From Bacillota bacterium (GTDB taxonomy: Bacteria > Bacillota > Sulfobacillia > Sulfobacillales > Sulfobacillaceae): a stretch of 36,537 nucleotides of DNA. Under the pieces are notes generated by a model that was not told the origin of the DNA, ran no database searches, and saw only the letters and a program-made list of their open reading frames with translations. The translations under genes and the position numbers were made by a program. The DNA lies in NCBI GenBank assembly GCA_021797825.1, contig JAJZZA010000031.1:1-36537 (forward strand), given 5' to 3'. Below, in pieces: positions 1 through 36,537 of this stretch; within the stretch, counting starts at the first letter, position 1; each line of letters begins with the position of its first letter.

Positions 1-1232
1 CCGGTAGCCGGCAAGGGATCGGCGGGTTCGACGGTCACCCGCAAGCCTAACTTCTCCAGGCGGCGCACCGTCCGCTGCACGATCTGGTTCCGGTCCCGGG
101 CGTCATGGTACGTCGGCCCCAAATCCTGATCGGGCTGGCCGTCGGTGAGGACGTGGACGACAATCACCAACAAGCGATGGGCTAAGGCCACGATGGCCTT
201 CTTCAGGGGCATGCGGCGGACCCAGCGGCGATACAGCGCCCCCAGGAAGGTGGTCTGGGTGTGGCTAGCGGCCCACGCGGCCAGGATCAAGGCTTGGCGC
301 AGAGATCGATTGCCCCGCCGGGTGCCCGCCCGCTGGCGGTTCCCGGCACTTTCATGCTGGCCGGGGGCCCACCCCGCCCAGGCGGCCGCGTGGTCGGCAG
401 CGGGAAAGCGGGTCATGTCGGTCCCGAGTTCGGCCACGATGACCTCCGCGGTCCGCCGGCTAATGCCCGGAATCGTGCCAAGGAGGTGAATCGTGGCCAC
501 CTGAGGGTCCACGCGGCGCACAATCTCCGCGTCGAGCGATGCGATCCGCATGGTCAGCTCATCAATGTGCCCCAACCGTGGCCCGCGCAGAAATCGCTGA
601 TGGTCACCCATCAGGCCTTGCCAGGCCGGCACCAGGGCGTCATATTTCGCCCGGAGGCGGCCGACCGCGAGGTCGGCGAGGATGGCCGGGTCGGTTTCGC
701 CCGCGACCCAGCGATCCAACATCGCGCGCCCGGACACCCCGAGCACGTCGGTCGCGACCGACGCCAGTTTGCTGTTGGCGCCTTCCAGCACCTTTTGCAC
801 CCGCTGGATGTCTCGGGCGCGCTCGGCGAGCCACTGGGTCCGCTGGCGCGGGAGTTCCCGGAGTTCCCGTTGGGGCTGGTCCGGGATGAAGCTGGGCGTC
901 AACACCCCATGCCGCAGCAGGTCGGTAATCCAGGTGGCGTGCTTCACATCGGTCTTGCGGCCCGGCACATTCTTCATGTGCGCCGGGTTCACCACCCAGG
1001 TGGTGAAACGGGCTTCCACGAGGTTATAGACGGGCTTCCAGTAGGAACCCGTCGCTTCCATGGCCACGTGGGTCACGTGCTCGGCTTGCAGGTCCAAGAG
1101 CTCCGGCGTGGTCGTGCCAAAGGTCCGGGGAGTAAACGTGGCGTGGCCCCGTCGGTCCGTGTGACACACACAGGCGACCACGGTACGCTGATGGACGTCG
1201 AGCCCCGCGCAATGGGGGTATAACACTCCCAT
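1..1232 (-). CDS. IS110-family transposase (C-terminus beyond window edge)
   Basis: This is a DEDD-type (RuvC-like) IS110 recombinase, which moves its element by site-specific recombination guided by a structured RNA. Reading inward from ATG at 1232, the N-terminal domain shows GLDVHQRTVV (first Asp), MEATGSYWKPVYNLV (Glu) and KTDVKHATWITDLLRHG (the Asp pair). A central helical linker follows. The C-terminal Tnp_IS116/IS110/IS902 domain shows LLGTIPGISRRTAEVIVAELG and the serine region SAGNRQRAGTRRGNRSLRQ. About 410 codons are open and the frame reaches base 1 without a stop, close to the full family length, so only the extreme C-terminus is missing. No internal frameshift was seen. A long plus-strand ORF over the same bases (261-1223) is its antisense shadow. 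It lies next to other IS debris. Confidence 0.93.
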   Translation of the reverse strand, partial: MGVLYPHCAGLDVHQRTVVACVCHTDRRGHATFTPRTFGTTTPELLDLQAEHVTHVAMEATGSYWKPVYNLVEARFTTWVVNPAHMKNVPGRKTDVKHATWITDLLRHGVLTPSFIPDQPQRELRELPRQRTQWLAERARDIQRVQKVLEGANSKLASVATDVLGVSGRAMLDRWVAGETDPAILADLAVGRLRAKYDALVPAWQGLMGDHQRFLRGPRLGHIDELTMRIASLDAEIVRRVDPQVATIHLLGTIPGISRRTAEVIVAELGTDMTRFPAADHAAAWAGWAPGQHESAGNRQRAGTRRGNRSLRQALILAAWAASHTQTTFLGALYRRWVRRMPLKKAIVALAHRLLVIVVHVLTDGQPDQDLGPTYHDARDRNQIVQRTVRRLEKLGLRVTVEPADPLPAT

Positions 1233-1440
1233 TAGGAACAGGGCCTTTCTGCACCCAGGCTCGGCGGCGCAAGCCGCCGGGTCCCAGCGGGCTCGGGGGA
1301 CGGGCCGGATCGCGAATCTGCCCCACGTGCTCACCCGAAGGCGGCGACCATCTCAGGTCCCCGAGGCACCCACCACAAACTCGTGTTCGCATGCGTAATA
1401 GTAATGGCAGAGAGAATTCCGTGGGGGGACAGGATGCTAC
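1233..1440 (-). ncRNA. IS110 non-coding end, candidate bridge (seek) RNA region
   Basis: About 200 bp without a convincing ORF precede the IS110 start codon. In IS110-group elements the long end upstream of the recombinase encodes the bridge RNA that selects target and donor. The segment has RNA-like structure: a perfect 7-bp stem with a 4-nt loop at 1262-1279 (CGGCGGC/GCCGCCG) and other GC-rich complementary tracts. The outer boundary is not visible, and the guide loops cannot be assigned without the left-end and right-end junctions. The call rests on family knowledge plus position. Confidence 0.4.
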
Positions 1441-1546
1441 TCCTAGCTTACGCCACGGTGAACGGGCAGAAAAGGCCCATTTTCATGCGCGCAGGTTGCC
1501 GGGCGTAGCGCGGCATGGGGAACTCGTGTGAAATGGTCTCGTTTGA

Positions 1547-2386
1547 CTCTATCAGCAGCGATGGCCTCACGGATTTGTCTGCCCCCAGTGTCAGGGAACG
1601 AAATGCTGGACGGTGCACCGGTCCAGACGGACCGGCACGTTGTAGGAATGCAGTGCCTGTGGGGAGCAAGATTCGGTCACGGCCGGAACGATTTTTCATC
1701 GCACCAAAGTCCCCTTGCGGGTGTGGTTTCTCGCCATTTTCCTCATCGCGGTCGATAAAGGCGGCAAATCGGCGCTGGCGCTGAGCCGCGAGTTGGGGCT
1801 GCGCTATGCCACCGCCTGGTTATTGCATCATAAGATTCAGTGGGCGATGACCGATCGCAATGCCCAATACCAGTTGGGCGGATTGGTGGAGCTCGACGAC
1901 GCCTATTTTGGCGGCGTCAGCCATGGGGCGGGCAAACGGGGCCGCGGGACGGACCAAGATCCCGTGGTGGTCGGGGTCAGTTTGAACGCCCAAGGCCATC
2001 CCCAGTATGCCTTTTTGGAAGCCGTGGAATCATTAAAGAAGGAGACGGTGTTGGACGTCCTCCAACGCCGAGTCGAGCAGTACGGGGAGTGGTTGAGCGA
2101 TGGCGGCGACATCTATGCGGCCGGCGCGAAAGCGCATCACGCGGATCACCGGGTGACCTTGAGCCGGGATCCAGAGGCTCCGACCGTGTTCCACTGGGTG
2201 AATATAGTCATCGGCAATGCGAAGACGTTTATCGATGGCACCTACCACGGGCGCGGCCGCGCCCGGCGGCAGCTCTATTTAGAAGAATTCACCTACCGCT
2301 TTAATCGTCGGCATTGGGGAACGCGGATTGCGGAGCGCCTGCTGGTGGCTTGCCTGAGCAGTCGGCCGCACCCGGACGCGAGCTGA
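1547..2386 (+). pseudogene. IS1595-family (ISXO2-like) transposase, nonsense mutated
   Basis: The frame opens with the zinc-ribbon region typical of IS1595 transposases: QQRWPHGFVCPQCQG, then ECSACGEQDSVTAGTIFHR. Two CxxC pairs are therefore present. It continues in the same frame into the catalytic domain with GLVELDDAYFGG (first Asp), LSDGGDIYAAG (second acidic position) and HWVNIVIGNAKTF, followed by an EEFTYRFNRRHW end typical of the family. A TAG at 1643-1645 lies between the two CxxC pairs and a TGA at 1544-1546 cuts off the N-terminus, so the gene cannot make a full protein. The piece from 1715 remains open for 223 codons. No terminal inverted repeats could be delimited. The 250 bp downstream (2387-2636) show no recognisable gene. 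Confidence 0.85.
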
Positions 2387-2636
2387 CGCAGGCCACCGCG
2401 CCCGATGGGTGACACTCCCCAGGATATATCCCGTCTTCCCGCCGAGCCCCGTCGGGGGGCGGGTGAGTGACGTCTGCGCAACCTATCGAACAGACCAGGG
2501 GGTTTCGCCGTGCCACGAGTGACATATTGCTGCGAAAACATCCCCGCAATTTGTGCCCGTTTCCGACCCGAGATATAGGTGGGCAATTCTACCGAACACT
2601 TATGTTTCGTAAGTACAGTGGAGGTTGCGCCCTGTA

Positions 2637-3310
2637 ATAGGCTAAGCATCCAGCGCCTTGCCACCTTGCGGTGACCGGTTTCCGGATGCTCGCCCCCGAA
2701 CCGTACGTACACCTCGCAATGGATACGGCTCTCCATTCACTCATGCTCCACCGAGAGCTGTTGAGGGCGTCGGTAGAGGATCCACGACCCTGGGAGGCTC
2801 TTGTGATGCCTCACGCACCGTGCCTTTCGGACCGTGGAGAGGAAACTGCTCGCCTTCGCCAGGTGACGGGCTTTCCCCGTCGCGGACGACTACGAGAGCT
2901 CCGTAACCCGGCCGGATGTTCAGAGCCCGAGCTCCTCGCCGGGTGTCACCCGGCGCTCCGGTTTAGGTCATCCCTGTTAAGGTTCGTCTGCACCAGCGCG
3001 GACGGTTGTCGGATACGACGTGGGCCATTTTCCGCTGAGGGCGGCTGGGCGGACGTGGGTTATGAGGGTGGTCGCCGTCAGGTTGTCAACGCCACCCCCC
3101 GTCCAGACGGCGTTTGTAACCAGCTGCCGCCGTAGCCGACAATAAAGCCTCGCGGGCGGTCGTTCAGGCCGATCAGCCTTTATCCTCATACCGTTCGTTT
3201 CCTCTCGACACGCAGTCGCCGCCGGATGGTTGGCTGACTAGTGCTTTTCCCGGCATGCTGAGCGGACCCGGACGGTATAGCGTTCGGGCGAGACAGCCAG
3301 ACTAGGCGGG
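2637..3310 (-). ncRNA. ORF-less group II intron (5' end unresolved)
   Basis: The minus strand carries the 3' half of a self-splicing group II intron. Domain V is at 2698-2731, exactly 34 nt. It starts GAGCCGTAT, ends GTACGGTTC, carries the AGC catalytic triad and the AC bulge, and is closed by a GCGA tetraloop. Domain VI follows (about 2638-2695) with arms GGCGAGCATCC and GGATGCTTAGCC that leave a bulged A near the 3' end. The 3' splice site is probably at 2637. Upstream, 2839-2910 resembles from memory the domain II/III region of the Lactococcus Ll.LtrB intron (ACGGAGCTCTCGTAGTCGT), and 3160-3300 resembles its domain I. Domain IV (about 2732-2838) has no reverse-transcriptase ORF, so splicing or mobility would need a maturase in trans. 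The first ~100 nt of domain I seem to be missing next to the flavoprotein gene. ORFs predicted across it on either strand look spurious. Confidence 0.8.
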
Positions 3311-3315
3311 AGCGA

Positions 3316-3325
3316 GGGGGGGGGG
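3316..3325 (+). promoter_or_regulatory. G10 homopolymer in the ribosome binding site of the flavoprotein gene
   Basis: Ten consecutive G bases sit 4 nt before the ATG at 3330 and form the core of the only plausible Shine-Dalgarno sequence (AGGGGG...GAG). A slippage-prone run at this place would change the SD-to-start spacing. Confidence 0.6.
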
Positions 3326-3329
3326 AGCC

Positions 3330-4514
3330 ATGGCGAAACTGCGGGCGGTGGTATTAGGAGCCCGGTTCGGTGGCTTGGCGACGGTATCTTGGCTGCGGCG
3401 CCTTAAGTTTGCGGCCGAGCTCGAGGTGATCGTGGTCGATCGCTGGCAGGAAACGGTCTATCGGCCGGCACTGGTTCAGGCTATGGCGCTTGGACCCGCT
3501 TTCCGGGTTTCCTCAATGAATATGCCGCTCGCTCGGTTTTGGCGGCAGCATCGGGTAGAGGCGGTGCAGGACACCATCGTCGGGGTCGATCCCGAGCGCC
3601 GGGAAGTGTTCACGGCGTCGTCGCCGCCCATTTCCTATGATGTGCTGTTCGTTGCCACCGGCAGCGAACCCGCCTGGGATGGCATTTTAGGCCTGGGCCC
3701 CCACCGGGGCGGGGTGTGTGAAGGATATCAAGCCCGCCACGCGGCGCGGTTGAATGAAAGCTGGCAGGGTGGCCACTTCGTGTTTGCGACCGGCCCGATC
3801 TTGGGATCGCCCAACTGGGATCCGCCCGTCGCGGTCGGGTGCGAGCCTCCGCTTTGGGAGAGCGCCTTGTTGTTTGAACACCGGCTCCGCCAAACCGGCC
3901 ACCGGCAGGCTTCCAACCTGACGGTCCTGACACCGGGATCGGAGGTGGCGGAAGCCGCCGGTCCCCAAACCCGGCAGCGGTTAAAGCGGCTGCTCGTCAG
4001 CCGGGGGATCCGAATCCTCACCGGGGTTCGCTTTCAGGAGGTGACCGATCGCGAGATCGTGTTAGCCGACCAACGCATACCCTACGACCGCGCGTTGTGG
4101 ATCCCTCCCTGCCAAGGATCGTCCTGGGCTCAGTCGAGCGGGATTTCAGACCGCCAAGGCTGGATTCCCACCGACCATTACCTCAACCATCCGGAATTTC
4201 CCGCCATTTACGCGGTGGGCGACGTCATTAGCCATTCCTGGCCAAAAAATGGGCATGCCGCCATGGTTCAAGCGCGGGTCGCGGTACACCATTGGCAGGC
4301 CAAAATACGGGGCGGGCGCACTCCCGCACCCTATCGGCCCGAACTGTTGTGGATTCTCGATCTCGGCGGAGGCCAAGGATTGTTTTCGTTGGGCGACACA
4401 TTTTACGGCGGACATCGCGAAGTGTTGGTGCCCGGCCGTTCGCCCTATTGGGCCAAGCACCTATTCCAGGCGGCCTACATCGCCACCCGCGGGGCGCTCC
4501 CGATCATGCCTTGA
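3330..4514 (+). CDS. Sulfide:quinone oxidoreductase / NDH-2-like FAD flavoprotein
   Basis: This 394-aa pyridine-nucleotide-disulfide-type oxidoreductase has the SQR/NDH-2 architecture. The N-terminal FAD fold is RAVVLGARFGGLATV (residues 5-19) and the acidic end of beta-2 is VIVVDR. A second motif, DVLFVATGSEP, lies at 104-114, and the C-terminal FAD motif is FPAIYAVGDVIS. Cysteines at 130 and 171 (VGCEPPLWESALL) match the spacing of the first two redox cysteines of sulfide:quinone reductases. A third Cys near residue 265 does not fall where the usual third one does. Expected role: sulfide or NADH oxidation with electron transfer to quinone at the membrane face. The GxGxxG motif reads GARFGG, with Arg in place of the second Gly. 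It converges on the methyltransferase gene with an 11-bp overlap. Substrate is uncertain. Confidence 0.75.
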   Translation: MAKLRAVVLGARFGGLATVSWLRRLKFAAELEVIVVDRWQETVYRPALVQAMALGPAFRVSSMNMPLARFWRQHRVEAVQDTIVGVDPERREVFTASSPPISYDVLFVATGSEPAWDGILGLGPHRGGVCEGYQARHAARLNESWQGGHFVFATGPILGSPNWDPPVAVGCEPPLWESALLFEHRLRQTGHRQASNLTVLTPGSEVAEAAGPQTRQRLKRLLVSRGIRILTGVRFQEVTDREIVLADQRIPYDRALWIPPCQGSSWAQSSGISDRQGWIPTDHYLNHPEFPAIYAVGDVISHSWPKNGHAAMVQARVAVHHWQAKIRGGRTPAPYRPELLWILDLGGGQGLFSLGDTFYGGHREVLVPGRSPYWAKHLFQAAYIATRGALPIMP

Positions 4515-5220
4515 CCGCCGACCAGAGCATCACCACGTCGGTGGCGCGGGTATGCCGGGTGTGATGGATGAATCCGGCCGCGTTCAGCCAGGCGGGCAAC
4601 TGTTGACCCCGATGCCACTGGCGGTGGCTGGCGGACAGCCGGCGGTAGGGTGCCAACTCGGGGTCGCCGGGCCAATCCCGGGTTAACATCCGGTCCCCCT
4701 GCCAAGGCAACCAGCCGTGAAAGTAGGGCCGGAACCCCCATTGCCGCCACCCGCTTGGGGTGTGGGTTTCCAACACCACCAGCTGTCCCCCGGAATGCAA
4801 CACCGATGCGGCCGCAAGCAGCGCCTCTTTGGGCCGGGTCAAATCGCGAAGCACGAATGACATCACCGCGGCGTCATAGCGCTCGCGGTGGGAAGGCGCC
4901 CAGGCTTCTAGCGTGCTGGGAAACCGTTCGACCCGGGCGGGGACCTGCTTTAGCATGGCCAGGGATGGATCCACCGCGCTCAAGCGGCAATCGGGCAGGG
5001 TCGCGATCAGTTCCCGCAGCAGCGCGCCGGGGCCGCTCCCGATATCCACCAGCGTCCGGGGATTTTGCTGACAAAGCACCGCAGCCACATGCCGCATCCA
5101 TTGGGGATAGTGTCCCCAGGAAACCCGGCGGGTTTGCGCCAAGTAACGGTCGGCCATCCAATCGAAGGTGTCGGCTAAACTGGCCGGTGGATAGGGCGCT
5201 GGGTCGGCGATGTGGTCCAT
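4504..5220 (-). CDS. Class I SAM-dependent methyltransferase (UbiE-like)
   Basis: This 238-aa cytosolic methyltransferase has motif I as TLVDIGSGPGALLREL (about residues 56-71), an acidic motif II at SAVDPS, and the later motifs SFVLRDLTRPKEALL and LHSGGQLVVLETHTPSGW. The last two resemble the UbiE/MenG quinone-methyltransferase pattern, so a lipid or quinone substrate is possible but unproved. It starts 7 bp after the glutamate-synthase-like stop, with its Shine-Dalgarno (GGGAGGATAAGG) inside the end of that gene. It is therefore the last gene of the ger operon. Its 3' end overlaps the convergent flavoprotein gene by 11 bp. Confidence 0.8.
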   Translation of the reverse strand: MDHIADPAPYPPASLADTFDWMADRYLAQTRRVSWGHYPQWMRHVAAVLCQQNPRTLVDIGSGPGALLRELIATLPDCRLSAVDPSLAMLKQVPARVERFPSTLEAWAPSHRERYDAAVMSFVLRDLTRPKEALLAAASVLHSGGQLVVLETHTPSGWRQWGFRPYFHGWLPWQGDRMLTRDWPGDPELAPYRRLSASHRQWHRGQQLPAWLNAAGFIHHTRHTRATDVVMLWSAVKA

Positions 5221-5227
5221 GGTTGCC

Positions 5228-6688
5228 TTATCCTCCCCGCAATGTCAGATGACGGTCAATCTCCGTCAAAATGCGATTCGCTCGCCCATAGTCTTTGACC
5301 AGGCCATCGACCTTATGCGCCACGTCCGACCAATCCGGCGCGATGGCGTCATAGGCCAAATTGAGCGCTTCGGCGGCGATCGCGGTGCGGGCCAACAGGT
5401 GGTCGGGGTTTAACTGCTGCAGCGTCGCTAACCCGAGGGCGCGGGCAATGGTGGCCAGCTCCTGGCGGGTCGCGGCGAACCAGGCGGTGGCGTGTTCGCT
5501 GGCGCGATCGAGGTCCAGTTCCGGCGCCGGCTGGCGGGGACCATGGGCAAACAGCAATTGGGTGGGCGGCGAGGCCGGCAAGTGCCGGGCCACCTGCTCA
5601 TGCCCCAAGGCAAACAACAAGGCTGATCCCACCGCGACCGCGTCGGCGCCCAAGGCCAGCAATTTGGCGATGTCGGCGGCGCCTTCGACACCGCCCGAGG
5701 CAATCAGACTGACCATCTGCCGTTGTCCCTGGCGGAGCAGGACCCGATGCGCACGATGCACCGCCAGCGCCGTCGAAATCCCAAAGTGATCGGAAATCAC
5801 CGCCGGACTGCCCGCACTGCCGGCCGCCGCCCCGTCTAACGTGATCACATCCACCCCCCAGCTCAACAACGCGTTGAGGTCTTCTTCCAAGTGGTGGCTG
5901 GCGGGCAGTTTCACGCCGATGGCCAGCTCCGGGCGGAGCGCGCGCAGATGTTGGATGAATCGCGCGGGATGGCCGGCGGGGGCGGCGTGCATGACCAAAG
6001 GACCGGCGAGGGCGGCTTGCGCCCGCTCCGGCATCTCAGCGCGATTTTTAATTAAGCCAATGCCGGCCTCGGAGGCTTGGCCCCACTGAATTTCCACCAT
6101 GTCAGCAAGATCGATGACGGCCTGCTGATGGGCCCAAGCGGCCCGACTGAGCTGAAGGATCCAGCGTTCCGCAAATCCGCGTTCTTCGGGCAGGTAGGGG
6201 CCTTCCCCGCTGACGACGGCGCTGCCGGCTAGACTGGCGGCTTGCGCCAGCGCGATTTTGGCCCGATCGGCCAGTCCCACGCCGTACCCCATGGGGGCAA
6301 TCACCACCGGCAGGGCCAACTCCAACGGCCGCCCCGCGCGGGGACCTAAGCGGACCGCCTGGGCAACGGGGACATCTCCGTTTAAGGGCGTTCGACCCAA
6401 GGTGGCGGGGTCGAATCCGATGTGCTCGAGCCAAGCCACTTTGGGGACCGAGCCTAACGGATGCTCGGCCGCCTGGCCCTGCTCCGCCCGTTGCATGGTC
6501 AAAGCCAAATCGTGCAGCGAATGGCTCTTTAAGCTGAACAAAAATTCCCAAAGGGTGGCGTTCGGGTTCTTGCCGAGGCCAACTTCGGCCCTGCGCGCGA
6601 CCCCGCGCAGGATCAGATAACCCGCCAGCAAGGCGACCAGGGCGGTAAGAATAGCCGTGGCCAGGGCGACGGCTAAGACTCCGAACAT
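5228..6688 (-). CDS. Membrane-anchored FMN glutamate-synthase-like protein, no Fe-S cysteines
   Basis: This 486-aa protein starts with one transmembrane helix (about residues 4-28) and then a glutamate-synthase (GltB central/FMN) domain. Recognisable blocks are VVIAPMGYGVGLADRAKIALA, VEIQWGQASEAG, GVKLPASHHLEEDL, VDVITLDGAAAGSAGSPAVISD and VSLIASGGVEGAADIAKLLA, a TIM-barrel FMN and phosphate-binding pattern. Homologous full enzymes carry a CxxxxxC-type [3Fe-4S] motif shortly after this barrel. Here the matching place reads LFALGHEQVARHL, and the whole protein contains no cysteine. It therefore cannot bind the usual cluster, and classical ferredoxin- or NADPH-dependent glutamate synthesis is unlikely. 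It overlaps the end of gerB by 16 bp, has an AGGGGG Shine-Dalgarno, and is in the ger operon. A role linked to spores or germination is inference. Confidence 0.85.
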   Translation of the reverse strand: MFGVLAVALATAILTALVALLAGYLILRGVARRAEVGLGKNPNATLWEFLFSLKSHSLHDLALTMQRAEQGQAAEHPLGSVPKVAWLEHIGFDPATLGRTPLNGDVPVAQAVRLGPRAGRPLELALPVVIAPMGYGVGLADRAKIALAQAASLAGSAVVSGEGPYLPEERGFAERWILQLSRAAWAHQQAVIDLADMVEIQWGQASEAGIGLIKNRAEMPERAQAALAGPLVMHAAPAGHPARFIQHLRALRPELAIGVKLPASHHLEEDLNALLSWGVDVITLDGAAAGSAGSPAVISDHFGISTALAVHRAHRVLLRQGQRQMVSLIASGGVEGAADIAKLLALGADAVAVGSALLFALGHEQVARHLPASPPTQLLFAHGPRQPAPELDLDRASEHATAWFAATRQELATIARALGLATLQQLNPDHLLARTAIAAEALNLAYDAIAPDWSDVAHKVDGLVKDYGRANRILTEIDRHLTLRGG

Positions 6689-7806
6689 GATGCGGCGCCC
6701 CCTTTCCGGTGACTGCGGATGATGGCCCGCCCTAACGATAACGGCACAATCAGGGCGGTCCAGGCCAGGTCGAGCGGATTGAACAGGCGGAACAAAATCC
6801 AGCGGGCATCAACATCTGAGGGAACCAGGTTGGCCAAGAACCAGACGGCCCCCGCGACCAGCGCGGTTATCCACCACCGGTGGCGGGCCGACGCCGTCGC
6901 CAGGGACTCGAGATTCCAACCCAGCGCAAAAAAGTGCACGGCCAGATACAACACCATGGCGGTCGTCCAGGTGATGATGACAAAAATGCCGACCCCTTTT
7001 AGGAAAAACGTCCGTACCGTCACCAGTGAAAACACGTAGATGATGGGCCACTGCAAACGCGCGACCGCCGGTGGACCCAACGTGCCGAGCGTAATCGCAT
7101 ACAGCATCAGTAGCATGCTGCCCTGCAGGCCGATCGCGCCCACGCCGACCCAGATCGCCCCGCCGGGTTTTTTCCAGCGCACGTGGGGCACCAGACTGGC
7201 GGTGGTCGCCCCGTTGGCATAGAGGAACCAGGTGGCCAGGCTGGCCCGCGCCCACTGGGGCACGACGAGCGTGGTGGAGGGGATGAGGGCACGGGCAAAG
7301 CGGAGGTTGGTCAAACTTAAGGACATGAGGAATAGGGCGGAGAGCAGGACTAAAGGGAACCAAAATTGGACGATGCGCGCGACGGTGTTAAGCGGGCGCA
7401 CGGCAATCCAGACCCCAGCCAGCACGATGATGGCCATCGTGACTACCCGCGGGGTCATCGGGTAAAAAAACGTGCGCATCATATCGCCAAATAGCGAAAG
7501 CATGGTCGCATCCAGGCCAACAATAGTGAGGGCTCCGATGGGGAACAGGATCCATAGACCCCATTTGCCCCACGTGTCTTGAAGCGCCCCGGTGTACGGC
7601 CGGTGTTGTGTGCGGGCGGTCCAGGCGATCTGCATACTGGTCACCGCCATGGCGACCGCGGTCGTCGTGAAGAGGGCATAGACCCCGTTGGATCCCGCCG
7701 TCAATACCACCATCTGCGGCCACAGATAGACGCCGCCGGCCACCACGGAGACGCTTAGCATCAAGAAAAACTGTCCTCCCGAAATTGGCTCGACGGGCCC
7801 TGTCAT
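6673..7806 (-). CDS. gerB: Spore germination receptor subunit B, permease
   Basis: This GerB-type endospore permease belongs to the APC superfamily and forms the germinant-sensing or transport subunit of a Ger receptor in the spore inner membrane. It is 377 aa with about ten hydrophobic helices, starting MTGPVEPISGGQFFLMLS. Typical family blocks are present: SVSVVAGGVYLWPQMV at the first helix, TRTQHRPYTGALQDTWGKW, and MTPRVVTMAIIVLAGVWIAV. The start at 7806 is chosen because its ATGA overlaps the gerC stop (TGA at 7803-7805), with GGGGTGAG as Shine-Dalgarno. A start 9 codons further upstream would lie inside gerC. It is followed by the glutamate-synthase-like gene, which begins before gerB ends. 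Confidence 0.9.
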   Translation of the reverse strand: MTGPVEPISGGQFFLMLSVSVVAGGVYLWPQMVVLTAGSNGVYALFTTTAVAMAVTSMQIAWTARTQHRPYTGALQDTWGKWGLWILFPIGALTIVGLDATMLSLFGDMMRTFFYPMTPRVVTMAIIVLAGVWIAVRPLNTVARIVQFWFPLVLLSALFLMSLSLTNLRFARALIPSTTLVVPQWARASLATWFLYANGATTASLVPHVRWKKPGGAIWVGVGAIGLQGSMLLMLYAITLGTLGPPAVARLQWPIIYVFSLVTVRTFFLKGVGIFVIITWTTAMVLYLAVHFFALGWNLESLATASARHRWWITALVAGAVWFLANLVPSDVDARWILFRLFNPLDLAWTALIVPLSLGRAIIRSHRKGGAASCSES

Positions 7807-8912
7807 TCGCTCACCCCGGAACCCTTCACCCAAACCCGCACCGCCACCTGGGCGGCAATGGGATAGTTAAGCCAGTCCGCCGATATGGGCCAGGCCTGGG
7901 GGCTGGGGTGCATGAATAATATGGTGCGTCCATAACCAAAGGGATCGGTATGGGTGCGGTTGGCCTCGGCAATGGCCGCCAGGCACTTGCCCAGCACCAC
8001 CCGCGCGGCCGCCTGTTCGGTGGTTCGCACGGTCCGCGGCGTCAACGGCTGCGACCGCGGCCATTGCCCCAAGGTTGCGCTCACCTCGATGCGGGCGCGG
8101 ACATTAATGGCGTGCCGGCCTAAGGTCACGCGGGTTTTTACCGGGGTTTCCCGCACATGGGTCAACGTGACCCGGCCGCCGGGCTCGGCGAGGGACAGGG
8201 TTTCCTTGCCCACCTTGCCGGTCAGATAGGCGTATCCCTCGGTTTGGCGGCGAGAGAAGAGGATGGGGGGTCCGGCGGTACCCAACACGCCGATTTGGGC
8301 GACTTCGGCAGGCGATTCCATGTAGGGCACGATTGGTGAAATGCCGGGGGTCACCAAGTCGTCCCAAGTCTGCCACACCGTCCGGGCAAAATACTCAGGC
8401 TGGCAGACTTGACAATCAAAGTAACTGGTCAGGTAGACGGACGGAATCACCTCCTGCGGGGTCACCGCGACCTTCTGCGCGAGCGGGGGGCGAGCCAGCA
8501 GCATGTAGGCGGTTTTGGGCACGGTGCCCTCGCGGTTGTAGGCATCGAGCAGGCTGGCCAGGGTGGGCACGGGGATGCGGGACGACCACACGATGACCTG
8601 CAGCTGGCCCAGATAAAGGTCTCGGGCGAGTCGCTGTTGAACCTTTGCATAGGCTTGGGCCAGCGAATCGGCGGTCACCGCCACCTGGTAAAACTGGTCT
8701 TTGGGTTTAATCTGGGTCAGGCTGCTCACGGTGACCGTCGGATTGGGAAAATAAAACCGCCAACGCCATTCGCCCGCGCGGGCACTGGCCGCGATGGTAA
8801 TCAACAGGGCCGAGGCGCGGCTGGTAAAGGTCAGTTGGTCCCAGCAACCGCTTAACCCGCACGCCAGCAACAGACTGCACAGTCCCACCCGCACCCGCGC
8901 GGCGCTATTCAT
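7803..8912 (-). CDS. gerC: Spore germination lipoprotein, Ger(x)C family
   Basis: This 369-aa Ger(x)C lipoprotein is the outer-face subunit of the germinant receptor. It has a lipoprotein signal: a basic start, a hydrophobic core VGLCSLLLACGLSGC, and a lipobox LSGC with Cys23 as the predicted lipidation site, followed by WDQ as in most GerC proteins. The N-terminal domain includes FYFPNPT and SLAQAYAKVQQRLARDLYLGQLQVIV. The C-terminal domain carries VRARIEVSATLG and ends shortly after a conserved Ile-Ala-Ala-Gln-Val-Ala-Val-Arg strand. The ATG overlaps the gerA stop by 8 bp (ATGAATAG). The gene order A-C-B matches many Bacillota ger operons. No frameshift was seen. Confidence 0.9.
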   Translation of the reverse strand: MNSAARVRVGLCSLLLACGLSGCWDQLTFTSRASALLITIAASARAGEWRWRFYFPNPTVTVSSLTQIKPKDQFYQVAVTADSLAQAYAKVQQRLARDLYLGQLQVIVWSSRIPVPTLASLLDAYNREGTVPKTAYMLLARPPLAQKVAVTPQEVIPSVYLTSYFDCQVCQPEYFARTVWQTWDDLVTPGISPIVPYMESPAEVAQIGVLGTAGPPILFSRRQTEGYAYLTGKVGKETLSLAEPGGRVTLTHVRETPVKTRVTLGRHAINVRARIEVSATLGQWPRSQPLTPRTVRTTEQAAARVVLGKCLAAIAEANRTHTDPFGYGRTILFMHPSPQAWPISADWLNYPIAAQVAVRVWVKGSGVSE

Positions 8913-10512
8913 TCCGGTTTCCCTGGTGGCGTCGCAAGTGAGGGCGGCGTTGCCCGGGTGCCGGCGTCCGCCAAACCGGGCGCTGCGACCGGGTGCCGCG
9001 CCAACGCGTCTGGAACATGGTCCAGGGCGCCCGGATCAGGGCGTCCGTGCTCCAATCCCCAAGCCGCAGGGGAGCCCAAGGAGCAAAATAGGGCGTACCA
9101 AAGGTCTGCATATCGATCAACACGGCAATGACCATGATGGTGGCCACGGCGATCCCGAACACCCCCCAAATCGCGGCGGACATGAGGAAGATAAATCCCA
9201 CCACCCGCCAGGTTCCGGTCAATTCGTAGACCGGGGTGGAAAAAATGCTTAGCGCAGTCATGGTCATGACCACGATGATTTGGGCGTCGACCAACCCGGC
9301 CTTGACGACGGCGGTACCGACCACGATGGCGCCGACCGTGCCGAGCGTGGTGGAGAGCACCTTGGGCAGCCTTATCGCCGACTCGCGCAAGGTTTCAATC
9401 ACCAAAATCATCACGACTATTTCAACGACAGGGGGGAACGGGAGACCGGCATGGCTTCCCTGCATTACGATAAAGAGTGAGGTGGGCAGAACATTGGGAT
9501 TCACTTCGGAAAAGGCGACGTACAGGGCTGGCAAATACAGCCCCAGGCTCCACCCGGCCAACCGAATCAGGCGGACAAATGAACTGTCCGACCAGGAACT
9601 GCTGTAATCCATGCCGGTTCGGTAGAAATCGATCAGTGGAGCCGGGGCAATCAAAACAAAGGGATCGCCGTCGGTGAGAACGACCACCGCCCCTTCCAAC
9701 AGGCGCCAAATCGTAACGTCGACCCGTTCGGTAGACCGGATGGTCGGAAAAATTGAGCGGGGATGGTCACGGATGAGGCCGGCGATGGTGGTGGCGTTGG
9801 CGATGCCGTCGATAGCAATCGACTCCAGCCGCTCAATGACGGTCTGCACCAGCGAGGGATTGGTCAATTGTTCCAGATACGCCACCGCGACGGTAGTGTG
9901 TTGCAGGCGGCCCACCGTCACATCCCGAAAGAGCAGGTCGGGGGTGAGCAGACGGCGGCGGATTTGGTTTTTTTGCGTCAAGAGAATTTCGTTGAAGGCT
10001 TCTTCCGGTCCGCGTACCGCTAATTCCGTCTGCGGCCGCTCGATGCTGCGCTGGGTGTACTTCACCGTGTCGATCACCCAGACAAAGGGCAGGTCGGGCG
10101 CGAAGAGCAAGGTGTTGCCTGCGGCCAGAGCTTGCAGGAGGCGAGGCCACGAGCGCTCGCGGGTAATGTGCATGGGCGTAAGCGCCGCCTGGTCCCACAA
10201 CGATGCCGGCACGCGGGTCGTCAGCAGCGGGGCGATAATATCCTGGTCCACCATCTGGGTGTCGGCCAAGCCATCAACGCTGGCGAGCAGCAGCGATCCC
10301 CGGGGAGAGGCCGGCACGGTGATTCGGCGCAGGAGGATGTCGGAACTGCGGCCCATTCCGGATTTCAGGCGGAAAAAGGCGGCGTCGACATCGTCAACGT
10401 ACTCATCGACCGGTGCGGTGGGGTTTTGATCTAACGCTCCCACCCAGCCGTCGACCTCTTCGGCCAGGATTTTGGCGAGCTTGCGGACTTCGTGCGCCTG
10501 CTTGGGATCCAT
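8905..10512 (-). CDS. gerA: Spore germination receptor subunit A
   Basis: This 535-aa GerA-family protein is the first gene of the receptor operon. It has a soluble N-terminal half and then several membrane helices. Family landmarks are VYTQRSIERPQTELAVRGP (here KYTQRSIERPQTE), EAFNEILLTQKNQIRRRL, VAVAYLEQLTNPSLV, RVDVTIWRLLEGAVVVLTDGDPFVLIAP and the membrane block GWSLGLYLPALYVAFSEVNP. It senses amino acids, sugars or nucleosides together with GerB and GerC in the spore inner membrane; the specific germinant cannot be read from sequence. The upstream 245 bp (10513-10757) must hold the operon promoter. A forespore sigma-G promoter would be expected, but I could not identify one convincingly. 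AAGGGGTG lies 6 nt before the ATG as ribosome binding site. Confidence 0.92.
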   Translation of the reverse strand: MDPKQAHEVRKLAKILAEEVDGWVGALDQNPTAPVDEYVDDVDAAFFRLKSGMGRSSDILLRRITVPASPRGSLLLASVDGLADTQMVDQDIIAPLLTTRVPASLWDQAALTPMHITRERSWPRLLQALAAGNTLLFAPDLPFVWVIDTVKYTQRSIERPQTELAVRGPEEAFNEILLTQKNQIRRRLLTPDLLFRDVTVGRLQHTTVAVAYLEQLTNPSLVQTVIERLESIAIDGIANATTIAGLIRDHPRSIFPTIRSTERVDVTIWRLLEGAVVVLTDGDPFVLIAPAPLIDFYRTGMDYSSSWSDSSFVRLIRLAGWSLGLYLPALYVAFSEVNPNVLPTSLFIVMQGSHAGLPFPPVVEIVVMILVIETLRESAIRLPKVLSTTLGTVGAIVVGTAVVKAGLVDAQIIVVMTMTALSIFSTPVYELTGTWRVVGFIFLMSAAIWGVFGIAVATIMVIAVLIDMQTFGTPYFAPWAPLRLGDWSTDALIRAPWTMFQTRWRGTRSQRPVWRTPAPGQRRPHLRRHQGNRNE

Positions 10513-10757
10513 CGCTCACACCCCTTGGGAAAGGCATTCCCGTTTCTTCCCTCCGCTATTCTTGCCAGCGGGGAGGCAGTGCCTGCAGAGGGCGGTGGAG
10601 AAATGTTTCGGGAAGCGAAAGGGCGTCATCGGGGCGGATTGTCATGGCCTGGCGGCGTGTTCACCGGTGGTGGTGACAGGGGGCACCGTAAGGCGCGGAT
10701 ACGCTGGTCACCCCGGTCGGGGAGCCGTCGCTTGCGGGCGGCCCCCCTGGGCGACGT

Positions 10758-12326
10758 TTAATGGAGGGACGACACGTCTTGGGAGGAATCGGTGGGGCGC
10801 GCTTGCAAGAGATTTTTCAGCGGTTTTCCCGAATGATTGCGGGGGATTTCCGGCACCCATTCGATGTAGCGGGGAATTTTGTAGCCCGCCAGGCGCTGTC
10901 GGCACCAGGCCGCCACCTCTGTGCGAGAAGGAGTGTGCCCGGGACGCAATACCACACAAGCCTTGACGGCTTCGCCCCAAACCGGGTGGGCAATGCCAAT
11001 CACGGACACATCGGCGACGGCGGGATGGGCCGATAAAATGCGCTCCACCTCCGCGGGATATACATTTTCGCCTCCGGTTTTGATGAGATATTTCTTGCGA
11101 TCAATCATTTCGAGCATCCCGTCCGGCTGCCGGAGAAAAATGTCCCCGGTATGAAGCCAGTCGCCGCGTAGGGCCTCTTGGGTCGCCTCCTCGCGGTTCC
11201 AATAGCCTTTCATCAGGGAAGGACCTCGCAACGTAAGCTCGCCCGCGACACCGACGGGAACGGGGTTGTCGGCGTCGTCAACAATGCGCACGCGGAATCC
11301 CGGTAATTCGTACCCGTAGGTAGACGCCCTTTGGGCGATATCGTCACGGGTTGCGGCCGTCACGATATTCCCGGCTTCGGATTGTCCGTATATGCCGAAA
11401 AACTTGGCCTGGAGCTCCTCTTCCACCTGTTCACTGACCCAGGGCGGTTCAAAGCCCACCCCGCCGATGACGGCCCTCAGCGACGTGAAATCATATTGCG
11501 CGCGATGTTCCAAGCTCAATAACTGCTGGATCATCGGCGGCACCAAAAAGGCGAGGGTAATGCGGGCGTGGGCAATCATTTGCGCCACGCCGGCCGGAGA
11601 ATATTTGGCCAGAGGAACGACCGTGCCGCCTGCGTGGAGATGGGCCAAGAGGGTGCCGATCCCGGCGACATGGAAAAACGGCAACAGCGCCAGATAGCGA
11701 TCGGTCGCGGAAATGGCAAACGCCATCGCCATATTCGTATTGTTGCCCAGCCACGAGCGGTCGGTGGTCATGCATCCTTTGGGCAAACCGGTGGTGCCGC
11801 TGGTATAAAGCAAGATGACCGTGGCGTCGTCGCCCCAGTCCGGGAGCATGCCCGGGTCGAAGGGCGCAGCCGTGCTGCGGGCGGCTTGGTAAGACGCAAA
11901 GCGGCCGTCCGCCGGGTGGGGGCCGGTGACGAGACCGTGGCGAATCGAGCCGACTTGCGCCCACGTCTCCTCGGCCAGCGGCTTGAGGGCGGGACTGGTG
12001 ATCAACACGCCGGCTCCGGCGTCGTTAAGGATAAATTGCAGTTCACTGGCGGTCAAGCGGGTATTGAGCGGGACAGCGATGCTTCTCATGTGCGCCATCG
12101 CCAGCAACAGTTCGATGTACTCCACGCTGTTCTCCAGCAGGATGCCTACGCGGTCGCCAGGGCGAACGCCCAAAGACCATAACGCGGCGCATACAGAATC
12201 GACACGGCCAAGCAGTTCGCGATAGCTGATGGTGACGTTCCCATCGATTACCGCCGTGCGCTGGGGACAAATCTGGTCGTTGCGGATTAAGCTGTCTCGC
12301 AGCAACAGAGCCGAAACATTGGACAT
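10758..12326 (-). CDS. AMP-forming acyl-CoA synthetase (fatty-acid-CoA ligase-like)
   Basis: This ANL-superfamily ligase of 522 aa activates a carboxylic acid to an acyl-adenylate and then to acyl-CoA in the cytosol. Visible motifs are A3 LLYTSGTTGLPKG (phosphate-binding loop), A5 FGIYGQSEAG, A7 DWLHTGDIF, A8 RKKYLIKTGGENVYPAEVE (hinge) and A10 NHSGKPLK with the catalytic Lys near the C-terminus. The ATG at 12326 is chosen because GAGGAGGG sits 7 nt upstream; a start 23 codons earlier lacks a ribosome site. A TTGACA (12440-12435) and an 11-bp inverted repeat precede it, so it may have its own regulated promoter. Acyl chain specificity is not visible; medium to long chains are the usual substrates of this subfamily. 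Confidence 0.88.
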   Translation of the reverse strand: MSNVSALLLRDSLIRNDQICPQRTAVIDGNVTISYRELLGRVDSVCAALWSLGVRPGDRVGILLENSVEYIELLLAMAHMRSIAVPLNTRLTASELQFILNDAGAGVLITSPALKPLAEETWAQVGSIRHGLVTGPHPADGRFASYQAARSTAAPFDPGMLPDWGDDATVILLYTSGTTGLPKGCMTTDRSWLGNNTNMAMAFAISATDRYLALLPFFHVAGIGTLLAHLHAGGTVVPLAKYSPAGVAQMIAHARITLAFLVPPMIQQLLSLEHRAQYDFTSLRAVIGGVGFEPPWVSEQVEEELQAKFFGIYGQSEAGNIVTAATRDDIAQRASTYGYELPGFRVRIVDDADNPVPVGVAGELTLRGPSLMKGYWNREEATQEALRGDWLHTGDIFLRQPDGMLEMIDRKKYLIKTGGENVYPAEVERILSAHPAVADVSVIGIAHPVWGEAVKACVVLRPGHTPSRTEVAAWCRQRLAGYKIPRYIEWVPEIPRNHSGKPLKNLLQARPTDSSQDVSSLH

Positions 12327-12384
12327 GGGGTATCCCTCCTCTTTTTGGTCAGCCAGGAGACTGCCTGCGGGTCGTTGATGACAA

Positions 12385-12429
12385 CCGGCGTCCACGATGG
12401 CTGACGGGTGGCCAAAGAGTGGACGCCGG
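12385..12429 (-). promoter_or_regulatory. 11-bp perfect inverted repeat upstream of the acyl-CoA synthetase
   Basis: CCGGCGTCCAC (12385-12395) and GTGGACGCCGG (12419-12429) are perfect complements separated by 23 nt. They lie 59-103 nt before the ligase start codon and immediately downstream of a TTGACA on the minus strand (12440-12435). This could be an operator for a dimeric repressor or a leader-RNA hairpin. The -10 at the right spacing (CTTTGG) is poor, so the promoter itself is uncertain. Confidence 0.45.
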
Positions 12430-12575
12430 GGCTATGTCAAGCGGATCAGGCACCGGATCCCTCGCGCCGCGCCCCCCAGGATGAGGACCGAGCAGGGCCC
12501 TCCGGGTCGGGTGGCGGCTTTGGGCAACCAAACGGCGCAACGGTGCCTTGGCCTCCTGTCCGCCGAGACGCGGCC

Positions 12576-14681
12576 TCAAGTCGGGTCGCCGCTTTGGCGA
12601 TGGCTGCCGAACGGCCAAAATGCCCACCGCCCTAAAATGGCGACCGATGCCGGGAGCAATATGGTGCGGACAATCCAGGTGTCCAACAAAATCGCCGCGG
12701 TCAATCCGACCGCCATCGTGCGCATGATGGCAAGCGGGGATACAATCAGCACCAGGAAGACGGTGGCCATGATAAGACCCGCGCCGGTTACCATCGCTCC
12801 GGTGTCGGAAAGCCCTTGGGCGGCGGCGGGACCGACGGCCTGCGAACCGCGCAAGGCTTCTTGGATGCGGTGCACCACGATAACTTCGTAGTCCATGGAG
12901 AGACCAAACAACAGCGTAAATATCAGTGGCGTGATAGAACTGTTGAGCGGTTGCGGAAGAAATCCGAAGCGGCCCTGCTGAACGACCAGCACCAACAGGC
13001 CCGCCGTGGCCAGCGCGACCAGGCCGTCAAAAACCACTCCCAGCACCGCTTGGATAATCGATCCGGTGGCGATAAGCAAGATGGCGATGGCTACGGTGCA
13101 AACCGCCGCCAAAATCCAGGGCAGCCGCGATGCGATGAGGTGATTAAAACTGGTCATGGTCGAGGCAATGCCGCCCACCCCAAAGCGGGCACCATTAGGT
13201 AAGAGCGGGGGCACGCTCTGATTGATTTGCCGGATCAACCCCGCGGTTTGAGAGCTATCCGGACCGAATCGCGAGGTGACAAACAAGGCGACCAGGTGGG
13301 GATGGCCGCCAGGATCCGTAAAAGCCGCCAATTGCTGTTTTACGGCCAGCGGAGGCAGCGCCCCGGCTTCGCTCAAGATAGCGGTGGGGGAGGCAACCTG
13401 CAACACGGACGGGAGGCTTTTAAGGTGGCGGGTGACCGCGCGGATGGTGGTCAGCGAGCTGGGCGCGGTGACCTTCGCTGGCAGTTGCAACACCACCGCC
13501 AAAGGGGCGATGCTCCCCTGTCCATTGATCCGCTGTTGGAGGACAATCGCTTCCCGGTAGGGATTTTTGGTTGGCAGCATCTCCGCCAGGTTGGCGGGTG
13601 AGCGCATTTGCATGCCAAATCCCCAATAAGCCGGAATGGCCAGGACCAAAACCGCCGCCCCCGCGAACAGCCAAGGGCGCGCGGTGACCGCGCGGCCGAC
13701 CGCCGGCCAGATGCTATGACGGGAGAGACGCGGCAATCGTCCCCATTCCAAACCGGGGCCAAACCAATCCAACACGGCCGGCAAAAGGGTGTGGGTGGCC
13801 AAAAGAGTGACCAAGACCGCGATGGCGCCGCCTAACGCCAGGCCTCGCCAATACGCGGTGCCGCCGAGAAGCATGGTGGCCATGGCCGCCGCCACCGCGA
13901 TTCCCGAAAAGAACACCGAGCGGCCGGCTTGGCCCATAGCGATTTGCAACGCAACCCGGCGGGCAACGCCTTGGCTCAACTCCTGTCGAAAGCGGTTGCT
14001 GATAAAGAGCGCATAGTCCACCCCAACACCGAGGGCGAGAAAACTCACGATATCGGTCAGGTAGACCGACAGCCTGATGTGGTTTTCCAGCACATCGACA
14101 ATGGCCAGTGAGACTTCCGACCCGGCGATAGCAACAATCAACGGCAGCACAGCGGCCGCGACCGACCCGAATACGCCCAGCAACAGAATGATCAGCGCCG
14201 GGATGGCGATGATGCCGCTCAGCTTGAGCGTGGCGGAGGCGTCGTTGATGACTTGCTGGCCCACGGCGGTGGTGTCGACGATGTGGGCGGCGCCTCCCCG
14301 TTGCGTGGCCTGGTGCCGGAATTGGGCTTCGGTTTGGTATGCGGTAGCAACAGTGGGCAAATAGAGCCAACCGCCGGATGAGAGCGAGTAAAGGCGCCGA
14401 GCGGGCAAGCCGCTGGTTTGCGCCAACGAGCGCCCTTGGGCGAGCGATAGGCCCTGCACCATCAGGGGTTGGGCGGCGGCTGGCGGGTGCAGCAGCGCGA
14501 GCCGGTTGTCTGCCCACACCGCACGGCTCTGGGAGGCTTGAAATCCGTTGGCGGTCAAGTGATGGGTCACATTAAGCGCCAGCGGCACGCACAAACCGAT
14601 GACCAAAATCCAAATCGCAACCACCCAGCGCCGATGCCTGGCGATGGTCGTCACCCAAGTTTGATGCCACGAAGAATTCAC
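12576..14681 (-). CDS. MMPL/RND-family transporter
   Basis: This large inner-membrane protein of about 701 aa has the duplicated RND architecture of the MMPL family: one N-terminal helix (WVVAIWILVIGLCVPLAL), a large extracytoplasmic loop, five helices, then the same arrangement repeated. Key blocks are the membrane segment VSFLALGVGVDYALFISNRFR in repeat 1 and its counterpart LLFGLSMDYEVIVVHRIQEAL in repeat 2. Both contain the Gly-x-x-x-Asp-Tyr signature that carries the proton-relay Asp-Tyr pair. Substrates of such proteins are lipids or hydrophobic drugs. The start used is GTG 14681 (VNSSWHQTW), because the first 31 codons of the longer ORF look non-coding and lack a Shine-Dalgarno. It lies 249 bp upstream of the acyl-CoA synthetase on the same strand, so a shared lipid function is possible but not shown. 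Confidence 0.88.
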   Translation of the reverse strand: MNSSWHQTWVTTIARHRRWVVAIWILVIGLCVPLALNVTHHLTANGFQASQSRAVWADNRLALLHPPAAAQPLMVQGLSLAQGRSLAQTSGLPARRLYSLSSGGWLYLPTVATAYQTEAQFRHQATQRGGAAHIVDTTAVGQQVINDASATLKLSGIIAIPALIILLLGVFGSVAAAVLPLIVAIAGSEVSLAIVDVLENHIRLSVYLTDIVSFLALGVGVDYALFISNRFRQELSQGVARRVALQIAMGQAGRSVFFSGIAVAAAMATMLLGGTAYWRGLALGGAIAVLVTLLATHTLLPAVLDWFGPGLEWGRLPRLSRHSIWPAVGRAVTARPWLFAGAAVLVLAIPAYWGFGMQMRSPANLAEMLPTKNPYREAIVLQQRINGQGSIAPLAVVLQLPAKVTAPSSLTTIRAVTRHLKSLPSVLQVASPTAILSEAGALPPLAVKQQLAAFTDPGGHPHLVALFVTSRFGPDSSQTAGLIRQINQSVPPLLPNGARFGVGGIASTMTSFNHLIASRLPWILAAVCTVAIAILLIATGSIIQAVLGVVFDGLVALATAGLLVLVVQQGRFGFLPQPLNSSITPLIFTLLFGLSMDYEVIVVHRIQEALRGSQAVGPAAAQGLSDTGAMVTGAGLIMATVFLVLIVSPLAIMRTMAVGLTAAILLDTWIVRTILLPASVAILGRWAFWPFGSHRQSGDPT

Positions 14682-15636
14682 CCGACACCCCCATCTCGGT
14701 CCGCGGAAGAGTTTCCTGTTTAGCCTATCACACGTTCTTATGGGGACCAACCGGGCCGCAACCGGCCGCGCCATCTTTTTTTGACCAAGCGGGAAGTGCG
14801 GGTGTCAGCCAGGTCCCGGTTCTTGGCTGGTCAACCGGGGGTGTGCCGAGCATTGCAGAGACTGCCGGGTCTTCGCCGCCCCGGGGAGCCTAAAAAAGTC
14901 CGGCGGGAGCAACCGGGGCAACCCGGACACAACTCCAATCCGGTTGCGGGGAAAACTTCCAGCCAGGTGGTCATATCGGGTTGGTGGGGTCATTGGCGAT
15001 GGCGGGCGGGTTGACGTGAGGGGGGCCTCCCCGGCGGGGACCGATGGGCTCCCAGCGCGGGGGCCCGTTTTTAACGTTGGGGTGATGTCCTGGCAAAAAA
15101 AAGCGACAAACGGCGCGTCCCCAACCTGCCACTTTGGGAGTGTGGGCCGACCCAGGCAGATGCGCGGACGGCCGGGACAGCCTGTTTGGCCGGGGACGGT
15201 TTGGTATACTCTTTGCCGTAAGCCGTTTCGCCTGCGGTTCGCCGGGGGTATTCCGCGCAGGCCGTGTGTTTTACTGTGCTGGGTGTGACTAGTCGCCAGG
15301 GCTGGCCCCGCCGGTGCTTAGGGGAAAGCAATAATGTTGGCTTGACAAATTCTGGCTCCGATTTCCGAGAGGGGAGGGAGTCGATTCCGCGCACACGGAC
15401 GGGAGAGCTTTCCGATCTGGTGGCTTGGGCTTAGGCCGCTTAGCCTGGGTGAGGGGCGTTCCCGGGTCGGCTGCCGCTTGGGTTTGTTGCGGGAATGTCA
15501 TTTTGTCGGGTTACGCTGACTTGTCGGATGCAGTCGGTTGCAATCTGCTGCGCCTGATCCGTCTCGGATCCGTCTATTGATGTCTTTTTTTCGCCATCTT
15601 CTGAAACGGCCACGAAACCGGCGATGGGAGGAGATC
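14682..15636. other. Gene-free stretch with RNA-like structure
   Basis: About 950 bp hold no ORF that resembles a protein. I see a strong intrinsic terminator at 15046-15072 on the plus strand, a CAGCCA/TGGCTG hairpin near 14806, an isolated TATACT at 15205-15210 and a TTGACA at 15342-15347. There is also a GATCCG/CGGATC hairpin at 15556-15570 followed by a T7 run in the leader of the next gene. No known riboswitch class was recognised. Confidence 0.5.
15046..15072 (+). terminator. Intrinsic terminator without an upstream annotated gene
   Basis: GGGCTCCC (15046-15053) pairs with GGGGGCCC (15059-15066) around a 5-nt loop AGCGC, giving an 8-bp stem with one G-U pair. It is followed by G and then TTTTT (15068-15072). 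The polarity is plus strand, but the nearest upstream plus-strand gene is more than 10 kb away and the next gene starts 565 bp later. Confidence 0.6.
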
Positions 15637-16215
15637 ATGGGTTTTATCACACGACTTTGGAGTGGATTGCTTGGCGCGTGGATCTACATTGGGGAACGGA
15701 TTTTTCCACCCGTGATTCATCCGATGCTGGTGCACTTCCCGATCGTCTTGTTGTGGACCGCCCTGCTGGTTGACCTGTTGGGCCGCATGATGCGGTCGCC
15801 GGACCGGTTTTTTGACCGAGCCAGTTTCTGGCTGACGGTATTGGGATTTCTGGCGGGAGTGGTGGCGGCCGCAGCCGGGGTGATCTCGGAACAATTTGTG
15901 CGTTGGACCCCGACTACGCTTGCTTTGCTAACCGCCCACCAACGCGATGCGGTGTTGGCCGGCTTTTTTGCCTTAGCGGCCATCGGATCGCGGATGTGGG
16001 CGCGGTATCCGGCTTCGAGCCGCCGGTATCATCAGTGGTCGTTTGGGTTGACGGGCCGCGGCCGTCCGACCGGGCTCTACACCCTGTTGCTGGTGGGCGC
16101 CGTGACAATGGTTACCGTCACGGCATCGCTCGGTGGGACGATGGTGTACAAGTATGGGGCCGGAGTGGCGCATGTTACCTACCATAACCCCCTGCCGCGG
16201 CATTCCAAAGGATAA
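15637..16215 (+). CDS. DUF2231-family membrane protein
   Basis: This protein of about 192 aa has four predicted membrane helices. The family signature is at the first one: PPVIHPMLVHFPIVLLWTAL (a His-Pro-x-x-Val-His-Phe-Pro motif), followed by LLVDLLGRM. Later helices include FWLTVLGFLAGVVAAAAGV and DAVLAGFFALAAIGSRMW. The His residues of such proteins may bind heme or metal, but the function of DUF2231 proteins is not established. The start at 15637 is set by GGGAGGAG directly upstream; a start 33 codons earlier lacks a ribosome site. A perfect hairpin follows the stop. The preceding leader is long and structured. Confidence 0.82.
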   Translation: MGFITRLWSGLLGAWIYIGERIFPPVIHPMLVHFPIVLLWTALLVDLLGRMMRSPDRFFDRASFWLTVLGFLAGVVAAAAGVISEQFVRWTPTTLALLTAHQRDAVLAGFFALAAIGSRMWARYPASSRRYHQWSFGLTGRGRPTGLYTLLLVGAVTMVTVTASLGGTMVYKYGAGVAHVTYHNPLPRHSKG

Positions 16216-16228
16216 CGGGGGGAGAATA

Positions 16229-16252
16229 GGTGGCGGTCGAACATCCGCCACC
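16229..16252 (+). terminator. Perfect 8-bp hairpin after DUF2231 gene
   Basis: GGTGGCGG (16229-16236) and CCGCCACC (16245-16252) flank an 8-nt loop, 14 nt after the stop codon. No U-run follows, so it may be a weak terminator, an mRNA 3'-end stabiliser or a binding site. Confidence 0.4.
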
Positions 16253-16453
16253 GAGGCGAGCCGGGGGGGGAACGGGATGGCGGTCGCCTCGCCGCAGGTC
16301 GGAACGGTCAACGATTCACGGTCGTGAAAAGACAGGTTGCGGTGAGGGTGCCGGGGAGACGCGGGGGAAGGCGCAAACCCGCCGACCGCGGTCCGGTGAG
16401 GCCGTTGCGGGCCGGTCCCCCGAATAAGCCAGATCAAACGAGGAGAGTTGCGG

Positions 16454-17473
16454 GTGGACCGTGAGCGTGTTGGTGTCGAAGATCCGACGGTTTTGTTGGT
16501 CAATCCGGCCTCCCGGCACGGTCGCACCGCCTTCGAACAGTACCGCGCGCGGCTGGCTCGCCAGCTTAACCTGGTTGAGGCGGCGATGCCCCCAGGGCAG
16601 GAGGCATTAACCGAAGCCATTTTGGAGGGTTTAGCCCGCGGCGTCACACGGTTTGTGGTGGGAGGCGGAGACGGCACTTTGGGGTTGGCGGCGGCCTTGC
16701 TGAAGCAGAGTGCAGGGGTCTTGGGCGTGTTGCCGCTCGGTACCGGCAACACATTCGCACTGGGGCTCAACATGCCAACCCAAGCTGATGCGATTGTTGA
16801 TGTTTTGGCCAAGGGTCGGGTGATGCGCTACGATGTGGCCGAAGCGCAAGCGCAAGGGGAGTGCCGGGTGTTTTTGAACAGCCTCACGGTGGGCGTCAGT
16901 GAGCGCCTGGTGGAACTTCTGACGCCCGATGCCAAGCGCCGTTGGGGCTGGCTGGCGTGGCCGGTCAATGTGCGCAAGGCGATGCGGGCGACGGCTCCTT
17001 TTGGGGTGCGGCTGCAATGGAGCGGCGGCCGTGAAGAGTATGTGACCCGCCAGCTGGCGGTGGTGAACGGGCGGACCTTGGCGGGACCGGTGATGCCCAC
17101 CCCTCACTCGTCCGGCCGGGATGCGTTGCTGGAGGTGTTCCGGCTGGGCGGGGCATCGGAGTGGTCGCTGATCAGGGTCACGGTTCGGCTTCTGCAGGGG
17201 AAATTGCTAAAAGCCCGCGATGCCCGCTATATGATGGTTTCGGAGGTCACCATCGACACCGTTCCGCGCGTCCCGGTGGATATCGACGGCGAGGTGTGGC
17301 GGGCGCCGCCGGTGACCTGCCGGGTGCTGCCTGGGGTCCTGGCGGTGATTACACCGGATGCGCCGGGATCCACCGCCCATCGCTGGCCCATGGCAACCCG
17401 GGCTTTGGGCGTTAAACCCCGCAGCCTGGTGCCGGGACAACACCCGGCGGGTTACGGCCCCGGGCGATGGTGA
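16454..17473 (+). CDS. Diacylglycerol-kinase-family lipid kinase
   Basis: This DAGK_cat-domain protein of about 339 aa (YegS/DgkB type) is expected to phosphorylate diacylglycerol or a related lipid with ATP at the membrane. Motifs: TVLLVNPASRHGRTAFEQY at the N-terminus, the nucleotide-binding loop FVVGGGDGTLGLAAAL, and PLGTGNTFALGLNMP. The C-terminal beta-sandwich contains FLNSLTVGVSERLVELL and VPVDIDGEVWRAPP, the latter matching the family's conserved D-G-E. The start is placed at GTG 16454, 8 nt after AGGAG; a TTG 6 nt earlier is too close to that site. The gene ends 4 bp before the convergent ABC ATPase gene with no terminator between. The last ~30 residues look unstructured. Confidence 0.85.
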   Translation: MDRERVGVEDPTVLLVNPASRHGRTAFEQYRARLARQLNLVEAAMPPGQEALTEAILEGLARGVTRFVVGGGDGTLGLAAALLKQSAGVLGVLPLGTGNTFALGLNMPTQADAIVDVLAKGRVMRYDVAEAQAQGECRVFLNSLTVGVSERLVELLTPDAKRRWGWLAWPVNVRKAMRATAPFGVRLQWSGGREEYVTRQLAVVNGRTLAGPVMPTPHSSGRDALLEVFRLGGASEWSLIRVTVRLLQGKLLKARDARYMMVSEVTIDTVPRVPVDIDGEVWRAPPVTCRVLPGVLAVITPDAPGSTAHRWPMATRALGVKPRSLVPGQHPAGYGPGRW

Positions 17474-17477
17474 TCGG

Positions 17478-18185
17478 TTAGGAATCTTGGGTCATGGATA
17501 AAAAGACGTCTTCCAGGGTGGCGGAACCGGCCAGTCGGGATTTGAGGTCGGCCACGGTGCCTTCGGCCACTTCCCGGCCTTTGTTGAGGATCAGCACATA
17601 ATCGGCGACTTGTTCGACCAAGGGCAGTTGGTGGGAGCTTAACACCACGGCGGAGCCTTCGCGGCGAAACAGGCTTAACAGTTCGCGAACATCCTTTTGC
17701 CCCTGGGGATCGAGACCGATCATCGGTTCATCGACCAGCATCAGTTGCGCCCGCCTAAGGCCTGCGCAAGCCAACAAGACCCGTTGTCGCAATCCCTTTG
17801 ACAGCACGGCTCCCAGGGTGTCGCGCTGGCTGGCGAGTCCCATGCGTTCCAGCCAGACGGTGGCGGACTCGGCCCAGTTGGGACCTAAGTCGAACAGCCG
17901 GGCGGTGAACGCCAGATGTTCCCAAACGGTCAACAGGGGGTAGACCTCGGGAGATTCCGGCAGCAGACCCGTTACCCCGGACTGTTCCATGAGCGCGCGG
18001 CCGTTCCACAGCATGGTGCCCCCGTCCGGCGGCAATAGGGCTGCCAGGCATGACAAGGTGGTGGTTTTCCCGGCGCCGTTGGGCCCGACCAATCCGAGAA
18101 TATACCCGTCATGGACGGTGAAACTCAGATCGTCGAGGGCGGGCCGCGGGCCAAAGCGCTTGCGCAAATGATTGACGGTTAGCAT
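17478..18185 (-). CDS. ABC transporter ATP-binding protein
   Basis: This 235-aa single-domain ABC ATPase energises the permease encoded just upstream. It has Walker A GLVGPNGAGKTTTLS (about residues 33-47), Q-loop region TGLLPESPEVYPLLTVWEHL, signature VLSKGLRQRVLLACAGL (LSKGLRQ instead of LSGGQ), Walker B LMLVDEPMIGLDPQG and the H-loop SSHQLPLVEQVADYVLIL. The subtype resembles ABC-2/NatA-type exporters (CcmA group). It starts 43 bp after the permease stop on the same strand, so the two are one operon. Confidence 0.9.
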   Translation of the reverse strand: MLTVNHLRKRFGPRPALDDLSFTVHDGYILGLVGPNGAGKTTTLSCLAALLPPDGGTMLWNGRALMEQSGVTGLLPESPEVYPLLTVWEHLAFTARLFDLGPNWAESATVWLERMGLASQRDTLGAVLSKGLRQRVLLACAGLRRAQLMLVDEPMIGLDPQGQKDVRELLSLFRREGSAVVLSSHQLPLVEQVADYVLILNKGREVAEGTVADLKSRLAGSATLEDVFLSMTQDS

Positions 18186-18228
18186 GGCAATCCTCCTGAC
18201 GGCAGTGTCCCGGTCGATCTGGCGGGAG

Positions 18229-19716
18229 TCATTCGCGGCCCCCGATGCGGACCATGGAACCCGCCCAAGTGATTCTCCGGAGAGTGAAATGATTTAAGGC
18301 CAGGGTCAAACCTGCCGCGAGCGACAAACTCCCCCAGCGGCCAATGGCGGGTCCCGCAATGATCACCGGCAAAAAGCTTATGGTTGCCAGAAGGTAGCCG
18401 CCAAGCAAGCCAAACAAGGGACCGACGGCAGTTCGCAGCTGACCCTCGGGAAACCACGACCAGACATGAAGCCGCCAGGCGGAGGCCAGCACCTGCACCC
18501 CGACAATCCACAGGTAGCCGGTCAACGCATGGGCCGCGCCCAGCGCTACCGCTAGAGACCACCAAATCAGCCAAAACGACAAGTGGGCGACTAGGGATCC
18601 GGTCTGTTCAGCGATGATCATCGGCAGACTGCGGGGCGTTCCGACCATGAACGGTTTGGTCAAGAATACCGGTTGGTTGAAAGTCAAGAGAAAGGTGACG
18701 CTGGTCATCATGGTGAGCGCCCCGTATCCCGGCAGCAGGCTGGCGAGGTAACCCAGGAAAATTGCCAAGCCCAGCAGCAGCGGGCCCGTACGAAAGGTCA
18801 GCGAGCGCCACCAAATTAGGGCTCTGGCCTCGGCCAGGGCCCACGCGCCGCGCCCTCGAAACCTGTGGGAAGGGCGCGCCCGCTGCGCCGGGTTGCGGGA
18901 GAGGCGGGCGGCGGCCCGCACCTTTAGCAGATCGTCGCCGGTTTGTTCACCCCGCCGCACTTGCCGCACGACGGAGCGGAGTCGCAGGCGGTTCCAGTCC
19001 ATGCGGTTGGCCACGGGGGCGAACACGACGTTGACGCCAGCCGTCAGCATGGCGGCCGCCATAAAAATTGCCAAATCCCCGGAATGATGCCAGGTGCTTT
19101 GCAGGCCCCGTCCGGGCCACCCCATGCGAACGAGCTGTGGGCCTATCCTCGGCCACCGCAGGGCTTCGGGGACGAGTGCCCAGGCGACATAGACCGCGGC
19201 GGCTGCCGCCGCCAGCGCTCGTATCGGCAACTTGCTAAGCGCCAGGCGATGGGCGAGGATGCGCATCTGGTCGACCAGCATCATATAGAGCGGAATGAAC
19301 AGCAACCCTCGCCAGTCGGCGGGGGTGCCAAAATTTATGGCAATGAACGCCAGGCCGATCATGCCCCGCGCCCCATTGAGCCAACTAGTCCAGTGGCGGC
19401 GGACCATGAGGGCTGCCGGGGCGGGTTGATTGGGGATAAGAAAGGTGGCGTCGGCCGTTTCCGAGAAATACAGGGGAGCCGACGGAAATATCATGGCCGC
19501 CGCCAGCCCGGTTGCGGCGAACACGGCCAGCACGGGCTCCCATGGTCGCACCGGGAAAGGGGGGGGCGGAGCGTGACTCCCGGTCACGAGTCGGATGGCG
19601 ATGATGAGAAGCAAGGCAGCCAGCGGGATGGCGGTGCGGGGTTGGTGACGCATCCGCCGAAACCGATTGAGCAACTGGCGTCCTTCCAGGTATGCTAAAG
19701 CGCGGCCGATCCTCAT
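18229..19716 (-). CDS. ABC exporter permease, putative ABC_export family
   Basis: This membrane protein of about 495 aa has some ten hydrophobic segments and is the partner of the downstream ATPase. After a basic N-terminus (MRIGRALAYLEGRQLLNRF) come helices IPLAALLLIIAIRLVTG, PVLAVFAATGLAAAMIFPSA and others. The first-half motif LYFSETADATFLIPNQPAP recalls the 'LLPLP' interfacial segment of the Put_ABC_export family. The central soluble loop is Arg-rich (RQVRRGEQTGDDLLKVRAAARL). ATG 19716 is chosen because GGGAGAGG lies 4-5 nt upstream; the longer ORF would add 66 residues of non-membrane, low-complexity sequence. A TATAAT box at 19762-19757 in a near-palindrome lies 40 bp upstream. The substrate is unknown. 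Confidence 0.82.
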   Translation of the reverse strand: MRIGRALAYLEGRQLLNRFRRMRHQPRTAIPLAALLLIIAIRLVTGSHAPPPPFPVRPWEPVLAVFAATGLAAAMIFPSAPLYFSETADATFLIPNQPAPAALMVRRHWTSWLNGARGMIGLAFIAINFGTPADWRGLLFIPLYMMLVDQMRILAHRLALSKLPIRALAAAAAAVYVAWALVPEALRWPRIGPQLVRMGWPGRGLQSTWHHSGDLAIFMAAAMLTAGVNVVFAPVANRMDWNRLRLRSVVRQVRRGEQTGDDLLKVRAAARLSRNPAQRARPSHRFRGRGAWALAEARALIWWRSLTFRTGPLLLGLAIFLGYLASLLPGYGALTMMTSVTFLLTFNQPVFLTKPFMVGTPRSLPMIIAEQTGSLVAHLSFWLIWWSLAVALGAAHALTGYLWIVGVQVLASAWRLHVWSWFPEGQLRTAVGPLFGLLGGYLLATISFLPVIIAGPAIGRWGSLSLAAGLTLALNHFTLRRITWAGSMVRIGGRE

Positions 19717-19753
19717 AAACCTCTCCCGTTCCCGGTCGGATTGTGGCGATGCC

Positions 19754-19766
19754 GCTATTATAGCGT
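19754..19766 (-). promoter_or_regulatory. Consensus -10 box inside a near-palindrome, ABC exporter promoter
   Basis: CGCTATTATAGCG reads the same on both strands except for its central base. It contains a perfect TATAAT on the minus strand (19762-19757), 40 bp before the permease ATG. No good -35 is seen at 16-18 bp, which would suit an activator- or repressor-controlled promoter. Confidence 0.4.
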
Positions 19767-20164
19767 CAATGGCGACGGTTGCGCGACTCGAGGCGGGACG
19801 AAGGATGGTTGGCGGCCGGGGCCGTCCGTCAGGCAATCGGGGCAATCCCCTCATCCAGCTGTTTGAGCGAGGACGGCAGGATGAAAATCGGTGCGCCCAA
19901 GACACGACGGCCAATCTAAGCCCAATCGCCCGCCACGCCTGACCTGCCGGTCATGACGCCGGCGTCCGATCTCAGGCCCCGTTGGATGGCTCGCGCCCGA
20001 GCCTCGGGTGCTTTGCCCGCGCGGTGCGGGGACAGTGAAACGGGGGCCGGGCGTGCGGGCGGCGCTGCCAGCAACCAGAACATGGTGGTTTTCAACCGGA
20101 CGCACCACGGGGCGGCTCCACGCGGGGAGACCGCTTGCAGCCAGACAATCCGGGTGGCGTTTCG
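19767..20164. other. Intergenic region without recognisable gene
   Basis: About 400 bp lie between the ABC permease promoter and the end of the cytochrome partner gene. Predicted ORFs here (for example 19851-20207 minus) are Pro/Arg/Gly-rich, lack a ribosome site and resemble no family. I see no T-rich terminator. Confidence 0.5.
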
Positions 20165-21103
20165 CTATCGTTCGGATGGGGGGTGCTCCCGGTAATAGCG
20201 CCGCCATATCATGCGATGCACGGTCAAATGGCGGGGGAGGCGGTTTAGCCTGGGGATCCAGGGGGCCAGGATTAACACCACAAACAGCAAGAGGCCGCCG
20301 CCTAGCGCCAGCGCATCGGCGTTAGGGGCGTTGGCGATGGCGGGAATTTGGTAGATGGCCGTCACCACCGTCATCCACCAGGGACCCGGGTACGGCTCTT
20401 TTTCCTCGTGTATAATGCCCCATTGGCTGCCCTTTAATTGCAACCGGGCCGCAGCCTGGTGAAGGGGTTCGCCTTGCAAGAACAGCAAGAAATTTTGGTT
20501 GTTGAATTGATAATCGGCCGGAGTGCGGTCGAGCGCCCCGCTCATCAAGCCGCTTTGCCCGAGTTGCCAAAGACCTTTTAACAGGGCAGGCACCGGCCCG
20601 TAGTCGCCAGCCGGAACAACCACCTGGCCGCCGACGACCCGCGCATGGGTAAGGGCCGTTTGATACGTGGTCACCCAACGGTCCGAGACGGGGCGCGAGG
20701 CGGCTCGCCACTGATTAAGCAGGGGGGTCAGGCTTGGATTAAGGTGCGCCGCCATGGCAAGCGGGCGCAAGACAAAATCCTCAACGGGCACGACCGGGTG
20801 CAAGATGCCCACCCATTTTTGCAGCGCAGACTGGATCATCCCCGTGCCATTATTGTAGGGGGGGCCGTAATTGGCGATTTCACCGGTTCCCGCGAGATCG
20901 CCCAGCGCCACGCGATAAAACATTACGGGCTGAGTCTGAGCGACGGTGGCGATGCGAAGAGTGGGATGCACGGGTTCTCGCAAGGTTGCGGAGAGGATGC
21001 CGGTCAAGACCAGGATGGCCAGGGTGGTCGAGGCCAGATGTTTGATGAAATCGACTGGCCGGTAGCGATAGCGACGGGTGATGTCGGTGCGAGGGTGGTA
21101 CAT
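20165..21103 (-). CDS. Membrane partner of cytochrome b6-like protein
   Basis: This 312-aa protein is encoded 2 bp after the cytochrome b gene, so it is almost certainly co-translated and probably part of the same quinol-oxidising complex. It has an N-terminal helix (STTLAILVLTGILSATL), a soluble region of about 200 residues outside the membrane, and two C-terminal hydrophobic segments: PGPWWMTVVTAIYQIPAIAN and ALALGGGLLLFVVLILAPWIP. The last part recalls the C-terminal half of cytochrome b/subunit IV (a Pro-x-Trp-x-x-x segment followed by a helix ending before basic residues), but the long middle loop is not standard. No CxxCH heme-c motif is present. Family assignment is uncertain; the context argument is strong. 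Confidence 0.65.
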   Translation of the reverse strand: MYHPRTDITRRYRYRPVDFIKHLASTTLAILVLTGILSATLREPVHPTLRIATVAQTQPVMFYRVALGDLAGTGEIANYGPPYNNGTGMIQSALQKWVGILHPVVPVEDFVLRPLAMAAHLNPSLTPLLNQWRAASRPVSDRWVTTYQTALTHARVVGGQVVVPAGDYGPVPALLKGLWQLGQSGLMSGALDRTPADYQFNNQNFLLFLQGEPLHQAAARLQLKGSQWGIIHEEKEPYPGPWWMTVVTAIYQIPAIANAPNADALALGGGLLLFVVLILAPWIPRLNRLPRHLTVHRMIWRRYYREHPPSER

Positions 21104-21105
21104 GG

Positions 21106-21732
21106 CTATTTCTGCCCGAACGCTTGCTCATTCGCGATGCGTTCGTCAGGGTCGGGATATGGCGGCACGACCCCTTTAATCCGGACCAGGGCGATGTGCA
21201 ACGCCACCAATCCGCCGAGGGCGACGGGCAGCACGACGACATGAAGGCCGTACATTTGCCCGGCATTGAGCGTGTTGAACCAGGCCAGGCCCAATGCATT
21301 TAGGCCATCCTTGGCCTGCACCGCGTTCCATTGGGAGTAAAAATCGCCTCGGATCAGGTACCCCGTAAAGGCGGTTGGAATCGCAATTAACAGGCTTAAG
21401 GTCCCGAACAGCCAGGTGATCTCGCGGTTGCCCCGCCAGCCAGCCGAAAAAAAGACGCGCAGCAGGTGCAGCACCATGAAAAAGAAGAAGGACTGCACGG
21501 CCCAGAAGTGTACACCGCGCACAAAGAAGCCTATCGCCGAGACGGTCCACCACTGGGGTCCAAAGGCGGCCATGACAATCCCGGACAACACTAACACCAC
21601 GACACTGGAAGCCGTCAGCGACCCCAGCGTGTAGAAAAATCCGGAGGCATACTCGGGGAGTTCGGTGGGGAGCCAAGTATCCAGTCTAAACAGCGGGCCC
21701 AGGCGATCGCGCAAGTACAGAGTCCAATTCAT
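21106..21732 (-). CDS. Cytochrome b6-like subunit
   Basis: This 208-aa diheme cytochrome b N-terminal domain has four helices. Helix B carries VHFWAVQSFFFFMVLHLLR with two His 14 positions apart (13 between). Helix D carries GLHVVVLPVALGGLVALHI with two His separated by 14 residues, the b6 rather than bc1 spacing. The intervening helix has FGTLSLLIAIPTAFTGYL and the Q-o side stretch GYLIRGDFYSQWNAVQ. It oxidises quinol and passes electrons across the membrane through two hemes b. ATG 21732 is selected because GGGAGGG lies 8 nt upstream; a longer ORF adds 93 unlike residues. No Rieske protein or cytochrome c is encoded anywhere in the window. Confidence 0.88.
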   Translation of the reverse strand: MNWTLYLRDRLGPLFRLDTWLPTELPEYASGFFYTLGSLTASSVVVLVLSGIVMAAFGPQWWTVSAIGFFVRGVHFWAVQSFFFFMVLHLLRVFFSAGWRGNREITWLFGTLSLLIAIPTAFTGYLIRGDFYSQWNAVQAKDGLNALGLAWFNTLNAGQMYGLHVVVLPVALGGLVALHIALVRIKGVVPPYPDPDERIANEQAFGQK

Positions 21733-22281
21733 GGGATTTCCCTCCCAACCTAGTGGTCTGGGCCGACATCGCACGCGATAGCGACGGCCGATTGTTTGGA
21801 TAACGTGGCCTGCTGCCGTGATTTTATGCGTCGTCGGCCGGCCGCATCTCCCGCGGACCAGTGAGTTGATGGCGGGCCTGGCGGACGGTTGCGCCGCGCG
21901 CTGGCGTTCGTGCCAAACCCGCCAAGAAAATGACGGCATAAGTCCCGTCCGGCCGAGCGGCAGCGCTGGCGGTGCCAAGGATGTCCCTAACCACCCCGAG
22001 TCGGTGACCATGTGCCCGGATGGGGAGTAGGGATTCTGACACTGGGGGGTGGGATTGCTTGGGGTTTGAGGTGGCGCGCCGTTTGGCGTTGCCCTCAGCG
22101 TCCAACCAAGCGGATGCAGCCAGCGAACCTAACGCCTTGCGCGGGGAGCCCCATCGGCCGCTGAGCGGAGGCTGGCGGGGGGCGGCGATAGCGCCAGGCG
22201 CACCAACCCGACACCCTGGCAGCCGGATGATCGCTCAGCCAAGCGCGAGCCTGTCCGGGGACAACAGGCCGGATCGTGAGA
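21733..22281. other. Intergenic region upstream of cytochrome b
   Basis: About 550 bp must include the cytochrome operon promoter. I see no ORF resembling a protein, no clear terminator and no convincing -35/-10 pair. A CCTGT/ACAGG hairpin lies just after the lipoprotein stop (about 22250-22270). Confidence 0.5.
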
Positions 22282-23577
22282 TTAAGGCGCCGTGGTGAGT
22301 TGACCGCTGACCGCATTTAACTGATACCAGGGGTGCGCCACCTGGCCAACGAGAAGATTGACCGACCACAATGCGGGCCCGCCGGGAACCACTTGCACAC
22401 CGTCCCCGGTGTGGGTCAGGAGGTATTGACGGGTGGTGGCGTCGGCCATCACTTGGCTCAGCACCTGGCTGACGCGGCTAAAGGCCAGGGTATTGCGAAT
22501 GATGGCGATCTGGTTGACGGCATGGCCACCCGCCGAGGTGACGACCGTGGCGGTGACGGTCCACGACTTGAGGCGGGTGGAGAAACCGCGGCCAACGGTG
22601 CCATAAACGGGAAACGATAACGCCTCCTGATTGGACCCGATTAGGGTTTTGTGCTCAAACTGCTGACTCCAGTTCAAGGTGGTTCCCAGTGATTGCAGGG
22701 GACGCAACGCGGGCCAAGTGATTGACCAGTTGAGGGACGGGGCGGTTAGCGCGCGCGCCTGGGAAGCGAAGCCCAGCGCGACCGCCGAGACCAGTCCAAC
22801 GGTGGTGAGGGTCGGGGTGAGATAGGAGGTTTGGGCAGGCGACAACGGACCGGACGGGGAGATCAATGGATGTCCAACAGGCACCCACTCGCCGGTGGGG
22901 GTGCTGTTGAGGGCATAGCCATAAGTTTGGGTACTTTGGTGCTGTAACGCATCGTAGAGCCGGTTGGTGAGCGTAATGCCTTGCGGCGACAGCTCGCTAA
23001 AGCCGAACAGGGTGCTGCCGACGCTGCCCGCAACCGGGACGGGGACAAATGCGCGGGGGGAGGCCTGCAACCGGTAAGTCACCGGCGTGTTGGGTTGCTG
23101 GACCGGGATTGGGGCCCAATGGCCTGTGCCCGGATTATAGGTGTAGGAGGCGAACGAACAGCCTCCGGTTCCGCAATATTGCTGATCTCCGCGGGTGATC
23201 ACCACTGGCAGATGATGCCTAAATTCCAGCACGCCAACCCAACTCACGTGATTGACCGTCCAAAGGGTGGCTCCGCGCGAGTTGGTTACCGTTAGGCGTC
23301 CGCTGCCCGTCCCGAATGCACGGACCGTGAGCGTGTCCAGACCGGACCCGCGAAGATGGGCTCGGACAGTTTGGGTGTCGAATACCGCGGGGTTGGTCTC
23401 GACCTGACCCGTGGGCGAAAGCACCTCGGGTGAATGCGAAATACTGCTGGAGCGGGATTGGGTGGCGGGGGACGAGGGGGCCGCGGTTTGATGAGGGAAC
23501 GGGACAAAGCTGGTTCCGCATCCGGCGAGCAGGATGCCGGCCAATCCGAGAGTCGCGTGCCGCCAAGTTCTGGTCAT
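22282..23577 (-). CDS. Predicted lipoprotein of unknown function
   Basis: This 431-aa exported lipoprotein begins MTRTWRHATLGLAGILLAGC, with lipobox LAGC making Cys20 the lipidation site. It is followed by a Ser/Pro/Thr-rich linker (about residues 30-70), as in surface proteins. The body contains repeated beta-strand-like stretches, a pair of cysteines in QYCGTGGCSFASY that could form a disulfide, and GGHAVNQIAIIRNTLAF. No enzymatic motif was recognised. The start at 23577 is supported by GCAGGTGA and by the signal peptide; a longer ORF adds 62 residues without signal character. It precedes the cytochrome b genes on the same strand but is 550 bp away, so joint operation is only a possibility. 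Confidence 0.75.
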   Translation of the reverse strand: MTRTWRHATLGLAGILLAGCGTSFVPFPHQTAAPSSPATQSRSSSISHSPEVLSPTGQVETNPAVFDTQTVRAHLRGSGLDTLTVRAFGTGSGRLTVTNSRGATLWTVNHVSWVGVLEFRHHLPVVITRGDQQYCGTGGCSFASYTYNPGTGHWAPIPVQQPNTPVTYRLQASPRAFVPVPVAGSVGSTLFGFSELSPQGITLTNRLYDALQHQSTQTYGYALNSTPTGEWVPVGHPLISPSGPLSPAQTSYLTPTLTTVGLVSAVALGFASQARALTAPSLNWSITWPALRPLQSLGTTLNWSQQFEHKTLIGSNQEALSFPVYGTVGRGFSTRLKSWTVTATVVTSAGGHAVNQIAIIRNTLAFSRVSQVLSQVMADATTRQYLLTHTGDGVQVVPGGPALWSVNLLVGQVAHPWYQLNAVSGQLTTAP

Positions 23578-23699
23578 TGATGTCACCTGCTTTGTCGTGT
23601 TGTCACCCTGGTAACGAGGCTGAACGGCAAACGGTTTCAGATCAAACCGAAAACTTTTCGACAACCGGGCGTTGGCCACCAATCCGTCGCGGAAAGCGC

Positions 23700-23880
23700 C
23701 TAGCGCGCCAGTCAGCAGACGGTCTGCGGGCGTCCGTCCCGCATTGTGGGACGAACGGCGCAAGCCCTAAGAAGCGGTGGCGCGATGACGCAGGAATCCG
23801 ATGCCGTGAGGATGGGGAATCCCCCGGCTCCGTTCGGTGCCGGAAGGGGATTAGCCGTGGGGAGGATGTCAAACTTCAAC
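23700..23880 (+). mobile_element. Orphan IS200/IS605-like right end with omega-RNA-like fold
   Basis: The plus strand shows the characteristic end of tnpB-type elements: GGGGAATCCCCCGGC, a hairpin, then GCCGTGGGGAGGATGTCAAA and a terminal TTCAAC at 23875-23880. AATCCCC pairs with GGGGATT and CCGGC with GCCGG (23818-23852); an alternative outer stem CCCCCGGC/GCCG-GGGG also forms. A small GTCCC/GGGAC hairpin lies upstream near 23740. No tnpA or intact tnpB is present. Residual codons upstream (about 23690-23815) could be a decayed tnpB 3' end, but I cannot confirm it. The rest of 23578-24077 has no recognisable gene. Confidence 0.5.
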
Positions 23881-24077
23881 CGGGATCGGAGACAACACAT
23901 GCGGGTACCCCGGCTGTCATCCGCAAGGCAAGACTGCCGTGACGTGGCAGCCACTCCGGCTGTTGCCGTGGTCCGGGACTGGTTCGGAGGCTTTCGTCAG
24001 GATTCTCGCGAACGGTTCCGGCTGGCCGAGCGGTTGCAAAGGGGGGCCGGGAGCGGGGCAATTCCGGCGAAAGGAAC

Positions 24078-25268
24078 TCACGGCGCGTCTGCCAGGGTTT
24101 CTGGGGAGGTTCCATAGGCGCGCCACGCCCCCCACAGGGCCGCCAGGGCCATCAGCAGGCCCGCCGCCAGCAGGGTTCCTTCTACGGAAAGGTGGCGCAG
24201 GGCGAGGGCTACCCCGCCCATTCCCAACGCGCCCAATGAAGCCATTACCAACTGCTGAAAGGCAAAAACCCTGCCTTGCAGAGGCGGTGCCACGGCTGTC
24301 CCGATGTAGCTGTCCAAGGCCACATGAACAATGGGGCTGCCGACCGCCCCGAGCACTGCCGCTGCGGCGGCCACGGGGTAGGATGGGCTGGCGGCCATCG
24401 CCACGAACCCTATGCCGGTGAACACCCACGACCAGAAGTACAGTCTGCGAATGCGAGGACCGGCCACCCGCGCCAGCAGAACCGTGGAAAAAATCGTACT
24501 GGCGGCCCACAAAGAGCGTATGCCGCCATAACCCACGGCACCGCCGTGCCACACCGACAGCGTCATCAAGGGGACGCCTAATGTAAAGGCGGGCCAAAGG
24601 AAATTGTTAAGACCCCGGACTTCTAGCGCGATACGGAGAAACGCATCGTGGCGGATGATTTGCCAAACGTCGCGCCAGGCGGGCGCAGAGGGGCCGTTAA
24701 CGAAACCCTGCCCCGCGATCGGCAACATTCCGAACAAGCCGGCGGCTAAAGCGAACAAGGCGACCGCACCCAGAAGCGTCCAAGGGGTCGCAAGACGAGA
24801 CAGCGCCCATCCCGTCAAGGCTGGTCCCAACAGCATTCCCGTCCGCGAGGCGATTTCGTAACGCGCGGAGGCCTGCGCCTTATGACGGACTGGCACGGAT
24901 TGCATCAGCGCCGCTTGGGCGGAAGGCACCACCCGGGCCGACAACCATCCGTTGGCCGCAGCCACGGTGATAAGCCCCGGGATGGCAAACGGTTGCCGAA
25001 AAACCGATAGGGCCACCGCGATGACCACCGCTTGCCAGAGCACCAGGAGCCGGATGTTGTGTCCCGCTCCGCGATGCGGACCGACGAGGCCTACCCAGAT
25101 GGTGGGCACCAAATCGGCGGCTACCGCAATCGCCGTGGCAACCGGAGAGCGGGTGGCAGACAACACGATCCACAACAACGCCACCCGCCATCCACTTTCG
25201 GCCAAGTAGTAGATCATAATGGCGGGAAAAAATCGGCTGGGTTGGTAGTCCAACAAACGGGCATTCAT
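24078..25268 (-). CDS. MFS efflux transporter
   Basis: This major-facilitator protein of 396 aa has about 12 helices and resembles the EntS/MefA-like drug or siderophore exporter group. It starts MNARLLDYQPSRFFPAIMIYYLAESGWR. Features include the helix-4/5 region VVPSAQAALMQSVPVRHKAQASARYE, which matches the conserved 'P-x-x-R-A-x-N' cytoplasmic loop of this group, and VVMASLGALGMGGVALALRHL near the C-terminus. It is divergent from the TetR gene. No Shine-Dalgarno precedes the ATG. TATGGT preceded by TGC ends only 9 nt before the ATG, so the mRNA may be leaderless. The substrate is unknown. Confidence 0.85.
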   Translation of the reverse strand: MNARLLDYQPSRFFPAIMIYYLAESGWRVALLWIVLSATRSPVATAIAVAADLVPTIWVGLVGPHRGAGHNIRLLVLWQAVVIAVALSVFRQPFAIPGLITVAAANGWLSARVVPSAQAALMQSVPVRHKAQASARYEIASRTGMLLGPALTGWALSRLATPWTLLGAVALFALAAGLFGMLPIAGQGFVNGPSAPAWRDVWQIIRHDAFLRIALEVRGLNNFLWPAFTLGVPLMTLSVWHGGAVGYGGIRSLWAASTIFSTVLLARVAGPRIRRLYFWSWVFTGIGFVAMAASPSYPVAAAAAVLGAVGSPIVHVALDSYIGTAVAPPLQGRVFAFQQLVMASLGALGMGGVALALRHLSVEGTLLAAGLLMALAALWGAWRAYGTSPETLADAP

Positions 25269-25434
25269 GATACGGGTACCATAGCACAGTCTGACTCAGG
25301 GAAGAAGCAGGGAAGGCTGCCAGTTGCCACGAACCTGCGTCAAGCGGTGTGCCTACCAACGGTCCACCTGCGGCGGATGCCACCTGCCCGGGCAGGGGAG
25401 TTGCGTTGTGATGGCATACGGAAGGGATTGAGGC

Positions 25435-25463
25435 TTGACAAAAGATTACTGAACGGTAAGTAT
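25435..25463 (+). promoter_or_regulatory. Promoter and probable TetR operator before the regulator gene
   Basis: TTGACA (25435-25440) is followed at 17-20 bp by AAGTATATC (-10 region about 25458-25466). Between and overlapping them, TTACTGAACGGTAA (25446-25459) is an imperfect palindrome (TTAC-N6-GTAA) of the kind bound by TetR-family repressors. It starts 24 bp before the ATG at 25470, which lacks a Shine-Dalgarno. Confidence 0.55.
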
Positions 25464-25469
25464 ATCATC

Positions 25470-26099
25470 ATGAAGGCTTCCATCACACGCTTGCGACTGG
25501 CGGCAGCGGCCGCCGAACTCTTTTATGCGCACGGGATTACCGCGTCGGGAGTCGATGCCGTGGTGCTTCGCGCCGGCGTCTCCAAACCGACGTTGTACAG
25601 CCATTATCAATCGAAGGCCGACTTGGTGACGGCGGCCCTGGAGTTCCAACACCATACCCGCCGACAAGCAGTGGAGGAGTTTTTGCGCGCTCGGTCCGAC
25701 CTGTCGCCTCATGAACGCCTGCTGTCGGTGTTTGATTGGCTGCAAACCTGGTACAGCGAGCAAGGGACTCGGGGTTGCGCCTTTCTGAACGCTGCGGCCG
25801 AACTGGTCGACCCGCAAGACGAGCCAGCGCGTAAGATTGTGCAACGGCATAAACGGTGGTGGCGAGAGTTGTTTATTCAATTGGCCAAAGAGGGAGGCGT
25901 AACGCGCTCCAGAGAATTGGCCGACGGTCTGCTGCTGCTAGTGGATGGGGTGAGTTCGCGGGTGCTGGTGATGGGGGAGGCCGGTGCGGCGTCGACGGCG
26001 CGGCAGCTGGCAGATATTTTGTGGTGGCACTACCGTGATCCGGCTAGCACGAGCCCAGGGACGGGAAATCGAGGGTCTGACCCTGGGGTGGATGCGTGA
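25470..26099 (+). CDS. TetR/AcrR-family transcriptional regulator
   Basis: This 209-aa one-component repressor has the N-terminal TetR helix-turn-helix: LRLAAAAAELFYAHGITASG, then VVLRAGVSKPTLYSHYQSK with the recognition helix at about residues 38-47. The C-terminal ligand domain contains GCAFLNAAAELVDP and a Trp-rich KRWWRELFIQ segment. ATG 25470 gives the usual distance to the HTH; the longer ORF from 25032 runs back through the divergent MFS promoter region and is not credible. It is translationally coupled to the following MFS gene (GTGA overlap), so it probably represses its own operon through the palindrome at 25446-25459, and possibly the divergent exporter as well. Confidence 0.9.
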   Translation: MKASITRLRLAAAAAELFYAHGITASGVDAVVLRAGVSKPTLYSHYQSKADLVTAALEFQHHTRRQAVEEFLRARSDLSPHERLLSVFDWLQTWYSEQGTRGCAFLNAAAELVDPQDEPARKIVQRHKRWWRELFIQLAKEGGVTRSRELADGLLLLVDGVSSRVLVMGEAGAASTARQLADILWWHYRDPASTSPGTGNRGSDPGVDA

Positions 26100-27382
26100 C
26101 GAGGCGTCGGCGGGCGGGCCGAAGCCCCTTAGGGACAGGGCCAAACAGCTCTTTAGAACCCGGCCAGGGTGGGTGCGTGCCGGCATTTCCCATTTGGGGA
26201 GCCGGGGCAATGGCTGTCGGACCGGCGGTGGCATTGGGGTTGGCTCGATTCGCCTATGCCTTGATCCTGCCGACGATGCGCCAGCATTTCGGATGGTCTT
26301 TGACGACGGCCGGTGTGATGAACACCGCCAATGCGGTCGGATACATGATTGGTGCCGCCGGTGCGGCCCGGATCGCCGGGCGGGTTGGGTCTCGGCGCAC
26401 GTTCTTAGTTAGCCTGACGGTTACCGCCGCGGCCCTGCTGGTAACGGCGGTGTCCAGCGGCACGGCGTGGATCGCGCTGTTTCGGTTGGTCAGCGGCCTG
26501 GCAGGCGGGATCGCCTTTGTGGTGGGTGGGGGACTGGTAGCGCAGGCAGGAGCTCACGACGCGCCGGGCCGTGCCGCGCTGCTCCTCGGCATCTATTTCG
26601 GAGGCGCGGGGTTTGGCATTGTGGTTTCCGCACTGACGGTGCCGGCTTTACTGGCGGTAGTCGGCCGAGCGATCGGGTGGCGCCTGGCCTGGGGTGTGCT
26701 GGGGGGCATCGGAATGCTTGGTCTGGCAGGGGCCATCCCAGCCACGCGATTGATCGACCGGCCAGGTGGGGCGGGAGTTCGTCGATCCCAAGACGGATGG
26801 CTTCTTGGCGGTTTTTGGCCGATGTTGGTGTCTTACGGACTGTACGGCGCGGGATACATCGTCTACATGACCTTTATCATTGCTTATTTTCAACAACGGG
26901 GGATAGGTCCGCAAGATATCACGTTGTTTTGGACGCTGCTGGGACTCGTGGCAATGCTATCCGGCTTTGTCTGGAGCCGCCTATTAGGCCGTATTCCCGG
27001 AGGGTTTGGAGCGGCCGGACTGGTGGTCTTGGTGCTCAGCGGAGTCTTGCTGCCGCTCTGGTCGACGGCGCTTGCGCCGATATTGGGGTCCGCGGTTCTG
27101 TTCGGTCTAGGCTTCTTGGCGGTGGTTACGGCGATCACCGTGGTGGTGCGCCGCAACCTGGCTCCCGAGTATTGGACCGGGGCTCTGGCCGGTCTGACGG
27201 TTGCCTTCGGACTGGGTCAGAGCGCGGGACCGACTTTGGCCGGATATGTCTCGAGCGGACCAGATGGGGTGCGGTCAGGACTTTTGGTCAGCGCCGGAAT
27301 TCTTGCGGCGAGCGCCATGCTGGCGGTGTTGCAGCGGGATGACGCGGCGAGCCCCGTCCGCCGCGTGCCATCCGTAGAGTGA
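26096..27382 (+). CDS. YbfB/YjiJ-family MFS transporter
   Basis: This membrane protein of up to 428 aa has 12 predicted helices. Helix 1 is GPAVALGLARFAYALILPTM, with the Gly-x-x-Arg-Phe signature of the YbfB/YjiJ group. The motif-A-like loop is GRVGSRRTFLVSLTV, and later come LFRLVSGLAGGIAFVVGGG, LLLGIYFGGAGFGIVVSA and LLGLVAMLSGFVWSRLLGRI. It is presumably a drug or metabolite exporter controlled by the coupled TetR protein. GTG 26096 overlaps the tetR stop by 4 bp. An alternative start is ATG 26210 (MAVGPAVALG), with GGAG 8 nt upstream, which would remove a 38-residue hydrophilic leader. No terminator was found after it. Confidence 0.85.
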   Translation: MTRRRRAGRSPLGTGPNSSLEPGQGGCVPAFPIWGAGAMAVGPAVALGLARFAYALILPTMRQHFGWSLTTAGVMNTANAVGYMIGAAGAARIAGRVGSRRTFLVSLTVTAAALLVTAVSSGTAWIALFRLVSGLAGGIAFVVGGGLVAQAGAHDAPGRAALLLGIYFGGAGFGIVVSALTVPALLAVVGRAIGWRLAWGVLGGIGMLGLAGAIPATRLIDRPGGAGVRRSQDGWLLGGFWPMLVSYGLYGAGYIVYMTFIIAYFQQRGIGPQDITLFWTLLGLVAMLSGFVWSRLLGRIPGGFGAAGLVVLVLSGVLLPLWSTALAPILGSAVLFGLGFLAVVTAITVVVRRNLAPEYWTGALAGLTVAFGLGQSAGPTLAGYVSSGPDGVRSGLLVSAGILAASAMLAVLQRDDAASPVRRVPSVE

Positions 27383-27499
27383 GACGGGAGTGCGTGATAA
27401 AATACCTCTGCCCCCCCGCGTTTGTCTAATCTCCGCAGCGGGAAGAACGGACAGCAGGCCCCATTATCGCGCATGGATAGATGAAAGGGGAGTGCGCAA

Positions 27500-27928
27500 G
27501 TGAAAGAGTCGTTGCAAGTGGGTATTGAGCACACCCTACGGTTTCGGGTGTCGCCTGCACAAATAGTTCCGGCGCTTTATCCCGAAGCCCCGGAGTTTCA
27601 AGTGATGCCGGCAGTCTTTGCCACCGGGTTTATGGTAGGACTCATTGAGTGGGCGTGTGTGCAGGCCATCAGTCCCCACCTCGATGGGCCCAATGAGCAG
27701 ACGGTGGGCACACACATTAACGTCAGCCACGAAGCCGCCACGCCGCCCGGGATGGAGGTTGCGGTGAAGGTCCGCCTCACGGAAGTGCAGGGCCGGCATC
27801 TGGAGTTCGTGGTGGAAGCCTATGATGGAGTCGATGTCATCAGCCGGGGCACCCACGAGCGCTTTATCATTGATGTGGAGCGGTTCACGCAAAAGGTGCA
27901 GCGCAAGCAGTCGGCGGTGGGTAAGTGA
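27500..27928 (+). CDS. FlK-like hotdog thioesterase
   Basis: This 142-aa single hotdog-domain protein resembles fluoroacetyl-CoA-thioesterase-type (FlK/YbgC-unlike) proteins. The conserved blocks are in order: PAVFATGFMVGLIEWACVQA (Thr and Glu on the central helix), TVGTHINVSHEAATPPGMEV (catalytic-type His), and GRHLEFVVEAYDGVDVISRG ahead of THERFIIDVERF. Members hydrolyse small acyl-CoA esters; the natural substrate here is unknown. GTG 27500 has AAGGGGAG 7-8 nt upstream. It is a single-gene unit downstream of the TetR-MFS operon. Confidence 0.85.
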   Translation: MKESLQVGIEHTLRFRVSPAQIVPALYPEAPEFQVMPAVFATGFMVGLIEWACVQAISPHLDGPNEQTVGTHINVSHEAATPPGMEVAVKVRLTEVQGRHLEFVVEAYDGVDVISRGTHERFIIDVERFTQKVQRKQSAVGK

Positions 27929-28080
27929 AGTGGTGCGGTGACCGGTCGATAAACCGCATAGAGGAGCGGGCGAGTGCATAAAGACGAGCCACGCAATTAA
28001 TCGGGATGTCATCAGTTCGCGCGTTTCGGAGGTGCAGCCGATGCCCGTGGCCTGGGCCAGCACCCCTTTCATGTTTTAAT

Positions 28081-28703
28081 TTAATCGATGCCACGCCGCG
28101 GTGATCCATGGCGTGGCCTCTGCGGAATCGGTTGACCAGACCGCGTGGGCGACGTTGTCGACATATGCGCTGGCCTGGAAAAGTCCAGTTCGCGATCACG
28201 GCCCCCCCGGTTAAACGCAGAGTCACCGCAAGGTTGTCCCAAATCCAATGGGATCCATCCCCGATCACGACAAGGCGCTGGCACGAGGGATCGTCTAGGA
28301 CCATCGTGCGCGCCTGCGCCACGAGGCGCGACCAACACGCCGAGCGGGGTTCGACCCCGATAAAGAATTCGCTGGGGGCCATACTCCGGTGACTGGTGTT
28401 TGCTTTCCTCGGCATCCACCCCATTGGCGCTCAAAGCGTCCCCACGCCTCCCTGGCCCTCATGCCGCCCCGGCTCTGGCCGCGCCGTATGGACCATGGAT
28501 CCTTCCAACGAGACGAGCACCCTACTGGCTCCCGGTGCCGGCGCCATCGGGAGGGCACCGGATTGGATGGCTTCGATGGTGTGCGGCTCCGGACGTTTTA
28601 CCCATGCCCCAGCAGCAGTAAGCCCACGTGTTTGGCACGGGGAAGGGCGGGAGTTGGCCGGGAATACAGTGCGCCTGCAATTACGGCACGGGATCACACG
28701 CAC
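28081..28703 (-). pseudogene. Transposase remnant, ISKra4-like, frameshifted
   Basis: Three reading frames on the minus strand carry successive pieces of one transposase. The first is a Cys-containing N-terminal piece with KRPEPHTIEAIQSGALPMAP and LVSLEGSMVHTARPEPGRHE. The second has EFFIGVEPRSACWSRLVAQA and LVVIGDGSHWIWDNLAVTL. After a further shift comes FQASAYVDNVAHAVWSTDSA. The DGxHWIWD block followed by a DFYHA-like His motif is typical of ISKra4-type DDE transposases, though exact family placement is uncertain. Frameshifts near 28435 and 28185 and the missing C-terminus make it non-functional. It overlaps nothing else. Confidence 0.65.
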
Positions 28704-28765
28704 TGACTATGATGGAGGTCTCGCCGCACTCATTGATCACAACGCTAGGTAGCTGAGAGGTCAGG

Positions 28766-29314
28766 TCACGCACGAAAGATCCCGGCGACAATCAAGGATT
28801 TGTCCGAAAAGAGCGGACTGACGACGTTATCTGAAGCGCGATAGGGGCCATGGCGTTGATAGCCCTCGGCGGTCAAACGGTATATCGTTAGCGTTTGATC
28901 GTCGGGATCGACTACCCAATACTCATTGACTCCGAAGCGTGCGTGGAGATGTGCTTTAACCCCTAGATCCCGGTCTCGGGTACCTAGCGACAACACCTCG
29001 ACGACCAAATCCGGAGCCCCCTGCACGTTCGCATCGGTCACAATGGCCAACCGATCGGTCCGAATGAAGATCAAATCCGGTTCGACGACATTATAGCGGT
29101 CTAGGACGACATCGAGTGGCGCCGTATAGACTTCGCCATAGCCTTCGTGTTCGAGGGCGCGAAAGAAGTCCGCGCAATTTAGCACAACACGCTGATGTCT
29201 TGGCTTAGGAGACGGACTCACAGCCAGATCTCCTTGCAGGATTTCATGAAGATTGCCGTTATCTGGCAAGTGAGCGAGATCCTCCACGGTAAATACAGGC
29301 CGAATCACGTCCAT
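28766..29314 (-). CDS. Uma2-family (DUF820) PD-(D/E)XK nuclease-like protein
   Basis: This 182-aa Uma2-family restriction-endonuclease-fold protein has the family signature complete: GNLHEILQGDLAVSPSPKPRHQ (substrate-side Glu), VEPDLIFIRTDR, APDLVVEVLSLGTRDRDLGVK (Asp...Glu-x-x-x...Lys core of the PD-(D/E)XK fold) and FGVNEYWVVDPDDQTLTIYRL. Such proteins are abundant in cyanobacteria and some Bacillota, often near mobile DNA, with no settled biological role. ATG 29314 is chosen because GGAGGAGGTG lies 8-10 nt upstream; the longer ORF runs into the small-gene remnant at 29305-29454. Its start overlaps the stop of that remnant. Confidence 0.85.
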   Translation of the reverse strand: MDVIRPVFTVEDLAHLPDNGNLHEILQGDLAVSPSPKPRHQRVVLNCADFFRALEHEGYGEVYTAPLDVVLDRYNVVEPDLIFIRTDRLAIVTDANVQGAPDLVVEVLSLGTRDRDLGVKAHLHARFGVNEYWVVDPDDQTLTIYRLTAEGYQRHGPYRASDNVVSPLFSDKSLIVAGIFRA

Positions 29315-29454
29315 CCGCGCACACCTCCTCCACACAGTATTGCATGAGACGCTTCGGATCGGGCCGTCCGGTGTGCTGGGCGGACGGCCAGTACACCGGC
29401 CATAACGGCCACCAGGCCATAGATTCGAAGCAACCCGTGATAGGAGTCGAACAT
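29305..29454 (-). pseudogene. Truncated copy A of a small membrane-protein family
   Basis: A 49-codon ORF begins MFDSYHGLLRIYGLVAVMAG and shares its first ~30 residues with the genes at 29753 and 31732 (S-Y-H/R...R-x-YGL-x-AVMA...GVLA-V/I-RP-x-H). The remaining ~100 residues of the family are missing, and the Shine-Dalgarno is degraded to AGAAGG. The upstream leader is partly conserved with copy C (ATTAGTGATA). The stop codon lies inside the first codons of the Uma2 gene (ATGGACGTGA). It is probably a relic, though short translation and coupling to Uma2 cannot be excluded. Confidence 0.6.
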
Positions 29455-29599
29455 CAATACGCCTTCTGTGATAGCCAGAACATATCACTAATCGACATCC
29501 GAGCCGGGATAATGAGGGAGAGAGGTTCTAATCGAATGATACGCGCTGGACGTTAGGCGAGCGAGCCAGCCAACGATAACATATCGGCATCTGGATGAA

Positions 29600-29752
29600 G
29601 CAACGTCCGCCTCTTGCGCACGATTATGCGGCATCTACGCTTGCGCGTCAAGCGCCGATCGCGCTATGCTCATGGCGATGTTCATGCTTATTATTATGCC
29701 CCGACGCCGTACGGGTTGGTGATGTCTTTTCCCTCTCACAGGAGGCTACTTT
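29600..29752 (+). repeat. Conserved leader of copy B, repeated before copy C
   Basis: About 150 bp before copy B are nearly identical to the leader of copy C on the other strand (31733-31880). For example, CGCTTGCGCGTCAAGCGCCG is shared exactly, as is the following GATCGCGCTA. It contains a GCTTG/CAAGC hairpin. A basic peptide frame (LRTIM-x-H-x-RLRVKRRSRY) is open in both copies, but the differences between copies are mostly non-synonymous, so a regulatory leader is likelier than a coding one. Confidence 0.6.
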
Positions 29753-30226
29753 ATGTCGCTGTCCTATCACCAATGGCTGCGCGCCTATGGCCTGGTGGCC
29801 GTCATGGCCTTGGCCATGGCCGTCACGGTGGCCGTGATCGTTTTCCGCGCGCCGCCACAGGGGCGGCCGCCGGCCGCCCCTAATGCCGCGCCATTAGCTC
29901 GTTACCGAACGCCCGCCAGTCGCGCGCTTCGAGGCATCCTGGCCCAGGAACAGTACGTCATGGCCTGGCAGCCGGCCCCGGTCCAGCGTATCTGGCTCAG
30001 TGCCCATGACCCCGACATCTATCTCGGGGGCTATTCTGGCGGTTCATCCGTGGCCGCCTTCTTTTTCTACGCTCCGCAGTCTCTGGTGCCATCCTTACCC
30101 GGTGTGATTACCGGAATTGGCAATCCACCGCCGGGGGACGTGGGGGTGTTGCTGCCCACGCAGGTACCGCATTGGCCCGTGTGGCCCGCCACCCCCATTC
30201 ATGCCGGCACGGTCACGCTCCGCTAA
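29753..30226 (+). CDS. Copy B of small single-helix membrane-protein family
   Basis: This 157-aa protein of unknown function has one N-terminal membrane helix (YGLVAVMALAMAVTVAVIVF, about residues 12-31) behind a short basic start, a Pro/Ala-rich linker, and a C-terminal domain outside the membrane with AQEQYVMAWQPAPVQRIW. It is paralogous to copy C (31325-31732), which has AEETYLMAAQPVSVRDYW at the same place. AGGAGG lies 7 nt before the ATG in both. It converges on the LysM gene: the two stop codons overlap in CTAA. No enzymatic motif was recognised. Context and leader conservation suggest a duplicated, separately regulated gene. Confidence 0.7.
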   Translation: MSLSYHQWLRAYGLVAVMALAMAVTVAVIVFRAPPQGRPPAAPNAAPLARYRTPASRALRGILAQEQYVMAWQPAPVQRIWLSAHDPDIYLGGYSGGSSVAAFFFYAPQSLVPSLPGVITGIGNPPPGDVGVLLPTQVPHWPVWPATPIHAGTVTLR

Positions 30227-30729
30227 GGGCAGCAACTAAACTCCGAGCCCATGCAGCCGAATTGGCCCCACCCGGAGGCGCTGGGATAGTTGAGTCCGAT
30301 CCCCACACCGTCCAGGCCGTTCGTTTCCCAGTCGGCCGTCTCGTTGGTGTTTCCGACGGTGCCGGAAAAGACGCTGCAACAATAGCCATTCTGGATGCAG
30401 CTATCGGTGGTCCCTGTCGTTTCCGAGGGATAATCCACGTAGATCATCTCAAGCAAGTATTCGTGGCAGTTCCCGTTCGCGTCCATATATCGCAATGCCG
30501 CGGGAAGCTGGATGATCCAACCCGGCTGAATCGTGGCGCTGGCCAAAAAACAATTCCAATTACAGAGAAGGTCGATGGCATTCGGATCGTCCGTGTCATA
30601 GAATGCATCGGTGATACCGGTCATCGTATCGCCGCTCTGGACCTCGTAGGCCGGTAATATCCCCGGCGTGGTGTAGCCCGAGCAAAGGCCGCTAATGGTA
30701 ACATCAATGTTATACTGCGCCTGTGCCAT
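30223..30729 (-). CDS. Cysteine-rich LysM-domain protein
   Basis: This 168-aa protein has a LysM module at residues 27-76: AYEVQSGDTMTGITDAFYD, then N-x-x-D-x-L, and PGWIIQLP. LysM domains bind N-acetylglucosamine polymers such as peptidoglycan. It has ten cysteines (16, 56, 60, 88, 111, 117, 118, 159, 166, 167), two of them inside the LysM module, and the C-terminus is rich in Gly/Asn/Ser and ends SCCP. There is no signal peptide, so either it is exported by another route or it is assembled inside the mother cell, as spore-coat proteins are (inference). TAGGAGGG lies 8 nt before the ATG, an excellent ribosome site. It is probably the last gene of a minus-strand unit starting with copy C. Confidence 0.75.
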   Translation of the reverse strand: MAQAQYNIDVTISGLCSGYTTPGILPAYEVQSGDTMTGITDAFYDTDDPNAIDLLCNWNCFLASATIQPGWIIQLPAALRYMDANGNCHEYLLEMIYVDYPSETTGTTDSCIQNGYCCSVFSGTVGNTNETADWETNGLDGVGIGLNYPSASGWGQFGCMGSEFSCCP

Positions 30730-30742
30730 GCCCTTAACCCTC

Positions 30743-30886
30743 CTAAACTGTCATCCCGTATGCCTGGCCGTTTTGCAGATACACGCCCGCCGTCCCCGCC
30801 GGCCGGTAAATTGCGGCGTTTTGGCTGGCAAACGACGGAACACCGCGTGCCCCGCGTGCCCCTTTAGGGCGTGCGATAGCCCGCAC
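30743..30886 (-). CDS. Possible 47-aa ORF before the LysM gene
   Basis: A GTG-started frame (VRAIARPKGARGARGVPSFA, continuing to end NGQAYGMTV) closes with TAG inside the ribosome site of the LysM gene. The C-terminal half looks protein-like (GVYLQNGQAYGMTV), which suggests either a small gene or the true, frameshifted C-terminus of the Asn-tract ORF it overlaps by 23 bp. No ribosome site precedes it. Confidence 0.25.
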   Translation of the reverse strand: MRAIARPKGARGARGVPSFASQNAAIYRPAGTAGVYLQNGQAYGMTV

Positions 30887-31328
30887 CCGTCCGGATGCCC
30901 GTCCATCGCACCGGCCCGATGGCGGGGGATCCCCGGCCCGCCGTCTGGCCGGATGCGGTTTGGAGCTCGTGGTAAGTCGGCGTGTTGGTGATGGTCTTGA
31001 AGACGTGCTGCCCCGAGCCGGACGACTGTATTCTTAATGCCTTGGTGGCATTTAACCCGGTCGGATCGGCGGGATGTGCAATAACCGACTGTAACGGCGA
31101 CCTGGCGGTCGGCGGCCGGGTATTATTATTATTATTATTATTACCCACGACCCTGCGAGACGGCTCGACCACGTATGATTTTTGCTGCCGTTGCTGGGGG
31201 ACCGATCCCGTGGCGACGGGGCTATCGGGGACACCCAGCCAGACCAATGGCTGCACCTGCGCCGATGGGGGAACCGCCGGCTCGGGATTTTCGACGGCGG
31301 CCGACACCTGCTCAGCCGGCACCGTCAA
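30864..31328 (-). CDS. ORF with in-frame Asn tract, function unknown
   Basis: This 154-aa hydrophilic, Pro/Ser/Thr-rich protein has no membrane helix or known domain. A run of seven Asn (residues 63-69) is encoded by an AAT trinucleotide repeat. Its TTG start overlaps the stop of copy C in TTGA, which suggests translational coupling and favours this strand. However, an opposing plus-strand ORF (GTG 30982 to 31335, 117 aa) is also open, turns the same repeat into a Leu run, and is Cys-rich (KTCCPEPDDC, FCCRCW, GCTCADG), as the neighbouring LysM protein is. I cannot decide with certainty which strand is coding. Confidence 0.45.
   Translation of the reverse strand: MTVPAEQVSAAVENPEPAVPPSAQVQPLVWLGVPDSPVATGSVPQQRQQKSYVVEPSRRVVGNNNNNNNTRPPTARSPLQSVIAHPADPTGLNATKALRIQSSGSGQHVFKTITNTPTYHELQTASGQTAGRGSPAIGPVRWTGIRTGAGYRTP
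31121..31143. repeat. ATT trinucleotide microsatellite
   Basis: About 7.7 uninterrupted units of TAT/ATT stand in an otherwise GC-rich region. On the minus strand it codes for Asn codons, on the plus strand for Leu codons (TTA). Unit gain or loss keeps both frames open and changes only the tract length. Confidence 0.9.
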
Positions 31329-31732
31329 TTGTTAGCACATGGATGCAGGGTCATCGGCACCCCGGTGATGGGGGGCAGCGTGGATTGGGTTCCGGGCCAT
31401 CCGGCCGGCACGTGATCGAGAATGTCCATGACCGCCCCGGTGCCCGTGCGCCCCGCGAGGCCGTCCCCGAAGTAATAGGCGCGGGTCTCCGGCGAATAAT
31501 AGATGGGGGGCCGTCCGAGCACACGCCAGTAGTCGCGCACGCTCACCGGTTGCGCGGCCATCAGATAGGTTTCCTCGGCCCGCACGCCCGCCAGGTGGAT
31601 GGGCGTGCAGCCCGGGGCCGTCTGGTGCCCCGGCCGAATCGCCAGCACGCCCACCGTGACCGCCAGCGCGGCCGCCATGACGGCCCCCAGGCCATAGGCA
31701 CGAAACCACCGGCGATAGGATATCGACATAAA
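31325..31732 (-). CDS. Copy C of small single-helix membrane-protein family
   Basis: This 135-aa protein is paralogous to copy B: MSISYRRWFRAYGLGAVMAA, one membrane helix at about residues 11-31, then an extracytoplasmic domain with AEETYLMAAQPVSVRDYW and YYFGDGLAGRTGTGAVMDI, ending PMTLHPCANN. ATG 31732 has AGGAGG 7 nt upstream. An in-frame extension to 31918 exists, but in copy B the same leader is out of frame with the gene, so the internal start is preferred. It is the first gene of a probable unit with the Asn-tract ORF (4-bp overlap) and the LysM gene. Confidence 0.7.
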   Translation of the reverse strand, partial: FMSISYRRWFRAYGLGAVMAAALAVTVGVLAIRPGHQTAPGCTPIHLAGVRAEETYLMAAQPVSVRDYWRVLGRPPIYYSPETRAYYFGDGLAGRTGTGAVMDILDHVPAGWPGTQSTLPPITGVPMTLHPCANN

Positions 31733-32017
31733 TGGCCTCCTGGGATAGCGGAAACGTATCACTAATGAGAACGGGCAGGCGACATAATAAAACACATCGC
31801 CATTAGAGTAGCGCGATCGGCGCTTGACGCGCAAGCGTTGATGCCACATAATCGTGCGCAAGAGGCGGAACCACGTCCGATAAGAGGGATTATGTAAACT
31901 AGTAGAGAGGGGAGTCATACCATCAGGAGTCAGTCATTACCGTAGCGGGGGTATGGCAACGATTCCTTGAATTTCGGGCCATAGGACCATAAGACAAGTA
32001 AATCCGCCGACGAATTA

Positions 32018-32059
32018 GGGGTTTGTTTAGCAATGGAACGAAAACTGCAATAGGACTTA
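32018..32059 (+). repeat. Tn3-family terminal inverted repeat
   Basis: Starting GGGGTTTG and containing AATGGAACGAAAACT before ending GGACTTAA, this closely follows the 38-bp end of Tn3 (GGGGTCTG...AGTGGAACGAAAACT...TTAAG). The stop codon of the adjacent tnpA fragment overlaps its inner end, as in Tn3-type elements. It marks the left border of transposon DNA; 31919-32017 outside it has no recognisable gene. The partner end was not found in the window. Confidence 0.75.
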
Positions 32060-32350
32060 ACGGACGGGATGGGTGGTCAGCGGACGGAGGCGTCCTTGCG
32101 CAACCGACTCAGGCACATCAAATGAGTAATGTCCTAGCATTGTAATGTGGTCATGGCCTAAGGGCGACAATCGGGCGACGTCAGCCTCGTCGATGGCCGA
32201 CCTGCCCTCGCCCAACGCATCCACCGCCACCCCCATATACCGGGTGTTCCACAAGATGATCGCATTCACCACTAATCCCAGCGCATGCAGTTGGTCCTCT
32301 TGGCCCTCGCGATACGCTTGATGCAATTCGCCCCGTTTGCCGTAGAACAC
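32057..32350 (-). pseudogene. Tn3-family transposase C-terminal fragment
   Basis: The last 97 residues of a Tn3 TnpA begin VFYGKRGELHQAYREGQEDQ and end HITMLGHYSFDVPESVAQG. They are clearly homologous to, but diverged from, the end of the larger tnpA at 32449. The catalytic residues are missing. The 94 bp between this homology and the larger gene (32355-32448) do not encode TnpA sequence, so the fragment is the remnant of a second, related element joined at this point. It abuts the terminal repeat at 32018-32059. Confidence 0.85.
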
Positions 32351-32448
32351 GGGGTATCGGTAGTAATGGAACAAAAAACCGGAATAATGATTCCAATTCA
32401 TACCAATCAGAATTTGGCGATGTCGTGACATGACGACATGACAGCATA

Positions 32449-35106
32449 TTATTCATCATTTGCCCTCAACAGCGGACGCAATGCTCCGTGTTCAATTGCT
32501 TCAGGTAAGTTAAACGAATATCTTCCTACAATGTTGATATGATGAGATCCCAGGGGAGACAACCTTTGTTTATCCACTTCTTCAACGGCTATGCCGTCTT
32601 GGCATAGAGCATCGAGAGCGACTTCCATATACCGGGTATTCCATATGACAATGGTGTTGACAACCAGGCCGAGAGCACCGAGCTGATCTTCTTGTCCTTC
32701 CCGATAAGCTTGATATAATTCCCCTTTCTTCCCGTAGAATACCGTTCGAGCCAGGCTATGACGAGATTCTCCCCGGTTTAACTGGGTCAGAATGTTCCGG
32801 CGGTAAATGGGGTCATCCATCACTCTCAGCACATGCTTCGTCCGATAAATTCGGCCTAATTCGCCTATCGAGCGACCCAACATGGTGGGTTTCCCTCCGC
32901 GTTGCAATGTTCTGATAAGATGCGTCGCATTGACTGTGCCCAGTTGCAGTGAACCCGCAATCCTCAGCATATCTTCCCAATACCGGTTGATAAGATCTGT
33001 GCGAATTCTGTGTTTGGCCAACTTGGTTAATTCTCCGTAGTCAGCCCCTGGGTCAATCCGCCAAAATCGCAAGCTACCCACATCGGCAATACGCGGACTG
33101 AATTGATACCAAAGAAGACCGAATAGTCCAAAGATAATATCGCTGTAGCAGGCTGTATCGGTCATGATTTCCTTGGGTTGCAGTACGGTCTGTTGTTCCA
33201 AAATTCCTTCCAGCAGGTAAAGCGAGTCCCTTATCGTGCCCGGAGTGACTATCCCGTGGAAGCCGGTAAATTGGTCGCTGGTATAGTTATAATAGGTAAC
33301 GCCGCGTCCGGTGCCGAAATATTTGGGATTAGGTCCTGCATTGATACTTCTGACAGGCGTAATGAAGCGAAGACCATCCGCAGAGGCAATTTCACCGCCC
33401 CCCCAGACTTGCGCCAGTTTCAACTGATTATTATACGCAACCAAAGCGGCATTGGCCTTCGTTAGGGTTTCTGCCCGAAAATAATTTTGCTCGACCCACC
33501 TCAGCCGATCATATTCCAGGGCCGGGACGCCCGGTTTTACCACCGGCTCCAATCCGATATTACAAGCCTGAGCGACAAGTATGGCGCACACGCTGATGCC
33601 CAGATCTTTGATCCGTGAGTCACTTTGATTAATATGAGTAAAGGCCTTGGTCAAGTTTGTCCATCTGTCTACTTCGAGAATGAGTTCCGGCAGATCAATG
33701 CGGGGCAGCAGGACTCGGATGCGATTTCTGAGATCGATTAAAGACTTCGGCTCTTCCAGCTTGTCGAGTGGAGACAATATCAGTCTGTCACGACCGGCAA
33801 AAGTTTCAATGCGGGCGGCCGGGTTGTCCGCCCATCCCGCCGCCGTTTGTTTATAAACGGTATCCAGCTCTTCCGCCAGAGGCTTCAATGCGTCATCCGC
33901 AGAGGAAGGCCAGTTAAGTATCCGCAGTATATTCGGTCTGGCATCTTCCCAAGCTTTACCCTGCAACAGCAACGCTCGGGAGTCGCCATAGCGTTCGCTG
34001 TTGTCAACATAGACGTCGCGTTTTTGCAGAGCATCATACATTCTGTCAATCACCCAGAAAGTATAGGCACAAAGATCTATCCGGCCAGTCGAGTCTTTCG
34101 CCACAAGCTTTTTCCAAGACGGACTGATGCCGTCTAAAGGGGCATCGGCATACTTGTTTTTTCCGGATTTTGATTCGCTAACGGCAAGAAACTCCCATGC
34201 CCGTAAGGCGGGTTGCCCTGCGGGTGTGGCGTGAAACGTCAGCGTCTCCATAAGCTTGGGAAGATACCGACGGACGGTTGAATAATTCCGGAAGAGCTCA
34301 TCATGCGCAACCGTTCCCTGAGGTTTGGTCAGACTGACGACTGTTTGAACCGAGGATTCCAGATCATTTCTTGATACTTTCGAGAAGATGACAGCGCGCA
34401 ATTCAGGGGCGGAAACACTTTCATCAAGCACTAGGGCGCATGCTTCGCCAAGTTTTCTTGCCGCCGAATCTAAATCCCTGATCGTGCGTATCCTGGTCTT
34501 TTCGTCTTTGCGGTCGGCAGTTTTGAACAGGCCCGCGAAGAGTTGTTCCGTAATGCACAGGACATCATCCTGGGCCGATATTGTAAAGATCACGGCAAAC
34601 GACACCAGCATGGCGAGTCGCCGTTCGGTAGACATACGGGCTATCGTCTGCGCTTTGGCTACTGCCGCATATCGCGCTAACATACGGATTCTCCCCGCGG
34701 GGATATGGGAGACATTCCAGTCGAGAGATCCTAAGGCCCAGATATTTTCAAGCCTTTCGACAGCTTTAATAAGACCGGTTACGGTGGGATGGGTCGGGGG
34801 TTGCCGTAGCATATCAAGCCTCGACTGTCTACGTTTGGAATCAATGTCAAGGACAGTGTCCAGTATTTTAGCTTGATTGGCAGTAGGAATATGGGAGAGG
34901 GCCTTCCATAGCCGCATGTTTGCGCGATCACGAGTTTGCGAGATAAGCCTTTCCAAAACCGTAACGCCTGGCAAGATAATTTTGTGTTCTATGCACCGAG
35001 CGGTTACTAAATCGAAAAGGACACTGGGCCGTTCGGCCGTGAGCCAAGCACGAATATAGAGCCAACGTACCAATCTCCAGTGTCCTGGCTGATCAGTAAA
35101 ATTCAT
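32449..35106 (-). CDS. tnpA: Tn3-family transposase, N-terminally truncated
   Basis: This 885-aa replicative transposase has all three catalytic residues: Asp577 in SADGLRF, Asp650 in EIMTDTACYSD and Glu780 in NRGESRHSLA. Flanking blocks are PNPKYFGTGRGVTYYNYTSD and WYQFSPRIADVGSLRFWRID. Family members are about 960-1000 aa. Homology here begins just upstream of the ATG (LTEHACWD... from about 35163, in frame), so roughly the first 90 residues of the DNA-binding region are missing and replaced by unrelated sequence. No Shine-Dalgarno precedes the ATG. The gene is visibly AT-richer than its surroundings. Its own downstream inverted repeat is absent, and no resolvase is present. It is probably inactive. 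Confidence 0.85.
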   Translation of the reverse strand: MNFTDQPGHWRLVRWLYIRAWLTAERPSVLFDLVTARCIEHKIILPGVTVLERLISQTRDRANMRLWKALSHIPTANQAKILDTVLDIDSKRRQSRLDMLRQPPTHPTVTGLIKAVERLENIWALGSLDWNVSHIPAGRIRMLARYAAVAKAQTIARMSTERRLAMLVSFAVIFTISAQDDVLCITEQLFAGLFKTADRKDEKTRIRTIRDLDSAARKLGEACALVLDESVSAPELRAVIFSKVSRNDLESSVQTVVSLTKPQGTVAHDELFRNYSTVRRYLPKLMETLTFHATPAGQPALRAWEFLAVSESKSGKNKYADAPLDGISPSWKKLVAKDSTGRIDLCAYTFWVIDRMYDALQKRDVYVDNSERYGDSRALLLQGKAWEDARPNILRILNWPSSADDALKPLAEELDTVYKQTAAGWADNPAARIETFAGRDRLILSPLDKLEEPKSLIDLRNRIRVLLPRIDLPELILEVDRWTNLTKAFTHINQSDSRIKDLGISVCAILVAQACNIGLEPVVKPGVPALEYDRLRWVEQNYFRAETLTKANAALVAYNNQLKLAQVWGGGEIASADGLRFITPVRSINAGPNPKYFGTGRGVTYYNYTSDQFTGFHGIVTPGTIRDSLYLLEGILEQQTVLQPKEIMTDTACYSDIIFGLFGLLWYQFSPRIADVGSLRFWRIDPGADYGELTKLAKHRIRTDLINRYWEDMLRIAGSLQLGTVNATHLIRTLQRGGKPTMLGRSIGELGRIYRTKHVLRVMDDPIYRRNILTQLNRGESRHSLARTVFYGKKGELYQAYREGQEDQLGALGLVVNTIVIWNTRYMEVALDALCQDGIAVEEVDKQRLSPLGSHHINIVGRYSFNLPEAIEHGALRPLLRANDE

Positions 35107-35283
35107 ATAACCAAAAGACTTACAGATTTCGGTTGTATGGTCCCAGCATGCGTGTTCGGTTAAGGGACCATCGCTGCCGCCGATAAAAAAATGAGTGCGT
35201 CGGGGCCACCGCGTGGCGAAGTCTTCTGAAAACCGCGGGACCTCAAATGGAATAGCCGGGTCGCCGCGTCTCAGGAGGAGTGA

Positions 35284-35640
35284 GTGACCATGTCAACCAT
35301 GCCCGGTCGCGTCGATGCGGAACTGGATCGCTTGCTGACGGGACTGTTTCCGAGCCCGTGGCTACGCGAGACTGCGGCCACGGTCGGCTTTGTCCGTCGG
35401 CAACGCAAGATCGATCCCGTCACGTTTCTGTGGGTCTTAGTTTTGGGGTTCGGCACCGGGGTCCAACGGAGGTCTCGCCTCGCTCCGGCGGGCCTAGGAA
35501 ACCGTCTCGGGGGATACCCTCGTGCCCTCGGCCTTTTATGACCGGTTCACCCCAGCCTGTGTGGCCTTCTTACGGGCCTGTCTCGCCCGCGGGTTGGATG
35601 AGTTGATCCGTCACACAATGCCGTCCGACGGGTTGCACAA
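35284..35640 (+). pseudogene. IS4-like transposase N-terminal fragment, frameshifted
   Basis: The fragment opens after AGGAGGAG with GTG ACC ATG and encodes WLRETAATVGFVRRQRKIDP followed by VTFLWVLVLGFGTGVQR, the N-terminus common to IS4-family transposases. A shift near 35470-35525 moves the reading frame, and AFYDRFTPACVAFLRACLAR continues in the next one. No catalytic domain follows. The end is blurred because it runs into the acetyltransferase gene on the other strand. It lies head-to-head with the truncated Tn3 transposase. Confidence 0.7.
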
Positions 35641-36406
35641 ACCATTCCGAAGAGACATGATAGCCGCGCTCTTTAAGCGCTATTTGAAGTGCAAGGTCTG
35701 TCGTACGAGCAGGAATAATAGCAATAATTGCCTTCGCATCGAATGCTATCCGTTCGATTTCCGGGATCTCTGAGGGCTGGATTATTTTCCGCACGAGCGC
35801 GGTCGGGCCGCCGGGGTCGTACACGGAGGGGGCGGAACCTATGGTCAGGGGAATGTCAACGCCGGCGGACACACCCATCGGTGGCTTGACAGCGCAGACC
35901 CACCAACAAGCGGCCGATTGAAATCCCTCGCGAATTAACATCGTGCGTTTAGGTAGGTCGCGCTGAGCCGTAACCACAATAAGGCGTTCGCAGTCCGTAT
36001 TGGTGGTTGCTATGCGTACCAGGGACCGAAGCAAGTGCACCCCGACACTGTCCCACAAGCCGGGCGACCGGACATAAAAGTCATCCACTAGCCATGACAG
36101 CTCGGCATCTTCGGTGAACGGTGGCATTGCTGAACGGTGGGCAGCGACCAATCCGCCGACGACCTCGTCGTTAGACACAGCTGTCATCGCCGTATAACGG
36201 TCATCGGCAAGACAGGCCGCCAAATATGGCAAGTGCTTGGCTCGAGCCTCAGCTGCGGGGCGCCAAAATACCGGCGAAAAACCTTCGTATTGGGCGCGCC
36301 GGACGTCTGCCAAATCCGCAATCGAGCCTGCGTCCTCGACACGAGATGGTCGTATCGTCAGAGAGCTCAGCTTTAGGTGTTGATCACTTGATGGCAACTT
36401 ACTCAA
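35570..36406 (-). CDS. GNAT-family N-acetyltransferase, C-terminus altered by IS4 fragment
   Basis: This protein of about 278 aa has a GNAT fold, LTIRPSRVEDAGSIADLADV at the N-terminus, EVVGGLVAAHRS and ELSWLVDDFYVRSPGLWDSV (beta-4 and the pantetheine-loop region), and then RLIVVTAQRDLPKRTMLIRE with the EGF end typical of GNATs. A further ~90 residues form a second small domain ending SSEWFVQP. The last ~22 residues are antisense to the IS4 remnant, so the natural stop was probably lost. The start is uncertain: TTG 36406 is 4 nt and TTG 36397 is 13 nt after GGAGG; no ATG is available. The substrate is unknown. Confidence 0.65.
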   Translation of the reverse strand: MSKLPSSDQHLKLSSLTIRPSRVEDAGSIADLADVRRAQYEGFSPVFWRPAAEARAKHLPYLAACLADDRYTAMTAVSNDEVVGGLVAAHRSAMPPFTEDAELSWLVDDFYVRSPGLWDSVGVHLLRSLVRIATTNTDCERLIVVTAQRDLPKRTMLIREGFQSAACWWVCAVKPPMGVSAGVDIPLTIGSAPSVYDPGGPTALVRKIIQPSEIPEIERIAFDAKAIIAIIPARTTDLALQIALKERGYHVSSEWFVQPVGRHCVTDQLIQPAGETGP

Positions 36407-36414
36407 CACACCTC

Positions 36415-36537
36415 CTAGGAGCTTGTCCAAAAATTCAGGGGAGTGGTGCGCCGTAAAAGTCGGCCGTTCTTGTCGGGGATGCCATCTCTCGTATCCGCAC
36501 GAATTTTTTTGCAGAAGGCCCCGGTCTCAAAGGAGTT
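36415..36537 (-). CDS. C-terminal end of an ORF entering from the right edge
   Basis: Forty codons are open from the window edge to TAG at 36415-36417 (KKIRADTRDG...PLNFWTSS). The stop lies within the ribosome-site region of the acetyltransferase gene, so it could be the preceding gene of the same operon. It is too short to identify and may be chance. Confidence 0.25.
   Translation of the reverse strand, partial: NSFETGAFCKKIRADTRDGIPDKNGRLLRRTTPLNFWTSS

What the first reader, a model, noticed from the sequence alone, without database searches (positions are those of the whole stretch)
2637..3310. ORF-less group II intron in minus orientation, 5' end apparently lost
A 34-nt domain V with catalytic triad and GNRA loop, a domain VI with bulged A, and Ll.LtrB-like domain I-III sequence are all readable, but domain IV holds no maturase. 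Such introns depend on a maturase in trans. The 5' part seems to stop right at the start of the flavoprotein gene.
Basis: partly seen in the sequence, partly recalled or inferred. Interest (0 to 1): 0.65.

Follow-up and report, generated by a model that had tools for sequence, protein, structure and literature searches.

The report
Broken copy of ORF-less group-II intron
This is the remaining 3' four-fifths of a small selfish RNA element (a group II intron without its own protein gene) that once inserted into the end of an insertion sequence in a Sulfobacillus-type bacterium; the copy has lost its front end and very probably can no longer splice or move, so it is ordinary genomic debris from a somewhat interesting intron family.

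Summary
Window 2637-3259 (minus) is a group II intron remnant: Rfam RF00029 scores 46.8 bits over domains V-VI, and the upstream part is 96% identical to a full-length, 759-nt, ORF-less copy in the same genome. The 5' end is lost: homology stops sharply at 3259 (not 3310), removing GUGYG and about 135 nt of domain I. An uninterrupted paralogue fixes the 3' end at 2637; the 3' exon is the end of an IS1595-type element.

Relatives identify it. An intact intron in the same bacterial family encodes a 603-aa LtrA-like protein in domain IV; ORF-less copies keep scars of that ORF's start and stop; EBS1 matches IBS1 copy by copy. So this is a 5'-deleted member of an ORF-less LtrA/ML-type family. The maturase-in-trans idea suits intact ORF-less copies, not this one, which has no 5' splice site. 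No LtrA-type maturase domain was found in this draft genome or in eight of eleven relatives that carry copies.

The window feature is ordinary. Near-identical ORF-less copies in a relative without a detectable cognate maturase are a better lead, but draft assemblies leave it open.

The parts
2637..3259 (-). 5'-deleted ORF-less group II intron (5' break at 3259, 3' end at 2637)
   Evidence: nhmmer boundary; 96% identity to full-length paralogue on C43
2698..2731 (-). Domain V, 34 nt, AGC triad, GCGA loop; one stem pair broken (C2722 x U2709, A-U in the other copies with a complete domain V)
2640..2694 (-). Domain VI with bulged A at 2643 (candidate branch point)
2771..2808 (-). Domain IV scar matching the first codons of the relatives' maturase ORF (start codon lost)
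2733..2753 (-). Domain IV stretch matching the end of the relatives' maturase ORF and the sequence after it
3077..3082 (-). Candidate EBS1 (CCTGAC), complementary to GTCAGG of the subfamily's target motif
2400..2636 (-). 3' exon: end of an IS1595-type element, uninterrupted paralogue on contig C99
1715..2386 (+). IS1595-family transposase ORF (degenerate) of the element that carries the intron

Best explanation
A dead, 5'-deleted copy of a group II intron from an LtrA/ML-type (IIA-like) family spread through Sulfobacillus-family genomes. An ORF-bearing ancestor lost most of its maturase ORF from domain IV; the ORF-less form spread, presumably mobilised by a related protein in trans. One copy inserted at the inner edge of an IS1595-type terminal repeat, guided by EBS1-IBS1 pairing. 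A later deletion removed the terminal repeat, the 5' splice site and about 135 nt of domain I and put the flavoprotein gene's upstream region next to the remnant. Shown: family membership, ORF-less state with ORF scars, 3' junction, IS-end exon, 5' loss, EBS1-IBS1 matching across the family. Inferred: mobilisation in trans, order of events, inability to splice.
For: RF00029 hit. Full-length ORF-less paralogue at 96%. Full-length ORF-less copies in several relatives, and an ORF-bearing one in G013 with a 603-aa protein carrying RVT_1, Intron_maturas2 and HNH domains; its best PDB match is LtrA, 463.6 bits over residues 4-599, against 152 bits for the next. ORF-less copies keep the ORF's first codons and its stop region. 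EBS1-IBS1 match 74.8 against a shuffled mean of 67.0, 0 of 2000 shuffles reaching it. In pL15 and G013 the joined exons restore a TraG-like frame at LLDEFG|N. The target motif forms the terminal repeats of an intact IS1595 element in G020 and is absent from the window at up to 3 mismatches, so the 5' exon is gone too.
Against: The window copy is not more mutated than its full-length paralogue (12 against 11 polarised changes; 97.8% of scored pairs kept), so loss of function rests on the deletion. A register-anchored comparison of the 40 nt beyond the break with the missing domain I gives p = 0.004 under a simple shuffle, although a free local alignment (p = 0.63) and nhmmer do not support homology there. 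Reads were not available, so a chimeric contig is not excluded.
Confidence: 0.9

Rival explanations
1. 5'-truncated insertion: reverse transcription during retrohoming stopped early and the short cDNA was joined to the target, so the copy was never complete.
For: 3' end intact and 5' end missing, as incomplete target-primed reverse transcription would leave.
Against: Then the 5' exon (motif ACATCCCCAGATAASTCAG) should lie directly upstream of the break; it is not in the window at up to 3 mismatches.
Confidence: 0.06
2. Assembly chimera: the copy is full-length in the organism and the contig was misjoined at a repeated sequence.
For: The intron is repeated in the genome and several contigs break at other copies.
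Against: The flank beyond 3259 shares no clear sequence with the intron, so there is no shared word to cause a misjoin.
Confidence: 0.03
3. Split intron: the fragment is the 3' half of a trans-splicing intron whose first 135 nt are supplied by another transcript.
For: Paired regions left in the fragment are intact, and copies with a complete 5' part but no domains V-VI exist on C46 and C79.
Against: The 3' exon is an IS end and no coding sequence would be joined; the C46 and C79 copies carry their own domain I-III rather than the missing piece alone.
Confidence: 0.01

Closest known systems
Ll.LtrB intron and its protein LtrA (class ML / IIA)
   Same: Domain V-VI anatomy; the ORF-bearing relative encodes a full-length LtrA homologue and, like Ll.LtrB, sits in a conjugation gene
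   Different: The window copy has no ORF and no 5' end and sits in an IS end
ORF-less TeI3 introns of Thermosynechococcus elongatus (PMC2882425)
   Same: ORF deleted from domain IV leaving terminal scars; multiple copies; mobilisation in trans is the likely route
   Different: LtrA/ML type; no driver protein found in this genome; this copy is truncated
C.te.I1 of Clostridium tetani (as described in PMC4424553)
   Same: ORF-less bacterial intron in a genome without a detected related IEP
   Different: C.te.I1 is intact and self-splices; the window copy lacks its 5' end

Membership tests
Group II intron | Domain V with catalytic triad and GNRA loop | tested here: met
Group II intron | Domain VI with bulged A and 3' AY end | tested here: met
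   A2643, end CCTAT
Group II intron, functional | 5' GUGYG and complete domain I | tested here: not met
   Homology begins at model position 136; present in paralogues
Group II intron, functional | Splicing of flanking exons | not testable with these tools
   Not predicted for this copy; in two ORF-bearing relatives joined exons are in frame
LtrA/ML-type (IIA) lineage | LtrA-type IEP in the same intron family | tested here: met
   In the G013 relative, best PDB hit LtrA, 463.6 bits; the window copy itself has no ORF
LtrA/ML-type (IIA) lineage | EBS1-IBS1 pairing through a domain I loop | tested here: met
   At family level; the window copy keeps EBS1 but not IBS1
LtrA/ML-type (IIA) lineage | IIA tertiary contacts such as delta-delta' and EBS2-IBS2 | not tested
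   Not examined
ORF-less intron derived by ORF deletion | Remnants of the ORF ends in domain IV | tested here: met
ORF-less intron served by a maturase in trans | Related maturase gene in the same genome | tested here: inconclusive
   None found, but the genome is a draft in 156 contigs
Circularly permuted group II intron | Domains V-VI upstream of domain I | tested here: not met
   Standard order here; no domain V near the C46 and C79 copies

The most novel reading that the evidence does not exclude
The window copy belongs to a lineage of ORF-less LtrA/ML-type introns that keeps spreading in Sulfobacillus-family bacteria without any LtrA-type protein in the same genome, served by a maturase of another intron class or by one supplied on transient plasmids.
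Probability: 0.15. Interest if true: 0.55.

Novelty: new member of a known kind. Interest (0 to 1): 0.22.

Why it matters
The copy itself is a fossil. Its family is a usable case for how ORF-less bacterial introns arise and spread: ORF scars, EBS1-IBS1 matches, insertion into IS ends, and ORF-bearing relatives on Sulfobacillus plasmids can be lined up. The 2015 review PMC4424553 calls ORF-less bacterial introns rare and names a single one without a related IEP in its genome; if complete genomes show several such cases here, that picture would change.

Tried and rejected
Intron continuing to 3310 or into the flavoprotein gene: rejected by nhmmer and paralogue boundaries, although 3260-3300 shows a weak anchored similarity. 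Circular permutation: rejected. Rfam models for domains I-IV: no hit, but the intact relatives are missed too, so uninformative. Faster decay of the window copy than of its paralogue: not seen. An old insertion shared with G007, where an intron fragment lies about 2.6 kb upstream of the flavoprotein orthologue: the DNA between is not similar, so treated as coincidence. Promoter and terminator scan of 2500-3450: nothing. PMC2525955: not held.

Full report
Observation. Rfam finds domains V-VI of a group II intron at window 2637-2733 on the minus strand, 46.8 bits, E 2.7e-6. The 34-nt domain V is at 2698-2731, domain VI at 2640-2694 with an unpaired A at 2643, and the intron ends CCTAT at 2637. 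The sequence upstream is real intron: the same genome holds a full-length copy on contig C43 that is 96% identical over 622 nt, and partial or diverged copies on C46, C79, C24 and C34. A profile of eleven other copies matches the window from model position 136 to 759, that is window 3259 to 2638, at 654 bits and with a sharp start. The missing part is therefore about 135 nt, including GTGYG, one strand of the basal helix of domain I and its first hairpins.

Structure. RNAalifold on 13 copies predicts 177 pairs, 47 of them with a two-sided change in at least one sequence. The alignment was made by sequence and the program chose the structure, so this supports the fold as a whole rather than each helix. 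The window copy keeps 97.8% of the scored pairs, the full-length C43 copy 96.4%, and the two have 12 and 11 private changes. One domain V pair that is A-U in the other copies with a complete domain V is C x U in the window.

Lineage. G013, a genome of the same family, has an ORF-bearing relative (L057 414-2929) whose 603-aa protein has RVT_1, Intron_maturas2 and HNH domains. Its best match among solved structures is LtrA, 463.6 bits over residues 4-599; the next, GsI-IIC RT, has 152. A similar intron lies on plasmid pL15 of Sulfobacillus thermotolerans and, with its ORF cut short, on the plasmid of S. acidophilus DSM 10332. In pL15 and G013, joining the flanks restores a TraG/VirD4-like frame across LLDEFG|N, so these relatives look like working introns.

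ORF loss. The ORF-less copies keep, in domain IV, sequence matching the first dozen codons of that protein and the region of its stop codon, as do the ORF-less introns of Thermosynechococcus elongatus (PMC2882425). In the window the corresponding stretches are 2771-2808 and 2733-2753.

Target. Most readable 5' exons of the window's subfamily carry a motif close to ACATCCCCAGATAASTCAG. The same motif forms the inverted ends of an intact IS1595-family element in G020:C12 with an 8-bp flanking repeat CTTGGAAA. The window's 3' exon, starting at 2636, is 87% identical over 237 nt to an uninterrupted IS end on contig C99, and the match starts exactly at the intron's 3' end. Across 15 distinct copies, candidate EBS1 sequences in one variable loop match their own 5' exons better than shuffled ones (74.8 against a mean of 67.0; 0 of 2000 shuffles). 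Small differences at some 5' junctions leave the exact exon end of this subfamily uncertain by a few bases. The motif is absent from the window, so the loss at the 5' side took the exon as well as the start of the intron; a deletion fits this better than a truncated insertion.

Maturase in trans. No Intron_maturas2 domain and no close LtrA relative was found in the window's genome; its RT hits are only distantly similar (39% at best) and the longest one carries the GIIM domain instead. Of 12 genomes with copies or fragments, three have the domain. G025, about 98% complete, has five full-length ORF-less copies, 98.1-99.6% identical within two subgroups, and no such domain. All but one of the 12 assemblies are drafts, and the coding part of a repeated intron is the sort of piece a draft loses, so absence is not proven. 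PMC4424553 states that ORF-less introns in bacteria nearly always share a genome with a related IEP.

Verdict. The feature is a broken member of a known kind. It probably does nothing now; its intact relatives work like LtrA-type group II introns.

Noticed in passing
L058, L059, L060, L061, L068 (G025 contigs C60, C73, C50, C23, C99): Full-length ORF-less introns, 98.1-99.6% identical within two subgroups, at different sites in a genome with no detected Intron_maturas2 domain.
   Followed up: partly
L003 and L004 (G000:C46, C79): Copies with a readable 5' exon that end near the domain III/IV border and have no domains V-VI nearby; in C46 the sequence after the break (TGTAGGGGACGG) resembles the usual 3' exon.
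   Followed up: partly
L137 3486-5975; L057 414-2929: ORF-bearing LtrA-type introns inside TraG/VirD4-like genes at the LLDEFG|N motif; joined exons are in frame. The 5' position in L137 is approximate.
   Followed up: yes
L138 4553-7846 (S. acidophilus plasmid CP003180): The LtrA-type ORF stops after about 315 residues and is followed by another reverse transcriptase and a GIIM-domain protein: possibly an intron inserted into an intron.
   Followed up: no
L131 about 533-1699 (G020:C12): Intact IS1595-family element whose inverted ends (CATACATCCCCGGATARCTCAGG, 8-bp flanking repeat) are the target motif of this intron subfamily.
   Followed up: partly
window 3-1334 (-): IS110-family transposase ORF beside the IS1595 element, whose left terminal repeat was not found.
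   Followed up: no
G000 contigs C24, C19, C149: Three contigs break at the same ORF-less intron 3' end, so at least two copies of a second subfamily with identical ends probably exist.
   Followed up: partly
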